This document shows, in pieces, positions 1 through 64,000 of a stretch of 64,000 nt of DNA; position 1 is the stretch's first letter; each line of letters starts with the position of its first letter. Below the pieces are notes generated by a model, which saw only the letters and a program-made list of their open reading frames with translations, did no database searches and had not been told where the DNA came from. The stretch spans positions 62,001 through 126,000 of the forward strand of contig NZ_CSTE01000005.1 in the NCBI RefSeq assembly GCF_001368915.1. Reading direction: 5' to 3'. Made by a program: the position numbers and the translations under genes. Source of the DNA: Haloferax massiliensis. GTDB taxonomy: Archaea; Halobacteriota; Halobacteria; Halobacteriales; Haloferacaceae.

Positions 1-1298
1 GGCGTGACGGTGACGTCGTCGCCGACGAACGACTCGATACCTTCGAGCGGGCCGACGCGGCGTTCCGGCACCACGTCGGAACTCCCGCCACCGCCGATTC
101 GGAAGCGGGACGGCGTTTGTCCGATGACCGCGAGTTCGTCTAGCTCGTCCGTCTCGAACGGGAGCACGTCGCCCTCGTTTTTGAGGAGGACCGCCCCGCG
201 TTCCGCCACGTCCCGCGCGACTCGGCGCTGTGCCCGCCTGTCCACCGAGACGTCGGGCGCATCCCGTGTCTCCAAGCGGCCGAACCGCGCCAACTGCCCG
301 AGCAGCCGTCGTACTTTGTCGTCGATTTCCGCCTCGTTGACGTAGCCGTCGTTGACGGCCTCCAGCAGGTCGTCGCCCCAGTAGGCCGGCCAGTTGAGGT
401 CGAACGCGGGGTTCTCTCCCGGCGTCTCGACGTCGAGGCCGTTGTTCGCCGAGGCGACCGTCGAATGGACCGCCCCCCAGTCGGACATGACGAGGCCGTC
501 GAAGCCCCATTCCTCTTTGAGAATCTCGTCAAGCAGTTTCGCGTGTTCGGTGGCGTACGTCCCGTTGATACGGTTGTACGCCGCCATGATTGCGCCGACG
601 TCGCCGTCTTCGACGGCCTGCCGGAAACCGGGCAGGTATATCTCGCGAAGCGCGCGCTCGCTCACCTCCGCGCTCACACCGGGCAGGTCCTGCGACGGCC
701 CACCGCGGTTCGTCTCCTGATTGTTGGCGACGTAGTGTTTCGCCGTCGCGATGATTCCCTCGGATTGAATGCCGTCGATGAACGCCGTCGCCAGTTCGCC
801 GGTCACCGCCGGGTCCTCACCGAAGTACTCGAAGGCTCGCCCCAGTTGCGGCACCCGAACGATGTTCAGCGCCGGTGCGAGGTGGACGTCCTGATTGTTG
901 GCGACGGCTTCGCGAGCGATGGCCGTCCCCTCCGTCTCGACGAGGCGCTGGTCGAACGTCGACGCCGCCGAAATCGTCGCCGGGAACGCCGTCTGCTGTC
1001 CCCGTCGAAGCCCCAGCGGACCGTCGCTCATCCGGACTTCGTCGATTCCGAGACGCTCGTTCGGCGGGAGATAGCCGGTGTCTTCGAGGAACGCGTCCTG
1101 TCCGGTGACCTGTGCCACCTTCTCTTCGAGTGTCATCTCGTCGATGAGCGATTCGACGCGGTCCGACGTCTGTGCGGCGCCGGTCTCCGTCGCCGACAAC
1201 CCGAACGTGAGCGCCGCGGCACTCGCCGCACTCCCCCGCAGGAAACTCCGTCTGTCTAACTCCGTTTCGTCTGCCGTGTCTGTGTTCTCCTCTGACAT
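1..1298 (-). CDS. Exported GH3 beta-glucosidase (C-terminus beyond left edge)
   Basis: About 432 residues are visible. The protein starts MSEENTDTADETELDRRSFLRG, a Tat signal, so it should be exported folded. The mature part matches glycoside hydrolase family 3: LIDEMTLEEKVAQVTG at the start, then the AKHYVANNQE substrate-binding segment, and VMSDWG carrying the catalytic Asp near residue 275. The linker GAVLLKNEGDVLPF then enters the second alpha/beta domain. The 3' end lies left of the window. The start at 1298 is the ATG just before the Tat motif. It is divergent from a TrmB-type sugar regulator with palindromes between them, so sugar-dependent control is likely. Exact substrate (cellobiose, xylo- or other beta-glucosides) cannot be told. 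Confidence 0.93.
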   Translation of the reverse strand, partial: MSEENTDTADETELDRRSFLRGSAASAAALTFGLSATETGAAQTSDRVESLIDEMTLEEKVAQVTGQDAFLEDTGYLPPNERLGIDEVRMSDGPLGLRRGQQTAFPATISAASTFDQRLVETEGTAIAREAVANNQDVHLAPALNIVRVPQLGRAFEYFGEDPAVTGELATAFIDGIQSEGIIATAKHYVANNQETNRGGPSQDLPGVSAEVSERALREIYLPGFRQAVEDGDVGAIMAAYNRINGTYATEHAKLLDEILKEEWGFDGLVMSDWGAVHSTVASANNGLDVETPGENPAFDLNWPAYWGDDLLEAVNDGYVNEAEIDDKVRRLLGQLARFGRLETRDAPDVSVDRRAQRRVARDVAERGAVLLKNEGDVLPFETDELDELAVIGQTPSRFRIGGGGSSDVVPERRVGPLEGIESFVGDDVTVT

Positions 1299-1375
1299 CG
1301 CAAACGGGCAGATTAACCACATTAAAATAAATGTACATGATATATGAGGTAGTACTCGTTGAGAGTTTTATTTTG

Positions 1376-1383
1376 ATATCGGA
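1376..1383. promoter_or_regulatory. Candidate operator half-site ATATCGGA near the GH3 gene
   Basis: The octamer ATATCGGA here is identical to the half-site of the palindrome at 1479-1498 and lies about 80 nt upstream of the GH3 start. It is probably a second binding site for the divergently encoded TrmB-type regulator. This is inferred from repetition only. Confidence 0.4.
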
Positions 1384-1478
1384 TAGCTATTTTTTATTCT
1401 CAGTGAACGGCGATGAATGAACGGACGCCCCCGGATATAGTTTCAGAGAAACTGCGACAGACGCGATACACGTGCCGA

Positions 1479-1502
1479 ATATCGGATTATTCCGATATCG
1501 GA
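1479..1502. promoter_or_regulatory. Perfect palindrome, candidate TrmB-family operator
   Basis: ATATCGGA (1479-1486), four bases, then TCCGATAT (1491-1498) form a perfect 8-bp inverted repeat. The right arm runs directly into a third copy of the half-site (1495-1502). It lies about 50 nt upstream of the regulator start, in the divergent intergenic region. Position and symmetry fit a regulator operator; no binding is proven. Confidence 0.55.
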
Positions 1503-1511
1503 ACACCGCTT

Positions 1512-1528
1512 AGGATAACATTTATCCT
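1512..1528. promoter_or_regulatory. Second palindrome over the regulator promoter
   Basis: AGGATAA (1512-1518), CAT, TTATCCT (1522-1528) is a perfect 7-bp inverted repeat. Its TTTAT core is centred about 24 nt upstream of the ATG at 1547, where a TATA box of a leaderless transcript belongs. The palindrome therefore overlaps the likely core promoter of the regulator gene and could serve autoregulation. Confidence 0.45.
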
Positions 1529-1546
1529 CCGACGAGTAAACTATCG

Positions 1547-2620
1547 ATGCCTAACTTGGTACAGATGTCTAATCCCGACGCGCTCCGCGACGACTTACAG
1601 CGGTTCGGCTTCTCCGAGAAAGAAATCGACGTGTATCTCTCGCTCGTAGAGCGAGGCAGCGCCGAACCGAAGACGCTCGCATCGGACGCCGGCGTTTCGA
1701 CGAGCTACATTTACGAGGTCGTGACCCAGCTCGATTCGAGAAATCTCGTTCGAATCGAGGAGCATCAGTCGCCGGCGGTCGTCCACGCTCGACGACCCTC
1801 TGAGGCGTTTCAGACGTTATCTGCGAGACTCGACCGAATCGAGGACGCCGTCGAAGAGCGGTATCAGCAGCCACGAGCGGAGCCGATGTCGCTCGGCGTC
1901 ATTCAGTCCCGACCGACGTTTGCGAGTCGACTCCGCGAGCTGATCTCACAGGCGGACTCGGAGATCCGACTCTCTCTGCCCTTTGCGTTTCTCTCCGAAG
2001 TCGAAGCGTCGCTCAAGTCCGCAGTCGAAGACGGCGTCTTCGTCGTCCTCCTGCTCAGTGAATCCGACTACGAGGCCCGGTCGGGAGCCGTTGAAGACGT
2101 CGCAACCGTCGTCAACCGAATCGATGCACAGTTACCCGCTTACGTCGCAATCGACGATGCTCGCGGACTCATCGCACCGCTGTCAGTCCTCGCGTGGGAA
2201 CACGGTCCAGAGGAAGCGATCGAATTCACCAACCCGACCGTGACGGGCGTCGTCTCCGTCGCGTTCTTCGGTCTGTATCAGTCCTCGACGACGGTCATGC
2301 TTCGCCGCCCGAACACGCTTCCCCGGCGATACTCCGGTATTCGGCCGGCCGTCTACGACGCGGAGCTGGCGCGACGCCGCGGGCGGTCACTCCACGTGCG
2401 TGCGACGGTCCGCCCAACGGGAGCCGACGACGAGACCGAGACGATAGAGGGGCCGATAACCGAGATTCGGCAGAGCTTGATCGCTCCCACGAACAGCGAG
2501 CTGCTATTCGAAAACGCCTTCGAGGTCGACGTCGGGAATCGACGCGTGAGTATCGGCGGTGTCGGCGCGTTCATGGAGGATTACGAGGCCACGAGTCTGC
2601 TTCTGTACGCCGACACGTAA
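1547..2620 (+). CDS. TrmB-type sugar-sensing transcription regulator
   Basis: A 357-residue protein of the TrmB/TrmBL family. Residues about 15-80 form the winged helix-turn-helix (FGFSEKEIDVYLSLVERGSAEPKTLA, then the recognition helix STSYIYEVVTQLDSRNLV). The C-terminal half has the length and layout of the TrmB sugar-binding domain and ends in a beta-rich segment (VSIGGVGAFMEDYEATSLLLY). The start at 1547 puts a TATA-like TTTAT at about -24; the in-frame ATG at 1565 (MSNPDALRDD) is also credible. It is divergent from the GH3 gene and probably controls it and itself through the palindromes in between. Family knowledge: such proteins bind sugars and control sugar uptake and breakdown genes; the ligand here is unknown. 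Confidence 0.88.
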   Translation: MPNLVQMSNPDALRDDLQRFGFSEKEIDVYLSLVERGSAEPKTLASDAGVSTSYIYEVVTQLDSRNLVRIEEHQSPAVVHARRPSEAFQTLSARLDRIEDAVEERYQQPRAEPMSLGVIQSRPTFASRLRELISQADSEIRLSLPFAFLSEVEASLKSAVEDGVFVVLLLSESDYEARSGAVEDVATVVNRIDAQLPAYVAIDDARGLIAPLSVLAWEHGPEEAIEFTNPTVTGVVSVAFFGLYQSSTTVMLRRPNTLPRRYSGIRPAVYDAELARRRGRSLHVRATVRPTGADDETETIEGPITEIRQSLIAPTNSELLFENAFEVDVGNRRVSIGGVGAFMEDYEATSLLLYADT

Positions 2621-2706
2621 TCGTCGGTCCCAACCGCCCCGTATTCGACAGCGTTCTCGCAAAGCTCGCAGTCACTGCTCACTTCGGGAGCGCACCTCCA
2701 CGGCCG

Positions 2707-2763
2707 GTTCAGGCGCTCTAGAGTCGTTCGGACGTTCTGGAGTCGTTCAGGCGCTCTGGGTGT
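2707..2763. repeat. Three tandem copies of a 19-bp unit across the phoU stop
   Basis: Units at 2707-2725, 2726-2744 and 2745-2763 align as GTTCAGGCGCTCTAGAGTC with a few changes (the second reads GTTCGGACGTTCTGGAGTC). The last copy contains the phoU stop codon and final residues, so the other two look like downstream duplications of the gene end. Expansion by replication slippage is the likely origin. Confidence 0.7.
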
Positions 2764-3835
2764 GTTCCGCTGCGTCGCGGCCGCCCTCGCCGACGGGCCG
2801 CTCGTCCATGTTGCGAGTTCGGACCGCCGTTCTGAGTCCGACCTCGGCGACGTTGCCGACGTGTTCGGCCGTCCGTTCGAGCGCGTGGAGGGCGTGCGCG
2901 AACCGGTAGTCGACCTCGGCGTCGCGCTCCTCGAACAGCCGCCGTTCGACGTCTTCGACGCCCGCGCGGACCCGGTCGCGCGCCGAAAGCGCCTCCCGCG
3001 CCGCGTCGGGGTTCTCGCCGTCGAACGCGACCTGTACCGCGGCTTCGAGCGCCTCGGGGACGAGCTCGGCGAGTTCGGACACCTCGTCGGCGACCCCCTG
3101 GGGTAGGGAGGCGGGAACCGCCGACGCGACGGCCGCGATTCGCTCGGCGTGGTCGGCGACGCGCTCTAACTCGCGGGCCGCGGTGTGGAGGCGGAACAGC
3201 TCCGGGCGCGTCTCGCCGAGGGCGTCTATCTCGTCGAGGCGGTCGAGCCCGCGGGTGAAGTGCCGGTCGACCATCGCAAACAGCCGGTCGGCGCGGTCGT
3301 CGCGCTCCGCGAAGCCGTCGAGCGGGGCGGCACCCGTGAGCGCGGCGGTCGCGTCGCGGTGCATCGAGACGGCGACGAACTGGAGCTGTCGGACCGACTG
3401 GCGGATGGAGACCTCGTTCGCGTCGAGGACGTTCCGCACCGTGACGGCCGCGTCCGACTCCTCCGTGATGGTCACGCCGACGAGGTTGCGGGCGACCCGC
3501 CTGACGGCCTGTCGCTGTGCGGCGTCGAACGTCCCGTCGGCCTCGACGACGACCTGCTTCGACCCGGCGGCGTAGGCCGCCCGGAGCGTCTGTTCGAGGA
3601 AGTCGCCGGCGGCGGAGTCGCGCCCGCCGCCCGCGTCACCCCCGCCGACGGTCACCGTGAACTGCATCGACGCGTCGTCCTCGCGCTCGGGTGCCTGTAC
3701 GACCAGCACCCCGTCGATGTGCGTGTGGAGGTTGACGACGGTGCCGGCGGTGATGCCCTCGCCGTCCGCCCACTCTCGGGGGAGCGAGACGGTGAACGTC
3801 CCGTTGCTGACCTGCTGTATCTTGCGTGTCTCCAT
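2747..3835 (-). CDS. phoU: PhoU-family phosphate uptake regulator with AbrB-like DNA-binding N-terminus
   Basis: 362 residues. The N-terminus METRKIQQVSNGTFTVSLPREWADGEGITAGTVVNLH is an AbrB/SpoVT-type swapped-hairpin DNA-binding domain. It is followed by PhoU helical repeats from about residue 110 to 340, with acidic LFRLHTAARELERVADHAERIA-type helices that bind metal in PhoU proteins. The ATG at 3835 was chosen because the AbrB domain begins there; the frame stays open further upstream but that part is atypical. It is the last gene of the pst operon, 234 nt after pstB. The combination suggests that it senses the state of the Pst transporter and may act on DNA as well. Confidence 0.9.
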   Translation of the reverse strand: METRKIQQVSNGTFTVSLPREWADGEGITAGTVVNLHTHIDGVLVVQAPEREDDASMQFTVTVGGGDAGGGRDSAAGDFLEQTLRAAYAAGSKQVVVEADGTFDAAQRQAVRRVARNLVGVTITEESDAAVTVRNVLDANEVSIRQSVRQLQFVAVSMHRDATAALTGAAPLDGFAERDDRADRLFAMVDRHFTRGLDRLDEIDALGETRPELFRLHTAARELERVADHAERIAAVASAVPASLPQGVADEVSELAELVPEALEAAVQVAFDGENPDAAREALSARDRVRAGVEDVERRLFEERDAEVDYRFAHALHALERTAEHVGNVAEVGLRTAVRTRNMDERPVGEGGRDAAEHTQSA

Positions 3836-4069
3836 TGTGTTGGCGTGTCTGAAACCGTGTTGTCTGCGTGCCAGTTCCGCGGTGACGCCGACCCCGCCGC
3901 AGGGAGTGACTCGACTGACGAAAAGCGAGCGTCGCCGCCGACTGTCCGGCTTCGACGGCCGCAGGTCGTCGAGAACCGTCGTCACGTCGGGAAGTCGAAG
4001 TCGGCGTCGTCAGCGCGGGGACGCTCGGCGCGGGTCGGCGTCGGGTCGGGCCGGGGTCAACCCCGAACG

Positions 4070-5038
4070 TCACCCGAACTTGCCGCTGATGTAGTCCTCG
4101 ACGCGCTGGCTCTGGGGGTCCTCGAACACCTGGTCGGTGTCGCCGTACTCGACGAGCTCGCCGCCGGTGAGGAACACCGCCGTCTGGTCCGAGATGCGCG
4201 CGGCCTGCTGCATGTTGTGGGTGACGATGACGACCGTGTACTCCTCCGCGAGGTCGTGGACGAGGTCCTCGATTTTCGAGGTCGCGATGGGGTCGAGCGC
4301 CGACGCCGGCTCGTCCATGAGGAGCACCTCGGGGTCGGTCGCCAGCGCGCGGGCGATGCAGAGCCGCTGTTGCTGGCCGCCGGAGAGCCCGAGGGCGTTG
4401 TCGTCGAGTCGGTCCCGCACCTCGTCCCACAGCGCCGCCTGCCGAAGCGAGCGCTCGACGAGTTCGTCGACCGCGTCGTCGTCGCTCCGGCCGAGTAAGT
4501 TGGCGAGCAGGCCGGTGTCGAGGTCGCCGTGCTTCCGCGGTCCGTAGGAGATGTTGTCCGCGATGCTCTTCGGGAACGGGTTCGGCGACTGGAACACCAT
4601 GCCGACGCGTTTGCGGAGTTCCACGAGGTTGACGCCCTCCTGGTAGATTTCCTCGCCTTCGAGCCGGACCGAGCCGTCGATGCGCGCGGCCTTGATGCGG
4701 TCGTTCATCCGGTTGAGACACCGGAGGAACGTCGATTTCCCACAGCCCGAGGGGCCGATGAGCGCCGTGACGCTGTTCTCGGGAATCTCCATCGAGACGC
4801 CTTTCAGCGCGTGGTCGTCGCCGTAGTACACGTCGAGGTCGGAGACCGAGAGCTTCGCGTCGCCCTCGAACTCGTGTTCGACCCACTCCTCGCGGGTCCG
4901 CTCGCGCGTCTCGCCGCTCGTGACTTCGAGCGGCTGGTCGGTGCCGGGGCTCGCGCCGCCGGCGAGTTCGCCGTCCGCGGTCTGTGCGTCGTCCGTCGTC
5001 GCCTGTGCGTCGTCCGTCGTCTGTCTGGTTTCGCTCAT
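4070..5038 (-). CDS. pstB: Phosphate ABC transporter ATP-binding protein PstB
   Basis: 322 residues; the ATPase begins around residue 65 ([21 protein letters not shown]) after an acidic, Thr-rich leader of about 60 residues that PstB proteins usually lack. Walker A is GPSGCGKST, the signature is [15 protein letters not shown], Walker B is [12 protein letters not shown] and the H-loop is [12 protein letters not shown]. The family-typical SPNPFP follows the Q-loop. It energises phosphate import with PstA and PstC at the cytoplasmic face. It lies 2 nt downstream of pstA and is surely co-transcribed. Confidence 0.96.
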
Positions 5039-5040
5039 GG

Positions 5041-6663
5041 TTAGTCGTGCTGAAGTTTACTCCGGAAGTAGTACCGCGTCGCGATGCCGACCGCGTAGAA
5101 GCCCAAGACGACCACGAGCAGGATGAGCGCCGTCGCCCACCGGAACTCGTCGATGGCGCTGATGTTCGACGACTCCCCGACGCCCGCGGTGATAAGCGAG
5201 TAGAGCTGATACGGGAGCGCCGAGGTCGCCCGCATCAGTTCGGGGTTGGTCACGAACGGCGGCGAAAGCGAGAACTGGAAGCCGCCGACTACGTCGACCG
5301 TCTGGCTCCCCGGCGGAGCGACGCTCCCCGACATGGTCAGGAGAATCGGGGCGGTCTCGCCCGCGATGCGGCCGACGCCGAGGATGATGCCCGTGACGAT
5401 GCCCGGAAGCGCCGCCGGGAGGACGATGCTCCGAACCGTCTGCCACTTCGTGACGCCGAGGGCCGCGCTCGCGTCGCGGTACTCGTCGGGGACCGCCAGC
5501 ATCGACTCCCGACTCGTGATGACGACGAGCGGGAGGAGCATGAAGCCGAGCGTGAGCATCCCCGCGAGAAGCGACTTCTGGTTGCCGAGCCGGGGGACGA
5601 GAAACGCCAGCCCGAACAGCCCGAAGACGATGCTGGGCGTGCTCCACAGCCCGTTGGTGGCGACTTCGACGACCTGCGTGAAGCGCCCGCGGTCGGCGTA
5701 CTCGGTGATGAAGACGGCCGCGCCGACGCCCAGCGGGACGGCGAACAGCACCGCGCCGACGACGAGCCAAACCGTCCCCGCGATGGCCGGAAGGACGCCG
5801 TTCACGTCGTTGAGGAGCGCGACGCCGTTCATGACGAACGGCCACGAGACGGGCAGCGAGAACGTCACGCCGACGAGCGTCACTTCGGGGCCCGCACCCG
5901 CGCCGAGCGCGAGGCCCTTGAACAGCCCCGGCAGGCCCTTCAGGACCGTGAACGCGACGAGGAGGAACAACAGCGCGATGATGGAGATGGCGTTCAGGTA
6001 GACGAGGACGTACGCGCCGACGTGGCGGCCGCGCGCGCCGAACCCGCCGTAGGCCTTCGCGGCGGCCCAGCCGACGAGCAGGGAACAGAACGCCGTCACG
6101 ACCGGAATCGTGAACTCGGCGTTGAACGACGCCTGCTGTTCCCACCCGAGGTCCCACGCCCACGACGGGCCGATGACGCCGGTGAGGAAGACGACGCCGG
6201 CGAACGCGGCGAGCGCGCCGGCGGGGAGCGTCGAGCCGATGTCCTCGCGGGGGAGCGCGCTCACCGCGAACGCGACCCCGCCGCTGAGGAGCGACGCGGC
6301 GACCCACCCGGCCGTCCCGAGCCCGAGCGTCTGCGAGGCGACGAGGCCGCCGACGACGAACCAGATGAGCGCGAACGCGCCCGAGGCGACCAGTCCGGCG
6401 GTCGGTCTGGGGTTGGTGGCGACGTAGCCGAGTCGGGAGCCGACGCCGAAGCCGACGACGGCGAGCCCGAGGAGGACCAACAGCCCGCCGAGGAGCGCGA
6501 CCATCGGCACGCCCGCGACGGGGTCGGTGATGGTCACGAGTTCGAACACCGACGCGAGCGAGAGGGCGAACAGCACCGCCGCCAGTCCCACCGCGCCGGC
6601 GGCGACCGCTTCTGTCTCGGAGGTGTCCTCGCTGACGAGCGCGGTGTCGGTCGCGCCCGCCAT
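5041..6663 (-). CDS. pstA: Phosphate ABC transporter permease PstA with long N-terminal membrane extension
   Basis: 540 residues. The C-terminal ~300 residues match Pst[19 protein letters not shown], then the EAA-like coupling segment [32 protein letters not shown]. Bacterial PstA is about 280-300 residues; here about 230 extra N-terminal residues add roughly six hydrophobic helices. The start ATG overlaps the pstC stop by 1 nt, indicating translational coupling. It forms the membrane channel for phosphate with PstC. Confidence 0.94.
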
Positions 6664-7796
6664 CAGTCGGCACCTCCGAGCTTCCGGCGCATGCGCGCCT
6701 CGATGTACTGCGACCCGATGCTGAGGAACAGCACCGTGACGAACAGGATGACGCCCGCGACGAACAGCGCCGAGAGCTGGAGGCCGTCGGCGTCGCCGTA
6801 GTTCGCCGCGATGAGCGACGTGAGCGTGTCGTTACCGTAGAAGACGTTGTACAGCGGCTTCGTGAGCTTCGGACTGCCGCGGAGCATCACGGTCGCGGCC
6901 ATCGTCTCGCCGATGGCGCGCCCCACGCCGAGGAGGACCGCGGCCGAGACGCCCGAAAAGGCCGCCGGCAGGGTGATGGAGGTCATCGTCTGCCAGTCGG
7001 TCGTGCCGAGCGCGAGCGACCCGCTTTTCATCGATTCGGGGACGCTGTTGAGCGCGTCTTCGGCGACCGAGACGACCGTCGGGAGCGCCATCAGGCCGAC
7101 GACGATACCGACGAACAGGTACGTGCCCTGCCCGAGGATGTCGAACTGGTCGGCCGCCCACGGGCTGAGGATGGTGAAGCCGATGAAGCCGTAGACGATG
7201 GAGGGGATGCCCGCCAGAATCTCGACGCCCGGCTTGACGACCTCGCGGACGGTCCGCGGCGCGATTTCGCTGAGGAAGAGCGCCGCGGCCACGCCCAGCG
7301 GGGCGGCGACCGCCGTCGCGATGATGGTGACGAGCACCGTCCCGTGAATCATCGGGACGAGCGAGTACCGAATCGGCGGCGTCACCGGGCTCCAGCGCGT
7401 CTCGATGAAGAGCCGCAGGCCCGGAATCGGCACGCCGAAGACGTTCACGGTCGCGTACTGCACGGTCGGCCACGCCTCCGCGAAGATGAAGACGAGGATG
7501 AGCCCGAGGACGAGGATGGTCGAGACCGTCGTCGTCAGCGTGAGCACGCGCGCTGTCAATTCTTGGTGTCTGAGCCAGCCGTAGCCCGTCGCGACGAGGA
7601 ACACCGCGAACGGGACGGCCGTCAGCGACGAGACGGCCAGAAAGCCCGCGAACGCCGCGAGGAGCGACACCGCCGCGACCGCGACCGTGACGAGTGCGCC
7701 CGGCGGCGTCTCGTCGACGAAGTCGCGACCGCGCCGGAGCCCTCGCCGAGCCGCCGCTCGGAGGCCGGCACCGTCGGAGTCTGGAAGTACGTTCAT
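6663..7796 (-). CDS. pstC: Phosphate ABC transporter permease PstC
   Basis: 377 residues with about seven or eight membrane helices. The permease core carries PLGVAAALFLSEIAPRTVREVVKPGVEILAGIPSIVYGF and the coupling motif ESMKSGSLALGTTDWQTMTSITLPAAFSGV, both typical of PstC. A hydrophilic stretch of about 30 residues precedes the first helix. It partners PstA; the two genes overlap by 1 nt and lie 62 nt downstream of pstS. Confidence 0.95.
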   Translation of the reverse strand: MNVLPDSDGAGLRAAARRGLRRGRDFVDETPPGALVTVAVAAVSLLAAFAGFLAVSSLTAVPFAVFLVATGYGWLRHQELTARVLTLTTTVSTILVLGLILVFIFAEAWPTVQYATVNVFGVPIPGLRLFIETRWSPVTPPIRYSLVPMIHGTVLVTIIATAVAAPLGVAAALFLSEIAPRTVREVVKPGVEILAGIPSIVYGFIGFTILSPWAADQFDILGQGTYLFVGIVVGLMALPTVVSVAEDALNSVPESMKSGSLALGTTDWQTMTSITLPAAFSGVSAAVLLGVGRAIGETMAATVMLRGSPKLTKPLYNVFYGNDTLTSLIAANYGDADGLQLSALFVAGVILFVTVLFLSIGSQYIEARMRRKLGGAD

Positions 7797-7858
7797 GATT
7801 GGAGCGTCGATGAATGGAAAGAACGAGGTTCAGGAACCGCGACCGCGTCCGAGCCGCG

Positions 7859-9052
7859 TTACGCTTGGCTCGGAAGCTTGTCCTTCTCGGACTGGAGGTC
7901 CTTGTCAGGCAGCGGGATGTAGTTGTTGTCCTCGACGAACAGCTTCTGACCGAACGTGGTCAGGAACATGTTCATGAACGCGGCTTCGCGCATGTCCGTC
8001 CCGCTCGGGGTGTCCTCCGTGATGGTCGTGTACTGGTGGAGGTCCCGGTTCAGCGGGTAGTCGCTGTCGAAGATGGTGTGCTCCGCGCTCTTGTCCGGCG
8101 CGTAGAGCGTGCCCTCGAAGTCGATTCCGACAGGGATGACCTCCGGGCCGGTGAACGCGAGTGCCATGTACGCGATGGCACCGTCGTTCTGCTGGACGAC
8201 GGTCGCGACCTGCTGGTTCTGGCCCTTCCGGGTGTCGACGCCCTCCATCGAGGCGTCGGCGCTCCCGAGCATGTTGAGGCGGAACGAGGTGTCCGTCCCG
8301 GAGCCCTCCGCGCGGCCGACCACGTAGATTTCCTGGTCGTGACCGCCGACTTCGCTCCAGTTGGTAATCTCGTTCTGGTAGATCTGGCGGACTTCCTCGC
8401 CGGTGAGCTCCGTGACACCCGCGTCGTGAACGTCCTTCGAGACGACGACGGGCTGGCCGTCGCGGCCGAGGACGTGGTCCACGTAGTTCGCGTCGCGCTC
8501 TTCTTCGCTGATGCCGAGTTCGGCCGTGATGGGGCCCGACGAGTTACCGATGTCGACGAGGCCGTCGCGGACGGACTTACAGCCCGTCCCGGAGTGGCTC
8601 AGGCCGATGGACGTTGCGAACGCGGGGTTCGCCTGCGTCTCGGTCGGCTCGAAGCCGTAGAGGGATGCGAAGTAGTCGGCCAGACGCATGTCCGGTGCGC
8701 CGAGTTCGTCCCAGCCGGGGACGGTAGATTCGTCGCTCGAACCCCAGTACTCGCCGTCGCTCGGCGGCGCGTTGGAGTTCCAGTAGGAGCTCCCCTTGTT
8801 CGCGATGGGGTACACCGTCGAGGAACCCTCGGCGGTGAGCATCTGCGGCGCGCTCGATTCGCTCGTCTCCTCGGGGGTCGAGGTCGTGGTCTCCGGAGCG
8901 TCGGTCTCCTCTGCTTCGGTCGCCGGCGCGTCGGTCTCGGGGCTGGACTGCCCCGAACAACCGGCGAGCCCCGCGACGCCCGCCGCGCTCGATGCGACGA
9001 GGAACTGCCGACGTGATACGCTGCCTGCCAACTTCTTGGAATCTTGCGCCAT
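7859..9052 (-). CDS. pstS: Phosphate-binding lipoprotein PstS
   Basis: 397 residues. The start at 9052 gives MAQDSKKLAGSVSRRQFLVASSAAGVAGLAGC, a Tat signal ending in a lipobox Cys, so the protein is exported folded and anchored by lipid. A Ser/Thr/Glu-rich linker leads to the PBP-type domain: LTAEGSSTVYPIANKG, then DIGNSSGPIT and VGRAEGSGTDTSFRLNM, the usual phosphate-binding loops. It is the first gene of the operon and captures extracellular phosphate for PstCAB. A TATA-like box lies 19-28 nt upstream. Confidence 0.95.
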   Translation of the reverse strand: MAQDSKKLAGSVSRRQFLVASSAAGVAGLAGCSGQSSPETDAPATEAEETDAPETTTSTPEETSESSAPQMLTAEGSSTVYPIANKGSSYWNSNAPPSDGEYWGSSDESTVPGWDELGAPDMRLADYFASLYGFEPTETQANPAFATSIGLSHSGTGCKSVRDGLVDIGNSSGPITAELGISEEERDANYVDHVLGRDGQPVVVSKDVHDAGVTELTGEEVRQIYQNEITNWSEVGGHDQEIYVVGRAEGSGTDTSFRLNMLGSADASMEGVDTRKGQNQQVATVVQQNDGAIAYMALAFTGPEVIPVGIDFEGTLYAPDKSAEHTIFDSDYPLNRDLHQYTTITEDTPSGTDMREAAFMNMFLTTFGQKLFVEDNNYIPLPDKDLQSEKDKLPSQA

Positions 9053-9070
9053 CACGTGGTCAGACCCGGT

Positions 9071-9080
9071 TTTAAATAAA
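9071..9080 (-). promoter_or_regulatory. TATA box of the pst operon
   Basis: On the minus strand TTTATTTAAA lies 19-28 nt upstream of the pstS ATG, the normal place for a TATA box of a leaderless haloarchaeal transcript. The surrounding AT-rich sequence (9060-9110) probably holds the phosphate-starvation control elements, but I could not single one out. Confidence 0.6.
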
Positions 9081-9205
9081 ATGCGTTTATAATACCACTT
9101 TAGTTCTATCAGAGTCCCACGTAACACTAAGAGACGAAATAGTTCGATATTAGCGCACACATCAGTACGGAGAACTATATACGCGAACGTAATCGAGACG
9201 ACAGA

Positions 9206-9213
9206 AAATATAA
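9206..9213 (+). promoter_or_regulatory. TATA box of the divergent coiled-coil gene
   Basis: AAATATAA lies 25-32 nt upstream of the ATG at 9238, supporting that start over the in-frame ATG-less codons upstream and suggesting leaderless transcription. Confidence 0.5.
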
Positions 9214-9237
9214 CGGGTGCCGAGATACGTACGCACG

Positions 9238-10233
9238 ATGGCCCAGCAGGACCGAAACATAGGATCCGAACGTATCGTCGGTCTGTCGAAATCCGCGGCG
9301 GTCGAGCGCGTCGTGGACGCGGACGAGTCCCGAGACCCCGACACCGTTCGGGCGGTACTCAGTCACGTGACCGAAGACGGCGTGGTGACGGCCGACGGCG
9401 TCGATTCGGCGGTCACGGACGCGTCGATGATTCTCTCGACCGCGGAGACCCGCGTCGAACTCGCGTCTATCGACCTCGACGACGCCCGCGAGGCCGCCGG
9501 CGACGACGCGGCCATCGGTGCCGTGCGGTCCCGTCTCGACGTGTTCGAGGCGACGGTCGCGAACGCGAACGACCGGGTCGAGTCGCTCGGCGAGGAGCTA
9601 CGGGGGCTCTCCGACTGGCGCGACGACCCCCGGTCCGTCTACGACGTCGTGCTCGGACTCCGGGAGGTCGCGTCCGAGTCGCAGGCGCTCACCGCGCACG
9701 CGGACAACGTACAACTCGACATCGAGGAGTTCGAGCGGTGGCTCTCGAACCGCGACGTTCGCGTGCGCGGGGTCAACGGCGACGTGGCGGCGCTCGAACA
9801 GTCGCTCGACGGACTCGAAGACCGGGTTGAGGCCGTCGCCGACGCGGAGAGTTCCGAAGACAGCGCCGACGCCGCCGAGGACGCTAACGACGACCGCGCG
9901 ACCGAGTGGTGCAACGCCGCGCTCCGCGCCCGCGTCTCCGACCTGTTGGTCGAGGACGTGCGGGCCGAACTCGCCGACCTCCGGAAACTGGCTCCCGAGT
10001 CGGACGCGGAGACCGACGGTCTCGACGAGGCCGCCGCCGACCTCGCCGACCTCGACGCCCGCGTACAGCGCCTCCGCGGGCGACTCGACGACCTCGCCCG
10101 GTCGCCGTGGACCGACGAGTACGGGGCGCGAATCGAGTCGTTCGAGGCGACGCTGGCGGCGTTCGAACCGCCGGTGTCGTGGGGGGAAGTGCAGGCCGAA
10201 CTCGACGACGCCAGAGTTGATGACGAGGGGTAA
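9238..10233 (+). CDS. Acidic coiled-coil protein (haloarchaeal, function unknown)
   Basis: 331 residues, starting MAQQDRNIGSERIVGLSKSAAVERVV. After a small globular N-terminal part (to about residue 75, with SHVTEDGVVTADGVDSAVTDASMILSTAETR), the rest is almost entirely heptad-like alpha-helix: VRSRLDVFEATVANANDRVESLGEELRGL, ALEQSLDGLEDRVEAV and LDARVQRLRGRLDDLARS. No membrane segment or enzyme motif is visible. Similar haloarchaeal proteins are sometimes annotated as halo transducer protein, but it lacks the methyl-accepting signalling hairpin. It is divergent from pstS, so shared control with phosphate supply is possible but unproven. Confidence 0.75.
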   Translation: MAQQDRNIGSERIVGLSKSAAVERVVDADESRDPDTVRAVLSHVTEDGVVTADGVDSAVTDASMILSTAETRVELASIDLDDAREAAGDDAAIGAVRSRLDVFEATVANANDRVESLGEELRGLSDWRDDPRSVYDVVLGLREVASESQALTAHADNVQLDIEEFERWLSNRDVRVRGVNGDVAALEQSLDGLEDRVEAVADAESSEDSADAAEDANDDRATEWCNAALRARVSDLLVEDVRAELADLRKLAPESDAETDGLDEAAADLADLDARVQRLRGRLDDLARSPWTDEYGARIESFEATLAAFEPPVSWGEVQAELDDARVDDEG

Positions 10234-10340
10234 GCGAGCGCCCGAGACCATTTGAAATCACACATATCACATCCACTACGTAAATCGCGTTCAGCGAACG
10301 TACATATGTGTTCGGTCCCTCGGTCTAACTGCGAACACCA

Positions 10341-11129
10341 ATGTCAGACTACGAACTTGACCCCCTCCCGTACGAGTACGACGCGCTTGAGCCCCACATC
10401 TCCGAGCAGGTGCTGACGTGGCATCACGACACCCACCACCAGGGCTACGTCAACGGCTGGAACGCGGCCGAAGAAACTCTCGCCGACAACCGCGACGCGG
10501 GCGAGTTCGGCTCGTCCGCCGGCGCGCTCCGCAACGTCACGCACAACGGCTCCGGTCACATTCTGCACGACCTGTTCTGGCAGAACATGTCGCCGGAAGG
10601 CGGCGACGAGCCCTCGGGCGCGCTCGCGGACCGCATCGCGGAGGACTTCGGCTCCTACGAGGCGTGGAAGGGCGAATTCGAAGCGGCGGCCGGCGCGGCC
10701 GGCGGCTGGGCGCTCCTGGTGTACGACTCGTTCTCGAACCAGCTTCGGAACGTCGTCGTCGACAAGCACGACCAGGGCGCGCTCTGGGGTAGTCACCCGA
10801 TTCTCGCGCTGGACGTCTGGGAGCACTCGTACTACCACGACTACGGCCCGGCCCGCGGTGACTTCGTGAGCGCGTTCTTCGAAGTCGTCGACTGGGCGCT
10901 CCTGGTGTACGACTCGTTCTCGAACCAGCTTCGGAACGTCGTCGTCGACAAGCACGACCAGGGCGCGCTCTGGGGTAGTCACCCGATTCTCGCGCTGGAC
11001 GTCTGGGAGCACTCGTACTACCACGACTACGGCCCGGCCCGCGGTGACTTCGTGAGCGCGTTCTTCGAAGTCGTCGACTGGGACGAACCCGCCGCTCGCT
11101 ACGAGCAGGCCGTCGAACTCTTCGAGTAA
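10341..11129 (+). CDS. sod: Fe/Mn superoxide dismutase with exact internal duplication of 62 residues
   Basis: 262 residues against a normal length of about 200. Metal ligands recognised by family pattern are His28 (WHHDTHH), His76 (HILHDLFW), and Asp158 with His162 (LDVWEHSYYHDY). Residues 123-184 are repeated without change as 185-246, so the Asp/His ligand pair and the C-terminal helices occur twice (Asp220, His224). Removing one copy restores a normal 200-residue enzyme. The reading frame is intact. The enzyme turns superoxide into peroxide and oxygen in the cytoplasm; whether the enlarged form folds or works is open. Confidence 0.95.
   Translation: MSDYELDPLPYEYDALEPHISEQVLTWHHDTHHQGYVNGWNAAEETLADNRDAGEFGSSAGALRNVTHNGSGHILHDLFWQNMSPEGGDEPSGALADRIAEDFGSYEAWKGEFEAAAGAAGGWALLVYDSFSNQLRNVVVDKHDQGALWGSHPILALDVWEHSYYHDYGPARGDFVSAFFEVVDWALLVYDSFSNQLRNVVVDKHDQGALWGSHPILALDVWEHSYYHDYGPARGDFVSAFFEVVDWDEPAARYEQAVELFE
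10707..11078 (+). repeat. Perfect 186-bp tandem duplication inside sod
   Basis: Bases 10707-10892 and 10893-11078 are identical at every position, including third codon positions. The pentamer CTGGG occurs at the left border (10706), the junction (10892) and the right border (11078), which is the microhomology expected of a slippage or end-joining duplication. Identity over 186 bp means either a very recent event or an assembly error. Confidence 0.97.
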
Positions 11130-11183
11130 CGCCGCATCGCCGACCCGGCGCGCTTCCCGCGCGACCACCACAGGTTACCGTGA

Positions 11184-11243
11184 AAGGGTGCCTCACCGAG
11201 GGCATCCGGCGGGGTGGGTTCACCCCGCCTGACCGGCACCCTT
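11184..11243. other. Nested hairpin downstream of sod
   Basis: An outer 9-bp stem AAGGGTGCC (11184-11192) / GGCACCCTT (11235-11243) encloses an inner 9-bp stem GGCGGGGTG (11208-11216) / CACCCCGCC (11221-11229) with a GGTT loop. Both stems are perfect. It sits 55 nt after the sod stop and 108 nt before the next gene. It could be a terminator-like structure, a structured leader of the small gene at 11352, or a small RNA; no T-tract follows. Confidence 0.55.
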
Positions 11244-11351
11244 CTGCCGAACGTCCGGCGTATCTCCCGGCAAGCGGCGCGACCGGGCGCGCTCGGAACC
11301 CACTTTGTTTCAATTAAAATTCATAACTACGCGGGAGGGGATGTGCGGGTA

Positions 11352-11534
11352 ATGAGCAACCCACCGTGGACCGCCGAATTCGCCGCGCTGAAGTCCGACT
11401 GTGCCGCCGAACTCGCCGCGCTACTGGAGGAATACCCGCAGCCGGTCGTCTACGAGGTGATGAGCGAGATGCTTCGCCGCGAGATGCGCGACCAGTTCGC
11501 CGTCTCGTTCGCCGAGTCGCAACTGGAGGAGTAG
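11352..11534 (+). CDS. Small acidic protein, function unknown
   Basis: 60 residues beginning MSNPPWTAEFAALKSDCAAELAALLEE; mostly helical and acidic, with no metal motif or membrane segment. The start was taken at 11352 because the upstream in-frame extension has the composition of intergenic DNA and covers the hairpin. It lies between sod and a flavoprotein gene on the same strand with its own upstream region. It reads like a conserved small haloarchaeal protein but I do not recognise the family. Confidence 0.6.
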   Translation: MSNPPWTAEFAALKSDCAAELAALLEEYPQPVVYEVMSEMLRREMRDQFAVSFAESQLEE

Positions 11535-11721
11535 ACATCGAAGCGTCACGTCGGTCGGTTCCGGGCTCGGCCGACGCGGCGAATCGCCTCGCCGGTCCGT
11601 GTTCACGAGGAGGACGCCGAGGACTGCGCCGAGACACACGCCCGGGGTAGAACGTAACCGAGAGGAACACAAAATATCCGCTTTACCGAGGTTCTTTATC
11701 GAGTGCGCTAGTGCATTGGGC

Positions 11722-12306
11722 ATGGCAGACGTAATCGTCATCGGCGGCGGTCCCGCTGGTCTGACAACCGCTCTCTTCACCGCCAAGAACGGGCTCTCCA
11801 CGACGGTCTTCGACACCGACGAGACGTGGATGCACAAGGCGCATCTGTTCAACTACCCCGGAATCGGCTCCGTCGACGGTTCGGACTTCATGGAGACGCT
11901 CCGCACGCAGGTCGACCACTTCGCCGCGGAACGCCATCAGGGCGAGGAAGTCACCGACGTGAGCGAGAGCGACGACGGGTTCGTGGTCGCGACCGACGAC
12001 GGCGAGTACGAGGCTGACTACGTCGTGCTCGCCACGGGCGCGAACCGCGACCTCGCCGAGGCGCTCGGCTGCGCGTTCGACGACGGAATCGTCGACGTGG
12101 ACGTGACGATGGAGACGAGCGTCGAGGGCGCCTACGCCACGGGCGCGATGGTCCGCGCCGAGGAGTGGCAGGCCGTCATCTCCGCCGGCGACGGCGCGGC
12201 CGCCGCCCTCAACATCCTCTCGAACGAGAAGGGCGAACACTACCACGACTTCGACGTGCCCGCCGACGCCGAGTCCACCTTCGGCACCCTCGTCGACGAG
12301 GTCTAA
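11722..12306 (+). CDS. Small thioredoxin-reductase-like flavoprotein
   Basis: 194 residues with the FAD dinucleotide-binding motif VIVIGGGPAGLTTALFTAKNGLSTTVFD at the N-terminus and the closing FAD motif TSVEGAYATGAM about 50 residues from the end. The usual NAD(P)H domain and redox CxxC of thioredoxin reductase (about 310 residues) are absent, so this is the compact single-domain form. It probably passes electrons through FAD only, partner unknown. A TATA-like TTCTTTAT lies about 25 nt upstream of the ATG at 11722. Confidence 0.85.
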   Translation: MADVIVIGGGPAGLTTALFTAKNGLSTTVFDTDETWMHKAHLFNYPGIGSVDGSDFMETLRTQVDHFAAERHQGEEVTDVSESDDGFVVATDDGEYEADYVVLATGANRDLAEALGCAFDDGIVDVDVTMETSVEGAYATGAMVRAEEWQAVISAGDGAAAALNILSNEKGEHYHDFDVPADAESTFGTLVDEV

Positions 12307-12387
12307 TCCACGCACTCGGTCGCGTCTCGACCGCGGCCACGCACGCTCGTTTTTTCTTCGCCGACCCCCCGAGACCCGTCTGTCCAG

Positions 12388-13053
12388 TCAGTCGAGTCGC
12401 TCGATGAACGAGTTGGTAACCCGGACTTCGTCGTCGTTGATGGCGTGGCCCAGTCCCTCGTACAGCCGACTCGTCGCGTCGGCTCCGCGCCCCGCGAAGA
12501 TTCGGGCCGACGCCTCGACTCGGTCGGCGTCGACGCGGGGGTCGTCGCGGCCGCTTCCGAAGAAGACGGGCGTGCCGCCGAGGCCGCCGTCGCCGGTTCG
12601 ACTCCCGAGGTCGGGTCCGAGAAGGCTCCCCGAGAGCGCGACGAGGCCGCCGTACCGGCGGGGGTTCCGAACCGCGAACTCGGCGGCGAGACACGCGCCC
12701 TGCGAGAACCCGAAGAAGACGACTCGCTCGGGCGGAACTCCGGCGTCGGCGGCGATGTCGAGCGCGGCCGACACCCGGCCGAGCGCCGAGGAGAGCCACG
12801 GTTCGTTTCGCTCGATGGGACCAGCGGCCGGGGCCGGATACCACGAACTTCCGGCGGCCTGCGGCGCGAGATACATCACGCCCCGATGGAGGAACTCGTC
12901 GACGAGCGTGAGGGCGTGCCGCGCTTTCGACCCGCGGCCGTGGAGCACGACGACGGCCGCGTCGGCGACCTGCGGCGGCGCACCGGCCGTCGCAATCTCC
13001 TGTCCTTCGTGGGGGTCGGTCGCGGACCGAGGCGCGGTCGGTCGGGGTGACAT
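12388..13053 (-). CDS. Phospholipase/carboxylesterase-type alpha/beta hydrolase
   Basis: 221 residues. The oxyanion segment VVLHGRG, the nucleophile elbow GFSQGA (catalytic Ser), the acid in SGRDDPRV and the catalytic His in GLGHAI are in the usual order. The family hydrolyses short-chain or phenolic esters in the cytoplasm. Its ATG overlaps the stop of the ring-cleaving dioxygenase by 1 nt, so the two are coupled. The pairing resembles the bacterial MhqO/MhqD pair that deals with quinones; the substrate here is inferred, not shown. Confidence 0.88.
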   Translation of the reverse strand: MSPRPTAPRSATDPHEGQEIATAGAPPQVADAAVVVLHGRGSKARHALTLVDEFLHRGVMYLAPQAAGSSWYPAPAAGPIERNEPWLSSALGRVSAALDIAADAGVPPERVVFFGFSQGACLAAEFAVRNPRRYGGLVALSGSLLGPDLGSRTGDGGLGGTPVFFGSGRDDPRVDADRVEASARIFAGRGADATSRLYEGLGHAINDDEVRVTNSFIERLD

Positions 13054-14063
13054 CAGTTCGACCCGCCGTCGCTACTGGGTCCAACGCCCGCGGTGCCCTC
13101 GTCCTCACCGTCGTCCCCGTCGTCGCCTCCAACGCCAGTCGGCAGGTCCAGCGGACGCAGTTGGCTCCGTATCATCTCGCGGTCCTCCTCCAGCCACGGC
13201 GGGAGGTACAGCGACTGACCGAGCGTTTCCGGGTCGACATCGAACGTGAGCCCGGGGCCGTCGGTCGCGAGCTCGAACAGGATGCCGCCCGGTTCGCGGA
13301 CGTACAGCGAGTGAAAGACGTGTCTGTCTTTCACCCGCGACCGGTCGTAGCCGCGCTCGCGGAACAGGTCGTGCCACTCGTACAGTTGGGCTTCGTCCTC
13401 GACGCGGACCGCGACGTGATGGATGCTCCCCGCGCCCTCGCGGCCGAACTCGCCGTCCCGGTCGAGGAGGTCGACGGTGGTCGCCCGGTCGCCCGGCGCT
13501 CGGTAGCGGACGCGGTCGCCCTCCTGTGCGACGAGGTCGAACCCGAGCGTGTCGAGGACGCTGGCGGTCACGAAGGGATTCGTCGAGTGGAGCGTGACGC
13601 CGTGGATGCCGCGAATCGCGCGCTCCGCGGGGACCGGGCCGTCGGTCCACGGTTCGACCGACGATTCGCCGGTGACGAGTTCGAGGTCGGTCCCGTCGGG
13701 GTCGGAAAACCGGATGACCGTCTCGCCGAACCGCTCGAACGGGCCGTCGACTTCGATGCCGCGGTCGGCGAGGCGGTCGGCCCAGTAGTCGACGGCCTCG
13801 GGGGGAATCACCAGCGACGCGGTCCGAATCTGCGGCGTCCCGGGGCGTCCCGGCTCCTCGGCGGGGTACGGGAAGAACGTCAGGGCCGTTCCGGGCGACC
13901 CGGTCTCGTCGCCGTAAAACAGGTGGCGCGTGAACTTCTCGTTGAAGTTCACCGTCTGCTTGACGAGGCGCAGGCCGAGCGTCGTCGCGTAGAAGTCGAC
14001 GTTCGCCTGCGCGTCGCGGACGATTCCCGTGACGTGGTGGATTCCGGCGGTGTCTGTGAGCAT
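13053..14063 (-). CDS. VOC-family ring-cleaving dioxygenase
   Basis: 336 residues containing two vicinal-oxygen-chelate (glyoxalase-like) modules. Module one begins GIHHVTGIVRDAQANVDFYATTLGLRLVKQTVNF and module two begins AIRGIHGVTLHSTNPFVTASVLDTLGF, with metal ligands expected at the first His of each and at the Glu of GGILFELATD. The ATG at 14063 matches the conserved start. Related bacterial MhqO/MhqA proteins open hydroquinone or catechol rings. It sits between the esterase (1-nt overlap) and a pirin gene in one operon. Confidence 0.88.
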   Translation of the reverse strand: MLTDTAGIHHVTGIVRDAQANVDFYATTLGLRLVKQTVNFNEKFTRHLFYGDETGSPGTALTFFPYPAEEPGRPGTPQIRTASLVIPPEAVDYWADRLADRGIEVDGPFERFGETVIRFSDPDGTDLELVTGESSVEPWTDGPVPAERAIRGIHGVTLHSTNPFVTASVLDTLGFDLVAQEGDRVRYRAPGDRATTVDLLDRDGEFGREGAGSIHHVAVRVEDEAQLYEWHDLFRERGYDRSRVKDRHVFHSLYVREPGGILFELATDGPGLTFDVDPETLGQSLYLPPWLEEDREMIRSQLRPLDLPTGVGGDDGDDGEDEGTAGVGPSSDGGSN

Positions 14064-14145
14064 CGAGTTGGGTGGAGTGTTCTGAGGGACGGCGGGAGCG
14101 ATGGCGATGGCGCGACGGGGACGGTTCGGCGCGTCGGGACCGCGG

Positions 14146-14898
14146 TCAGCGACCGATGGTCCCCTGTCGGGTGACGGGCGCGTCGGGGTCGACGAGGAAG
14201 GCAACGACGGTGGCGTCCTCGTCGGCGGTGAGCGTCACGCCGGCGTCGTCGACGAGCAGGCCGCTTTCGGTCTTCCCGAAGCGCGTGCCCGCGGCCTCGA
14301 CCGCGCCGTCGAACACGTAGAAGTACGCGTCCCGGCCCTCGATTTCGGGGAGGTCGGCGCTCGACCCGGCGTCGAGACGGAGGTCGAAGAGGTCGACCTC
14401 GTTGCGGACGAAAAGCGGCGCGTCGGAGCCCTCGGGGCCGAACAGGTGCCGCCACTCGCCCTCGACGGGGGCGTCGATGGGTTCGTGTTGGACGTTTGGC
14501 TCCAGCCCGAGACTGTGGGGCCGGACGAACATCTGGAGCATCCGCAGCGGCGGGTCGTCCGCGCGGGTGAACTCCTCGTGCCAGAACGTCTCGCCCGCGT
14601 TCATCACCATCAGGTGGTCGGCGTCGGTGACGAGGTCGTTGCCGTCTTGGTCGCCGTGGCGCATCACGCCCGCGGGCACCCACGAGATGATTTCCTCGTC
14701 GCGGTGGGGGTGCATCGCGATGTGCGTGTCGGGGTCCATGAACGACTCGACGATGGTCGCGAGCGGGCCGTAGCCGTGGTCCGCGTGGTCCGGGAGGGCG
14801 CGTCCGGGGAAGTTGAAGTAGGTCCGGAACTTCCCCTGATTCTGGGAGACGTCGGTTCGCTCCGCCTTGTAGAGCTTCGTCTCGGAGCCGACTTTCAT
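14146..14898 (-). CDS. Pirin-family cupin protein
   Basis: 250 residues. The N-terminal cupin carries the pirin metal motif: HPHRDEEIISWV (two His), HGDQDG and the Glu of AGETFWHEEF, with the ARDD-type segment following. Length fits haloarchaeal pirins (about 240-290). Pirins are iron proteins, some with quercetinase activity. It heads an operon with the dioxygenase and esterase, and a TATA box lies 24-33 nt upstream, so the operon probably degrades or detoxifies aromatic compounds. Confidence 0.9.
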   Translation of the reverse strand: MKVGSETKLYKAERTDVSQNQGKFRTYFNFPGRALPDHADHGYGPLATIVESFMDPDTHIAMHPHRDEEIISWVPAGVMRHGDQDGNDLVTDADHLMVMNAGETFWHEEFTRADDPPLRMLQMFVRPHSLGLEPNVQHEPIDAPVEGEWRHLFGPEGSDAPLFVRNEVDLFDLRLDAGSSADLPEIEGRDAYFYVFDGAVEAAGTRFGKTESGLLVDDAGVTLTADEDATVVAFLVDPDAPVTRQGTIGR

Positions 14899-14921
14899 TA
14901 CGTGCGCACCTACGCGTCGAC

Positions 14922-14931
14922 TCTATATACC
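14922..14931 (-). promoter_or_regulatory. TATA box of the pirin operon
   Basis: GGTATATAGA on the minus strand lies 24-33 nt upstream of the pirin ATG, the standard distance for a leaderless haloarchaeal transcript. Confidence 0.6.
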
Positions 14932-15103
14932 TTCTCGGCGACGTGACCGAAAGCAGGTGACGTCGGTGTCACCGGCGACGGGTCTCGGAACCACCGACGA
15001 GTGACGGTCGCGAGTGGCGGACGGCCACCGGCGTCGACAGTCTGGTTCCGGCTCGACCACCCGGTGGCAAACGTTTTGTTCCGACAGCCGACAGGATAGC
15101 TGA

Positions 15104-15325
15104 ATGGAGACGAGTCGATGGACGCCGCGGCAAAGCTGGCTGTTCGTCGTACTGAGCGGCATCGTCGCGACGGGAGTGGTCTCCGTATTCGGCCCGGCCG
15201 ACGCTGGCGTCCCCGCGTCGGTGGCCGTCGGGGGCGTGGTCAGTCTCATGTTCGCGGTCGGCTACGCGGTCTCCAACGAGCGGGTGAAACAGGTACTCCT
15301 CGATTTGCTGTCGCTTCTGCCCTGA
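15104..15325 (+). CDS. Small two-helix membrane protein
   Basis: 73 residues: a short charged N-terminus (METSRWTPRQS), helix one WLFVVLSGIVATGVVSVFG, helix two PASVAVGGVVSLMFAVGYAV, and a short tail ending LLDLLSLLP. No known motif. It converges with the next membrane protein gene 27 nt away. Codon third positions are GC-rich as in neighbouring genes, which supports it as real. Confidence 0.6.
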   Translation: METSRWTPRQSWLFVVLSGIVATGVVSVFGPADAGVPASVAVGGVVSLMFAVGYAVSNERVKQVLLDLLSLLP

Positions 15326-15352
15326 GACCGCCCTCCTGAGCGGCCCACGCCG

Positions 15353-16042
15353 TCACCACCCCTGCCGAAGCACGAAGGCGGCGTGCCCGAACACGGCCAG
15401 CAGGAAGGGAACCGAACCGGCGGGCCAGACGACGACCGTGCCGAGCGGAATCGCACCGAAAAAGAGCGCGGTCACGGCGAACCGAACCCACACCCAATCG
15501 GCCGATTTCGGCGTCGAATCCGCACGAATCGACACGTCGTGTCGTCGGAGCGTTTCGCGGAACCGGGATTCGACCCCGTCCGGAACGAGAAACATCGAGG
15601 GCTTGTTGACGACCGATTTCCCGTAGGACAGTCGGACTGCGGTCCGGTCCCTGAGGGTCACGAACCGAGCGGCTTCGACGTCCGCGAGCGACGTGGTCAC
15701 GTCCTCGTCGCTCCGAAACAGCGAGGGGTCGCCCATGTGGTAGGTGCTTTCGAGCCCGCCGGCGTCCCCGTCGACCGTGACGCTCATGCGGACGAACCGC
15801 TCCGAACTCTGGAGGACTGCCGTCAGTATCACCGCGCAGTACATACTGTACACGAACGGGCCGCTGTCACCGGCCAGCGCCCCGAAAATCAGTAACGCGA
15901 GGGGAGCAACGGCGAACACGCCCCACCACAACACGCGGCCGAAGTCGACGCCGTTGAACGCGATTCGCATCGGGAGACCCCGCAGTCCGTTCACGTCCGC
16001 GGTCCACGCTATCTCGGGTTCGGTCTCGTTGGAATCGCTCAC
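15353..16042 (-). CDS. Membrane protein of unknown function
   Basis: 229 residues. Two helices lie near residues 35-80 (VLWWGVFAVAPLALLIFGALA and FVYSMYCAVILTAVL), then a soluble beta-rich domain of about 90 residues resembling a PH-like fold (VTTSLADVEAARFVTLRDRTAVRLSYGKSVVNKPSMFLVPDG). Two more helices close the protein. Haloarchaea carry many such two-plus-two helix proteins; function unknown. The upstream region is AT-rich and gene-poor. Confidence 0.7.
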   Translation of the reverse strand: MSDSNETEPEIAWTADVNGLRGLPMRIAFNGVDFGRVLWWGVFAVAPLALLIFGALAGDSGPFVYSMYCAVILTAVLQSSERFVRMSVTVDGDAGGLESTYHMGDPSLFRSDEDVTTSLADVEAARFVTLRDRTAVRLSYGKSVVNKPSMFLVPDGVESRFRETLRRHDVSIRADSTPKSADWVWVRFAVTALFFGAIPLGTVVVWPAGSVPFLLAVFGHAAFVLRQGW

Positions 16043-16976
16043 TCGTCATCGGATTGCGCGCGCTGGTATAATCCCCGCGGTACTCTCGGGGTGCCACTTC
16101 CGCGACCGTAGTTCGTCCGGCATTTTGCGCGGTTCTAATACTATTTTTTTCTGATATATCTTACATAATATTGTGTTTTGAATGATTTCTGTGAAACGTC
16201 GACTGACTCCTTCACACACGCGAACTGGTGTTCATACTCCGCGATATTTTAGGAAATAAGCCGTCTATCGGTTGAATATCAGCGGATACCATCTGGGTGG
16301 AACGCTCTCGACCGCGACGGAGAGCCTCTCGCTGTCATCGACGAGCGACACAATTTCCGACAGACGACAGTTCAAAAATCCAGCGGTAGAACGCTCCTGT
16401 CTGGAATTTTCGTATCGGTTGTATATCCGGTTGGAGATAACTCCTCCAGAGATTATTGCACTAACTATAAAATACTGAGTTAACAGTTTAACAACTTTTT
16501 TCGGCTTCGACCACCGTGACGTCGTCGCCTCCATTCCGATGTAGTTTCACTCGTAATGCGCCCATTACTAGCGCGATTCATCCTCGGGGGCTTACCTCCC
16601 GGGGCACGGACGGTGAAACGTGACAACGGGGGTCGATTCGAGCACGCCCGACTACCGTCCGGCTTGGGACTCGAAACACACTGAATTACAGATGTATCTG
16701 TGTCATCTCTCACATGTGTTCAGACCGATACCGACGTTATTACTGGTTTTTGGTAGTCGACGTCCAGTCTCGGTTCCGAAAGTATCACTCCGTTCGTCGA
16801 ACACGCGGCGTGGTGGGCGCTCTGCGGGCCATTAACGCGGCCGGCCGAACACCGCGTTCGAACCGAACGAAGGCTCTATTTACGGCCAATCAAGGGACGT
16901 CCGGGCGTGTCGAGCACCCCCGCAGTGTCGCCGCGCCGTCGAAACGCGGCCCCGGGGGGGAACTGTTCGAAGCCGA
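16043..16976. other. Gene-poor, AT-richer stretch
   Basis: 934 nt without a confident gene. It is clearly lower in G+C from about 16130 to 16500 than the flanks, with several T-tracts. It holds one weak ORF on the minus strand (listed separately) and a short palindrome ACAGAT-GT-ATCTGT near 16690. The composition suggests foreign or decayed DNA, but no transposase or integrase fragment could be recognised. Confidence 0.5.
16265..16534 (-). CDS. Doubtful small membrane protein ORF
   Basis: 89 residues, MEATTSRWSKPKKVVKLLTQYF then a possible membrane helix (IVSAIISGGVI) and a charged tail. It lies in AT-rich DNA and lacks the acidic bias and GC-rich third positions of its neighbours. It may be a recently acquired small gene, a remnant, or chance. 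No family recognised. Confidence 0.22.
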   Translation of the reverse strand: MEATTSRWSKPKKVVKLLTQYFIVSAIISGGVISNRIYNRYENSRQERSTAGFLNCRLSEIVSLVDDSERLSVAVESVPPRWYPLIFNR

Positions 16977-17741
16977 TTAGGGCTGGACCTGGTCGAGGGG
17001 GCGGATGAGAACTTCGTTGATATCGACGCGCGCGGGCTGGGTGACGACGAACGTGATCGTCCGCGCGATGTCCTCGGGCGCGAGCGCGTCCATCGTGCCG
17101 ACGTAGTCTTTGACGTTCTTTTGGACCTCGTCGTCCGGGATGTGGTCGAGCAGTTCCGTGTCGACCGCGCCGGGTTCAATCGACGAGACGTGGATTCCGG
17201 CCTCGGCGACGTCGAGTCGGAGCGAGTCGCTGAACATCTTGACGCCCGCCTTCGCGGCGTTGTAGTGCGAACTGTTCGCCTGCAGGAACCGGCCGACGAC
17301 CGACGAGAGGTTGACGATGTGGCCGCTTTCCTGTTCCATCATCGTCGGGACGACCGCGTGCGTGAGCGTGATGAGGCCGGTCAGGTTCACGTCGATGGTC
17401 GTCTGGAGCGTCTCGCGGTCCGCCTCGCCGATGTGCGCCAGCGGCATCAGACCGGCGTTGTTGACGAGGATGTCGATGCGACCGTACTCGTCGAGGGTCG
17501 CCTCGACGAGGTTGTCGATGTCGTCGTCGACCGTGACGTCTGTCGGGACGACGAGAGCGTCTCCGCCGTCGTCTTCGATGGTTGCGGCGAGCTCTTCGAG
17601 TTCGCCTTCGCGGCGGGCGGCGACGACGACGCTGGCACCGCGCGAGGCGAGGGATTTGGCGGTCGCGCTGCCGATACCCGACGAGGCGCCGGTGACGATT
17701 GCGACCTGCCCGTCCAGTTCCGAACCGAATTCTTCTGACAT
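16977..17741 (-). CDS. Short-chain dehydrogenase/reductase (SDR)
   Basis: 254 residues, classical SDR. The cofactor motif is TGASSGIG, followed by NNAG, a catalytic Ser in LSSVVGR, the YNAAK active site (Tyr, Lys), and PGAVDTEL. The basic AARREGE after strand two suggests NADP(H). The ATG at 17741 was preferred to the adjacent GTG at 17744. Isolated gene; the substrate cannot be told. Confidence 0.92.
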   Translation of the reverse strand: MSEEFGSELDGQVAIVTGASSGIGSATAKSLASRGASVVVAARREGELEELAATIEDDGGDALVVPTDVTVDDDIDNLVEATLDEYGRIDILVNNAGLMPLAHIGEADRETLQTTIDVNLTGLITLTHAVVPTMMEQESGHIVNLSSVVGRFLQANSSHYNAAKAGVKMFSDSLRLDVAEAGIHVSSIEPGAVDTELLDHIPDDEVQKNVKDYVGTMDALAPEDIARTITFVVTQPARVDINEVLIRPLDQVQP

Positions 17742-18193
17742 CACCTGTTAGTAGTCACCTTACTGGCTTCCCGGTTATGCTATCTGGAATGGGTGTTTAA
17801 GTAATCCCGTTCCCGAGCGCCTCGTCTCCCGGCGGTACCCGCGGTGGCGGTACGGTGACTCGGACCAGAAAACTCGGCTCCCGCGGTCGGTACGAACCGG
17901 GTTGCGGTCGCGTCTCGCAGAAAGGCTAAAACCGACCGCCTTGTGCCGTGCGGCGCTCGTCAGCGGAGCGTCACTGATCAAATCGCAATTGGTCGGACTC
18001 ATCTCCGTGGTCGTGGTCGGCGTTGTCGACGCGATGCCTCGCTGATTGGGTTCGTCGGAAACTCAAGGTTGCTTCCGATGAGATTCGCCGTGGATGAGTC
18101 GGCAGAACGGTACGGCAGTCTTGGTTCCCTGTTTCAGTTGACTGTTCACTTAACCGAACAATTATGTCGGTGATGGGTGAGTGACGAGTACAG
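17742..18193. other. Intergenic region without a clear gene
   Basis: 452 nt between divergent genes. ORFs here have intergenic composition and no recognisable domain. Around 17960-18040 one plus frame reads LISVVVVGVVDAMPR, a membrane-like tail ending at a stop, perhaps a remnant of a small membrane protein; too short to call. Confidence 0.4.
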
Positions 18194-19126
18194 ATGCGTA
18201 CGAGGAACGCGTTCACCCGAGGGAAGATACTCGGACTCAAGGGCGTCGGCGTGTTCGCCGACCACCGGCGTTTGCTGTTATTCCCGCTTTTCATCGTCGC
18301 AATCGGGTCGGTCATCTTCGGGGGAATCTACGTCGGCTACGAGAGTCGGTGGCTCGGTCGTGTGCTGCCGGGCCTTCCGGCTGGGCTGCAGTTCGCGTTG
18401 CTCGTCGTGGGTGGTCTCGACCTCCTTCTCGTTTGTTCGGTCGTCGTCAACGCGTGGCTCGTGGCGTACGTGGCTCCCCTGCTTCAGACTGGCGAGGCGT
18501 CGTTCGGTACTTCCCTGTCACGCGTCGGCCGCGCGTGGCAATCGGTCTGCTTTCACGCGGCCGTCGTCGGCGTCATCGGTGGGCTGCTCACCATCCTTGA
18601 GCGTGACCGCGGGTCGGTCACGGCGACGCTCACCGCGACGGTGCTGTCTGCCTCGTTTACGACGCTTTCGTTCTTCGCCATCCCGTCGGCCGTGCTCGAT
18701 GATGCAGGTGTCTTCGAGATGTATCGCCACAGTCTCCGGACCGTTCGGTCGAATCTCGGCGAGACACTCGTCGTCGCACTCGGTGTCAAGACTTTCTTCG
18801 CCATCCTCGGACTCGTCCCTCTCATTATCGGGCAACTCGGCGTCGGGATTGTCGTCTACCTCGGCGCGGCGGAGTTCCAGCAAATCGTTGGACCAGTAGT
18901 TGGGGCAGTCCCCGCGTCCGACCTCGTTCCCCTTCTGGGTGCGCTCGTGGTGTTCGGCTCGATGTTCCTCACGTGGACCGCAGGGACGGCCGTTTCGAGT
19001 GTCGCGAAGACGGGGCTATATCTTACCTACACGACTGACTACGAATTTATCGACATCTCGTCGCTCCCGACGGGGCGGTTCTTCGAGACACAACCGACTC
19101 ACACGACGCCCATCTCAGACGCCTAA
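18194..19126 (+). CDS. Polytopic membrane protein (DUF6159-like)
   Basis: 310 residues with about six membrane helices, beginning MRTRNAFTRGKILGLKGVGVFADHRRLLLFPLFIVAIGSVIFGG. A helix pair follows near residues 65-100, then FHAAVVGVIGGLLTIL and two helices near the end, closing with a short soluble tail. The layout (an N-terminal helix after a basic stretch, a tail with GLYLTYTTD) resembles the DUF6159 family as I know it; function unknown. No operon partner: the flanks are intergenic on both sides. Confidence 0.7.
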   Translation: MRTRNAFTRGKILGLKGVGVFADHRRLLLFPLFIVAIGSVIFGGIYVGYESRWLGRVLPGLPAGLQFALLVVGGLDLLLVCSVVVNAWLVAYVAPLLQTGEASFGTSLSRVGRAWQSVCFHAAVVGVIGGLLTILERDRGSVTATLTATVLSASFTTLSFFAIPSAVLDDAGVFEMYRHSLRTVRSNLGETLVVALGVKTFFAILGLVPLIIGQLGVGIVVYLGAAEFQQIVGPVVGAVPASDLVPLLGALVVFGSMFLTWTAGTAVSSVAKTGLYLTYTTDYEFIDISSLPTGRFFETQPTHTTPISDA

Positions 19127-19892
19127 ACGGCCATATAGTCTCTCGAATCGCGTTATCTGGACGTGCTGTTCACGATACTCGATTGGAGTCGCGAACGGGT
19201 GTCTCGGGTTCACGACTCCCAGTGACGGCATCCCTCTCCTGAGTTCGAGGAGTCGTTCGTGGCGTTGAGCGTCGCATCGTCGTTGTTCACAGCGCCCGGT
19301 GACCCGTACACGAAACTGCTCTGTTCGAACGTATTGTTGTGGATGGTGACGATATCAGCACCCTCGGGACCCGGACCACACAGCGGTGGTTCGAGCACTT
19401 CGATTCGGTGGCACATAGATACCAACAGGTTCAACTGACCGACTGCGCGCTGTATTCAGCACGGCCTCAGCAAACGATCAGCGGCAGAGGAGTTCAACGA
19501 GCTGTTCTCCCTAACAAATGACGGTGTTCCTTCTCCGGTGCTGGCGCATCACTAGACGCCGCGGTTTCGATTGGGTGAACTTGGGAGATGGACGGAGATT
19601 GGCAGGCGCTACTGAGAAGTTGATTCTTCCTCACCGATGCTGCAGCTAAGTCACGCATCAAAACCATCCTCCGAAACTGCGGGCCTTCAGCCGCGATATT
19701 TGATATAGCGAAATATGATTCATCATTAGAAACCGATGGCTGGCCGATGTTTTACTAAACCTCGTTGTCCAGATGCGACAACGATGCACTAGATAAAGTC
19801 AACTAATCAATATCTGTCGCCTACAAGCCGAAACCGAGACGCACAGAATCACCACGGGGCGAGTTCCGCTCTTTCCGCCGGTCGGTCCCCGG
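19127..19892. other. Gene-poor region with probable gene remnants
   Basis: 766 nt with lower G+C towards the right (19600-19830). On the minus strand, 19210-19434 reads ADIVTIHNNTFEQSSFVYGSPGAVN, which resembles a lamin-tail-type repeat (the pattern vertebrate-like ...GSG.VWNNDGD...) but lacks the rest of the domain, so it may be a decayed secreted protein. Stops interrupt every frame beyond it. No inverted-repeat ends or transposase motif were found. Confidence 0.4.
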
Positions 19893-20942
19893 TCAGATGC
19901 GCCAGTTCAGCGAGTACGAACTGTCGGTCATGGTCTCGTTCGTCTCGGTACCGTTCGTCATGGTCTCGTTCGTTCCGGTGCTGTTCGTCGTCTCGTTCGT
20001 GGAACTCGAAGCCGACCTCGTCTGTTCGGCCGGTGTGCCCGTACCGGCCGTGACGGTTCCGCTCGTCAGTTCACTCAGCGGGGCCTGAATTGCATAGCTC
20101 GGCGTCTCGACCTGAATCGTGCTCTGCGCGTCGACCTGCACGAACTTCAGTTCGAGCGTGTACGTGCCGTCGGATTCGATTTCGGTCGCTTCGACCTGAT
20201 CGGTCTGCGGATGGAACGCCCATGCCGTCTCGCCGGCGTCGAGTCGGTTGGTCTCGCCTTCGATGGTCCGAACCGTGTAGTCCCGGTTCGTATCGGACCC
20301 CGCAAGCGGGTAGTTGCGGTCGAGCCACGACTGGAAGCCTTCGTCGATGGCGTACACGTTCTCGAAGCCGGTCGAGAGCAGCATCGCCGCTCGGAGCGAC
20401 GACAGGTGGTGCGGACAGTGGCAGTAGGTCACCACGCGGTCCGCCTCGTTCCAGTCGCTCGTGGGGTCGAGCGCACGCCCGTCCGGTGCAGGGCTGAGAA
20501 CGGACCCGAAGATGTGAGAGACCTCGTATCCGGTCTCGCTGCGGGCGTCGACGAACCGCGCCTCCCCGCGCGCGTACCAGTAGTACGCGTCTTCGATGGG
20601 AACGAGCGGGACCTCGACGGTCACGCCTTGAACCTCTCGGGTGAGCGTGTCGTAAGCGCTCGTGTCGATAGACCGCTCTTCCGGCACGGTGTCGAACTCC
20701 GGCGGGTAACCGTCCGAGGGCTTGGAGTCGGTCGGCAAGTCGTCGCCCTCGCGTGGCCCACGCATCTGGTTTTCCGGCGCGGCCGTGGTCGTCTGCGTCG
20801 TCTGCGTGGAGGCGGAGGTGGTCGTCCGGGTTGTGGTCGTCGTCTCGTCCGAAGACCCGCTCGAACAGCCCGCGAGTCCGGCAATCGTCGCTGCACCGGT
20901 CAACTGAAGGAACCGTCTGCGGCTCGACTGTCGTTCTGTCAT
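19893..20942 (-). CDS. Rhodanese-domain Tat lipoprotein
   Basis: 349 residues. The start MTERQSSRRRFLQLTGAATIAGLAGC gives a Tat signal with lipobox Cys. A Thr-rich linker follows. The rhodanese domain spans about residues 105-205: YYWYARGEARFVDARSETGYEVSHIFGS, then the active-site loop CHCPHHLSS whose first Cys is the likely sulfur carrier. A beta-rich domain comes next, and the tail is made of NETxTNGT-like repeats with several N-x-T sequons. It probably acts outside the membrane on sulfur or oxyanion compounds; the substrate is unknown. ATG 20942 preferred to GTG 20945. Confidence 0.88.
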   Translation of the reverse strand: MTERQSSRRRFLQLTGAATIAGLAGCSSGSSDETTTTTRTTTSASTQTTQTTTAAPENQMRGPREGDDLPTDSKPSDGYPPEFDTVPEERSIDTSAYDTLTREVQGVTVEVPLVPIEDAYYWYARGEARFVDARSETGYEVSHIFGSVLSPAPDGRALDPTSDWNEADRVVTYCHCPHHLSSLRAAMLLSTGFENVYAIDEGFQSWLDRNYPLAGSDTNRDYTVRTIEGETNRLDAGETAWAFHPQTDQVEATEIESDGTYTLELKFVQVDAQSTIQVETPSYAIQAPLSELTSGTVTAGTGTPAEQTRSASSSTNETTNSTGTNETMTNGTETNETMTDSSYSLNWRI

Positions 20943-21059
20943 CACCAGCCACTACTAATCATCAGATGTTTATTATATACAGAATAAGGGTCGAGCGTCC
21001 TCGATATCTCTGGTGAGCAGTTCGGAGGCTGCGAACCTATCGGACCACTAAATCACCGC

Positions 21060-21347
21060 TCACGCGGTCTGCTTGAGAAACCGTTGCTCCCAGCGGCGGC
21101 GTTTTTCGACCGCGTCGCGGCCCTTGTCAGTCAGCGAGTACTCGTTGGTCCGTCCGTTCTTGCTCCCCTTGTTGACGAGGTCTTTGTCGACGAGCTCGTT
21201 CAGGTTCGTGTACACGCGACCCGTGAGCAGGTCACGCCCCTGTGTCTCTTCGAGTTCGGTCTTTATCGTCTGCCCAGACGAGTCGCTCATTCCTCGCACA
21301 ACGAACAGTAAATCGCGTTGAATCGCGGTTAATTCGTGTACGCACAT
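21060..21347 (-). CDS. PadR-family winged-helix regulator
   Basis: 95 residues from the ATG at 21347 (an in-frame start four codons upstream is possible). MCVHELTAIQRDLLFVVRGM is followed by SGQTIKTELEETQGRDLLTGRVYTNLNELVDKDLVNKGSKNGRTNEYSLTDKGRDAVEKRRRW: the helix-turn-helix and a basic wing, the compact haloarchaeal PadR layout. No obvious target next to it; the rhodanese gene is 115 nt downstream on the same strand. Confidence 0.85.
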   Translation of the reverse strand: MCVHELTAIQRDLLFVVRGMSDSSGQTIKTELEETQGRDLLTGRVYTNLNELVDKDLVNKGSKNGRTNEYSLTDKGRDAVEKRRRWEQRFLKQTA

Positions 21348-21637
21348 AGGAGATGCCACGAGCGCACCCTATATGAACTTCGGAGATAGTTGTGACCCTA
21401 AAGAGACCCTAGAACGGATGAAACGGTCGTTTCTCGGATTACACCCACCACAACGGACGTCGACCGTCCGAATAAACACATCATAAGCCGAAGCCGGTTC
21501 GGTCTCCCGAAGCGCGGTATCTCGCGGATTCGGGCGACTGCGCCAGCACGCCGCGACTGCCGACCGCCGGACGCCGCGCGATGACGGCCCTCCTCGGCCG
21601 CGGCCAGCCGGGAGCCAACTCGCCGTCGAGCGGTTTC
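21348..21637. other. Intergenic region before glmM
   Basis: About 290 nt between PadR and the glmM promoter. No coding signal beyond an unlikely 54-codon minus-strand ORF. An AT-rich patch at 21385-21480 probably contains the PadR promoter. Confidence 0.4.
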
Positions 21638-21657
21638 TTACTCATCCCATAGTAAGG
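21638..21657 (+). promoter_or_regulatory. Glycan-regulon motif, glmM
   Basis: TTA, eight bases, ATAGTAAGG; the right half ends 24 nt before the glmM ATG. Same spacing as the other copies listed in this window. Confidence 0.65.
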
Positions 21658-21681
21658 AACCCCGCAGCCTACTTGCGGAGT

Positions 21682-23013
21682 ATGTTTGGAACGAGCGGCG
21701 TTCGAGGCCCCGTCGGCGAAGGCGTTACGGCGGAACTGACGCTCAGTATCGGCCGTGCCCTCGGTAGCGAGGTCTCCGGGCGCGTCGTCGTCGGCCGCGA
21801 CGCGCGCGAAAGCGGGACGATGCTCGAACACGCATTCGTCGCCGGACTCATGGAGTGCGGAGCCGACGTAATCCGGCTCGGAACCCAACCGACGCCGTCT
21901 ATCGCGCGCGCCGTCGAGTGGTTCGACGCCGACGCCGGCGCCGTCATCACCGCGTCGCACAACCCGCCGACCGACAACGGCGTGAAGCTCTGGGCCGCGT
22001 CCGGCCGGGCGTTCGATGCGGACCGGCGCGCCGCCATCGAGCGACGCATCGAAAACGAGGACTACCAGTTCGCCGCGTGGGACGGCGTGGGGTCCGAACG
22101 ACGCCGGTGCGTGGAGGACCGCCACCGCGACGCGCTCACATCGAGCGTCGACCTCGACGACACCTGCTCCGTCGTCGTCGACATCGGAAACGGGACGGGA
22201 CGGCTCACGGCGGACGCGCTCTCCGACCTCGGGTGTACGGTGTCGACGCTCAACGGCCAGCGCGACGGCCGGTTCCCCGCCCGTCCGAGCGAACCGACCG
22301 ACGAGACGCTTCGGGGGCTCCAAGCCCACGTCGCCGCGACCGACGCGAGCCTCGGTATCGCCCACGACGGGGACGCGGACCGGATGATGGCCGTCGACGG
22401 CGACGGGAACTTCGTCGACGGCGACACGCTTCTCGCCCTGTTCGGGCGCGAGGCCGCGTCCGAGGGCGACCGAATCGCGGTTCCGGTGAACACGAGCCTC
22501 GCCGTCGACGACGCGGTTGCGACCGTCGGCGCGGACGCGGTCCGAACGCGCGTTGGAGACGTGTTCGTCGCCGAGAAGTGCGCCGAACCCGGCGTCGTCT
22601 TCGGCGGCGAGCCCTCCGGCGCGTGGATTTGGGCCGACGAGACGCCGTGTCCAGACGGCCCGCTCGCGGCGTGTAAGCTCGTGGAGTTCGTCTCGCGGCG
22701 CGGCCCGCTGGCAGACCTCGTAGACGGTGTCGACAGCTACCCGCTTCGCCGCGAGAGCGTCGAGACGACCGACAAAACGGGCGTCCTCGACCGCGTCGAG
22801 AGCGCTGTCCGCGAGGAGTACGACGACGTCGACATCGACGACCGCGACGGCCTTCGCGTCGAGACCGACGAAGGGTGGTTCCTCATCCGGGCGAGCGGAA
22901 CGCAACCGCTCGTTCGGGTCACCGCCGAGGCGCGAACCGAAACGGCGACCGACCGACTGTTCGACGAGGCGCTGACCCTCGTCGAGTCCTGCGCCGACAC
23001 CGTCCCCGCTTGA
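21682..23013 (+). CDS. glmM: Phosphoglucosamine mutase (phosphohexomutase family)
   Basis: 443 residues. The start is MFGTSGVRG; the phosphoserine loop is TASHNPPTDNGVKLW, the metal loop DGDADR, the sugar-binding loop GGEPSGAWIW, and the phosphate-binding loop RASGTQPLVRV near the end. The order and length fit archaeal GlmM/phosphomannomutase proteins. It would convert glucosamine-6-P to glucosamine-1-P between GlmS and GlmU. The shared promoter motif with glmS and glmU supports that assignment over phosphomannomutase. ATG 21682 chosen over a TTG three codons upstream. Confidence 0.88.
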   Translation: MFGTSGVRGPVGEGVTAELTLSIGRALGSEVSGRVVVGRDARESGTMLEHAFVAGLMECGADVIRLGTQPTPSIARAVEWFDADAGAVITASHNPPTDNGVKLWAASGRAFDADRRAAIERRIENEDYQFAAWDGVGSERRRCVEDRHRDALTSSVDLDDTCSVVVDIGNGTGRLTADALSDLGCTVSTLNGQRDGRFPARPSEPTDETLRGLQAHVAATDASLGIAHDGDADRMMAVDGDGNFVDGDTLLALFGREAASEGDRIAVPVNTSLAVDDAVATVGADAVRTRVGDVFVAEKCAEPGVVFGGEPSGAWIWADETPCPDGPLAACKLVEFVSRRGPLADLVDGVDSYPLRRESVETTDKTGVLDRVESAVREEYDDVDIDDRDGLRVETDEGWFLIRASGTQPLVRVTAEARTETATDRLFDEALTLVESCADTVPA

Positions 23014-23099
23014 ATCGGGGGGTCGGCCCTTGTAGGGGCTGGGCTCCGCGCAGCCGTTCGAAAAGAAACAACTTTGACAGTTCTGGGAGAAGGAGAGCC

Positions 23100-24089
23100 G
23101 TGCCCTCCCCAACCACGACGCGGCGACGACTCCTCGCGACCGGCGGAACACTGCTCACAGCGGCGCTTGGCGGTTGTTCACAGGCCCTCTCGGATTCGGA
23201 GACCGGCTCGCGGCAACTCGTCTTTTCGTTGTTCCCGTTCGATGGCTCGCTTCGAGAGCGGTACGTCGTGGACCTGGCCGAGACGCGACCTCCGTGGGAC
23301 GAAGACGCGTTTAACACCACACTCAACGGCACGGAGTACACGACGCAGTCTCGTAGGCCGTTCCCCGCTCGGGGAGACGATACCCCGACCTACGCGCGGC
23401 GCAACGGGACGTACTACCACCTCGATGCGCTCGTCGTCGGTGAGGAGACTGTCACCCATCCGGTTCTCCGGTTGTTCGAAGTCGGCCGCACTGACAAGCT
23501 CGAACACGTCCCGGACCACGTCGCACATTCGTCGCTCCCCGAGGTCGACCAACAGGCGGTACAGGTCGCGTTCTTCGCCGCGCGAGCACGAGGCAACACC
23601 GGTGGCGTTCCGAACGGACTGGTCCAACGCGACGGTTACGTTTACCGGGACGACGACGCAGCGGGGGCGAGCGACCTCATCGGCGAACGCGGCGCGTCTC
23701 ACGTCGAATATCGGGACATTATCTACGAAGTCGAACTCACCCGAGAGACGTTTCACGAAGCGGTCTATCGGGCCGACGTCGACCCCGTCGCCGAGTCTGC
23801 GGCCGAAATCGAGACGATTCTGCAGGCGGCGGTCCTCGACGCGCGGGTGACGCGAGAGGAACTCTCGCAGGCGGAGCGCGAGGTTCTCCGGCAAGCGACG
23901 GCCGAGCCGTACCGTGAGTCACACCCGTACTCGACCGCCTTCGAATCGCTCCTGAAAAAGCTCGGTCACTGGGTGTATCTCGATGGCAACGTCGAGAAAG
24001 ACGCTGACGTCGACCCAGACCTCGAACGTCGGTTCCTCCGGTACGATGACCGCTACTTCAGTTACACACTCAGGTTCACCACCGAATGA
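23100..24089 (+). CDS. Tat lipoprotein of unknown function
   Basis: 329 residues from a GTG at 23100 preceded by a purine-rich AGGAG at about 5-9 nt, one of few clear Shine-Dalgarno sites here. The N-terminus PTTTRRRLLATGGTLLTAALGGC is a Tat signal plus lipobox. The mature part is hydrophilic and mixed alpha/beta with no recognisable domain (for example LVVGEETVTHPVLRLFEVG, LLKKLGHWVYLDG). It begins 86 nt after glmM and may be co-transcribed. Confidence 0.75.
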   Translation: MPSPTTTRRRLLATGGTLLTAALGGCSQALSDSETGSRQLVFSLFPFDGSLRERYVVDLAETRPPWDEDAFNTTLNGTEYTTQSRRPFPARGDDTPTYARRNGTYYHLDALVVGEETVTHPVLRLFEVGRTDKLEHVPDHVAHSSLPEVDQQAVQVAFFAARARGNTGGVPNGLVQRDGYVYRDDDAAGASDLIGERGASHVEYRDIIYEVELTRETFHEAVYRADVDPVAESAAEIETILQAAVLDARVTREELSQAEREVLRQATAEPYRESHPYSTAFESLLKKLGHWVYLDGNVEKDADVDPDLERRFLRYDDRYFSYTLRFTTE

Positions 24090-24329
24090 TGCGACCGGAG
24101 AGCCCGCTCTCACGGCCGAACACACAGTGAGTGGCGGCGCAGGGCGTTCAGTCAATCCCTCCGAGTAGTGCGCGCTTGAACTTCTGGGGGCGCATTCGCC
24201 TCGCGAACTGGTAACATACCGTAACGCGGCGAGGTTCGATACGGTCAGTTTTTGCGATAGTATAAAAAAGCTGAATATGTGAAGGCTGTGACTTTCTCGA
24301 ATCCGTAACGTTCAGTGAAATGAACATAA

Positions 24330-25203
24330 ATGGATACTCAATTCACCCGCCGTAACTTTCTCACCGCCTCCGGCGGACTCGCGCTACTTGGAACTATCGG
24401 GACTGGAAACGCGGCCGCGGCGTTCTCGCCGGGCGTCGTCGGGACCGCACCGTATCTCCGCGACAGACTCTACCCGACGATGGGCACCGACGAGGAGAAC
24501 CCCACCCTCGTCGTCTACGTCAACTTCCTGTCGGACTCCTCGCAGTACTTCGTCCAGCACAACCTCGAAGACGTCGTCCGCGAGTACGTCCGGCAAGCCC
24601 GGCCCGACCGCGTTCGTCGTCGGCGGCGTCCACGGCGAGGAACCGCAGGGCTACCACGCCGCCGACCAACTCAGACACCTTCGCCCGACCGGCGGCAAAC
24701 TCGTCGTCGTCCCCTACGCGAACGTGCCCGCAATCAGCATCGGCGCGCGGTACACCGAAGACGGCGACCTGAACCGCCAGTTCCCTACGGGGGCGAACCC
24801 CACGTCCCGGCTCGCGCGGGCGCTCTGGGACGAACTCCAGTCGCACGACCCCGACGTGGTCGTCGACCTCCACAGCTCCAGCGGCATCTACAAGTACGAC
24901 GGGAAAGTCGGGCAGGCCGTCTTCCCGACCCGCGCGACCCCGATGAACGCGGTGAACGCCTGCGACTACGTCAACGAGCAGTACATCGACCTCTCGGAGT
25001 ACCCGTCGCACTACGACTTCGACTGCGGCAACTCCCTCGACGGGTCTCGGCCGCTCTTTATCCACAAGGCGTACGGCGACCTGCACCTCCCCGGCTACCT
25101 CGTCGAGACGACCCGTAAGGGGACGACCCTCGAAGACGCCGTGACATGGGAAGTCGCCGTCGCCCGCGACCTGCTGTGGCAACACGGCGTCTATCACGGG
25201 TGA
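24330..25203 (+). pseudogene. Exported succinylglutamate desuccinylase/aspartoacylase-like zinc hydrolase, frameshifted
   Basis: Frame one (24330 on) gives a Tat signal (RRNFLTASGGLALLGTIGTGNAAAA) and the domain start up to VREYVRQA. At 24598-24602 the frame shifts, and frame three continues with AFVVGGVHGEEPQGYHAA and DLHSSSG, which carry the HxxE and His zinc ligands, to the stop at 25203. Dropping one C from the CCC run at 24598-24600 restores a single ORF of about 290 residues (VRQAGPTAFVVGG). The rest of the gene is intact, so the change is recent or a sequencing error. The family removes acyl or peptide groups by a carboxypeptidase-like zinc site; the substrate is unknown. Confidence 0.85.
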
Positions 25204-25259
25204 GCACTACGCCGCACCTAATCGCGTTGAACTCGCCGAAAAACGCCGACAACGACCCC

Positions 25260-25279
25260 TTATCTCGCGTATAATAAGG
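25260..25279 (+). promoter_or_regulatory. Glycan-regulon motif, glmU
   Basis: TTA (25260-25262), eight bases, ATAATAAGG (25271-25279), ending 24 nt before the glmU ATG. CTTAT and ATAAG form an inverted repeat. Confidence 0.75.
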
Positions 25280-25303
25280 CCCGTCGTTCGACTACGGCGG
25301 GGT

Positions 25304-26485
25304 ATGCAAGCTATCCTACTCGCGGCCGGGCGAGGCACACGCATGCGACCGCTGTCGAACGAAGTTCCCAAACCGATGCTGACCGTGGCCGGACAGCCGA
25401 TCGTCGGTCACACCGCGGAGGCGGCGGTGGAGGCCGGTGCCGACGAACTCGTCATGGTCGTCGGCTACGGCCAAGAGACGGTGCGCGAGCACTTCGGCTC
25501 GTCGTACCGCGGCGTCCCGGTCTCCTACGTCGAACAGGACGAACAGCAGGGGACCGCGGACGCGGTCCGCGCCGCCGAAGAATACATCGACGGCGCGTTC
25601 GCCGTCCTCTACGGCGACAACCTCTACGACCCCGACGGCATCGACAGCCTGTTCGACGCGGCCCCGAGCATCGCGTCGATTCGCGTTCCGAACCCCGGCA
25701 ACTACGGCGTGTTGAACGTCGCAGACGGCGCGGTGGCGGAAATCGTCGAGAAGCCCGATGCCCCCCGAAACGACCTCGTCAACGCCGGTGCGTACGTGTT
25801 CCCCGCGGAGGCCCGCGACATGTTGGACGTGCCGCTGAGCGAGCGCGGCGAGCGCGAACTCACCGACGTCCTCGACCGAGTCATCGACGAGTTCAACGTC
25901 TCGCCGGTGACGCTCGACCGCTGGATGGACGTGGGCCGGCCGTGGGAACTCCTCGAAGCGAACGAGTGGAAACTCAAGACGTTCGACCGCCGCATCGACG
26001 GCGACGTGAGCGACGACGCCACGGTGCAGGGCGACGTGGTCGTCGAAGCGGGCGCGACCGTCAGAGACGGCTCCGTCGTCGAGGGGCCCGCCTACGTCTC
26101 GAAGGGAGCGACGGTCGGGCCGAACGCGTACGTCCGCGGTTGCACGTTCGTCGGCCCCGGCGTTCACGTCGGCCACGCCGTCGAGATCAAAAACAGCGTG
26201 CTCCTCGCGGAGACGAACGTCGGCCACCTGTCGTACGTCGGCGACAGCGTCGTCGGCCGCCGCGTCAACTTCGGCGCGGGGACGAACGTCGCCAACCTCC
26301 GGCACGACGACGAAGACGTCTCCGTGACGGTCAAGGGCGACCGCGTCTCGACCGGCCGCCGAAAGTTCGGCGTGGTCGTCGGCGACGACGTGAAGACCGG
26401 GATCAACACGGCGCTCAACGCCGGTGTGACGCTCTCTGAAGGCGCTCAGACGGCTCCCGGAGAGACCGTGACGACCGACCGATAA
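25304..26485 (+). CDS. glmU: Bifunctional sugar-1-phosphate nucleotidylyltransferase/acetyltransferase (GlmU-like)
   Basis: 393 residues. The N-terminal nucleotidyltransferase opens with MQAILLAAGRGTRMRPLSNEVPKPML, with the usual LYGDNLYD, IVEKPDAPRND and NAGAYVF segments. From about residue 245 a left-handed beta-helix of hexapeptide repeats (ATVQGDVVVEAGATVRDGSVVEGPAYVSKGATVG) forms the acetyltransferase domain. Archaeal enzymes of this type acetylate GlcN-1-P and transfer UMP to give UDP-GlcNAc. It stands alone with its own leaderless promoter carrying the shared motif. Confidence 0.9.
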   Translation: MQAILLAAGRGTRMRPLSNEVPKPMLTVAGQPIVGHTAEAAVEAGADELVMVVGYGQETVREHFGSSYRGVPVSYVEQDEQQGTADAVRAAEEYIDGAFAVLYGDNLYDPDGIDSLFDAAPSIASIRVPNPGNYGVLNVADGAVAEIVEKPDAPRNDLVNAGAYVFPAEARDMLDVPLSERGERELTDVLDRVIDEFNVSPVTLDRWMDVGRPWELLEANEWKLKTFDRRIDGDVSDDATVQGDVVVEAGATVRDGSVVEGPAYVSKGATVGPNAYVRGCTFVGPGVHVGHAVEIKNSVLLAETNVGHLSYVGDSVVGRRVNFGAGTNVANLRHDDEDVSVTVKGDRVSTGRRKFGVVVGDDVKTGINTALNAGVTLSEGAQTAPGETVTTDR

Positions 26486-26693
26486 CGCGGCGACAGCGAC
26501 GAGGCGACCTCCTTTTCGCACCTGTTGCGGCGTCTCGGTACAGTCCGAATCTCCCCGCACCGTCGCACGCTCTTGTCAGTCGTCGTCGGTGTCGAGGTGA
26601 GTCAGTACCGACAGCAGTCCGTGGCGGCGGAGAACGAGCGAGACGACATCGCGAGCACGAGCCGTCGGTCAGTCGGGGAGAAGAAGCGGAGAC

Positions 26694-28403
26694 TCAGGAG
26701 TCGGTCAGCATCCGAACCGGCGGACACAACACGTCGTTGGGGGTGAGGATGCTGTCGTCGTCCGCGGCGTTCATCCACGTCGTGATGTCGTTGATTCGCA
26801 GCTTGACTCTGACCGGAAGCTCGTGGATGCTCGGGTAGCCGGGGAAGAGCTTGCGGTCGAGTTCGTTCCGGTCGTACTGCGCCTCCATGTCGGGCCACGG
26901 CGAACTGAACGGGGAGACGCCCGGCACTTTCCGCCGGAGGAACTTCTCGATTTGGTTCTTCCGGAACGAGTCGTGCGGTCTGTCCGGCGGGCGGTGGCGG
27001 AAGATGTCGGGGTTGAGTTTCCGCATCGCCGCCATCATCGTGTTCGTGTTGCGCTTTTCCGGCGGCGTCTTCAGGTGCCAGTCGATGAGTTCGGCGTCGG
27101 CGGCGACGAACGACTCGATGTAGTTGTCGGACAGCTCGAAGTGGAACGGGACCGACGGCTGGTTTTGGATGCCGATGAGTTCGATACTGTCGTAGACGTT
27201 GTCGTAGCGGTCCGACCACTTGTCGAGCTGCTCGTCGACGACGTCGTCGATGAACTCCATGCTCGTGTCGAACTCGTCGTAACACTCGGGGAAGACGTGA
27301 TCGCACGCCGGGTGGTAGCCGAACTTCGACGACAGCACCTCGGCGGGGTCCGGGTCGGGGTCCAGCCCCTGCAACGGGAACCGATTACCGAACACGTCGA
27401 CGACGTTCTGGGGGAGGAAGTGTCCGCGGAGGAACGTGTCGAAGAGCAGTCCGTGAAAGACGGTGTCGACGTCCATCTTTTCGTCACAGCCCGCGTGGTG
27501 GATGTGGACGGATTCGCGCGTTCCGAGGGAGTACTCGATGACGTCCTCGTCGACGTTGATGTAGTCGTCGTCGGGGACGAGGGTTTCGTGGTCAGCGCCG
27601 TACTGGTGGGCGATGTCTCGGGCGACTTCGACCTCCGGGTGGTCGGGCTCACCGAGCGTGTAACAGACGTCGATATCCGGATGCTGGGCCACGATCGCCC
27701 GCGAGTCGTAGCCGCCGCTCAAGAGGACCCCCTGCCTGCCCGGGAAGTTCGTCCGGCGGGCTATCGCCCGTTCGAGGCGCGCCGCGAGTTCGTCGACGTA
27801 GTCGAACTCGTCGGGGTCGGCGGGGTCGTAGACGAACCGAGAGAGCGACCCCGACTCGTCGGCGGTGAAGTAGCCGTCGAACGGGATGCAACTGAGTCGG
27901 CTGTACACCGTCCGGTCGTCGACGACGACGCCCATGTGGATGTATTCGAGGAGACCGCGGGTGTCGACTTCCAGATCGCGGGCCGCCGAGAGGACGCGTT
28001 GCGGGTTCGTACCGAACACCCGCCCGTCGGGCGTGTCGGTGTAGAAGCACTGCCACGTTCGGGCGGGGTCCGAGGCGACGATCGCGTCGCCGTCGAGTTC
28101 GACGAACACGAGGAACGACCCGTTGAGTTCGCCGAACGCGTCGGGCCCGACCTCGGCGTACCGCTCGAAGGCGTGCTCGGCCGCCGGGGCCGAAACGTCA
28201 TCGGGCGAAAACGCCTCGCCCCAGACGATACAGCTCCCTCGTTCGTCTCGATACGTCGACGAGCGTCCCGGAAAGCCGAGCGCGGGGTCGCGGATGGCGA
28301 CGGTTGCGCGCTCACCGTCGGCGACCCAGTCGAAGCTCGAACGAGACGCGAGCTCGTCGAAGGCTCCGTCGTCGTCGAGGACGCCAAACAGTTCTTTGTT
28401 CAT
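26694..28403 (-). CDS. Asparagine-synthase-like protein with degenerate glutaminase domain
   Basis: 569 residues. The C-terminal half has the ATP-pyrophosphatase loop LLSGGYDSR of asparagine synthases. The N-terminal half has the fold of the class II glutaminase domain (LNGSFLVFVELDGDAIVASDPA) but starts MNKELFGVLDDD, so the catalytic N-terminal Cys is missing; it would need ammonia or another donor. It lies 24 nt after glmS, clearly in the same operon. AsnB-like proteins in O-antigen loci amidate sugar uronic acids; that role is inferred here from context, not shown. Confidence 0.85.
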   Translation of the reverse strand: MNKELFGVLDDDGAFDELASRSSFDWVADGERATVAIRDPALGFPGRSSTYRDERGSCIVWGEAFSPDDVSAPAAEHAFERYAEVGPDAFGELNGSFLVFVELDGDAIVASDPARTWQCFYTDTPDGRVFGTNPQRVLSAARDLEVDTRGLLEYIHMGVVVDDRTVYSRLSCIPFDGYFTADESGSLSRFVYDPADPDEFDYVDELAARLERAIARRTNFPGRQGVLLSGGYDSRAIVAQHPDIDVCYTLGEPDHPEVEVARDIAHQYGADHETLVPDDDYINVDEDVIEYSLGTRESVHIHHAGCDEKMDVDTVFHGLLFDTFLRGHFLPQNVVDVFGNRFPLQGLDPDPDPAEVLSSKFGYHPACDHVFPECYDEFDTSMEFIDDVVDEQLDKWSDRYDNVYDSIELIGIQNQPSVPFHFELSDNYIESFVAADAELIDWHLKTPPEKRNTNTMMAAMRKLNPDIFRHRPPDRPHDSFRKNQIEKFLRRKVPGVSPFSSPWPDMEAQYDRNELDRKLFPGYPSIHELPVRVKLRINDITTWMNAADDDSILTPNDVLCPPVRMLTDS

Positions 28404-28427
28404 TGTGGGTGGCTGGTTTCCGTGGGA

Positions 28428-30236
28428 TTACTCGACCGTGACACTCTTGGCGAGGTTTCGAGGCTTGTCTATCTCGCGGTCCAACTCGGTCGCACAGTAG
28501 TACGAGAGGAGCTGTAACTGGACGTTCGCGAGGAGATTCGTACAGACGGGGTGCCTGTCGGGGACGTAGAGGTGCTCGTCCGCGGCGTCCATTATCTGGT
28601 GGTCCGACGGGCAGATGGCGACGATGGGCGCACCGCGGGTCTTCGCCTCCTTAGCGTTTGTCACCGTCTTGTCGCTGCCGTCGGTACAGACCGCGAAGAC
28701 GGGAGTTCGGTCGGTGACGAGCGCCAGCGGGCCGTGTTTGAGTTCGCCGGAGGCGAACCCCTCAGCGTGCTCGTAGGTGATCTCCTTGAACTTGAGCGCG
28801 CCCTCCTTGGCAACCGAACAGCCGAGTCCGCGGCCGATGAAGAAGTACGCGTTCATGTCGAGGTACTCGCGGGCGAGTCGCTTGGCGTCGCTCGTCTGGA
28901 GCACCCGTTCGACGGCGTCGGGGAGGTCGGCCATGTCGGAGACGAGTCGGTCGAGGTTGTCCGCGGGGACGCCGGAATCGACGATATCCGAGAGGTGCTG
29001 GCTGAGGAGCGTGAGGACCGCGGCCTGCGACGAGAACGTCTTCGTGGCCGCGACGCCGATTTCGGGGCCGGCGCGGATGTAGACCGGTTCGTCCGCCTCG
29101 CGGGCGGCGGTCGACTGCACGACGTTCGTCACCGCGAGCGTCTCGACGCCCTCCTCGTTGACCTGTCGGAGCGCGCTGAGCGTGTCCGCCGTCTCGCCGC
29201 TCTGAGTGACCGCGATGAACAGCGTGTTGTCAGTCAGCGACCCCGTGGTCAGGTCGTACTCGCTCGCGCGAATCGCGCGCGCCGGAACGTCACAGCGGTT
29301 CAGGAGGCTCGCACCGAACAGCGCGGCGTGGTACGAGGTGCCGCATCCGACGAGTTGGACGGAGTCGACCTCCGAGAGGTCGGTCTCGATGTCGAGTTCG
29401 ATTTCGCCCGACGCCGGGTCGAGACGCCCTTCGAGCGTCTTCTGGAGCGAGGTCGGCTGCGTGTGAATCTCCTTGAGCATGAAGTGGTCGAACTGCCCCT
29501 TGCCGGTCTCGTCGGGGTTCCAGTCGACCGTCTCGACTTCGCGCCGCACCGTCACGTCGTCCTCGTCGGTGATGTCGACGCCGTCGGCGCGGACCTCGAC
29601 CGTGTCGCCGTCTTCGAGGTAGACGACGTTCTTCGTGTGGTCGAGGAACGCGGGCACGTCGCTCGCGAGGAAGTAGCTGTCCTCGTCGACGCCGAGGACG
29701 AGCGGCGACCCCTGTCGCGCGGCGTAGATGGAGTCGTTGCCGTCGATGACGACCGCGATGGCGTAGCTCCCTTCGAGCGTGTCGACCGCGTGCTGGAACG
29801 CCGCAAGCGGCTCGTTTCCGCGGTCGAGGTAGTAGCTGACGAGGTTCGGAATGACCTCGGTGTCGGTGTCGCTCGTGAACTCGTAGCCCTTCTCTTCGAG
29901 GGTGTCCTTGAGCGCCGCGTAGTTCTCGATGATGCCGTTGTGGACCGCGGCGACCTGGTTCGTCCGGTTCGTGTGCGGGTGCGCGTTCTCGTCGGTCGGC
30001 GGCCCGTGGGTGCTCCATCGCGTGTGTCCGATACCGAGCGTCGCGCTCGACTCGACCCCGTCGATGGTCTCTTTGAGGTCCGAAACCTGACCCGAGCACT
30101 TCCACACGTCCAGTCCCGAGCCGTTTTTCACCGCGATACCGGCGGAGTCGTAGCCGCGGTACTCCAGTTTTTCGAGCCCGGTGACGAGCGGGCTGATGGC
30201 CCGCCGTTCACCGACGTGAGCGATGATTCCGCACAT
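28428..30236 (-). CDS. glmS: Glutamine-fructose-6-phosphate aminotransferase (isomerizing)
   Basis: 602 residues, full length. It begins MCGIIAHVGERR with the catalytic Cys2 and contains GHTRWSTHG of the glutaminase domain. Two SIS sugar-isomerase domains follow (VQLVGCGTSYHAALFG and YFIGRGLGCSVAKEGALKFKEI), ending with LAKSVTVE. It commits fructose-6-P to amino-sugar synthesis. The ATG at 30236 is fixed by Cys2. A 39-codon ORF ends 1 nt upstream and the shared motif lies 180 nt upstream, so the transcript has a leader. Confidence 0.97.
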   Translation of the reverse strand: MCGIIAHVGERRAISPLVTGLEKLEYRGYDSAGIAVKNGSGLDVWKCSGQVSDLKETIDGVESSATLGIGHTRWSTHGPPTDENAHPHTNRTNQVAAVHNGIIENYAALKDTLEEKGYEFTSDTDTEVIPNLVSYYLDRGNEPLAAFQHAVDTLEGSYAIAVVIDGNDSIYAARQGSPLVLGVDEDSYFLASDVPAFLDHTKNVVYLEDGDTVEVRADGVDITDEDDVTVRREVETVDWNPDETGKGQFDHFMLKEIHTQPTSLQKTLEGRLDPASGEIELDIETDLSEVDSVQLVGCGTSYHAALFGASLLNRCDVPARAIRASEYDLTTGSLTDNTLFIAVTQSGETADTLSALRQVNEEGVETLAVTNVVQSTAAREADEPVYIRAGPEIGVAATKTFSSQAAVLTLLSQHLSDIVDSGVPADNLDRLVSDMADLPDAVERVLQTSDAKRLAREYLDMNAYFFIGRGLGCSVAKEGALKFKEITYEHAEGFASGELKHGPLALVTDRTPVFAVCTDGSDKTVTNAKEAKTRGAPIVAICPSDHQIMDAADEHLYVPDRHPVCTNLLANVQLQLLSYYCATELDREIDKPRNLAKSVTVE

Positions 30237-30237
30237 G

Positions 30238-30357
30238 TTAGCGGTCCTCCGCGTGTCGGAAAACACGCGCCGTGCCGGTCGTCGTTGGCTGCGGACGGTT
30301 CAGAGCGGACGAGGTGGCGGCGTTCGGCTCCACCCGGTGTTGTTTGCTGTGTGTCAT
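30238..30357 (-). CDS. Short ORF in the glmS leader
   Basis: 39 residues (MTHSKQHRVEPNAATSS..., ending HAEDR), whose TAA stop is separated from the glmS ATG by one base. It lies between the regulon motif and glmS. The peptide is basic and polar with no known domain. The tight junction suggests translational coupling; it may be a leader peptide or chance. Confidence 0.35.
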   Translation of the reverse strand: MTHSKQHRVEPNAATSSALNRPQPTTTGTARVFRHAEDR

Positions 30358-30415
30358 GGGTTGCGAGGTCGACAGCGAGTTGAGCTGCCCCTGGAACCAT
30401 GATACGAAGAAGCGG

Positions 30416-30436
30416 CCATTACTATAGACGCGCTAA
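30416..30436 (-). promoter_or_regulatory. Glycan-regulon motif, glmS operon
   Basis: Minus strand TTA, eight bases, ATAGTAATGG. It lies 59 nt upstream of the leader ORF and 180 nt upstream of glmS, farther than in most copies. Confidence 0.65.
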
Positions 30437-30562
30437 GGGACGGCTCCGATTTCGAAACCGACACAAACGCACCGTTGTCGTTCGGTTTTTCCGAAACGAT
30501 GCGTTGACGGGCGAACGGCGGATTAGGCACCGAACAGTCCGCGGGACGGGCGGTGGCACGCT

Positions 30563-30582
30563 TTACACGGCCGATAATAATG
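30563..30582 (+). promoter_or_regulatory. Glycan-regulon motif, DsbA-like gene
   Basis: TTA, eight bases, ATAATAATG, ending 25 nt before the ATG at 30607. It is divergent from the glmS copy 127 nt away. Confidence 0.7.
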
Positions 30583-30606
30583 CCGGTCACGTCCCGGGTG
30601 TACTGT

Positions 30607-31638
30607 ATGGTTGACCGAGAGACAGACAGGCGAAGCATTCTCAAACTATCCGGCGTCGCGGCCATCGCCTCGCTGAGCGGTTGTGCGAGTTTCGCTCGGC
30701 AGGCGAACACCGGCGGGGAAACCACGACGGCGAGCCAATCGGGGGGACAGACGACCACGGCGCGGCCCGAGACGCAGACGGCGGAGGGCAACGAAACCGA
30801 CGCGGACTCGTCCGACGAGATGAGTCCCTTGACGGTCTCCGACCCGTCGTTCGACCTTCCGACCGAGTCCCTCCCGTCGTTGCAGACCGACAACCGGTAC
30901 CCGACTGTCGGGACGGCCGACACGACGGTGACGGTGTACGGGAACTGGAAGTGTCCGTACACCCAGGAGTTCGTCCAACAGCAGTTCGGCACGCTCATCG
31001 AAGACTACGTCGCGACCGGTGACCTCTCCGTCGAGTTCCGGAACGTGGCGTACATGGACGGCGAACCGTACCTCGGGCCGGACGCACCGCGCGCGAGCGA
31101 GGCCGGACTCGCCGTCTGGAACATCGACCCCGAGTCGTTCTGGACGTACTTCGCGTACGTCTTCGCCAACCAGCCGCAGGAGCGCTACGACTGGGCGACC
31201 ACCGACAACCTCGTCCGAATCGCCGAGGAGGCGGACGTGAACGGCATCGACCAGATTCAGCGGGCGATTCGGTCGCGCGCGTACGCCCAGAGCGTCCAAC
31301 TGTCCGCCGACAGCGCGGCCGAACTCGACATCACGACCGTGCCCCGAGTCGTCTCCGACGACGAGGTGACCGCGCCGACGGTCGACTTCGAAGCCACGAG
31401 AGAACAGCTGGAACGGGCCGCCGGCGGTTCGACGTTCGGTGAAACGACGACCGAGAGCGACGATTCGTTCGGCGGGAACTCGACGGAAAACGACACGTCG
31501 TTCGGAGAATCCACGACCGAAAGCGACACCGCCTTCGGGTCGTCGTCCGGCGGAAACGAGAGTGGCACGGCGAACAACAGTTCGACGACGTTCGGAAGCG
31601 ACGAGACGACAGAATCGGACAGCGACGACGCGTTCTAG
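30607..31638 (+). CDS. DsbA-like thioredoxin-fold Tat lipoprotein with repetitive tail
   Basis: 343 residues. MVDRETDRRSILKLSGVAAIASLSGC is a Tat signal with lipobox, then a Thr-rich linker. The DsbA-like domain has VTVYGNWKCPYTQEFVQQQFG and a cis-Pro region TTVPRVV. The active site reads CPYT, so the second redox Cys is absent and classic disulfide exchange is unlikely. The last 65 residues hold four degenerate repeats around TTESDxxFG with several N-x-S/T sequons. It is anchored outside the membrane. The promoter motif ties it to the glycan locus; its role is unknown. Confidence 0.85.
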   Translation: MVDRETDRRSILKLSGVAAIASLSGCASFARQANTGGETTTASQSGGQTTTARPETQTAEGNETDADSSDEMSPLTVSDPSFDLPTESLPSLQTDNRYPTVGTADTTVTVYGNWKCPYTQEFVQQQFGTLIEDYVATGDLSVEFRNVAYMDGEPYLGPDAPRASEAGLAVWNIDPESFWTYFAYVFANQPQERYDWATTDNLVRIAEEADVNGIDQIQRAIRSRAYAQSVQLSADSAAELDITTVPRVVSDDEVTAPTVDFEATREQLERAAGGSTFGETTTESDDSFGGNSTENDTSFGESTTESDTAFGSSSGGNESGTANNSSTTFGSDETTESDSDDAF

Positions 31639-31748
31639 TTCTCCGCGACGCTGTCTGAGTGGTACTCTTCAGTTGTGGGCCGTCTGCACCGGCCGACTGC
31701 GGTGAGAGGTGCTGCTCACACCGCCACACGAGTCATTCGTCCAACATT

Positions 31749-31767
31749 TATTGTCCGTGCGACAATA
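31749..31767. promoter_or_regulatory. Palindrome at the start of the small membrane gene
   Basis: TATTGTC (31749-31755), CGTGC, GACAATA (31761-31767) is a perfect 7-bp inverted repeat ending 8 nt before the GTG at 31776. In a leaderless gene it would overlap the transcription start, a position suited to a repressor site. Confidence 0.4.
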
Positions 31768-31775
31768 GCATCGCT

Positions 31776-32153
31776 GTGGCCGAGTTCAAACACGTCTCAA
31801 TCGGTGTTCTCGTCGGTATACTCGCAGGCGGCAGTTACTACGCGGACGGTCAGTGGGACCCGCAACTGATGTTCTGCCTTATCCTCACGTGGGGAGTCGC
31901 CGGTTGGCTACTGGTGCGAAATCGCCGTGCGCTCAGTAATATGCCAGCCCTCCACCAGATTCTGTTTGTCGGGTTGGTGTCTTTCGTACCCCTGTACAGC
32001 ATTCACCCCGAACTACCGCTGGGAAGCCTTCGGACCGTTCTCGTACTCCACGCGACGGGGCTCATCGCTGCCGGCATCGGATTCGGCGCCGAGATAGGCG
32101 CGTCGTCTCGCAGAGAACAGCGTACGACGGCGACCAGCCCACTCGACGAGTAG
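31776..32153 (+). CDS. Small membrane protein, four helices
   Basis: 125 residues from a GTG at 31776 (reading MAEFKHVSIGVLVGILAGGSYYADGQWD); the upstream in-frame ATG would add a Cys-rich intergenic stretch. Four hydrophobic segments: VSIGVLVGILAGG, LMFCLILTWGVAGWLL, ILFVGLVSFVPLY and TVLVLHATGLIAAGIGFGAEIG. Charged tail. Function unknown. It lies 24 nt before the methyltransferase and is probably co-transcribed. Confidence 0.65.
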   Translation: MAEFKHVSIGVLVGILAGGSYYADGQWDPQLMFCLILTWGVAGWLLVRNRRALSNMPALHQILFVGLVSFVPLYSIHPELPLGSLRTVLVLHATGLIAAGIGFGAEIGASSRREQRTTATSPLDE

Positions 32154-32177
32154 GCATCACGGCCCGTCACGGAACCC

Positions 32178-32951
32178 ATGACTAACCTCAACTACGACGA
32201 AGCGGCGGTCGCTCGTGAAGAGGCAAACTACCAGACGGGGACTGCTCGGGCACGTCGGGCGTTTGTCCACGAGCAGTTGAACCTGAAGTCCGGAGAATCG
32301 GTCCTCTCTATCGGCTGCGGCCCCGGGTTCGAACCGTCGGAACTTGCATCACAGACGAACGCATCCCGCGTTCTCGGAGTCGACTCCAACCCGACGATGC
32401 TCGCTGTTTCCCGGGATCGGTGTCCAGACGCTGTCTCACTCCTGCGCGGTGACGCGACGTCCATTCCGGTCGCAGACGGGTCCGTCGAGACGGCCGTGTC
32501 GGTACAGGTCTACGAGTACATCGACGATATCGATGCCGCCCTCTCCGAACTCCATCGCGTTCTCGATTCCGATGGGAGAGCGGTGATTTATGCAACCGAC
32601 TGGGAATCGCTCGTCTGGCGCGTCCGGAACAGCGCGCGTTCGAACCGTGTCCTCTCCGCGTGGAACGAACACTGCTCACACCCACACTTGGGGTCGACCC
32701 TCGAACCGAAACTCCGAGCCGCCTCGTTCGACGTGACGGATATCGTTCCCTATACGCTCCTGCTTACGGAACTCGGACAGGATTCGTTTGCATACTATCT
32801 GCTGGCGTCTATCCGAGAGTTTGTCACACCTCGGCTCGGAGCGGAAGTCGCGCGTCAGTGGGCCGAAGACGTCCGAACTCGTGACCGGAGGAGTGAGTCG
32901 TTTTTCTCTCTCACGCAGTTCTGTTATCTCGTCGAGCCGGTGGACGAGTGA
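32178..32951 (+). CDS. Class I SAM-dependent methyltransferase
   Basis: 257 residues. Motif I is VLSIGCGPGFEP, the acidic residue ending strand two is VLGVDSNP, and motif II/III is VSVQVYEYIDDIDAALSELHRVLDSDGRAVI, the pattern of the UbiE/Methyltransf_11 group. The substrate cannot be told. Its place beside surface-glycan genes allows sugar methylation, but it lacks the promoter motif and is preceded by a membrane gene, so this is weak. Confidence 0.85.
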   Translation: MTNLNYDEAAVAREEANYQTGTARARRAFVHEQLNLKSGESVLSIGCGPGFEPSELASQTNASRVLGVDSNPTMLAVSRDRCPDAVSLLRGDATSIPVADGSVETAVSVQVYEYIDDIDAALSELHRVLDSDGRAVIYATDWESLVWRVRNSARSNRVLSAWNEHCSHPHLGSTLEPKLRAASFDVTDIVPYTLLLTELGQDSFAYYLLASIREFVTPRLGAEVARQWAEDVRTRDRRSESFFSLTQFCYLVEPVDE

Positions 32952-33026
32952 CGCAACAGACGGGTCGGTCCGTAAGTCGCCTGCATCGACCACACAACGC
33001 AAAAAACAACGACCGCGGCAGAGCGG

Positions 33027-34988
33027 TCAGTTAGCGCCCGGGAGCGAACAGATGGTGACTTCGCCGTTCGCGTAGACGTAGTTGGTCGTCGGCGGACAGA
33101 CCTCGGTCTTCGACGGGTCGAGGTTCGTGGCCGTGTCCTGTTCGTTCGGGAAGTACGAGGCGCTCTGTGACTGGTACTCCCGGTAGGCCGTTATCCCCTG
33201 TGGCACCGGTCTGCCGTCTTCCACCGGTAAGGGCTCGGCCGGATACGCGTCCGTTCGCTCCCACACCGTCCCGTACGGCAGGTCGGTGTAGAGTTCACCG
33301 CCCTGTTGGGACGAGCGGGCCGAGCCGTACGTGTCGATGGCGGCGAGTTCCTGTTCGGTGTACGAGAGCCGCTCGTGTTGGTTCGGGAACACCGGGCTGT
33401 CCATCGCGCCGTCGTTCGACATTATCATCACGTTCGGGTAGACGAGCACGAACAAAAGCAGGATGACGCCGACCACCTTGAAGGTGGTCCGGTTGGCGAG
33501 GTGTCGGAACCCGAGGACGCCGATGATGGCGAGGAGGGCGTAGAGGTACGCGAACCAGCGACCGGGGACGAAGCTCTCGATGCCGACGAGCGGCAGTCCG
33601 AGCACGACGAACAGCATCGCCACGATAGCGCCGACGAACGTGTACGTCGTCTGCGTCGCCCGCGAGCGGTTGAGCACGGTGAGACAGCCGATGAGACCCG
33701 CGAAGACGAGCAGGAGGAACCCGGCTTCGGTGACGTACGTCGAGAGTTGCGAGAGGAACGTCTGTCCGGCCGAACCGGCCGCACCGGACGCGCCGGCCGA
33801 CCCGCCGCTTCCACCCACGCCTTGGAGGAAGCCGGCGTTGAACAGGTTCACGATGAGGTAGTTGATGACCGTTTCGAGGAAGGTGTCGCCCTGGTACGGC
33901 GTCAGCGACCAGGTGAACACGATGAGCCCGAGGTTGAACCCGACGAGCCCCGCGAGGTTCACGGGGTTGGACCCGCCGCTGGAAAACGAAAGCGGGTCCG
34001 GGTCCTCGGTGAAGAAGTCGAACCGGAGCAGCACCTGCGCGGCGAACCCCGCGAAGAGGACCACCAACATGATGAACGACGACACTTGGTGGGTGAGGAT
34101 GACGGCGGTGCTGAACAGGACGAGGAGGCCGAAGTCGCGCCACCGCTCGCTCGCGTGCGTGATCCGCACGAGGCAGTACAGACACGCGAGGAAAAACAGC
34201 AGCCCGAGGCTCGTCGGGATGAGGTGGATGCCCCAGCGGATGACCTGGTCGCCCATCGCGTACAGCGCGCCGGCAGTGAGCGCCCAGCGAAGCGGCACGA
34301 GGAGTCGAGCCGTCCCGTAGACCAAAAGCGGCACGAGCGGCATCACGACGCCGACCGAGAGGTACAGCGCGTTCCGAAGCGACAGGCCGAGGAGGTGCGT
34401 CGACGCCGCCGTGAGGAGGTGGAAAAGCGGCGACGCGTAGTACTTGACCTCGCTGATTGCCGACAGCGAATCGGCCTGCAGGATCATCTGGACGAACGTC
34501 GTGTGCGACCAGATGTCGATGCCGATGTACCCCGGCGCAGTGTAGAGCGCGGCGAACCGAACGACAAACGAGTACACGATAATCTCCGCGAGGAAGACGC
34601 TCGGACGCAGTTCGCTGTCCGGCGCGAGCAGTATCTGCCCGAGCAGTAGCGTGCCGACGACGCCGCCGAGGTCCATGAAGAGGACGCTCCGTTCGCCCTG
34701 AATGACCGCGAGCACGACCATCCCCGCGAGGCCGAGGAAGACGCCGGCCGAGATGAGCCGAACGAGCGACGGCGCGAGCGTCGGGAGCCCCTCCGTGGTT
34801 CCCCTCCCGCGGGCGGCCGCGAGATAGAGGAGGCAACCGACGCCGAGGATAATCGGGAGCGTCACGATGAAGATCTGCGACGAGAGGAATCGCAGCGGGA
34901 ACAACGCGAGCGCGAGCACGACTCCGAGACCCGCTGCGAGCACGTCGAGTTCGGCTCGTCGCAATCGGCCGTATATTGATGAGAGCAT
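33027..34988 (-). CDS. Large polytopic membrane protein, GT-C-like
   Basis: 653 residues with about 13-15 membrane helices in the first 520 and a soluble C-terminal domain of about 130. After the fourth helix region it has GYIGIDIWSHTTFVQMILQADSL; an acidic residue in the first outer loop, followed by a Trp-Ser-His, resembles GT-C glycosyltransferases or oligosaccharyltransferase-like proteins. The C-terminal part, with SDGLYTDLPYGT-like polar segments, would lie outside. It follows the ATP-grasp gene by 39 nt in one operon. A lipid-linked-sugar transferase or polymerase is the likely role; not provable here. Confidence 0.7.
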   Translation of the reverse strand: MLSSIYGRLRRAELDVLAAGLGVVLALALFPLRFLSSQIFIVTLPIILGVGCLLYLAAARGRGTTEGLPTLAPSLVRLISAGVFLGLAGMVVLAVIQGERSVLFMDLGGVVGTLLLGQILLAPDSELRPSVFLAEIIVYSFVVRFAALYTAPGYIGIDIWSHTTFVQMILQADSLSAISEVKYYASPLFHLLTAASTHLLGLSLRNALYLSVGVVMPLVPLLVYGTARLLVPLRWALTAGALYAMGDQVIRWGIHLIPTSLGLLFFLACLYCLVRITHASERWRDFGLLVLFSTAVILTHQVSSFIMLVVLFAGFAAQVLLRFDFFTEDPDPLSFSSGGSNPVNLAGLVGFNLGLIVFTWSLTPYQGDTFLETVINYLIVNLFNAGFLQGVGGSGGSAGASGAAGSAGQTFLSQLSTYVTEAGFLLLVFAGLIGCLTVLNRSRATQTTYTFVGAIVAMLFVVLGLPLVGIESFVPGRWFAYLYALLAIIGVLGFRHLANRTTFKVVGVILLLFVLVYPNVMIMSNDGAMDSPVFPNQHERLSYTEQELAAIDTYGSARSSQQGGELYTDLPYGTVWERTDAYPAEPLPVEDGRPVPQGITAYREYQSQSASYFPNEQDTATNLDPSKTEVCPPTTNYVYANGEVTICSLPGAN

Positions 34989-35027
34989 CGTTATGTATGG
35001 TGAGAGTTGAGTTTCGAACTGGGTCCG

Positions 35028-36131
35028 TCAGATCGTGGTCGGGTCTTTATCGGGGCCGTAAAACACGTCTTGCCAGTCGCGGGTCACGTGCGTTCCCCAC
35101 TCGATGTCAAGTTCGGGGAGCTCCTGTCCCATCGCGTACTGCACGCTGAGCGCGGGGATGTTGGCACCCGCACCGACCGAAGCGGTGACGGACGGGGAGA
35201 GTCGCGGATGGATATCGACGAGTTTCGGCCTGCCGGCGGCGGTGTATTTGAACCGGAACGTGACGTTGTACTCCAACCCGAAGACCGAACAGAGCTCGCG
35301 GGTGTCTTGCAGGAGTTCCGGGTTCTCTTCGACGGTTCCGACGAACGAGGCGTCGTCGCAGGCCTCGTTGTGAGACCGGGAGACGAGAATCGGCGTCTCG
35401 TCGTCGCGGACGAGCGCGTCCACGGTGTACTCCTCGCCGGGTAGGAACTCCATCACGACGAGTTCGGGGAACTGGACCGTCTCTTGGAGGACGGGCAGCA
35501 CGTCGCCCAACGTCGTGACGGTGCTGTTCGGTTTCTGGTTCAACAGCGCGTTGAACCGGTCCATGTCCGGGTCGAGGACGCGAAAGCAGCGCATGTCGGT
35601 GCTCACGGGGGGTTTGAAACAGACGCGGCGGTTGGGGTAGCCGAGCGCGTGCACCGCGTCGAGGAACTCGTCGTACGTGGAGACGCGGTAGAACTCGGGT
35701 GCCACCGGGTGGGCCTGCTTGACGAGTTCGTCGTACAGTCGCCCTTTGTCTCTGGCAACCGACAGCGCCTGCGGCGAGAGGGCCATCACTTCGATACCCT
35801 CGCTCTCGAAGACGGGCTTCGCTTCGGAGAGGGGGCCGACCTCCGCCGCGTTGAGTGGGAGGATTACGTCGGCGTCTTCGCGGCGAGCGACCGCCAGCAG
35901 GTCGGAGACGAACGCGTCGGTGTCGGCAGCGGGAACCGTCTCCGCCGTGTCGACGAGGGTGAAGCCGTAGGCGTCCGGGTCCGTGTCGACGCCGACGATG
36001 TGCGCGTCGAACGCGTCGGCCCGGCGAATCGCCTTGATGATACCCGAAGCGCCGACGGCACCGGCGCCGGTCACCAGCACGGTCACATCACCGTCTCGGC
36101 TTGACGGTCGGACTGTATCCAGCAGTGTCAT
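35028..36131 (-). CDS. ATP-grasp carboxylate-amine ligase
   Basis: 367 residues. An N-terminal Rossmann-like part (TVLVTGAGAVGASGIIKAIRRAD) leads into the ATP-grasp fold: RVCFKPPVSTDMRC for the nucleotide Lys, VVMEFLPGEEYTVDALV for the hinge, and KLVDIHPRLSPS with the Mg-binding acidic/Asn-type segment. It resembles carbamoyl-phosphate-synthase large-subunit-like ligases found in polysaccharide loci. It would form an amide or ester from a carboxylate and an amine, possibly on a uronic acid. Own leaderless promoter with the shared motif. Confidence 0.85.
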   Translation of the reverse strand: MTLLDTVRPSSRDGDVTVLVTGAGAVGASGIIKAIRRADAFDAHIVGVDTDPDAYGFTLVDTAETVPAADTDAFVSDLLAVARREDADVILPLNAAEVGPLSEAKPVFESEGIEVMALSPQALSVARDKGRLYDELVKQAHPVAPEFYRVSTYDEFLDAVHALGYPNRRVCFKPPVSTDMRCFRVLDPDMDRFNALLNQKPNSTVTTLGDVLPVLQETVQFPELVVMEFLPGEEYTVDALVRDDETPILVSRSHNEACDDASFVGTVEENPELLQDTRELCSVFGLEYNVTFRFKYTAAGRPKLVDIHPRLSPSVTASVGAGANIPALSVQYAMGQELPELDIEWGTHVTRDWQDVFYGPDKDPTTI

Positions 36132-36156
36132 CGAGACGAGACAGACACCAAGGGCC

Positions 36157-36176
36157 CCTTATTATATAGCAGATAA
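36157..36176 (-). promoter_or_regulatory. Glycan-regulon motif, ATP-grasp operon
   Basis: Minus strand TTA, eight bases, ATAATAAGG ending 26 nt before the ATG at 36131. Nearly identical to the glmU copy. Confidence 0.75.
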
Positions 36177-36257
36177 AAGGCGTGAAGCGCCGAAAATCGA
36201 CGTGTCGCTCGGAGTCGACTCGGCCGGCGAACGGGCGTGAAACGCGCGTTCGAAAAA

Positions 36258-37283
36258 CTATTTCTCGGTCGCCAGCACCCGCTCGACGATGACGTCCGTC
36301 GCGTCGACGTTCTCTTCGAGAAGTCGCCGTCGGCGCGCCTCCCAATCGGCGTCGGTCGACCGGAGGATGTCGACCGCCTGATTCGCGGCGCGTTCGTTCC
36401 GCCGCTCGCCGTGGTAGCCGAACAGCAGGTCGAAGGAGGCGAGGTCGCGCATGAGTCCGGGATTCGCGCTGTGGACGTAGACGGTCGGCGTCCCGAGCAC
36501 GGCGCTTTCCGAGGCCATCGTCCCGCTCTCGCCGACGAAGAGGTCGGCGTACGCGAGCACGTGGTGGATGAGATGCGGGTCGATGGTGATGGCGTAGTCC
36601 GCCAACGCGGGCGGAAGGGAATCGCCCTCCGCGGAGATGAGGACGGTCGCGCCCGCGTCTTCGAGGCGACTGACGAGGCCGGTGAGTCCGTCGAGACCCT
36701 CGTCGCCGACGTCGTGTGCCGCGCCCCAACTGACCAGACGGACGACCGCGTACGTGTCGTCGGCGTCGACCGGGAGGCCGTCGAGCGCCGCCGGGTCGGG
36801 GTCGAACCGGTCGGGATGGAGGTACGCCAGTTCGTGGTAACTCGGGTATCGGTAGTGGTTCGACCCGGCGTCGTCGCGGTAGCATTTCGGCGTCGCCACC
36901 TCGTCGGCGAAGGGGAACGTCAGCGCGTTCGAGAGCGTCGCGTGCTCCGTGTCGGTGAAGACGACGCAGTCGGCACCGACGAGCTTCGCGACGTGTGCGG
37001 CCTCGAACCCCCCGATGGAGGCGACGACGTCCGGGTCGATGTCCCTCGCGGCGCGGAAGAGCCGATACTCGATGCCGAGCGTCGACAGCGCGACGCCGAC
37101 CAGCGAGTCGCCGCGGGAGCCAACCACCTCGTAGTCGATTTCGTACTCGTCGAGGAGGTCCAAGGCGACGTCCTTGTCGAGGGCGCGGACGTACACCTCG
37201 TGGCCGCGAGCCTCGAACTCGTCGATGGCGTGTTTGAAGAAGTGGACGTGCGCGGGGTGCTGAATCGTGATGAGGATGTCCAT
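36258..37283 (-). CDS. DUF354 protein (GT-B-like fold)
   Basis: 341 residues beginning MDILITIQHPAHVHFFKHAIDEFEARGHEVYVRA, the DUF354 signature. The family has a two-domain GT-B-like fold related to glycosyltransferases and UDP-GlcNAc 2-epimerases, with DLFVGESGTMASESAVLGTPTVYVHS as the nucleotide-sugar site. It is last in an operon with two UDP-sugar dehydrogenases and an acetyltransferase (10 nt after the previous gene). It could be a glycosyltransferase, or the epimerase otherwise missing from this pathway; undecided. Confidence 0.85.
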   Translation of the reverse strand: MDILITIQHPAHVHFFKHAIDEFEARGHEVYVRALDKDVALDLLDEYEIDYEVVGSRGDSLVGVALSTLGIEYRLFRAARDIDPDVVASIGGFEAAHVAKLVGADCVVFTDTEHATLSNALTFPFADEVATPKCYRDDAGSNHYRYPSYHELAYLHPDRFDPDPAALDGLPVDADDTYAVVRLVSWGAAHDVGDEGLDGLTGLVSRLEDAGATVLISAEGDSLPPALADYAITIDPHLIHHVLAYADLFVGESGTMASESAVLGTPTVYVHSANPGLMRDLASFDLLFGYHGERRNERAANQAVDILRSTDADWEARRRRLLEENVDATDVIVERVLATEK

Positions 37284-37293
37284 CGTCGGTGTC

Positions 37294-38580
37294 TCAGAGC
37301 TGCGCGTAGTGGAAGCCGCGCTCGTCGGCCTCGTCGGCGTCGAACACGTCGGCCACGTCTATCATGACCGGGTCGGACCCGAGTTCGGCGGCCATCTCGC
37401 CGAGGTCGTAGCCGGTGAACTCCTCGTGGCCGGTCGCCACGACGACGCCGTCGTAGGCGTCGAAGTCGACCGACTCGACCACGTCGATGCCGAAGACCTC
37501 CCGCGACTCGTCGGGGTCGGCGTGGGGGTCGTAGCCCACGCAGTCGACGTGGAACTCGTCGAGTTTCTCTATCATCGTGCTCACGTCCGAGCTCCGGATG
37601 TCGCCGACGCCCGGCTTGTAGGCGAGTCCGAGGACGAGCAGCCGCGTGTCCTGGAGGACGCGGCCCGACTCGTTGATGGTCTTGACCGCCTTGCGGGCGG
37701 CGTGAACCGGGACGTACTCGTTGATTTCGCGCGCCTGCAACACGAGCTTCGGCGAGAAGCCCTCGCGCTTGGAGCGGTAGGTGAGGTAGAACGGGTCGAC
37801 GGGGATGCAGTGGCCGCCGACGAAGCCCGGGGAGTAGCCGTCGTGGAAGTTCCACTTCGTCCCCGCGGCTTCGAGGACGTCCTTGGTCGTGAGTCCCATG
37901 TGGTCGCACGCGATGGCCAGTTCGTTGACGAGCGCGATGTTCATGTCGCGCTGGACGTTCTCGATGACCTTCGACGCCTCCGCCGTCTCGATGTCGGGCG
38001 CGCGGTGGATACCGGCGTCGACGATGCTCCCGTAGAGGTCGGCGAGGCGCTCGCGGACGTCCTCGGAGTTGGCTCCGACCACTTTGACCACGTCCTTGAC
38101 GCTCCGCCCGGTGTCGCCGGGCGACGCGCGCTCGGGCGAGTAGCCGACGAACACGTCTTCGCCGACGGTGAAACCGGACTCGGCTTCGAGCGCGGGCACG
38201 AGGACGGACTCGGTCGCGCCGGGGTAGACGGTGGATTCGAGGACGACGGTCGTCCCCGGCGAGACGTGCCGGCCGATGGTCTCGGCCGCCGACTCGACGA
38301 ACCGGAGGTCGGGGTTCTCCATGCTGTCGACCGGCGTGGGGACCGTCACGACGACGAAGTCCGCGTCCGAGATGTGCGTCGCGTCCGTCGTGAACAGCAC
38401 GTCGGAGGCGGCGACGCCCTCGTCGGTCACGTCTCCGGTCGGGTCCGTCCCCGCCGAGAGCGTCGAGACCTTGTCGGGGTCGACGTCGTAGCCGATGACC
38501 GACTTCCCGGCGCGGTCGAACTCGATGGCCAACGGCAGGCCGACGTAGCCGAGGCCGACGACGCAGACGGTGTCAGTCAT
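37294..38580 (-). CDS. Nucleotide-sugar dehydrogenase, UDP-GlcNAc 6-dehydrogenase type (WbpA/TviB-like)
   Basis: 428 residues. NAD motif VCVVGLGYVGLPLAIEF, catalytic region EASKVIENVQRDMNIALVNE, active-site Cys in GFVGGHCIPVDPFYLTY, and C-terminal LVLGLAYKPGVGDIR. The GHCIPVDPFYL form is that of enzymes oxidising UDP-GlcNAc or UDP-GalNAc to the uronic acid. Its ATG overlaps the previous gene by 8 nt. It would supply the substrate for the 3-oxidation and transamination steps encoded near 62 kb. Confidence 0.9.
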   Translation of the reverse strand: MTDTVCVVGLGYVGLPLAIEFDRAGKSVIGYDVDPDKVSTLSAGTDPTGDVTDEGVAASDVLFTTDATHISDADFVVVTVPTPVDSMENPDLRFVESAAETIGRHVSPGTTVVLESTVYPGATESVLVPALEAESGFTVGEDVFVGYSPERASPGDTGRSVKDVVKVVGANSEDVRERLADLYGSIVDAGIHRAPDIETAEASKVIENVQRDMNIALVNELAIACDHMGLTTKDVLEAAGTKWNFHDGYSPGFVGGHCIPVDPFYLTYRSKREGFSPKLVLQAREINEYVPVHAARKAVKTINESGRVLQDTRLLVLGLAYKPGVGDIRSSDVSTMIEKLDEFHVDCVGYDPHADPDESREVFGIDVVESVDFDAYDGVVVATGHEEFTGYDLGEMAAELGSDPVMIDVADVFDADEADERGFHYAQL

Positions 38581-39961
38581 GGAGTCCGATTCCCTCGTAA
38601 TCGACGCGTTCGTCGTCTCGATACTCCGTCGCGGCCTGTCGACCGTCGACGAAGACGACCGGGCGGTCGCCGTCAGAGAAGGCGGGCACGTCGAGATGTT
38701 CGAACGACTCGTGGGCCGTCACGAGCACGATGGCGTCCGGGGACAGGTCGTCGTTCGTGACGCCGCGGATGATAGTCGCACCCGCGGCCTCGAAGACGTC
38801 GGTGTCGTCGAGGATGGGGTCGGTGGCGACCACGTCGGCACCGGCGGCGTCGAGGTGTTCGATGACGGGGAGCGCCGGCGTCTTTCGAATCTCCTTGACG
38901 CCCGCTCGGTACGTGAGGCCGAGGACGAGAACGGTCGCGTCTTCGGGGGCGACGCCCCGTGCGTCCAGTCGGTCGAGCGCCGTCTGCGCGGTGACGTGCG
39001 GCATCTCGTCGTTGACGGCGCGAGCGGTCTCCATGAGCGGCGACGCCGTCTCGAACTCGTTGATGAGGAACTGCGGGTAGTACGGGATACAGTGGCCGCC
39101 GACGCCCGCGCCGGGCGTGTGTATTTCGCAGAACGGTTGGGTGTTGGCCACGTCGATTGCCTCGGTCACGTCGACTTCGAACTCGTCGGCGTGGGTCGCC
39201 AGTTCGTTGGCGAGCGCGATGTTCACGTCGCGGTAGACGCCCTCGAACACCTTGACCGCCTCCGCGGTCGTCGTGTCCGAGACGGTGATGACCTCGTTCG
39301 ACGATATCTGGTCGTAGATGAGCGACGCGGCGCGGGCGCTCTCGTCGTCGGCCCCGCCGACGACCTTCGGGTAGGCCCCGCGGATGTCCTTCAGGGCCCG
39401 TCCCGAGGAGGTCCGCTCCGGGCAGAACGCGAGCCCGAACTCGCCGAGCGAGAGGCCGCTTTCGGATTCGAGAAGCGGGAGGAGCGCGTCTCGGCAGGAG
39501 CGCGGCGGGAGCGTCGACTCGAAGACGACGAGGTCGCCCTCGTCGAGACCCCGCCCGATGTCGCCCGCGACGGCCTCGATGACCGAGAGGTCCGGGCGAC
39601 CCCCGTCGTCGACGAGCGTCGGGACGATGACCACGTGCACGCTCGCCTCGGCCGCGACTTCCCGCGGTTCCGTGTTCGCGACGAGCGCGCCGTCCTCGAC
39701 GAGTCGTTCGACCAGTTCGTCGAGCCCGGGTTCGCCGACGATGTGGTTCCGCCCGGCGTTTATCTCGCGGACGACCTCGGTGTCGATGTCCGCGCCGGTG
39801 ACGTTTCCGGTGGTCTCGGCGTAGACGGACGCGAGGGGTAGTCCCATCTTGCCGAGACCGTAGACGCCGACGGGCACGTCGCCGGAGGTGAACGCGTCTC
39901 TCTGTTCGTCTTCGGGACGGTCGGAGCCGTAGATGGTCGTGACTGAAGATTGTGTGCTCAT
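38573..39961 (-). CDS. Nucleotide-sugar dehydrogenase, WecC-like
   Basis: 462 residues. NAD motif VGVYGLGKMGLPLASVYAE, then GVYRDVNIALANELA, active-site Cys in GAGVGGHCIPYYPQFLI and LVLGLTYRAGVKEIRKTPA. The YYPQFL form is the one seen in UDP-ManNAc dehydrogenase-like archaeal proteins. An acidic N-terminal extension of about 30 residues precedes the Rossmann fold. It differs clearly from its neighbour, so two uronic acids are probably made. No UDP-GlcNAc 2-epimerase is recognised in the window to supply ManNAc. Confidence 0.88.
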   Translation of the reverse strand: MSTQSSVTTIYGSDRPEDEQRDAFTSGDVPVGVYGLGKMGLPLASVYAETTGNVTGADIDTEVVREINAGRNHIVGEPGLDELVERLVEDGALVANTEPREVAAEASVHVVIVPTLVDDGGRPDLSVIEAVAGDIGRGLDEGDLVVFESTLPPRSCRDALLPLLESESGLSLGEFGLAFCPERTSSGRALKDIRGAYPKVVGGADDESARAASLIYDQISSNEVITVSDTTTAEAVKVFEGVYRDVNIALANELATHADEFEVDVTEAIDVANTQPFCEIHTPGAGVGGHCIPYYPQFLINEFETASPLMETARAVNDEMPHVTAQTALDRLDARGVAPEDATVLVLGLTYRAGVKEIRKTPALPVIEHLDAAGADVVATDPILDDTDVFEAAGATIIRGVTNDDLSPDAIVLVTAHESFEHLDVPAFSDGDRPVVFVDGRQAATEYRDDERVDYEGIGLHD

Positions 39962-40539
39962 ATCGAGTTCGCTCCCTGTAGCTTCGCCGGGAGTGGGCGG
40001 TGTTCGGCGGGCGTTCCGACCGCGAGCGTCTCTGCGGGGACGTCCTCGGTGACGGTCGCGCCGGCGGCGACGAACGCGTTCTCGCCGACGGTCACGTCGG
40101 GGAGGATAGTCGCGTTCCCGCCGACCGAGACCCCGTCTTCGAGCGTCGGGCCGGTCATCTCGACGTCCTGCCGGACGGGGTACGGGTCGTTGGTGAGCAC
40201 CGCGCCCGGTCCGACGAACACGTCGTCGCCGATGTGCGTGTGGGTCGGAACGTAGACGCGGGTCTGGAGGCTCACGTTGGACCCGATGGTGGAGGTGCCG
40301 TCGATGACGGTGTTGGTCCCGACGACGACGTTGTCGCCGATTCGGGTGTCCTCTCGGACGAGCGCGTCGTGGCCGGTGACGAAGCCGTCGCCGATAGTCA
40401 CGTCGCTGTAGACGATGGTCCCCGAGCGGATTCGGGCGTCGTCGCCGACGATCGTCTGCCGGGAGTCCTCGCCGGCGGAGTACCCGAGGGTGACGTCGTC
40501 GTCTATCTCGCAGTTGGTGCCCGTGACGTACAAGTTCAT
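39958..40539 (-). CDS. Left-handed beta-helix N-acetyltransferase (WbpD-like)
   Basis: 193 residues from the ATG at 40539. Hexapeptide repeats run through most of the protein (DDARIRSGTIVYSDVTIGDGFVTGHDALVREDTRIGDNVVVG), with the THTHIGDDVFVGPGAVLTNDPYP loop typical of WbpD/WlbB-type enzymes that acetylate the 3-amino group of UDP-GlcNAc3NA. It overlaps the dehydrogenase by 4 nt and the small upstream ORF by 4 nt (ATGA). Longer upstream starts add non-hexapeptide, intergenic-like sequence. Confidence 0.88.
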   Translation of the reverse strand: MNLYVTGTNCEIDDDVTLGYSAGEDSRQTIVGDDARIRSGTIVYSDVTIGDGFVTGHDALVREDTRIGDNVVVGTNTVIDGTSTIGSNVSLQTRVYVPTHTHIGDDVFVGPGAVLTNDPYPVRQDVEMTGPTLEDGVSVGGNATILPDVTVGENAFVAAGATVTEDVPAETLAVGTPAEHRPLPAKLQGANSI

Positions 40540-40664
40540 GCCTGTGCCGAATCGCCAGACGTCTCGTCCTCTTCGGGGAGCGACCCGCCGCTTCCCGACC
40601 GGAGGGTGGTTACGAGCACGAACAGTGCGACGAGCGCCGCGAGGAGTTTGGTTTTGGTGCGCAT
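40536..40664 (-). CDS. Small one-helix membrane protein coupled to the acetyltransferase
   Basis: 42 residues: MRTKTKLLAALVALFVLVTTLRS, a signal-like membrane helix with a basic start, then an acidic tail (GSLPEEDETSGDSAQA). The stop and the acetyltransferase start overlap as ATGA, a standard sign of translational coupling. It is the first ORF after the promoter motif, with a hairpin in between. Function unknown. Confidence 0.65.
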   Translation of the reverse strand: MRTKTKLLAALVALFVLVTTLRSGSGGSLPEEDETSGDSAQA

Positions 40665-40677
40665 TGTTGGTCACGCC

Positions 40678-40696
40678 GCGGGCCGTCGTGGCCCGC
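40678..40696 (-). other. Hairpin in the leader of the acetyltransferase operon
   Basis: GCGGGCC (40678-40684), five bases, GGCCCGC (40690-40696) is a perfect 7-bp GC stem between the motif and the first ORF, 14 nt before its ATG. It may affect leader stability or translation. Confidence 0.45.
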
Positions 40697-40724
40697 GATT
40701 CGAAACGGAGGTCACGCGAAGCGG

Positions 40725-40745
40725 CCATTATTATCGGGACGGTAA
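40725..40745 (-). promoter_or_regulatory. Glycan-regulon motif, acetyltransferase/dehydrogenase operon
   Basis: Minus strand TTACCG, three bases, CGATAATAATGG, so the arms TTACCG/CGATAA form a near-perfect dyad. It lies 61 nt upstream of the first ORF. Confidence 0.75.
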
Positions 40746-40880
40746 GCCCGTAGACGGCCGCAGACGGGCGAACGCGAGTCGGTCCCACCGTGCGAACCCT
40801 CACCAATCGAAGCCGCGATTCCTCGATTTTTCGGAGCATCACCCCGGAACGCTGCCGTCGGCGCGTTCGGTCATTCGCCC

Positions 40881-40900
40881 TTATCAGACCGCTAAGCCGC
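40881..40900 (+). promoter_or_regulatory. Degenerate motif-like dyad before the DUF1616 gene
   Basis: TTATC, six bases, GCTAAG: the left half and spacing agree with the other copies but the right half lacks ATAATAA. It is listed as a possible weak member only; 69 nt to the ATG. Confidence 0.3.
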
Positions 40901-40968
40901 TCTTTCGCCCAATTTCGAGCGTGAACGGTCGCGGCCATTTTTCAACACGGACGGTCAAGGCGCGGGTG

Positions 40969-42054
40969 ATGAAGTCGTCTACCCGTCACTGGACGCTCGA
41001 CTTACTCCTCGTCGTCGCGGGCGCGATCGCCGCGCTCGCGGCGGTCATGCTCGGTCTCTCCGGGTCGGTCGTCCGGAGCCTGTTCGTCGTGCCGCTCATC
41101 GTTCTGTACCCGGGGTACGCGGTCCTCGCCGCCGTGTTCCCGGAGCGGCGGTCGGACGTCGAGTCCGACACCATGAGCGACGAGTCGGCGCTCACCCGAC
41201 CGACGCGACACACCGCCGGACTGCTCTACTCCGTTCGGCTGGCCCTCTCGTCGGCGTTGAGCCTCGCGCTCGTCGCCGCGGTCGCGCTCGTCGCCAACGT
41301 CGCCGGGCGGGGGTTCGACGCGACCCTCGTCGCGCTCGGCGTGTTCGGCGTGACGATACTGTTCACCGCCGTCGCCATCGTCCGGCGCATGCTCCTCCCC
41401 TCGGACGCGCGGGCCGGTGCCCCGCCGCTGAGTACCGTTCTCGGGAGCGTGGCGTCGACCACCGGAGCGGTCACGTCCCCGCTTTCGTCCGAGTCGCGGA
41501 GTTCGCCAGTCTCGCTCGCCGTCAACCTCCTCGTCGTCGTGAGCGTCGTCGCGTTCCTCAGCAGCGTCGGGTTCGCGATGGTCGAGACGCAGACGCCCGA
41601 GTCGGACTTCACCGAGGCGTACCTCGTGACCCAGAACGAATCGGGGTACGCGGCCAGCGGCTACCCCCAGCAACTCAGTCGCGGAGAGCAGGTCCCGGTG
41701 ACGCTGGCGCTGGAGAACCACGAGCACGAATCGACGACGTACACGGTCGTCACGAAGCTCCAACGGCTCGACAGAACGGCGAACGGGACGCGGGTGACCG
41801 AGGAACGCGAACTCGACCGAACGCGGCAGTCGGTCGAGGACAACCAGACCGCCTACGTCCAACAGGACGTGCGGCCGACGATGTCCGGTGAATCGCTGCG
41901 ACTCGTCTACCACGTCTACAGAGGCGACGCCCCCGACGATGCGAACCGCGAGAACGCGTATCGGACCGTCCAACTGGTCGTTTCGGTCGGCGGTGGTGAA
42001 GACGCCACTGCGCAACTCAGCCGGCCCGATTCGACCGGAGGGGCGAGCGCCTGA
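40969..42054 (+). CDS. DUF1616 membrane protein
   Basis: 361 residues. Four membrane helices in the first ~195 residues (LDLLLVVAGAIAALAAVMLG, SLFVVPLIVLYPGYAVLAAVFPE, and two more near 85-125), a fifth near 185, then an outer domain of about 165 residues with beta-sandwich character (SDFTEAYLVTQNESGYAASGYPQQLSRGEQVPVTLALENHE). The helix pair with LYPGYAVLAA is typical of DUF1616, a family frequent in archaeal glycan loci. Several N-x-T sequons lie in the outer part. Its ATG follows a GTG directly; 1-nt overlap with the next gene. Confidence 0.8.
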   Translation: MKSSTRHWTLDLLLVVAGAIAALAAVMLGLSGSVVRSLFVVPLIVLYPGYAVLAAVFPERRSDVESDTMSDESALTRPTRHTAGLLYSVRLALSSALSLALVAAVALVANVAGRGFDATLVALGVFGVTILFTAVAIVRRMLLPSDARAGAPPLSTVLGSVASTTGAVTSPLSSESRSSPVSLAVNLLVVVSVVAFLSSVGFAMVETQTPESDFTEAYLVTQNESGYAASGYPQQLSRGEQVPVTLALENHEHESTTYTVVTKLQRLDRTANGTRVTEERELDRTRQSVEDNQTAYVQQDVRPTMSGESLRLVYHVYRGDAPDDANRENAYRTVQLVVSVGGGEDATAQLSRPDSTGGASA

Positions 42055-42623
42055 TGTGGCCGTGGGAGCATCTCGTCTTCGGCTACGTGCTGTTTTCCCT
42101 CGTGAACCGCGCCGCGTGGGACCCGCCGATCAGCGACGAGGCCGGCGTGGCCGTCGCGCTGATGACGCAGGTCCCGGACCTCGTCGACAAGCCGCTTTCG
42201 TGGTCGTTCGGCGTCGTCACGACGGGGTACGGCCCGGCGCACTCGGTCCTCGTCGGCGCACCGCTCGTCGCGCTGCTCGCGGGGGCGCTGTGGACGCGGA
42301 ACAGGGCGAAACTCGCGCTCGCCGCGGTCGTCGGCTACGGGTCGCACCTCGTCGGCGACCTGCTCGCCCTCCGGGCGAACGGGCCGAACGCCGGGCGGTT
42401 GCTCTGGCCGCTCGCGCCGCGGGAACCCTACTCGAACGACCTCGGCTTCGTCCAGCGGTTCTCGGAGTACTTCCAGACGTTCCTCTATCAGGTGATGCGC
42501 CCCGAGAATACGGAGCTCGTCGTCGGCTACGTGGCCGTCTTCGGAGCGGTCGTCCTGCTGTGGGTGCTCGACGGGACGCCGGGGGTTCGGTGGGTTCGCC
42601 GCGCCGCCGACCGAGAACTCTGA
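42054..42623 (+). CDS. YdjM/DUF457-type membrane-bound metal-dependent hydrolase
   Basis: 189 residues. MWPWEHLVFGYVLFSLVNR has the N-terminal His of the family, followed by QVPDLVDKPLSW (Asp), GPAHSVLVG (His) and YGSHLVGDLLAL (His and Asp), the expected metal ligands within membrane helices. These proteins are relatives of phosphatases/hydrolases; the substrate is unknown. It overlaps the DUF1616 gene by 1 nt and is coupled to it. Confidence 0.8.
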   Translation: MWPWEHLVFGYVLFSLVNRAAWDPPISDEAGVAVALMTQVPDLVDKPLSWSFGVVTTGYGPAHSVLVGAPLVALLAGALWTRNRAKLALAAVVGYGSHLVGDLLALRANGPNAGRLLWPLAPREPYSNDLGFVQRFSEYFQTFLYQVMRPENTELVVGYVAVFGAVVLLWVLDGTPGVRWVRRAADREL

Positions 42624-42782
42624 GCGGGCCGCTCCGTCACTGGTCCAGCCCGCAGAGAATTTTAGAAACAACACCATAATTTAATTGATTGTCTGACATT
42701 CACCCATAGAACAGACATTCAGTTTGAATAATATGAAAAACGTTGAAAATACTCAATAGACAGAAGCAGAGACACTCTCGCG

Positions 42783-44294
42783 ATGCGGAATCAAAGCGCA
42801 GAAGAGCGCAAAAGGACGGTATCTCGAAGGAACGTATTGAAGGGAATCGGCGGGGCGGCCGCGGCCGTCTCGTTCGCCGGGACGGCGTCGGCCGACGACG
42901 ATTGGTACAACGTCGTCGACGAGGGAGCGGACCCGACGGGCCAGGAGTCTATCAATCCGATTTTGGACGATATTCGGTGCGACGACGGGACGGTGCTGTA
43001 TTTCCCGGAGGGCGAGTATCTCATGGACGACGTCTTCCGGCACGTCGGTTTTCGAGGGTTCGAACTGCGGGGGGATAACGCGACTATCGTCCCGGCCGCC
43101 GACTACGACGGCAAGTGGCTGTTCAAGTTAGGAACGTTCGACCAACCGGGCGAGGACCTCGTCGTCGAGGGATTCGAGTTCGACTTCACGGCGGACAACA
43201 CCGGCCTTCGCGTCGTCCAAGCGCAGGTCAGAGACGACCTTCTCGCGCGGAACCTCTCCGTCGTCGGGCAGCACGACAGCGGGAAGTACGGTCCGTTCGC
43301 GTTCGACGTCACCGACTCGTCGGGTATCGGGACCGTCCAGAACATCAGGATTCCCGACGGCGGCGAGTTCTCGGACAACACCCCGGGCGACATCGACGTG
43401 GGGCCGACGGGTATCATCGTCTCGCCGTACCACAACGGGAAGCTCTGGGTGCGCGACTGCGAGGTCTGTGCGTGGCCAGACAACGGTCTGTACTGTTCGA
43501 CCGAGGGCGGCCGCGTCGTCGTCGACGGCGGCGTGTTCAAGAACAGCAACATCGCCAACATTCGGCTCTCGGGCGATTACAGCTCGATTCACGGCGCGAC
43601 CGTCATCGTCGACGAGCGCCGGGACAACGACACGAACCAGCGGGGCATCCGACTCGACGGCGGCGCGTACAACTGGATAGACGACACCGTCGTCCGAATC
43701 GACGAGCCGAACGGACGGGCCATCAGCGTCCAGAACGACGTCGAATGGGCGCGGATTCAGAACGCCAGCGTCATCGTCAACGGGAGCGTGCCGACGAAGG
43801 CCGTCACCGTCTCGTCGGGCGCGGGGAAAGTCGACATCCTCAACACCGACATCGAGTTCAACACCAGCGGCCACGCGCTCGTCGTCAACGGGCCGAGCAG
43901 TGCCGACGCCGACCCGGTGTACGTCCTCAAGTCGAACGTCGGGGGCTCCGGCGATGGGTCGACCGGCCGACACGCGGTTCGACTCGAACGGGGCAACTGC
44001 ACGCTCGACCGCTTCGACGTCGAACAGACCGGCGGCGACTACCGCCGCGCGGTCAAGGTGCTCGGCGACGGTAGCACGTTCATCTGGGGCGACTACGACA
44101 CGGGTCACATCCCGCTCGTCAACGACGCCGACGGAACGACGTTCCACGGCGTCACCTCGCAGTCACACGACGGCTACGAGGGGATGAAGGTCATCGACGG
44201 GTCGAGCGGCGTCGAAGTCACCGAGTCTGCGATTCACAACGGCGTCTGGGAGTACGGCGACGTCGACGTCACGTACGACGGGAACTGGTTCTGA
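42783..44294 (+). CDS. Tat-exported right-handed beta-helix protein, paralogue 1
   Basis: 503 residues. Tat signal TVSRRNVLKGIGGAAAAVSFAGTASA. The mature start YNVVDEGADPTGQESINPILDDI is the pectate-lyase-superfamily opening, followed by about 18 beta-helix coils with regularly spaced Asn/Asp (for example NTGLRVVQAQ, VVVDGGVFKNSN). It shares the same outline with the protein at 46324. Such proteins cleave or bind acidic polysaccharides; a lyase, epimerase or cell-surface role fits the locus. It has an AT-rich promoter without the shared motif. Confidence 0.82.
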   Translation: MRNQSAEERKRTVSRRNVLKGIGGAAAAVSFAGTASADDDWYNVVDEGADPTGQESINPILDDIRCDDGTVLYFPEGEYLMDDVFRHVGFRGFELRGDNATIVPAADYDGKWLFKLGTFDQPGEDLVVEGFEFDFTADNTGLRVVQAQVRDDLLARNLSVVGQHDSGKYGPFAFDVTDSSGIGTVQNIRIPDGGEFSDNTPGDIDVGPTGIIVSPYHNGKLWVRDCEVCAWPDNGLYCSTEGGRVVVDGGVFKNSNIANIRLSGDYSSIHGATVIVDERRDNDTNQRGIRLDGGAYNWIDDTVVRIDEPNGRAISVQNDVEWARIQNASVIVNGSVPTKAVTVSSGAGKVDILNTDIEFNTSGHALVVNGPSSADADPVYVLKSNVGGSGDGSTGRHAVRLERGNCTLDRFDVEQTGGDYRRAVKVLGDGSTFIWGDYDTGHIPLVNDADGTTFHGVTSQSHDGYEGMKVIDGSSGVEVTESAIHNGVWEYGDVDVTYDGNWF

Positions 44295-44348
44295 GCCGCG
44301 CCGGTCGGCACCCGCGTCGACTCCGCGACGCTCCGCACCCGGCCGGGG

Positions 44349-45020
44349 TTACTGCGACAGCGTCGCTTCGATGAGTCGGGAGATGGCTCGGCGAATCCGC
44401 TGTGAGACGCCCGACTTGGAGATGCCGAGGATGGTCGCCAACTCGCCCTGCGAGGACCCCCGCGGCACCTCGAAATAGCCGTTCTCGTGGGCGACGAGGA
44501 GCGCCTTGCGCTGTCCCGGGAGGAGCGCCGTCTCGGAGCCGACGTCGGTGTCGCGGGCGACGTGGAGGCGCTTGACGCGAAACGAGATATCGTTGTCGTG
44601 GTAGTGTTCTTGCACCCGGTGAAGCGTCGAGTGAGCGGGGAGGTGCATCTGGATGTACCACTTGCTGTTTTCGTGACGGACGGAGATGACCCGGACGCCC
44701 ATCTCCGTCGAGGACGGGGGAATCAGTTGGACGCCGCTGCCGAAGAGGACGCGAAACCGGCGGTCGGAGCCGACGGAACCGAGGAAGTCCGCCTCTATCA
44801 CGGTCGGGTCGACGACGAGAGACGCCGCGACCGAATCGACGGCACCCTGTTCGACGACGACGAACGCGCAGTCCCAGCCGAGCCCCTCGGTCGGTTGGAA
44901 TTCGAGTTCGACCGGCCCCTGATGTCCCGCGACGAACGACGAGAGAATCAGTCTCGGGTCGTCGAGAGTAATCTCCAGATAGATCGGTCGAGCGTCGTCT
45001 CCACTACGGTCCTCGTGCAT
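44349..45020 (-). CDS. Bat-type HTH transcription regulator
   Basis: 223 residues. An N-terminal beta-rich sensor-like domain (about 160 residues) precedes a C-terminal helix-turn-helix of the HTH-10 (Bat) type: LLPGQRKALLVAHENGYFEVPRGSSQGELATILGISKSGVSQRIRRAISRLIEATLSQ. It lies between two beta-helix/glycosyltransferase units and its own promoter carries the shared motif, so autoregulation and control of the whole locus are possible. This is the best local candidate for the motif-binding protein, by position only. Confidence 0.85.
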   Translation of the reverse strand: MHEDRSGDDARPIYLEITLDDPRLILSSFVAGHQGPVELEFQPTEGLGWDCAFVVVEQGAVDSVAASLVVDPTVIEADFLGSVGSDRRFRVLFGSGVQLIPPSSTEMGVRVISVRHENSKWYIQMHLPAHSTLHRVQEHYHDNDISFRVKRLHVARDTDVGSETALLPGQRKALLVAHENGYFEVPRGSSQGELATILGISKSGVSQRIRRAISRLIEATLSQ

Positions 45021-45045
45021 CGCCTGTTGTTCGACAATCGGTACG

Positions 45046-45065
45046 GGTTATTATGCAGGTGGTAA
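45046..45065 (-). promoter_or_regulatory. Glycan-regulon motif, Bat-type regulator
   Basis: Minus strand TTACC, six bases, ATAATAACC, ending 26 nt before the ATG at 45020. Confidence 0.7.
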
Positions 45066-45125
45066 GCGCCCGTGGCCGCGTCTCGGCGGCTCCGCTCCCG
45101 TACCTGTCGGCGGGCTGTGAACAAC

Positions 45126-45145
45126 TACGATGCCCATAATAACGA
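45126..45145 (+). promoter_or_regulatory. Glycan-regulon motif, GT2 gene
   Basis: CTA, eight bases, ATAATAACG, ending 33 nt before the ATG at 45178. The first base is C instead of T, as in the copy at 53092-53112. Confidence 0.6.
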
Positions 45146-45177
45146 CGCCGAGACGCCCACGGTTCGATAGGACTCCA

Positions 45178-46218
45178 ATGTACAAAGACAACTCAATCGC
45201 CGTCGTCGTGCCGGCCTACAACGAAGAGGGCTACGTCGGGGAGGTAATCGACACGCTCCCCTCGTTCGTCGACGTGGCCTACGTCGTCGACGACGGGTCG
45301 ACAGACGGGACGTGGGACGAAATCGTGACGCACGCCGACGCGTTCAACGAGGACCACACCCCCGAAGCGTCGGCGTACGACGACGTGGTCGTCCCGATTC
45401 AACACGACGAGAACCGCGGGGTCGGCGGCGCGCTCAAGACCGGCTACCTCCGCGCGCTCGAAGACGAAGTCGACATCACGGCCGTCCTCGGCGGCGACGG
45501 GCAGATGAACCCCAACGAGCTGGCGAAGTATCTCGACCCCATCGCGGAGGGCGACGCGGACTACGCGAAGGGCAACCGATTCATGGAGCAGGCGGACCTC
45601 GACGCCATGCCGGGGTACCGCCTCGTCGGCAACTCCATCCTGTCGTACCTGACGAAGTTCGCCAGCGGCTACTGGAAGACGATGGACCCGCAGAACGGCT
45701 ACACCGCGATTTCCCACGAGGCGTTGAAGCAGGCCGACATCGAGAACATGTACGAGTACTACGGCTACTGCAACGACCTGCTCGTCAAACTCAACGCCGA
45801 GAACCTCCGCGTCGCGGACATCGCCTGCTCCGCGGAGTACCTCTACGACGACGACTGGAAGAGCCACATCGACTACGGCGAGTACGTCCCGCGCGTCTCG
45901 GGCATGCTCCTCCGGAACTACTTCTGGCGGCTGAAAAACAAGTACATGCTCCGCGACTTCCACCCGCTCGCGGCGTTCTACTACCTTGGAACCGCTATCG
46001 CGGGCGTCGCAGCCATCGGTCTCATCGGCTCGGGGCTGGCGCGAAACGGCGACGGCGACGACGACGGCGACGCGCCCGGCCTCGGGAGTTGGGCGATCGG
46101 TCTCCTCTTCGGCATCACGTTTCTGCTGTTCGGCACGGTCCTCGACCACAACGACAACGAAGCGCTCGAAATTCGGGTCGACGACGACACCTACGACACC
46201 GAGATTCCGAGCGAATAA
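45178..46218 (+). CDS. Membrane-bound family 2 glycosyltransferase
   Basis: 346 residues. GT-A motif IAVVVPAYNEEGYVGEVIDTLPSFVDVAYVVDDGSTDGTWDE, second acidic motif LGGDGQMNPNELAKYL, and acceptor region GNRFMEQADLDAMPGYRLVGNSILSYLTKFASGYW. Two membrane helices near the C-terminus (FYYLGTAIAGVAAIGLIGSGL and IGLLFGITFLLFGTVL). It resembles dolichyl-phosphate or polyprenyl-phosphate sugar synthases, so it may load a lipid carrier. ATG 45178 chosen; the motif lies at a leaderless distance. Confidence 0.9.
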   Translation: MYKDNSIAVVVPAYNEEGYVGEVIDTLPSFVDVAYVVDDGSTDGTWDEIVTHADAFNEDHTPEASAYDDVVVPIQHDENRGVGGALKTGYLRALEDEVDITAVLGGDGQMNPNELAKYLDPIAEGDADYAKGNRFMEQADLDAMPGYRLVGNSILSYLTKFASGYWKTMDPQNGYTAISHEALKQADIENMYEYYGYCNDLLVKLNAENLRVADIACSAEYLYDDDWKSHIDYGEYVPRVSGMLLRNYFWRLKNKYMLRDFHPLAAFYYLGTAIAGVAAIGLIGSGLARNGDGDDDGDAPGLGSWAIGLLFGITFLLFGTVLDHNDNEALEIRVDDDTYDTEIPSE

Positions 46219-46323
46219 GCGGGTCGACGCGGGAACCGGAGGCCGACGAGGTTCGCGGAACGAACTTAAAGGCTGGACATGTGAAGCCGAGGACGTTCGG
46301 TAAGATACAACGTTCTCGGTTGT

Positions 46324-47952
46324 ATGAGATTCACGAAATCTGACGATACCGACGCGAATGACTCCCGTGGTCCGAAGTTCACGCGGCGCTCGTATCTCCT
46401 CGGAGCCGTCGGAACCCTCGCGGCCGGAAGCTACCTGTCACACCCCGTCAACAGCGTCGAGGCGAACGCGATGAGCGTCGACGTCCCGCAGGCGTATCTC
46501 GACCGGTTCTCGAACGTCGTCAACGTCGTCGACGCGGGGGCCGACCCGAAGGGCACAGAACCCATCGACGACGTGCTCTCGCGGAACGTGGCGGACGACA
46601 CGCTCCTCGTCTTCCCGTCGGGGCGGTACCTGATGAACAGGCAACTCCGGAAGACGTCGTTCGACAACCTCGGGTTCTACGGGCCGGACGCGACGCTCAC
46701 CCACGGCCGAATCGACGCCATCGACAACAACGTCGTCACCGAAGGGGAGTTCACCGGTGCGGCCCGGTTCTTCCGTCTCGGCGTCATCTACGCCCCCGGG
46801 AAGGACCTGCTCTTCGAGGGGTTCACGTTCGACTTCACCGCCCCGCAGACCGGGATTCGGGCGGTCGAGGCCTACGTCACCGACGGCCTCGAAGTCCGCG
46901 ACATCACCGTCGCGGGCGAACACGACACCGGCACCTTCGGGCCGGCGCTGTTCAGCGTGACTACGGCCAACGGAACCGGCACCGTCGAGCGGTTCAGCGC
47001 CCCCGACGGCGCGGCCTTCACCGAAGACACCATCGGCGACATCAACCTCGGACCCACCGGGATGCTCATCGACCCGAACAGCGCGGGGACGCTCCGCATC
47101 GTCGACTGCGAACTCGGTCGGTTCCCGGACAACGGACTCTACGTCTCGGGCGCGAAGGGCGTCGTCCACGTGGAGGGCGGGACGTACAAGAACAGCACCG
47201 TCTCCTCGATTCGGCTCAAGGGGTACGGCAGCAGCGTCCGCGACGCGACGGTCGTCATCGACGACCTCGTCCCCGGCATCAGCCAGCGCGGAATCCGCCT
47301 CGACGACGGGGCCGACCTCCGAATCGAGAACACGAGGATCGAAGTCACCGGCTCCGCGGAGAACGCGATTCGCGTCCTCGACAACGCACAGACCGCGGTC
47401 ATCGAGAACTGTAGCATCGTCCTCTACGACGACGAGGGCTGTGCGCGCGGCATTCAGGTGACTCCCGGCGCGGGCCGCGTCGAGGTCCTCGACACGACAA
47501 TCGACATCCAGGGGTCGAACTTCGCGATCTACCTGCAGGGCGAAAACGCCCCGGAGGACCCGATGACGCTCGTCAAGAACGTCACCATCACCGGTTCGGC
47601 ACCGGGCGACGGCCAGCGCGAGGCGATTCGCGTCGAGCGCGCGAACGCCCGGTTCGAGAACCTGACCGTCCACCAACCCGGCGAGAGCTACCGGCGCTGC
47701 GCCGAGATTCTCGCGGACGACGCCCTGTTCGTCGGCGGGACCTACGAGTCGACGCACCACCCCTTCATCAACAAGGGCAACCGGACGCGCTTCGACGAGA
47801 TCACCGCGCGGTCCCTCGGCGGCCGACAGGCCCTGAAGCTGTACTCTCAGGGGACCGACGTGGTCGTGACGGACTCGGTGCTCCACGGCGGCTACATCGA
47901 CGGCGGCGCGGAGGGCTTCGTCGTCGACAACACCGAGCTGCCGCCCGTCTGA
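46324..47952 (+). CDS. Tat-exported right-handed beta-helix protein, paralogue 2
   Basis: 542 residues. Tat signal FTRRSYLLGAVGTLAAGSYLS, then NVVNVVDAGADPKGTEPIDDVL opening the beta-helix, with long runs of coils (GISQRGIRLDDGADLRIENTRIEV). Alignable over its length with the protein at 42783 (shared FPSGRYLM/FPEGEYLM, GPTGM/GPTGI, RFPDNGLY/WPDNGLY), so the two arose by duplication. It sits between the GT2 and GT4 genes. The role is probably polysaccharide modification or cleavage at the surface. Confidence 0.82.
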   Translation: MRFTKSDDTDANDSRGPKFTRRSYLLGAVGTLAAGSYLSHPVNSVEANAMSVDVPQAYLDRFSNVVNVVDAGADPKGTEPIDDVLSRNVADDTLLVFPSGRYLMNRQLRKTSFDNLGFYGPDATLTHGRIDAIDNNVVTEGEFTGAARFFRLGVIYAPGKDLLFEGFTFDFTAPQTGIRAVEAYVTDGLEVRDITVAGEHDTGTFGPALFSVTTANGTGTVERFSAPDGAAFTEDTIGDINLGPTGMLIDPNSAGTLRIVDCELGRFPDNGLYVSGAKGVVHVEGGTYKNSTVSSIRLKGYGSSVRDATVVIDDLVPGISQRGIRLDDGADLRIENTRIEVTGSAENAIRVLDNAQTAVIENCSIVLYDDEGCARGIQVTPGAGRVEVLDTTIDIQGSNFAIYLQGENAPEDPMTLVKNVTITGSAPGDGQREAIRVERANARFENLTVHQPGESYRRCAEILADDALFVGGTYESTHHPFINKGNRTRFDEITARSLGGRQALKLYSQGTDVVVTDSVLHGGYIDGGAEGFVVDNTELPPV

Positions 47953-47964
47953 GACGAGGTGGGC

Positions 47965-47985
47965 TTACCGACCCGATAATCATGG
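47965..47985 (+). promoter_or_regulatory. Glycan-regulon motif, GT4 gene
   Basis: TTACCG, three bases, CGATAATCATGG, ending 27 nt before the ATG at 48013. Arms TTACCG/CGATAA. Confidence 0.75.
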
Positions 47986-48012
47986 GGGTCGGTACGCAAC
48001 GGAGGGTAACGC

Positions 48013-49239
48013 ATGGACCACGACCGACTGGCCGACAAGGACCTCCTCGTCGTCTCACACGGCTACAAACACTTCGTCAAGTCGCAGGTCGACGTACTCG
48101 CGGCGTACTTCAACTCTGTCACCGTCTGCGTCAGGTACAACTGGTTCGCCGACGCGGCGTCTCGCCTCCCCGTGAGCGGCGGCGAAGGGTTCGGAAAAGA
48201 CGCGAAAATCGCCCAGACGAACGTCCCCGAGAACGTTCGCGTCGTCGAGACCCCGCTTTTCTATCTCCCGGTCGACGTCCAGCGCGAACACCTCCTCGGA
48301 CAGCAGCACGTCCGGAAAGTCAAGAAGAAACTGGCCGACCACCCCGTCTCGTTCGACCTGATTCACTGCCACATGACGTGGACCTCGGGCTACGTGGGCG
48401 CGCGCCTGAAAGAGGAACTCGGAATCCCGTACGTCCTCACCGTCCACGCCAACCGCAACTGGTTCGAAAAACAGCTCGACTCCGACAACGACCGCCTGAA
48501 GCGGGCGTGGACCGACGCCGACCGACTCGTCCGCGTTAACCGCCGCGACCGCTCGAAACTGGAACCGTACAACGACGACGTGGTCCACGTACCGAACGGT
48601 TACAACACGGACGTGTTCGAGCGTCTGTCCACCGCCGCGGCCCGCGAGCGACTCGGCATCGACGACGACACGCCCGTCGTCTTTGCACTCGGGACGCTGA
48701 AACCCCGGAAGGGCTTCCAACACCTGATGCGGGCGATGACGCGAGTTCACGAGACCGAACCCGACGCGCGGCTCGTCATCGGCGGACAGGGCGGCATGCG
48801 CGACGAACTCGAATCGCTCGCCGGGGAACTCGGCATCGACGACCGGACCGACCTGCTCGGCTACGTCGAATCGGAGACGCTCAACGACTGGATGAACGCG
48901 GCCGACGTGTTCGTCCTGCCGAGTTACAGCGAGAGTTTCGGCGTCGTCCAACTGGAGGCGATGGCCTGTGGAACGCCCGTCGTCGCCACGAAAAACGGCG
49001 GGAGCGAGGAAGTCGTCACGAGCGACGACTACGGCCTCCTCGTCGAGGGACCGGAGTCGCACGACGAACTCGCCGACGCCGTCGTCGACGCGCTCCACAA
49101 GCGATGGGACGCGGACGCGATTCAGTCGTACGCGAACGAGTTCACGTGGGAGAACGTCTGCGAGGAAATCGCCGACCTCTACGTCGAGGTCCTCGACGAA
49201 ACGACGGAATCCGAGCGACAGCCCGCCACGACCGCGTAG
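48013..49239 (+). CDS. Family 4 glycosyltransferase
   Basis: 408 residues of GT-B fold. Donor-site region LGTLKPRKGFQHLMRAM, then VIGGQGGMRDELESLA, VFVLPSYSESFGVVQLEAMACGTPVVATKNGGSEEVV (the E-x7-E motif), then a helical C-terminus. No membrane helix, so it is a cytoplasmic or peripheral retaining glycosyltransferase. It presumably adds a sugar to a lipid-linked intermediate. Isolated plus-strand gene with its own motif promoter. Confidence 0.93.
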   Translation: MDHDRLADKDLLVVSHGYKHFVKSQVDVLAAYFNSVTVCVRYNWFADAASRLPVSGGEGFGKDAKIAQTNVPENVRVVETPLFYLPVDVQREHLLGQQHVRKVKKKLADHPVSFDLIHCHMTWTSGYVGARLKEELGIPYVLTVHANRNWFEKQLDSDNDRLKRAWTDADRLVRVNRRDRSKLEPYNDDVVHVPNGYNTDVFERLSTAAARERLGIDDDTPVVFALGTLKPRKGFQHLMRAMTRVHETEPDARLVIGGQGGMRDELESLAGELGIDDRTDLLGYVESETLNDWMNAADVFVLPSYSESFGVVQLEAMACGTPVVATKNGGSEEVVTSDDYGLLVEGPESHDELADAVVDALHKRWDADAIQSYANEFTWENVCEEIADLYVEVLDETTESERQPATTA

Positions 49240-49347
49240 TAAGTTCTCCGGCGCGACACGAGCGCCGCGCTATCTCGTTTCTGATCGGCAGACGGTCCAC
49301 ATAGCACGCGGTCCCGACAGTCGGCGTCAAAAAAGCGAGACGACTCG

Positions 49348-51900
49348 TCAGAGCGCGCTTCGACCGGCGAGCGCCGCGACTCCCACGGCCAAGACCGAGT
49401 GGAACCACGTCGACCCGCCGAGCGGCGACGGAGCCGAAGCGAACCACTGGGTCACCGGAATCGGTTGAGCCATCAGGAGCGTCGACCCGCCGTCGGTCGT
49501 ATTCGACGTCGTCGTCTCCGTCGAGGTGTCTGTCGAAGTCGTCGTGTCGGTCGTCGAATCCGCGGTCGCGGTGTCCGTGGAGGTTGTCGTCGTCTCTGTG
49601 GATGTCGTCGTTTCGGTCGTTGTCGTCTCTGTGGTCGTGGTGTCAGTCGCCGTGGTCGTTGTTTCGGTCGTTGTCGTCTCCGCGGTCGTGGTGTCCGTCG
49701 ATGTCGTCGTCGTGTCTGTCGGTGTCTCGGTAGTCGTCGTCGCGGTATCCGTCGGCGTGTCAGTCGCCGTGGTTGTGGTGTTGTCCGTCGGCGTATCAGT
49801 CGTCGCGGTGGACGTCGTGTTGTTCGATGGCGTGTCTGTCGTCGTCGTCGTGTTGTCCGAGGGCGTATCCGTCGTCGTGGTCGTGGTGTTGTTCGATGGC
49901 GTGTCCGTCGCCGTCGTCGTGTTGTTCGACGGCGTATCCGTCGCCGTCGCCGTCGACGTCGACGTCGCGGTGGTCGTCTGGTCGTCGTCACCGCCGCCGC
50001 CCCAGAACCACCCGCCGTCGTCGTCCGACTCGGTCGTCGTCGTCGTTGTCTCCGACGGCGGACTGGTCGTGTTCGTCGCCGTCGGCGTGCCGTTTGTCGG
50101 CGTCTCCGTCTCGGTCGACGAAGTCGTTGGGTCGGGCGTGTCAGTCGTTGTGACCGGCGCATCGGTCGTCGGCATCGGCGTGTCGGTCACGGGAGTCGTG
50201 TTGTTCACTTGCGGCACCGGCGAGTCGCCGTCGACCGAGGGAGCGATGCCGACGCTGGGGACGCCGACGGCGAGGGCGACGCCGGAGACCGAAAGCAGGA
50301 CTCCGGCGACGAGGAGGACGCGCTGAAGCGTGTTCTTGTGCCGGTCGGTCCACGATTCGTTGCCCCACGAGGGACCGCCGGCGTTGATGCCGCCGCGGCG
50401 GCCCTGTATCGCGGTGGCGCGGGGACCGACGGGGGCAGGGAGCGAACTCAGCAGGTCCAGCGCCTCGTCGGCGTCCACGGCCCCGACCATGAACGCCACG
50501 GTCACGAAGACGAGGAGGCCGACGACCGGAACGACCACCAACGCGAGGAGGCTGCTCTCGATGGTCATCGAGAGCAGGAAGATGGGCACCCCGGAGATGA
50601 ACCCCGTCGCGAGCACGCGCACGATGCGGGCGTCGGAGAACGGCTTGAATCCGAGGTAGCGCGCGCTCGCGAGGTTGAACACCGGGAGCGAGGCGTACCC
50701 CGTCGTCGTCGCCACGGCGGCCCCGAGGATGCCGTACCGCGGGATGAGGACGACGTTCAGGACGATGTTCAACGTCGCCGCGGCCCCGGTCGCCGCGATG
50801 AGCGGCTTCATGTCGGCCTTCGCGTGGCTGATGGCGAGGATGGGCCGGACGACCGCGAAGCCGATTGTTCCCGGGAGGAGGATGAGAAGCGGCGTGACGA
50901 CCGGCATCGACCCGGAACCGAGGTAGAGCGGGACGAAGTCCCTCGCGAGCGCCGCCAATCCGAGCGACAGGAGGATGATGACGAGCATCCCGTAACGGGT
51001 GACGCGGGAGGCGATCTCGTTTATCTGGTCGATTCGCTCGTCCGCCCAGAGGTCAGAGACGGACTGCACGAGCATCGACTGAATCGAGCGGGGGATGACC
51101 CAGAGGAACTGGCTGATGACCAGCGCGGACTTGTAGTAGCCGACGCGCGTCTCGGTGACGAACGACGCGAGCATCAGCACGTCGACGTGGTACATCGACG
51201 TGAGAAACAGCATGTAGACCACCGAGAGATGGTTGAAGCTGAACAGCTCTTTGGTCGGAAAGCCCCGCGGCGTCGTGGTGAAGACGCCGCGAAGCGAGAT
51301 GTTCTTGCGGACCCACCACAGCGCGAGCAGCGCGACGAGGCTGTTGACGACGATGAGACCGACCATCAGCCCCCCGATTTCGTACCCGAGATAGGCGATG
51401 CCGATGAGCGCGAGTCGGGTTCCGACCTTGTTGAGCACGCGAAGCGGTTCCGAGAGGTGCTCCTGTTTGAGACCCATCAGGGACCGGCGGGCGTACTCGC
51501 GGAACTGCGTGGCGATGGTGAGGCCGGCGAGGCCGTAGAAGCCGACGACGTACTCGGGACCGAGGAACCGCGTGACGATACCGAACCGCGCGACGGCGGC
51601 GAACGCCAGCGCGGTCAGCACCGCGAGAACCGTCCCGAGACGGAAGTAGTACCCGAACACGTGGGTCTGCCAGTCCGAAATCGAGCGGTCTTCGGCGAGG
51701 AACTTCCGGGCACCGCTGTTGATGCCGGAACTCATCAAAATCGTCGAGATGCCGAAGACGGCGGTGAGCGTGCCGTAGCGACCGTACAGTTCGAATCCGA
51801 GCGTCGTGATGAGAAGCGGCGTGAGGACCACCGAGGACAGCACGATGAAGATGCGCCCCCCGAAGATAGAGAGGAACGCGGTGACCATGTTCCGTTTCAT
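49348..51900 (-). CDS. Polysaccharide flippase fused to a long Thr-rich outer tail
   Basis: 850 residues. Residues 1-490 form a Wzx/MATE-like flippase with about 14 helices (MVTAFLSIFGGRIFIVLSSVVLTPLLITTLGF, FSFNHLSVVYMLFLTSMYHVDVLML, RPILAISHAKADMK). A cytoplasmic-like linker, a further helix (near residue 540) and then a stretch of about 280 residues rich in Thr with repeats of TDTPSNNTTT type follow; the tail ends in a hydrophobic helix (STWFHSVLAVGVAALAGRSAL). Flippases normally end near residue 480. The tail has a dozen or more N-x-T sequons and would be outside. It transports lipid-linked glycan across the membrane; the tail may be a cell-surface stalk. Confidence 0.9.
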   Translation of the reverse strand: MKRNMVTAFLSIFGGRIFIVLSSVVLTPLLITTLGFELYGRYGTLTAVFGISTILMSSGINSGARKFLAEDRSISDWQTHVFGYYFRLGTVLAVLTALAFAAVARFGIVTRFLGPEYVVGFYGLAGLTIATQFREYARRSLMGLKQEHLSEPLRVLNKVGTRLALIGIAYLGYEIGGLMVGLIVVNSLVALLALWWVRKNISLRGVFTTTPRGFPTKELFSFNHLSVVYMLFLTSMYHVDVLMLASFVTETRVGYYKSALVISQFLWVIPRSIQSMLVQSVSDLWADERIDQINEIASRVTRYGMLVIILLSLGLAALARDFVPLYLGSGSMPVVTPLLILLPGTIGFAVVRPILAISHAKADMKPLIAATGAAATLNIVLNVVLIPRYGILGAAVATTTGYASLPVFNLASARYLGFKPFSDARIVRVLATGFISGVPIFLLSMTIESSLLALVVVPVVGLLVFVTVAFMVGAVDADEALDLLSSLPAPVGPRATAIQGRRGGINAGGPSWGNESWTDRHKNTLQRVLLVAGVLLSVSGVALAVGVPSVGIAPSVDGDSPVPQVNNTTPVTDTPMPTTDAPVTTTDTPDPTTSSTETETPTNGTPTATNTTSPPSETTTTTTESDDDGGWFWGGGGDDDQTTTATSTSTATATDTPSNNTTTATDTPSNNTTTTTTDTPSDNTTTTTDTPSNNTTSTATTDTPTDNTTTTATDTPTDTATTTTETPTDTTTTSTDTTTAETTTTETTTTATDTTTTETTTTETTTSTETTTTSTDTATADSTTDTTTSTDTSTETTTSNTTDGGSTLLMAQPIPVTQWFASAPSPLGGSTWFHSVLAVGVAALAGRSAL
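49520..50190 (-). repeat. Low-complexity Thr-codon repeats in the flippase gene
   Basis: Short repeats encoding TDTPSNNTTT, TETTTT and TSTDT. Copies differ at third positions. The DNA is unusually rich in GTCGT and may vary in length between strains. Confidence 0.8.
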
Positions 51901-52030
51901 TCACACCACCCGCCCGCGCCGCTCTCGCGGAGTCCGCCCGCGGGGGCGACGCGCGGAGACGAACGTCGTATCGGTCGGAGACCGCTTGCTGTTCGGTGAT
52001 TCGTGTACATAAATAAACGAGCGCGGAAGC

Positions 52031-53059
52031 TTAGTCGGCGGACTCTATCTCGATAGAGACCGAGTCGCCGTTCTTGAGGTAGTAGTCGGTTGGGTCGACG
52101 GACTCGCCGTTCACGGTGACGGTCACGGTCCCGTTTTCACCGTCGTAGGGGTAGGTCGTTCCGTTGTAGGTGACGCTCTCGTCGGTCATGTTGATGCCGT
52201 CGAGCGTCGACATGCCGTAGGCGAGCGTGACGTGCGCGGAGTGCGCGTGCCACGGGTTCGAGTGGCCGCCCTCGAAGTGGAAGTGGTCGTTGTGACCCGC
52301 CTGCTGGTACTTGTCGCGGCTGAAGTCGAGTTGCTCGCCGTCGACGGTGAAGTCGATAGTGCCGTGGACGTGGAGCTGTTCCGGCGGGATGTACTCGCCG
52401 GGGGCGGTGACGTTCGAGTCGTCGGTCACGACCAGCACCCACACCTTGTCGTCCGATTCGAGCGTGTACTCCTCGGGGTCGACCTCGTGGCTATCGACGC
52501 GGTAGATGAGTTTCGTCCCGTCTTCGGACTCCTCGTAGGTCTCGCCGTCGTAGGTCAGCGACGACTCGGTGGCGTCGACGTCCGCCGCGTCGAGCGCCTC
52601 CGCGAGCGTCGTGCTCTCGTTCGTGTGCCACGAGTCGACGTCGCTCATGTGAATCGGCGCGTCCTCGTCGAGGTCCTCTGTGAGGCTCACGCGCTCGCCG
52701 CCGACCATGACGGCCATCTGCCCGGTGTACGCCGCGTCGACGGTCGACTCGTCGCTGGCGTTCGTCGGCGAGTCGTGGCTGTGTGAGTCGGAGTCTGCGT
52801 CGGAGGCGGAATCCGACGACTCGTTCGTCTCGTTCGCGGACGTCGTCTCCGCGGCCGTCGCGTCGTCCGTAGACGTCGTTTCGTTCGCGGCCCCCTCGAC
52901 GTCGGACGCGGTCATCTCCGTCGTGTCCGCGGTGTCAGTCGCCGCTGTCGTGCCTCCCGCGTCGCCGCCCGCGAACGACGAACAGCCGGCCGTCGTCATC
53001 AAGAGCGCGACGAGGAGAGCGATACTCGCACGTTTCAGTGTCTTGGATGGAATCTCCAT
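52031..53059 (-). CDS. His-rich lipoprotein of unknown function
   Basis: 342 residues from the ATG at 53059 (MEIPSKTLKRASIALLVALLMTTAGC, a Sec-type signal with lipobox); the longer GTG start at 53092 overlaps the promoter motif. A Ser/Thr/Asp-rich linker follows. The C-terminal domain holds HVHGTIDFTVDG and HNDHFHFEGGHSNPWHAHSAH, a cluster of about eight His suited to metal binding. Two ubiquitin-like or thiamin-like beta domains may be present (VTVTVNGESVDPTDYYLKNGDSVSI). Metal capture at the cell surface is a guess from composition. Confidence 0.8.
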   Translation of the reverse strand: MEIPSKTLKRASIALLVALLMTTAGCSSFAGGDAGGTTAATDTADTTEMTASDVEGAANETTSTDDATAAETTSANETNESSDSASDADSDSHSHDSPTNASDESTVDAAYTGQMAVMVGGERVSLTEDLDEDAPIHMSDVDSWHTNESTTLAEALDAADVDATESSLTYDGETYEESEDGTKLIYRVDSHEVDPEEYTLESDDKVWVLVVTDDSNVTAPGEYIPPEQLHVHGTIDFTVDGEQLDFSRDKYQQAGHNDHFHFEGGHSNPWHAHSAHVTLAYGMSTLDGINMTDESVTYNGTTYPYDGENGTVTVTVNGESVDPTDYYLKNGDSVSIEIESAD

Positions 53060-53091
53060 CTCGAACTCGAACGAGACATCACAGTCACCCA

Positions 53092-53112
53092 CCGTTATTA
53101 TCGACTACGTAG
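53092..53112 (-). promoter_or_regulatory. Glycan-regulon motif, His-rich lipoprotein
   Basis: Minus strand CTA, eight bases, ATAATAACGG, ending 33 nt before the ATG at 53059. Confidence 0.6.
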
Positions 53113-53119
53113 CGGCGGC

Positions 53120-53138
53120 TTATCGGCCCGATAATTAG
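53120..53138 (+). promoter_or_regulatory. Glycan-regulon motif, DUF4129 operon
   Basis: TTATCG, three bases, CGATAA is a perfect dyad here, followed by TTAG. It lies 63 nt before the ATG at 53201 and is back to back with the lipoprotein copy. Confidence 0.7.
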
Positions 53139-53200
53139 TATGGCCGGGAGCGGCCCTACACGTATCGTGATACGCCTAGACACCCGCGGAGGTTGGTCGG

Positions 53201-54025
53201 ATGGACAGTGACGTGCTCGTCACGCTCGGACTGGCTCTCGTGTGTCTGTTCGTCGTCGCTTCGGCGGCCGGGTCCCTCGAATCGGCGGTCGATTCCTCCC
53301 CGAGCGAGGCGATTGACCTCGACTACGCATCGCTCCCGCTCGACAGAGGCGACGCCAGCGACATCAAACGCGAATACCAGACGCTGACGGACGGCCCGAG
53401 TCAGCAGGAACACAGCGGTCAGCGGTCGTCACAGTCGGACCAGTCCAGTTCCAGCGGTCCCGACGACAGCGACAGCGACTCCGCGTCGGAGCGTTCGAAC
53501 GCGCAGCGCGACCAGTCGGACGGGCCGGGAGAGACCCCGGACGAGACGAACCCGCTGGAGCGCCTCATCGACGCCCTGCTCGCGCTCCTCTCGCGCCTCG
53601 TCGAACTGCTCGTCGCGCTGGCCGGCGTCGTCGCCCTCGCAGTCGTCGTCCGATACCGGCGACGACTCGCCGAACACCTGCGCCCGCTCGTCGCTCGGTT
53701 CGGGAGCGACGACTCCGGAACGGGGCCGACCGCCGGCGACGACAACCGTGCCGCCGACCTGCCGCCCGCCCCGGAAAACGAGGTCACCGAAGCGTGGTAC
53801 GAGATGGTCGAACGCCTTCGACTCGACGACCGTCAGTTGCTCACGCCCCGAGAGCGAGCGGCGGTCGCCCGCGAAAACGGGGCCGACGCGAACACGGTGT
53901 GGTCGCTCACGGAACTGTTCGAGGAGGTCAGATACGGCGGCGCGCCGGTGACCGAAGACCGACGCCGTCGGGCGCGGGAGTACCTCGAACGCCTCGACTC
54001 GTCCGGGGGGAGGGACCAGTCGTGA
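53201..54025 (+). CDS. DUF4129 membrane protein
   Basis: 274 residues. N-terminal helix VLVTLGLALVCLFVVASAAGSL, a Ser/Gln/Asp-rich outer region (about 50-115), a second helix LVELLVALAGVVALAVVV, and a cytoplasmic C-terminal DUF4129 domain starting EVTEAWYEMVERLRLDDRQLLTPRERAAVARENG. DUF4129 proteins occur with MoxR and DUF58 proteins in a widespread but ill-defined membrane module. First gene of a four-gene plus-strand operon; the next start overlaps its stop (GTGA). Confidence 0.85.
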   Translation: MDSDVLVTLGLALVCLFVVASAAGSLESAVDSSPSEAIDLDYASLPLDRGDASDIKREYQTLTDGPSQQEHSGQRSSQSDQSSSSGPDDSDSDSASERSNAQRDQSDGPGETPDETNPLERLIDALLALLSRLVELLVALAGVVALAVVVRYRRRLAEHLRPLVARFGSDDSGTGPTAGDDNRAADLPPAPENEVTEAWYEMVERLRLDDRQLLTPRERAAVARENGADANTVWSLTELFEEVRYGGAPVTEDRRRRAREYLERLDSSGGRDQS

Positions 54026-54603
54026 ACCGCCGACGGATACTGTTCGGTCTCCTCGGTCTCGGGTGTCTCGCCGTCGGAACGGTCGCGCGGGGAATCGGCC
54101 CCCGAACGACGGCGCTCGTCTCCGAACTGGGCGGTGACTACGTCCTCGTGGCCGCGCTCTCCGGCATCGCGCTGCTCGCGGCGCTCCCGGTCGTCGTCTC
54201 CGGCCGCGAGAGCGAACTGCAGCAGGTGGAAACGCCGGACCCGGAAGTCCCCGTTCGGGCCCCGCCCGCGGGTCGCGACTTCGACGAGACGGTTCGTGGA
54301 TGGGAGTATCGAACGCCTGTCTTCGGGGACAGCACCCGAAAGCGCGTGAAAACGCGGCTCCGGACGGCGGCCGTCGAGGCGGTGATGCGCGAGCGGAACT
54401 GCGGTCGAAGCCGCGCGCGGCGACTCGTTCGACGCGGCGAGTGGACCGACGACGCCGAGGCGGCGTCGTTCCTCGGGAGTCCGAACCGGTCGACGCTCGT
54501 CACCGCGCTCAGCGCGCTTCCGCGACGGCGGACGCCCGCTGAGTTCCGCGCCCGGCGGGCCGCCGAGGCCGTCTACGCGGTCGATGGAGGTGCGGACCGA
54601 TGA
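54022..54603 (+). CDS. Two-helix membrane protein of the DUF58 operon (DUF7269-like)
   Basis: 193 residues from GTG 54022, overlapping the DUF4129 stop. Two helices (ILFGLLGLGCLAVGTVARG and YVLVAALSGIALLAALPVVVS), then a basic cytoplasmic domain (DFDETVRGWEYRTPVFGDSTRKRVKTRLRTAAVEAVMRERN) with a helical fold. This is the small middle gene found between DUF4129 and DUF58 in haloarchaea. Function unknown; overlaps the next gene by 4 nt. Confidence 0.8.
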   Translation: MNRRRILFGLLGLGCLAVGTVARGIGPRTTALVSELGGDYVLVAALSGIALLAALPVVVSGRESELQQVETPDPEVPVRAPPAGRDFDETVRGWEYRTPVFGDSTRKRVKTRLRTAAVEAVMRERNCGRSRARRLVRRGEWTDDAEAASFLGSPNRSTLVTALSALPRRRTPAEFRARRAAEAVYAVDGGADR

Positions 54604-55862
54604 CGACGCCGCAGGAGACGAACCGCTGGCGCGGCGTCGTCGCCGTCTCGCTCGTCGTCGCGGCCGGCGGGCTCCTGGCGCAGCGACAGGAGCTCCTCTT
54701 TCTGTCGACGGTCGGCATCGTCTTCGCGGCGTACCACCGAGTCGTCCCGACGCCCACGCCGGAGCTGACTCTCGAACGCCGCGTCGACACCAGTTCACCG
54801 GCGGAGGGCGACGAGGTCGAAATCGAGGTCGCGGTGACGAACGAGGGCGACGCGACGCTGTACGACTGCCGAATCGTCGACGGCGTCCCCCCGGCGCTCT
54901 CCGTCACGGACGGCCCGGCGAGGAGCGGGATGGTGCTTCGACCCGGCGACACGCGGACGTTCTCGTACGCCGTCGAAGCCGAACACGGGCGGCACGCGTT
55001 CGACGACGCCACCGCGGTCGTTCGGGACGCCAGCGGCGACAGGGAGGTCGAAGTCGACGTTCGGGCCGCAGACGAGACGGAACTCGACTGCACGGCGGAG
55101 ATTACGGAACCGCCGCTCCGGTCGCAGACCCTCGACACCGTCGGCGGCGTCACCGCGAACGGGATGGGGTCGGGCATCGAGTTCCAGCAGACGCGGTCGT
55201 ACCGCCGCGGCGACCCGGTCAGTCAGATCGACTGGAAGCGGTACGCCTCCTCCGGCGAGTTGACGACCATCGACTTCAGGGAAGAGCAGGCGGCGTCGAT
55301 CCTCGTCCTCGTCGACGCGCGAGCGGTCGCCTACAGGGGGCCGCCCGGGGAGACCCACGCCGTCGACGCGGGGGTGTCCGCCGCGGCGCAGTTGACGGCC
55401 TCCCTGCTGAAAGGCCGCAACCGCGTCGGTCTCGCCGCGCTCGCGGCCGAAGACTGCTTCCAACTGCCGGGCGTGGGTCGGGAACACCGACTCCGGTTGC
55501 GGAAGCTGCTTTCGAGGCACTCGGCGTTCTCCGCGAAGCCGACCGACGCCGACCAGTCGGTCGACGCGCAGGTCGAGTCGTACCTCGGTCGGCTCGGCGA
55601 GCAGACGCAGTTGCTCTTCGTCTCGCCCGTCTGTGACGACCTCGCCGTCGAGGTCGCGCGTCGGTTCGACAGCCACGGCCACCCGGTCACGGTCGTCTCG
55701 CCGGACGTGACGGCGGACGAGACGCCCGGCGAGCGACTGGCGGTCGCCGAGCGACGCAACCGACTGCGGTCGCTCCGTCAGGTCGGTATCCCCGCCATCG
55801 AATGGTCGCTCGACGACCCGCTCGCGCTCGCAATCGACACGCAACGGGGGGTTCGAATATGA
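54600..55862 (+). CDS. DUF58 protein
   Basis: 420 residues. Two helices at the N-terminus, then a beta-sandwich-like outer part (ELTLERRVDTSSPAEGDEVEIEVAVTNEGDATLYDCRIVD). The DUF58 signature YRRGDPVSQIDWKRYASSGELTTIDFREEQ lies near residue 200, followed by a von Willebrand A-like domain (ILVLVDARAVAYRG). The family partners MoxR ATPases; the exact action is unknown. Coupled on both sides by 4-nt overlaps. Confidence 0.88.
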   Translation: MTTPQETNRWRGVVAVSLVVAAGGLLAQRQELLFLSTVGIVFAAYHRVVPTPTPELTLERRVDTSSPAEGDEVEIEVAVTNEGDATLYDCRIVDGVPPALSVTDGPARSGMVLRPGDTRTFSYAVEAEHGRHAFDDATAVVRDASGDREVEVDVRAADETELDCTAEITEPPLRSQTLDTVGGVTANGMGSGIEFQQTRSYRRGDPVSQIDWKRYASSGELTTIDFREEQAASILVLVDARAVAYRGPPGETHAVDAGVSAAAQLTASLLKGRNRVGLAALAAEDCFQLPGVGREHRLRLRKLLSRHSAFSAKPTDADQSVDAQVESYLGRLGEQTQLLFVSPVCDDLAVEVARRFDSHGHPVTVVSPDVTADETPGERLAVAERRNRLRSLRQVGIPAIEWSLDDPLALAIDTQRGVRI

Positions 55863-56548
55863 GCGGAGCGGGAGCGGTCACCAGACGGCCGGCGCGACTC
55901 AGCGCGGCGCTGTCGCTGTTCGCCGCCGCGCTCTCTGTATCCGTCGTGGTCTCCGGCGCGTCCGCGGGGTTGTTCGCGGCCGTGGCCGGACTCGTCATCA
56001 CGAGCGAGGGCGCACACCGCTTCAGAACGGGACGGCAACTGCTCGGCGTGCTCGGCCTGCTCGTCGGTGTCCTCGTCGCCGTCGGCGGTGCCGGCGCGGC
56101 CGCGGCGAGCGCCGCCGGCCGACCGCAACTCATCGAGACCGGGCTCGGTATCCTCGGCGTGTTCTGCCTCGGACTCGGGGTGCTTCCGCTCCGCGGAGCC
56201 GGGTCGCGCGGACTGTGTAAACTCGGGTGCGCGTCGGTTCTCCTGACGGTCGTCGCCGGCGGTCTGTTCCAGACGGCCGGCTTGCTCGCCCTGCTCGTCT
56301 CGTGTGCGGCGCTCGTCGTGTCGTGGGACGCCGCGGAGAACTCCATCTCGGTGGGCGAACAGTTGGGCCGCGAGTCGAGGACGTGGACCATCGAGGCGGC
56401 CCACTTCGGCGGAAGCGCGCTCGTCGGGGGCGTCGCGGTCGGGGCCGGACTCGTCGTCCGCGACCTCGGGACGCCCGGACTACCGCTTCACGCGGTCGCG
56501 TTCATGCTCGTCGCCCTCGTCTTCCTCACGCTCGCCCTCCACGATTGA
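55859..56548 (+). CDS. Polytopic membrane protein ending the DUF58 operon (DUF7519-like)
   Basis: 229 residues with about six hydrophobic segments (LSAALSLFAAALSVSVVVSGASAGLFAAVAGLVI, QLLGVLGLLVGVLVAVGG and others), beginning MSGAGAVTRRPARL. The soluble loop VSWDAAENSISVGEQLGRESRTWTIEAAHFGGS is conserved in haloarchaeal last genes of this operon. It overlaps the convergent moxR gene by 23 nt. Confidence 0.78.
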   Translation: MSGAGAVTRRPARLSAALSLFAAALSVSVVVSGASAGLFAAVAGLVITSEGAHRFRTGRQLLGVLGLLVGVLVAVGGAGAAAASAAGRPQLIETGLGILGVFCLGLGVLPLRGAGSRGLCKLGCASVLLTVVAGGLFQTAGLLALLVSCAALVVSWDAAENSISVGEQLGRESRTWTIEAAHFGGSALVGGVAVGAGLVVRDLGTPGLPLHAVAFMLVALVFLTLALHD

Positions 56549-57494
56549 CCGTGGGGACGGAGACTTCGGCGAGCACGTCGTCGACGAGTTGGCTCCGCTC
56601 GACGTTGTCGACGGTCGCCTCGGCGGTCGGGACGATTCGGTGGGCGACCGTCGCGTGGACGACGGCCTTCACGTCGTCCGGGATGACGAACCCCCGACCG
56701 TGGACGGCGGCCGTCGCGCGGACGACCTCGAACAGCCGTTGACAGCCGCGCGGCGAGACGCCGACCGCGACGCGCGGGTCCGCTCTGCTCGCGCGAACGA
56801 TGTCGACGATGTACTGTTTTATCTCGTCGTCGACGCGGACCGTCTCGGGGACGCGCTGCATCTCCCGGACGAGGTCCGTCGAGAGGACCCGCGACACCGT
56901 CGGCGTGGGTTCGTCGCGCGCGTCGCGGCGGTCGAGCAGTTCCAGTTCGCCCGCTTCGTCGGGATAGCCGAGACTGTCTTTGATGAGAAACCGGTCTTTC
57001 TGCGCTTCGGGCAGGGGGAACGTCCCATCGCCCTGTTCGACCGGATTCTGCGTGGCGATGACGAAAAACGGGTCGGGAAGCGGGTGCGTCTCGCCGTCGA
57101 CCGTCACCTGCTCTTCGGCCATCGCTTCGAGGAGCGCGGCCTGCGTCTTCGGCGACGCGCGGTTGATCTCGTCCGCGAGGACGACGTTCGCGAACAGCGG
57201 GCCCTCGCTGAACTCGAACGACCGGTCTCGCTCGTCGAACACGTACGTCCCGGTCACGTCCGCGGGAAGGAGGTCGGGCGTGAACTGGATTCGACTAAAC
57301 GAGAGGCCGAGCGCCGTGGCGAAGCTCTGTGCGGTCAGGGTCTTTCCGGTGCCGGGAACGTCTTCGAGGAGGACGTGTCCCTGCGAGAGCGCTCCGGTGA
57401 GGACGCGCCGGAGAACGGTGCGGTCCACGACGACCGAGCGAGCGATTTCGTCGAGAACGCGCGTGCTGTGGCCGTGGAGGTCGTTGATGTCCAT
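56526..57494 (-). CDS. MoxR-family AAA+ ATPase
   Basis: 322 residues. Walker A VLLEDVPGTGKTL, Walker B VVLADEINRASPKTQAALLEAM, sensor I FFVIATQNPVEQGDGTFPLPEAQKDRF, and the C-terminal lid with a DPRVAVGVSPRGCQRLFE sensor II. It acts as a chaperone-like ATPase with DUF58/DUF4129 proteins. In most haloarchaea it is co-directional with that operon; here it is convergent, with its own leaderless motif promoter. Confidence 0.93.
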   Translation of the reverse strand: MDINDLHGHSTRVLDEIARSVVVDRTVLRRVLTGALSQGHVLLEDVPGTGKTLTAQSFATALGLSFSRIQFTPDLLPADVTGTYVFDERDRSFEFSEGPLFANVVLADEINRASPKTQAALLEAMAEEQVTVDGETHPLPDPFFVIATQNPVEQGDGTFPLPEAQKDRFLIKDSLGYPDEAGELELLDRRDARDEPTPTVSRVLSTDLVREMQRVPETVRVDDEIKQYIVDIVRASRADPRVAVGVSPRGCQRLFEVVRATAAVHGRGFVIPDDVKAVVHATVAHRIVPTAEATVDNVERSQLVDDVLAEVSVPTVNRGGRA

Positions 57495-57516
57495 ACACCC
57501 GAGTCGGCATAGCCAG

Positions 57517-57537
57517 CCATTATTATCCGATAGGTAA
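57517..57537 (-). promoter_or_regulatory. Glycan-regulon motif, moxR
   Basis: Minus strand TTACC, six bases, ATAATAATGG, ending 23 nt before the ATG at 57494. Confidence 0.75.
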
Positions 57538-57557
57538 GCACGCCGCCGCCCCGCCCG

Positions 57558-57577
57558 TTACCGGCTCGATAATAATG
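57558..57577 (+). promoter_or_regulatory. Glycan-regulon motif, second GT2 gene
   Basis: TTACCG, three bases, CGATAATAATG, ending 33 nt before the ATG at 57610; divergent from the moxR copy. Confidence 0.75.
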
Positions 57578-57609
57578 CGCCCCCGACGGAGAGTAACAGT
57601 CGATACCCG

Positions 57610-58524
57610 ATGCCGACAGTGAGCGTTATCATTCCCACGTACAACCGCGCGGACGCGCTCCCCCGCGCCATCGACAGCGCGCTCGACCAGACGCTGTCCG
57701 ACGTCGAGGTTATCGTCGTCGACGACGCCTCCACGGACGACACCGCGTCGGTCGTCACCGCCTACGACGACCCGAGAGTGAACTACCTCGTCCACGAGAC
57801 GAATCGGGGGGGAAGCGCCGCCCGAAACACCGGAATCGCGGACGCGAGCGGCGACTACATCGCGCTCCTCGACTCCGACGACGAGTGGGCGCAGACGAAG
57901 CTCGAACGACAGGTCGAGACGCTCGAACGGCGGTCCGACGAGTGGGTCGCCGCCTACTGCGGGACGGAGATTCTCGACGACGGGGACGCCAACCCGCTCG
58001 TGGAGCGCGCCAAGACCCTCCTCGGGGACCACGGCTCCCGAGAGGGCGCGGAGGGCGGCGAGGAGCTAGTCAAGGAGATTCTCATGGAGAACCTCCACAC
58101 CAGCGCGGGGTCGACGCTCGTCGTCGAGTCCGAGGTGGTCGACCGAATCGACGGTTTCGACGAGTCGTTCGACCGCTATCAGGACACGGAGTTCCTCATC
58201 CGCGTCCTGAAGCAGGGGAAACTCGCCTACGTGGACGAACCGCTGTTGCGACGGTACCCCTCCGGCGGGCCGAGCGCGGACACCGTCCGGCGGGCCAACG
58301 CGCACTTCCTCAAGACCTTCGCCGAGGAGGTAGTCGAGTTAGAGACGCGCGGGTACGACGTCACGGGGACCCACCAGTACGCGCTCGCCGCGCAGTACCT
58401 CCGCGAGGGGCGGTTCGACACGGGGCTGTCGTACCTCCGGGCGGGGGCGACGCCCGCGCCGGCGCAGCTCCCCGGGCTCGTGTACAGCGTCGCCAGAGGC
58501 GTTCAGAGCCGGATGAGTACCTAA
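57610..58524 (+). CDS. Family 2 glycosyltransferase
   Basis: 304 residues. GT-A start VSVIIPTYNRADALPRAIDSALDQTLSDVEVIVVDDASTDDT, donor-metal motif YIALLDSDDEW, and an acceptor region VVDRIDGFDESFDRYQDTEFLIRVLKQGK ending in the E-D-x-x-L type motif. No membrane helices. It resembles transferases that extend surface glycans. Solitary plus-strand gene with the shared motif. Confidence 0.92.
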   Translation: MPTVSVIIPTYNRADALPRAIDSALDQTLSDVEVIVVDDASTDDTASVVTAYDDPRVNYLVHETNRGGSAARNTGIADASGDYIALLDSDDEWAQTKLERQVETLERRSDEWVAAYCGTEILDDGDANPLVERAKTLLGDHGSREGAEGGEELVKEILMENLHTSAGSTLVVESEVVDRIDGFDESFDRYQDTEFLIRVLKQGKLAYVDEPLLRRYPSGGPSADTVRRANAHFLKTFAEEVVELETRGYDVTGTHQYALAAQYLREGRFDTGLSYLRAGATPAPAQLPGLVYSVARGVQSRMST

Positions 58525-58566
58525 CGCGGGTCGGAACCGAGTCGACGCGACGGGAGCGACCGCGCG

Positions 58567-59871
58567 TCACTCGTCGAACGGCGACTCCGCGCCCTTCGGC
58601 ATCGACCCCTCTTCGGCGACGACGTTCTGCCGGCCCACCGATATCTTCTCGATGTCCTCGTTTTCGTCCATGCTCGACAGCAGTCGGCTGACCTTCGACT
58701 TCGACCACCCCGTCTGGTCGACGATTTTGCTCTGGTAGACCCAGCCGCCGTTGTCGCGGAGCAGTTGGATGACCTTGTCCTCGTCGGTCAGGACGGGCTG
58801 GGACGACTGCTGGAGTTCGTCTCGGTCGAACTCCGGCGGCTCCGACTGGGAGTCCGGTGTGTCGCCTCCCTCGTCCGTCTCGGTTCCGAGGGGGTCGAAC
58901 AGCCGAGACGCGGACAGCGACGAGCCGAGCTGATACCTCGACGAGGCGAGGAACCAGCGACCGCCGACGGCGACGACTCCGAGCAGCGTCCCGGCCGTGA
59001 ACAGGAGCATCGGGGTCGTGCTGCCGTCGGTGGCGTCAGTCCCGAGCCGCTGCTCTAGCCCGTCGTTCAGTCCGTCGCCGTCGGTGTCGGGGTCGACGGG
59101 GTTGGTGCCGTGTTCGTACTCGTACCCGTCGTCCAGCCCGTCGCCGTCGGTGTCGACGGTGGCGTTGTTCGGCGGCGTTCCCAGTCGCATCTCGACGCCG
59201 TCCGGAATGCCGTCGCCGTCGGTGTCGGGGTTCGTCGGGTTCAACGAGTTCGACAGTTCGACCGCGTCGTTCAGTCCGTCGCCGTCGGTGTCGGGTGCCG
59301 TCGGAGACGTCCCGTGCTTCTTCACCTCGGCCCCGTCTTCGAGGCTGTCCCTGTCGGTGTCCTTGAGAAACATAGAGGTGTTGTTGGTCCGCTCGTTCAC
59401 GTTGCTGAGATTGTCGCCGTCGACGTCGCCTTGCTTCTCAAGTATCGTGACGTTGATCCTGTCGGTGGCGATTCGCTCCGCCTGCCCCGGGAAGCTCTTC
59501 CAGAGGACGACAGAGACGTTGCTCGACCCCTCGAACTCGGAGAGGGACTCGTACTCGAACTCGACGGTCTGGTTGCCGGACGTGCCACTGGCCTCGGTGC
59601 AGCCGACCTGCTCGCCGCCGCCGTCCCTCACGCACACCTCGTACGTGTTGGACTCGCTCGGGGAGTCGAACTCGACGGCGAGCGTATTCGGCTCTGAGGC
59701 CCAGAGATACGTCGAGCCACTCGTCCGGTCGGTGGAAATCGTGTTCGTGAACGTCCCCTCGACGGACGTCTCGTCGGCCGCCAAATCGGCCGTCGCCAGC
59801 ACCGGGGCGGGGACGACTGCGCCGGAGAGAACGAGCACGACCAGAACGAACGTCGCACGAGCGTACGACAT
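58567..59871 (-). CDS. Membrane-bound HTH regulator with extracellular calcium-type repeats
   Basis: 434 residues. Sec-type signal MSYARATFVLVVLVLSGAVVPAPVLA, an outer beta-rich domain (to about residue 155), then six thrombospondin type-3-like repeats with DTDGDGLND, DTDGDGIPD and DTDGDGLDD calcium-binding patterns (about 160-290). One membrane helix follows (PMLLFTAGTLLGVVAVGGRWFLA), an acidic linker, and a cytoplasmic winged helix (DKVIQLLRDNGGWVYQSKIVDQTGWSKSKVSRLLSSMDENEDIEKISVGR) of DUF7343 type. This is a one-component design linking an outside calcium-binding rod to DNA. ATG 59871 chosen for the signal peptide. Confidence 0.85.
   Translation of the reverse strand: MSYARATFVLVVLVLSGAVVPAPVLATADLAADETSVEGTFTNTISTDRTSGSTYLWASEPNTLAVEFDSPSESNTYEVCVRDGGGEQVGCTEASGTSGNQTVEFEYESLSEFEGSSNVSVVLWKSFPGQAERIATDRINVTILEKQGDVDGDNLSNVNERTNNTSMFLKDTDRDSLEDGAEVKKHGTSPTAPDTDGDGLNDAVELSNSLNPTNPDTDGDGIPDGVEMRLGTPPNNATVDTDGDGLDDGYEYEHGTNPVDPDTDGDGLNDGLEQRLGTDATDGSTTPMLLFTAGTLLGVVAVGGRWFLASSRYQLGSSLSASRLFDPLGTETDEGGDTPDSQSEPPEFDRDELQQSSQPVLTDEDKVIQLLRDNGGWVYQSKIVDQTGWSKSKVSRLLSSMDENEDIEKISVGRQNVVAEEGSMPKGAESPFDE
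59074..59420 (-). repeat. DNA repeats encoding the calcium-type motifs
   Basis: The block reading CCGTCGCCGTCGGTGTCG on the plus strand occurs four times, at about 59080, 59143, 59212 and 59278, spaced 63-69 bp. It encodes the conserved DTDGDG core; copies could recombine and vary in number. Confidence 0.75.
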
Positions 59872-60194
59872 AGTTATCGAAGCACCACCTCGATGCGGGT
59901 GTCCCGATTCGACGGTGCCGAGACGGCCGCTCGGCTCGCGGTAGGCCGATGGGAGGCACCACCAAGCGCTCGCGACCGAGGGAGACACGCGTCTGAAATC
60001 ATTAGCTCCGATTTACGTTATATCGAGGATTCTAGTTCAGCAATATGAATCCTGCGGCCCAACATGACAATTGAGTTACTACTTTGTATCTGGAGAATCC
60101 GCGCCGGACGGCGTATAAATCCCCAGTAATATATCGGGTATTCACACCGGGACCAGACGAACGGTGTGCGTCACGCGACAGAACTCCAAGAGCG
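59872..60194. other. Intergenic region before the calcium-repeat regulator
   Basis: 323 nt between two minus-strand genes. AT-rich from 60000 to 60130 with TTTACGTTATATC and ATATATCG elements that could be promoters for the regulator. No coding signal and no copy of the shared motif. Confidence 0.45.
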
Positions 60195-60800
60195 TTATTC
60201 TTCGTCGGTCGCCTCGAAATTGTCGAGGACTTGCCAGAACGTGAGTACCGTGTAGATACTCATGACCGCGAGCGCGACGACGAGGTGAGGAATCGAGTCG
60301 AAGCCGGCGAGACCGAGCCCGGACGCACCGACGAAGACCGTGCTCAGGCCCGAGACGCTGAGGTAGTACGCGCCCCACGGTCGCTCGGATTCGGCGTCCG
60401 TCTCGTCGTCGTCGCCGTCCTCGGGGAGTTCGAGGTGGGCGATGAGTTCGTTTGCGAGGGGCTTTTTCTCGACGATACCTCTGCTCTGGTTGTAGTCGAT
60501 GACGCCCTCTTCGTCGAGCTTGGGGAGATGTGCCTGATAGAGGGCGATGTAGACGCGCTGACGCTGGTCGGACATCAACGCCTGCACGGTCGTGTCGTGC
60601 TCCCACGCGGCGACCTGCTCCGCGATGTCTCGCATCTGGACCGGTCCCTCGCAGTCACGCAGGTATTCGAGGACCTTCCGACGGCGTTCGTTCTGGAGCA
60701 GGTGATATATCTCGTCTTTCCCAAGTTCCGTTTTCTGCTCGCCCGCGTCCGTGTGCTGGTCGATGAGCGCGTTTTCGGTGCCGTTTACTTGAGTGGTCAT
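60195..60800 (-). CDS. DUF7344-type winged-helix membrane protein
   Basis: 201 residues from ATG 60800. The winged-helix domain is ELGKDEIYHLLQNERRRKVLEYLRDCEGPVQMRDIAEQVAAWEHDTTVQALMSDQRQRVYIALYQAHLPKLDEEGVIDYNQSRGIVE, a haloarchaeal DUF7344 pattern. It is followed by an acidic linker and two membrane helices (YYLSVSGLSTVFVGASGLGLAGF and LVVALAVMSIYTVLTFW). Such proteins are thought to be membrane-tethered regulators. Targets unknown; it lies beside the uronic-acid genes. Confidence 0.85.
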   Translation of the reverse strand: MTTQVNGTENALIDQHTDAGEQKTELGKDEIYHLLQNERRRKVLEYLRDCEGPVQMRDIAEQVAAWEHDTTVQALMSDQRQRVYIALYQAHLPKLDEEGVIDYNQSRGIVEKKPLANELIAHLELPEDGDDDETDAESERPWGAYYLSVSGLSTVFVGASGLGLAGFDSIPHLVVALAVMSIYTVLTFWQVLDNFEATDEE

Positions 60801-61061
60801 GCTCGCTCCAACCGTTATTGTGACCCCCAATAAAGAGGGGACACCGTTCCGGATTCTCCGAACTGTTGTGAAAACCGGACCGTGATCAACGCGTATTGCA
60901 GCAGTTTAGTGACCGTTGCAGACCGTTTCATGGACCGCTAATCGCATGACAGCGGCCTTGTTCTTCGATTGACATACGGGTCTCGCGGCCGGATCGAAAT
61001 TCGGCGAAAACGTGATTGTTGCACCGTTCAAGAGAGGTGCTAAGCTCGATTTGACCGCGAC

Positions 61062-62051
61062 TCAGTCCGCGTTGGGGGTTAATGGGCCATCTTTGCCGCC
61101 TTCCGCCTGTGCCGCTTCGTCGAGCGCCTTCGTCAGCTTCAACACCCGGAGACCCTGCTCGCCGTCGACCACGGGGTCCGAACCGGTTCGAGCGGCGTTC
61201 GCGAACGAGCGGAGTTCGCTTTTCAGCGGTTCGACCTGCTCGACCGCGAGCGTCTCCACGAAGTTCTCGTGGCGGTGGCGGACCAGCGACTCGTCGTCGA
61301 TGTACGAGGGGACCGACGAGCGGTGTATCTCGATGCTCTGGTCGATGTAGTCGACTTTCACGCGGCAGTCGGCCGCCGAGATGGTGAGGCCGCGGACTTT
61401 CTCCTGTGTGACGCGACTCGTCGTGAGCGACGCGGCCACGCCGGAGTCGAACGTGAGGTTCGCGTTCGCGTAGCGACAGTCCGGCGTCCCCGCGGCGTCG
61501 TACGAGTCGACCGCGCCGTCGACGATGTCGAGGACGATGTCGAGGTCGTGAATCATCAGGTCCATCACGACCGTGTCGTCGATGGCGCGGTCGATGGGCG
61601 GCCCGAGTCGCTCGGTCGAAACCGCGTGGATATCGAGGTCGTCGACGAGGTCGCGGAGGGTGCGAACCGCCGGGTTGAACCGCTCGATGTGACCGACCTG
61701 CAAGGCGAGGTCGCGCTCGTCGGCGATGTCGATGAGTTCCTGTCCGTTCTCCGGGTCCTCGACGAACGGTTTCTCGACGAGGACGTGAACGTCCGATTCG
61801 AGGGCGCGCTTCGCGTTCTCGTAGTGGAACTGCGTCGGCACGACGACGGAGACGACGTCGGCCTCGTCGAGGAGGCCGTCCATCGTCCGGGCGGTCGTCC
61901 CGTAGTCGTCCGCGACGGACGCGGCCCGGTCGTCGTCGACGTCGTAGACGCCGACGAGTTCCGTGTCGCCCAGTTCGTCGTACACCCGGACGTGGTTCTG
62001 TCCCATGCTCCCGACGCCGATGACGCCGGCGCTCACGGGCTCGTCAGTCAT
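61062..62051 (-). CDS. Gfo/Idh/MocA oxidoreductase (WbpB-like)
   Basis: 329 residues. N-terminal NAD motif SAGVIGVGSMGQNHVRVYDEL, then HVLVEKPF (the EKP Lys), and the catalytic His region MDLMIHDLDIVLDIV with HDxD. This is the family of WbpB, which oxidises C3 of UDP-GlcNAcA for transamination. Its ATG overlaps the DegT stop by 8 nt, so both are made together. The assignment to the diacetamido-sugar pathway rests on this pairing plus the 6-dehydrogenase and acetyltransferase elsewhere in the window. Confidence 0.88.
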   Translation of the reverse strand: MTDEPVSAGVIGVGSMGQNHVRVYDELGDTELVGVYDVDDDRAASVADDYGTTARTMDGLLDEADVVSVVVPTQFHYENAKRALESDVHVLVEKPFVEDPENGQELIDIADERDLALQVGHIERFNPAVRTLRDLVDDLDIHAVSTERLGPPIDRAIDDTVVMDLMIHDLDIVLDIVDGAVDSYDAAGTPDCRYANANLTFDSGVAASLTTSRVTQEKVRGLTISAADCRVKVDYIDQSIEIHRSSVPSYIDDESLVRHRHENFVETLAVEQVEPLKSELRSFANAARTGSDPVVDGEQGLRVLKLTKALDEAAQAEGGKDGPLTPNAD

Positions 62052-63186
62052 CGGAGACCCCCATGGCGGACGGCCGAGTTCCGGACGGCGGGTCGATGGT
62101 GACCTCGTCCCGAAGGACGGTCCCGACGCGTTCGACCTCCGCGTCGGTGAGGCTGGGGTGGACCGGGATGGAGAGAGCCTGCTCGGCGACCTGCTCGGCG
62201 GCGGGGACGCTCACGCGGAAGAACTCGTAGGCAGGCTGGTCGTGAATGCAACGCGGGTAGTACACCCCGCTTCCGATGCCGCGTTCGTCCAGTTGGTCGA
62301 TGACCGAGTCGCGGTTGCCGACCCGAATCGTGTACTGGTGGTACGAGTGGTCGTACCCCTCGGGGACCGTCGGCGTCACCGCGTCCGTGTCGGCCAGCAG
62401 TTCGTCGAGTCGCGCCGCGTTCGAGCGTCGGTCCGCGACGAATCCGGGGAGGCGTTCGAGCTGGACCCGACCCATCGCGGCGGCGATGCTCGTCATCCGG
62501 AAGTTGTGACCGAGCGAGACGTGACGGTAGCCGTCGGCCTCCCGACCGTGGTTGACGAAGCTCTCGGCGTTCTGGGCGACGGTTTCGTCGTCGGTGACGA
62601 CCATCCCGCCCTCGCCCGTCGTCATGTTCTTCGTCGGGTAAAACGAGAAGCTCGCGGCGTCGCCGAGCGACCCGACCGGCGTGTCGAAGTACTCGGCACC
62701 GTGCGCCTGCGCCGCGTCTTCGACGATGGCCACGCCGTGCTCGTCGGCGATGTCCCGGAGTTCCGCCATCGGCGCGGGGAGGCCGTAGAGGTGGACGACG
62801 ACCATGGCCTTCACGTCCTCTTCGAGCGATTCGAGCGTCGCTTCGACGTTCGCCGGGTCGAGGTTGAACGTCTCGGGGTCGATGTCGGCGAACACCGGCT
62901 CGGCACCGGCGAAGCGAATCGCGTTCGCCGTCGCGACGAACGAAAACGGCGTCGTCAGCACGCGGTCGCCGGGACCGACGCCGACCGCTTCGAGCGCGGT
63001 GTGCAGCGCGGTGGTCCCGTTCGACGTGGCCACGCCGTAGTCGGCGTCGCAGTAGTCCGCGAATTCGGATTCGAACGTGCGTACCTCGGGGCCGTCGGCG
63101 ATCATTCCCGACTCGACGACGGACTCGATGCGTTCGAGTTCTTCGTCTCCGAGAACCGGGTCGGCGATGTTGATGTCTCCGGTCAT
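62044..63186 (-). CDS. DegT/DnrJ/EryC1 sugar aminotransferase (WbpE-like)
   Basis: 380 residues. PLP-type signature: ATSNGTTALHTALEAVGVGPGDRVLTTPFSF, VEDAAQAHGAEY (PLP Asp/Gln region), and the Lys of SFYPTKNMTTGEGGMVV. Residues GHNFRMTSIAAAMGRVQLERL are family typical. It would aminate the 3-keto sugar made by the Gfo/Idh protein, using glutamate. Its ATG overlaps the stop of a 29-codon ORF (ATGA). Confidence 0.93.
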   Translation of the reverse strand: MTGDINIADPVLGDEELERIESVVESGMIADGPEVRTFESEFADYCDADYGVATSNGTTALHTALEAVGVGPGDRVLTTPFSFVATANAIRFAGAEPVFADIDPETFNLDPANVEATLESLEEDVKAMVVVHLYGLPAPMAELRDIADEHGVAIVEDAAQAHGAEYFDTPVGSLGDAASFSFYPTKNMTTGEGGMVVTDDETVAQNAESFVNHGREADGYRHVSLGHNFRMTSIAAAMGRVQLERLPGFVADRRSNAARLDELLADTDAVTPTVPEGYDHSYHQYTIRVGNRDSVIDQLDERGIGSGVYYPRCIHDQPAYEFFRVSVPAAEQVAEQALSIPVHPSLTDAEVERVGTVLRDEVTIDPPSGTRPSAMGVSDD

Positions 63187-63272
63187 CGGCTCGGCCCCTC
63201 GTCCGTCGGACTCAGCGCGCCGCGAAGCGCCGAACAGTCGCGTCGATAGTCAATCGGATGTGTGTGTCTCAT
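63183..63272 (-). CDS. 29-codon ORF coupled to the aminotransferase
   Basis: MRHTHPIDYRRDCSALRGA..., a basic peptide whose TGA overlaps the DegT ATG as ATGA. It is the first ORF after the promoter motif (51 nt). Too short to judge by composition; the overlap and its parallel to the acetyltransferase operon are the only support. Confidence 0.35.
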   Translation of the reverse strand: MRHTHPIDYRRDCSALRGALSPTDEGPSR

Positions 63273-63322
63273 AGCGTGTCCTGCGGTCCTGCTACCGCTG
63301 TCGAGTGCCAGACACCAGTAGC

Positions 63323-63343
63323 CCATTATTATGGTTTAGATAA
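63323..63343 (-). promoter_or_regulatory. Glycan-regulon motif, DegT/Gfo operon
   Basis: Minus strand TTATC, six bases, ATAATAATGG, 51 nt before the 29-codon ORF and 137 nt before DegT. Confidence 0.75.
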
Positions 63344-63435
63344 GCCGACAGGGCCACTGAAACGTCGATTTTGCCGATTCCGTAGGCGAAAACACCGTGG
63401 TTTTATTTTTATAGATTACGTAGCACCTGACGTCA

Positions 63436-64000
63436 ATGGCACCATCGTGGGCACCGACCGGGCCCGACGATGCCGGTGAAAATACCGGCCCGAAGCTCGA
63501 CGATAGACCCGGACTCGGAGGCGTCTCCGAAACCCGGCGACGGAACACCGTGGTCTCGCTCGTGAACGAACGTTCTGAGACGCCGTACACCGTCGGCGAA
63601 CTAACCGTCGCGCTCTCGGCGTGGTTCCAAGACGAGACGGACGGAATGGTTCCGACCGACGAGGAGATACACAGCGTACTCTACGACTTCGACCTCCCAC
63701 AACTCGACGACGACGGTCGCGTGGTCTTCGACCGCGAGACCGGACGCGTGTTCTCGCCGAGCAACGACGGTGCCCACACGGTTCACAGGTCCGCGAGGGG
63801 AGGCCCGGATTCGACGGTCGGTGACGCGGGAGAGTCGGTGGTCGGGTCGGCCGCGTCTGAGTCAACGCGCGACCGAGTGACGGTCTCTCGGACGCAGGTA
63901 GTGAACATCGCCGTCGTGTTACTCGGCGTCGCCGGCGTCGCCGTCACCGCGTCGAGCGTGAGTCCGCTGGGGACTGCGTACGCGCTCGTCCCCGCCGTGG
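63436..64000 (+). CDS. DUF7344-type winged-helix membrane protein (C-terminus beyond right edge)
   Basis: 188 codons are visible. After an acidic leader, the winged helix reads SETRRRNTVVSLVNERSETPYTVGELTVALSAWFQDETDGMVPTDEEIHSVLYDFDLPQLDDDGRVVFDRETGRVF, the DUF7344 pattern. A Ser/Gly-rich linker and a membrane helix (VVNIAVVLLGVAGVAVTA) follow, cut by the window edge. It is divergent from the DegT operon and a TATA-like TTTTTATAG lies about 27 nt upstream. A possible local regulator. Confidence 0.8.
   Translation, partial: MAPSWAPTGPDDAGENTGPKLDDRPGLGGVSETRRRNTVVSLVNERSETPYTVGELTVALSAWFQDETDGMVPTDEEIHSVLYDFDLPQLDDDGRVVFDRETGRVFSPSNDGAHTVHRSARGGPDSTVGDAGESVVGSAASESTRDRVTVSRTQVVNIAVVLLGVAGVAVTASSVSPLGTAYALVPAV

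Follow-up and report, generated by a model that had tools for sequence, protein, structure and literature searches.

ArnR and ArnR1 of Sulfolobus acidocaldarius, which activate archaellum genes, are one-component regulators bound to the membrane (PMC6396743). Among haloarchaeal regulators, Bat, NarO and DmsR are HTH_10 activators, for which the cited passages name bop, denitrification and DMSO-respiration genes as targets (PMC11218638; Bat: PMC2253796, PMC3184054), and CsmR of Haloferax volcanii belongs to the Lrp/AsnC family, with the element TATCA-N4-TGATA beside the TATA box (PMC13286277). The surface-glycan locus of Haloferax massiliensis described here resembles each of these in part. Its shared promoter box is, like the CsmR element, a semi-palindromic haloarchaeal element near the TATA box, but the sequence and the candidate regulator family are different, and the 65 ChIP peaks of CsmR (PMC13286277) contrast with a single locus here. 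BAT1, a Bat-type protein encoded in the locus, has the same HTH_10 domain as NarO and DmsR and, like them in the text cited, is without PAS and GAF domains (PMC11218638); the box, however, tracks DUF7344 and not HTH_10. The predicted DUF7344 protein in turn recalls ArnR, with an N-terminal HTH, two C-terminal transmembrane helices and an association with promoters of surface-structure genes (PMC6396743). ArnR, in contrast, is crenarchaeal and carries HAMP and sensor domains, the likeness being one of architecture with no claim of family membership, and the ~20 promoters that DUF7344 would serve all belong to one glycan locus.

About twenty promoters of this sugar-coat gene cluster share the box. 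The window, by which we mean the whole 64,000-nucleotide stretch of DNA analyzed, corresponds to C5:62001-126000 of the H. massiliensis genome (4.0 Mb), and the copies inside it are listed in Table 1. All 11 exact genomic copies of the core TTATTAT-N8-TAA lie in C5:82970-134305, which is 1.3% of the genome, while the reversed pattern, taken as a control, occurs once in the genome. Of the 17 genome-wide copies of the refined form TTA-N8-ATARTAA, 15 lie in the 56-kb glycan locus (C5:82970-138989), and a matrix built from the copies finds, at a threshold of 14 bits, 24 sites in 124 kb versus 0.6 in shuffles. The box is thus a genuine element that is nearly private to one surface-glycan locus. The locus encodes glycosyltransferases, sugar-nucleotide dehydrogenases, a nucleotidyltransferase, phosphohexomutases, a DegT aminotransferase and a polysaccharide-type flippase. 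With moderate confidence we regard TTAY(C)-N6/7-ATARTAA, 18 bp long, as an operator merged with the core promoter of genes in this one locus that have a short leader or none.

The geometry of the box is constant. It mostly lies 24 to 37 nt upstream of start codons, with a fixed 8-nt spacing. In two sets of sites, 167 from loci within the family and 163 from loci of other families, the gap between ATARTAA and the start codon peaks at 25 to 34 nt, unlike random positions. Among the promoters tested, those with ATARTAA 20 to 40 nt before a start codon, TTA is found exactly 8 nt upstream of ATARTAA in 74/92 and 86/122. The box can accordingly be placed at the TATA position, with the ATARTAA half in the place of a TATA box and the TTAY half just upstream of the BRE position. 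Judged by this position, ATARTAA would act as the TATA box.

Such a placement could also mean that the box is a core promoter of a special kind, read by a TFB or TBP variant, the more so as ATARTAA was found 20 to 40 nt before the start in none of the promoters of a smaller set of control loci and as haloarchaea carry many TFBs. However, a general-factor variant is expected to have targets outside the locus, TTAY is conserved upstream of the BRE position, and no TFB is present in the glycan locus among the matches listed. Nor does TFB number predict the box within Haloferax: counts of TFIIB-repeat matches are alike in genomes with boxes (15 to 22) and without them (13 to 22). We therefore consider a general-factor variant quite unlikely.

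The earlier note had described the box as a dyad element. The outer TTAY/RTAA are indeed symmetric, but within ATARTAA the inner ATA has no mirror copy, which makes the box directional; a simple palindrome was rejected, the symmetry being confined to these outer parts. Two near-perfect box palindromes are seen in loci of relatives (L235 and L213).

Table 1. Box copies and genes of interest in the window (window coordinates)
Feature	Position	Strand	Remark
Box copy	20970..20987	-	gene 19893-20945
Box copy	21638..21655	+	phosphohexomutase 21673
Box copy	25260..25277	+	nucleotidyltransferase 25304
Box copy	30419..30436	-	SIS/GATase gene 28428-30266; predicted start 152 nt off
Box copy	30563..30580	+	thioredoxin-fold gene ending 31638
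Box copy	36159..36176	-	ATP-grasp gene 35028-36131
Box copy	40728..40745	-	between sugar-nucleotide dehydrogenase and DUF1616 genes
BAT1, small soluble BAT + HTH_10 protein, 223 aa	44349..45020	-	predicted box target
Box copy TTACCACCTGCATAATAA	45048..45065	-	BAT1 promoter, 27 nt upstream of ATG
Box copy CTACGATGCCCATAATAA	45125..45142	+	divergent GT2 gene, likely ATG 45180
GT2 glycosyltransferase, boxed	45180..46218	+	likely ATG 45180
Box copy	47965..47982	+	GT1 48013
Box copy	53095..53112	-	gene 52031-53092
Box copy	53120..53137	+	DUF4129 gene 53201
Box copy	57520..57537	-	MoxR ATPase 56526-57494
Box copy	57558..57575	+	GT2 57610
Secreted/membrane TSP3-repeat protein, C-terminal DUF7343 HTH	58567..59871	-	internal ATG start inferred; possible partner regulator
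DUF7344 protein, predicted winged helix + two C-terminal membrane helices	60195..60830	-	best candidate box reader
Box copy	63326..63343	-	DegT/GFO-IDH genes 63186-61062; predicted start 139 nt off

BAT1 has the domains of a Bat-type protein in Pfam, BAT (PF15915; 1.9e-6) and HTH_10 (PF04967; 8.8e-16). Its promoter carries a box back to back with a second copy for a glycosyltransferase, as had been noted earlier, the two facing apart with each oriented toward its own gene. Box copies at the Bat/GT pair are also present in Haloferax relatives, Halobellus, G112 and G169, and the boxed pair itself is found in G025, G112, G169 and G093; G103 and G084 have the boxed arrangement too, Bat there being seemingly the second gene of an operon. 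As position, orientation and cross-genus conservation all fit, BAT1 is probably controlled by the box. That it is the only soluble HTH regulator with a box holds true within the window, but a second BAT/HTH_10 gene past the window end, BAT2 (window coordinates 68843-69501; L012:4843-5501), is boxed as well, with a gap of 26 nt. A small DUF7343 gene and PAS/GAF regulators neighbor BAT2 just beyond the window end.

The claim that Bat both is controlled by the box and controls it survives in its first half only. For the second half, BAT1, alone or with BAT2, would bind the box and regulate its own gene. Both promoters are boxed, the close BAT1 orthologues (E < 1e-45) among 170 family genomes are confined to box-rich ones (11/11), and H. 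mucosum (G032), which is missing BAT1, keeps a BAT2-like paralogue as its only one. The converse, however, fails. Genomes that keep the motif and lack the regulator, the case that had been set against the idea beforehand, were found (G008, G009, G021, G042, G044, and G032). Halegenticoccus (G008 and G009) has 6 to 7 boxes per 40 to 60 kb, and no HTH_10 was found in these box regions. At the G021, G042 and G044 loci HTH_10 is present only in large proteins, and a local BAT-only homologue is missing there and from most Natrialbales loci. Among 48 loci with at least two boxes that were retrieved with DUF7344 as the seed, 38 have no HTH_10 within ~20 kb and 10 have at least one, the windows being of a size that more distant regulators may escape. 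BAT1 is accordingly not present wherever a box cluster is, either in the loci compared or in the seeded ones. Conversely, many genomes of genus g17 have a BAT homologue with a score comparable to some in box loci and no box cluster. The recognition helices of BATs from element loci vary (SKSGVSQRIRR, STSAVSDRLRR and SPSAVSQQLRR) while the box is constant, and their HTH_10 domains share 58% identity, versus 52% with other HTH_10 proteins. Because other genera keep the box without a BAT-only HTH_10 gene, Bat control of the box is unsupported. Boxes without BAT, BAT-like genes without boxes and divergent recognition helices together led us to reject BAT1 as the best model of the box reader, a role that we judge quite improbable for it. 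A distant HTH_10 protein may act on the box in trans.

Among the alternatives that the earlier note had listed, DUF7344 fits best, ahead of both DUF7343 and a variant general factor. A DUF7344 protein is encoded in 23/23 of the box loci compared, which were defined before any DUF7344-seeded search. The one exception is G095, a genome 68% complete, where two box matches are separated by 10 kb and DUF7344 has no match. We also ranked the 170 family genomes by the best E-value per genome, from hand-transcribed tables, with 26 genomes labelled positive by hand for having at least two exact box matches within 30 kb; G009 was not labelled positive, as its cluster shows only with the matrix. For box genomes, the AUC is 0.961 for DUF7344, 0.943 for TSP3-DUF7343 and 0.895 for BAT, and the positives ranking above the best negative number 23/26, 14/26 and 11/26, respectively.

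The reverse test gave a matching picture. Here 68 loci from named genomes were fetched by the DUF7344 protein alone, some of them overlapping the family set examined above (Haloferax, Halobellus, Halegenticoccus, and Halogranum) and independent ones including Natrinema, Natronorubrum, Natrialba, Haloarcula, Halostella and Halosimplex. With DUF7344 at 125 bits or more, at least one box is found in 55/61 loci and at least three in 47/61, compared with 0 to 0.4 per locus in shuffles; below 125 bits, boxes occur in 0/7. The box-rich loci recovered in this way span several haloarchaeal families. Co-occurrence does not prove DNA binding, since co-inheritance of a gene cluster makes glycosylation genes co-occur as well. 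In the DUF7344 tree, most box-locus proteins form one supported clade that also includes box-free paralogues, and domain identity is 71% across box loci versus 53% to paralogues. Six loci of the clade are box-free, several of them being extra paralogues with a box locus elsewhere in the same genome; a diverged box beside such paralogues was looked for and not found. Clade genes without a nearby box (L221, L229, L237, L240, and L245) are possibly paralogues with other targets.

DUF7344 is the sole Pfam assignment of the protein itself, at 106.5 bits to PF24035 against a cut-off of 27.8. An AlphaFold model, of moderate confidence with a mean pLDDT of 67, has helices at residues 38-45, 48-57, 66-77 and 87-107 and wing strands at 111-114 and 119-122; the C-terminal part then forms two long helices, at 152-171 and 182-209, which are hydrophobic by sequence. 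A Foldseek search of the model against the PDB returned no match at E <= 0.001; the best matches, all weak, include many winged-helix structures. With a predicted cytoplasmic HTH and transmembrane helices, DUF7344 would qualify as a membrane-tethered one-component regulator. The promoter of its own gene has no box. No paper on DUF7344 was found among the open-access papers searched.

The TSP3-DUF7343 protein is a further candidate, in which extracellular TSP3 repeats would sense the envelope and a cytoplasmic HTH would bind the box. It adjoins DUF7344 in many loci and is found in most box loci, and a DUF7343 protein is present in 37/48 DUF7344-seeded box loci. However, 11/48 of these have no DUF7343 protein, TSP3-DUF7343 is missing from the box loci of G021, G008 and G009b and is found without box clusters in G023, G164 and G166, and its HTH has 54% identity across box loci. 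As sole reader we regard it as unlikely. In Haloferax genomes, TSP3-DUF7343 paralogues are also found close to a TFB gene (G023:C8:57365-61344 and G032:C12:24227-35915), possibly a separate regulatory locus. Two smaller loci, L133 (G112:C1:965001-985000) and L135 (G135:C42:36001-56000), combine DUF7344, a DUF7343 protein and few boxes, and no HTH_10 was found in either.

Some other trans-acting regulator, encoded elsewhere, might also read the box, and our in-depth tests covered local HTH families only. Confinement of the box to a single locus and its reciprocal association with DUF7344 nevertheless favor a local factor, which makes a remote one very unlikely. We thus return to DUF7344, which, perhaps together with TSP3-DUF7343, probably reads the box, with Bat as a downstream member of the regulon. 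Held in the membrane, DUF7344 would read the box at every boxed promoter, and TSP3-DUF7343 may be an envelope sensor alongside it. As the BAT1 promoter is one of about twenty that are boxed, the Bat genes would be downstream members that probably relay or tune the output and do not themselves read the box. Binding may, with about equal likelihood, repress by blocking the TATA position or activate a weak TATA box. More broadly, we lean slightly toward DUF7344 proteins being transcription factors that are tethered to the membrane and widespread among haloarchaea; this clade would read a TATA-embedded operator at ~20 promoters of a single surface-glycan locus, conserved across several haloarchaeal families. 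If this is correct, the locus would offer a regulator, its operator and a complete predicted regulon for haloarchaeal surface-polysaccharide synthesis, testable in tractable Haloferax strains, and DUF7344 would gain its first function. A weak DUF7344 relative (36.6 bits) is also encoded near the DegT operon, on the + strand at 63436-64044 of the window.
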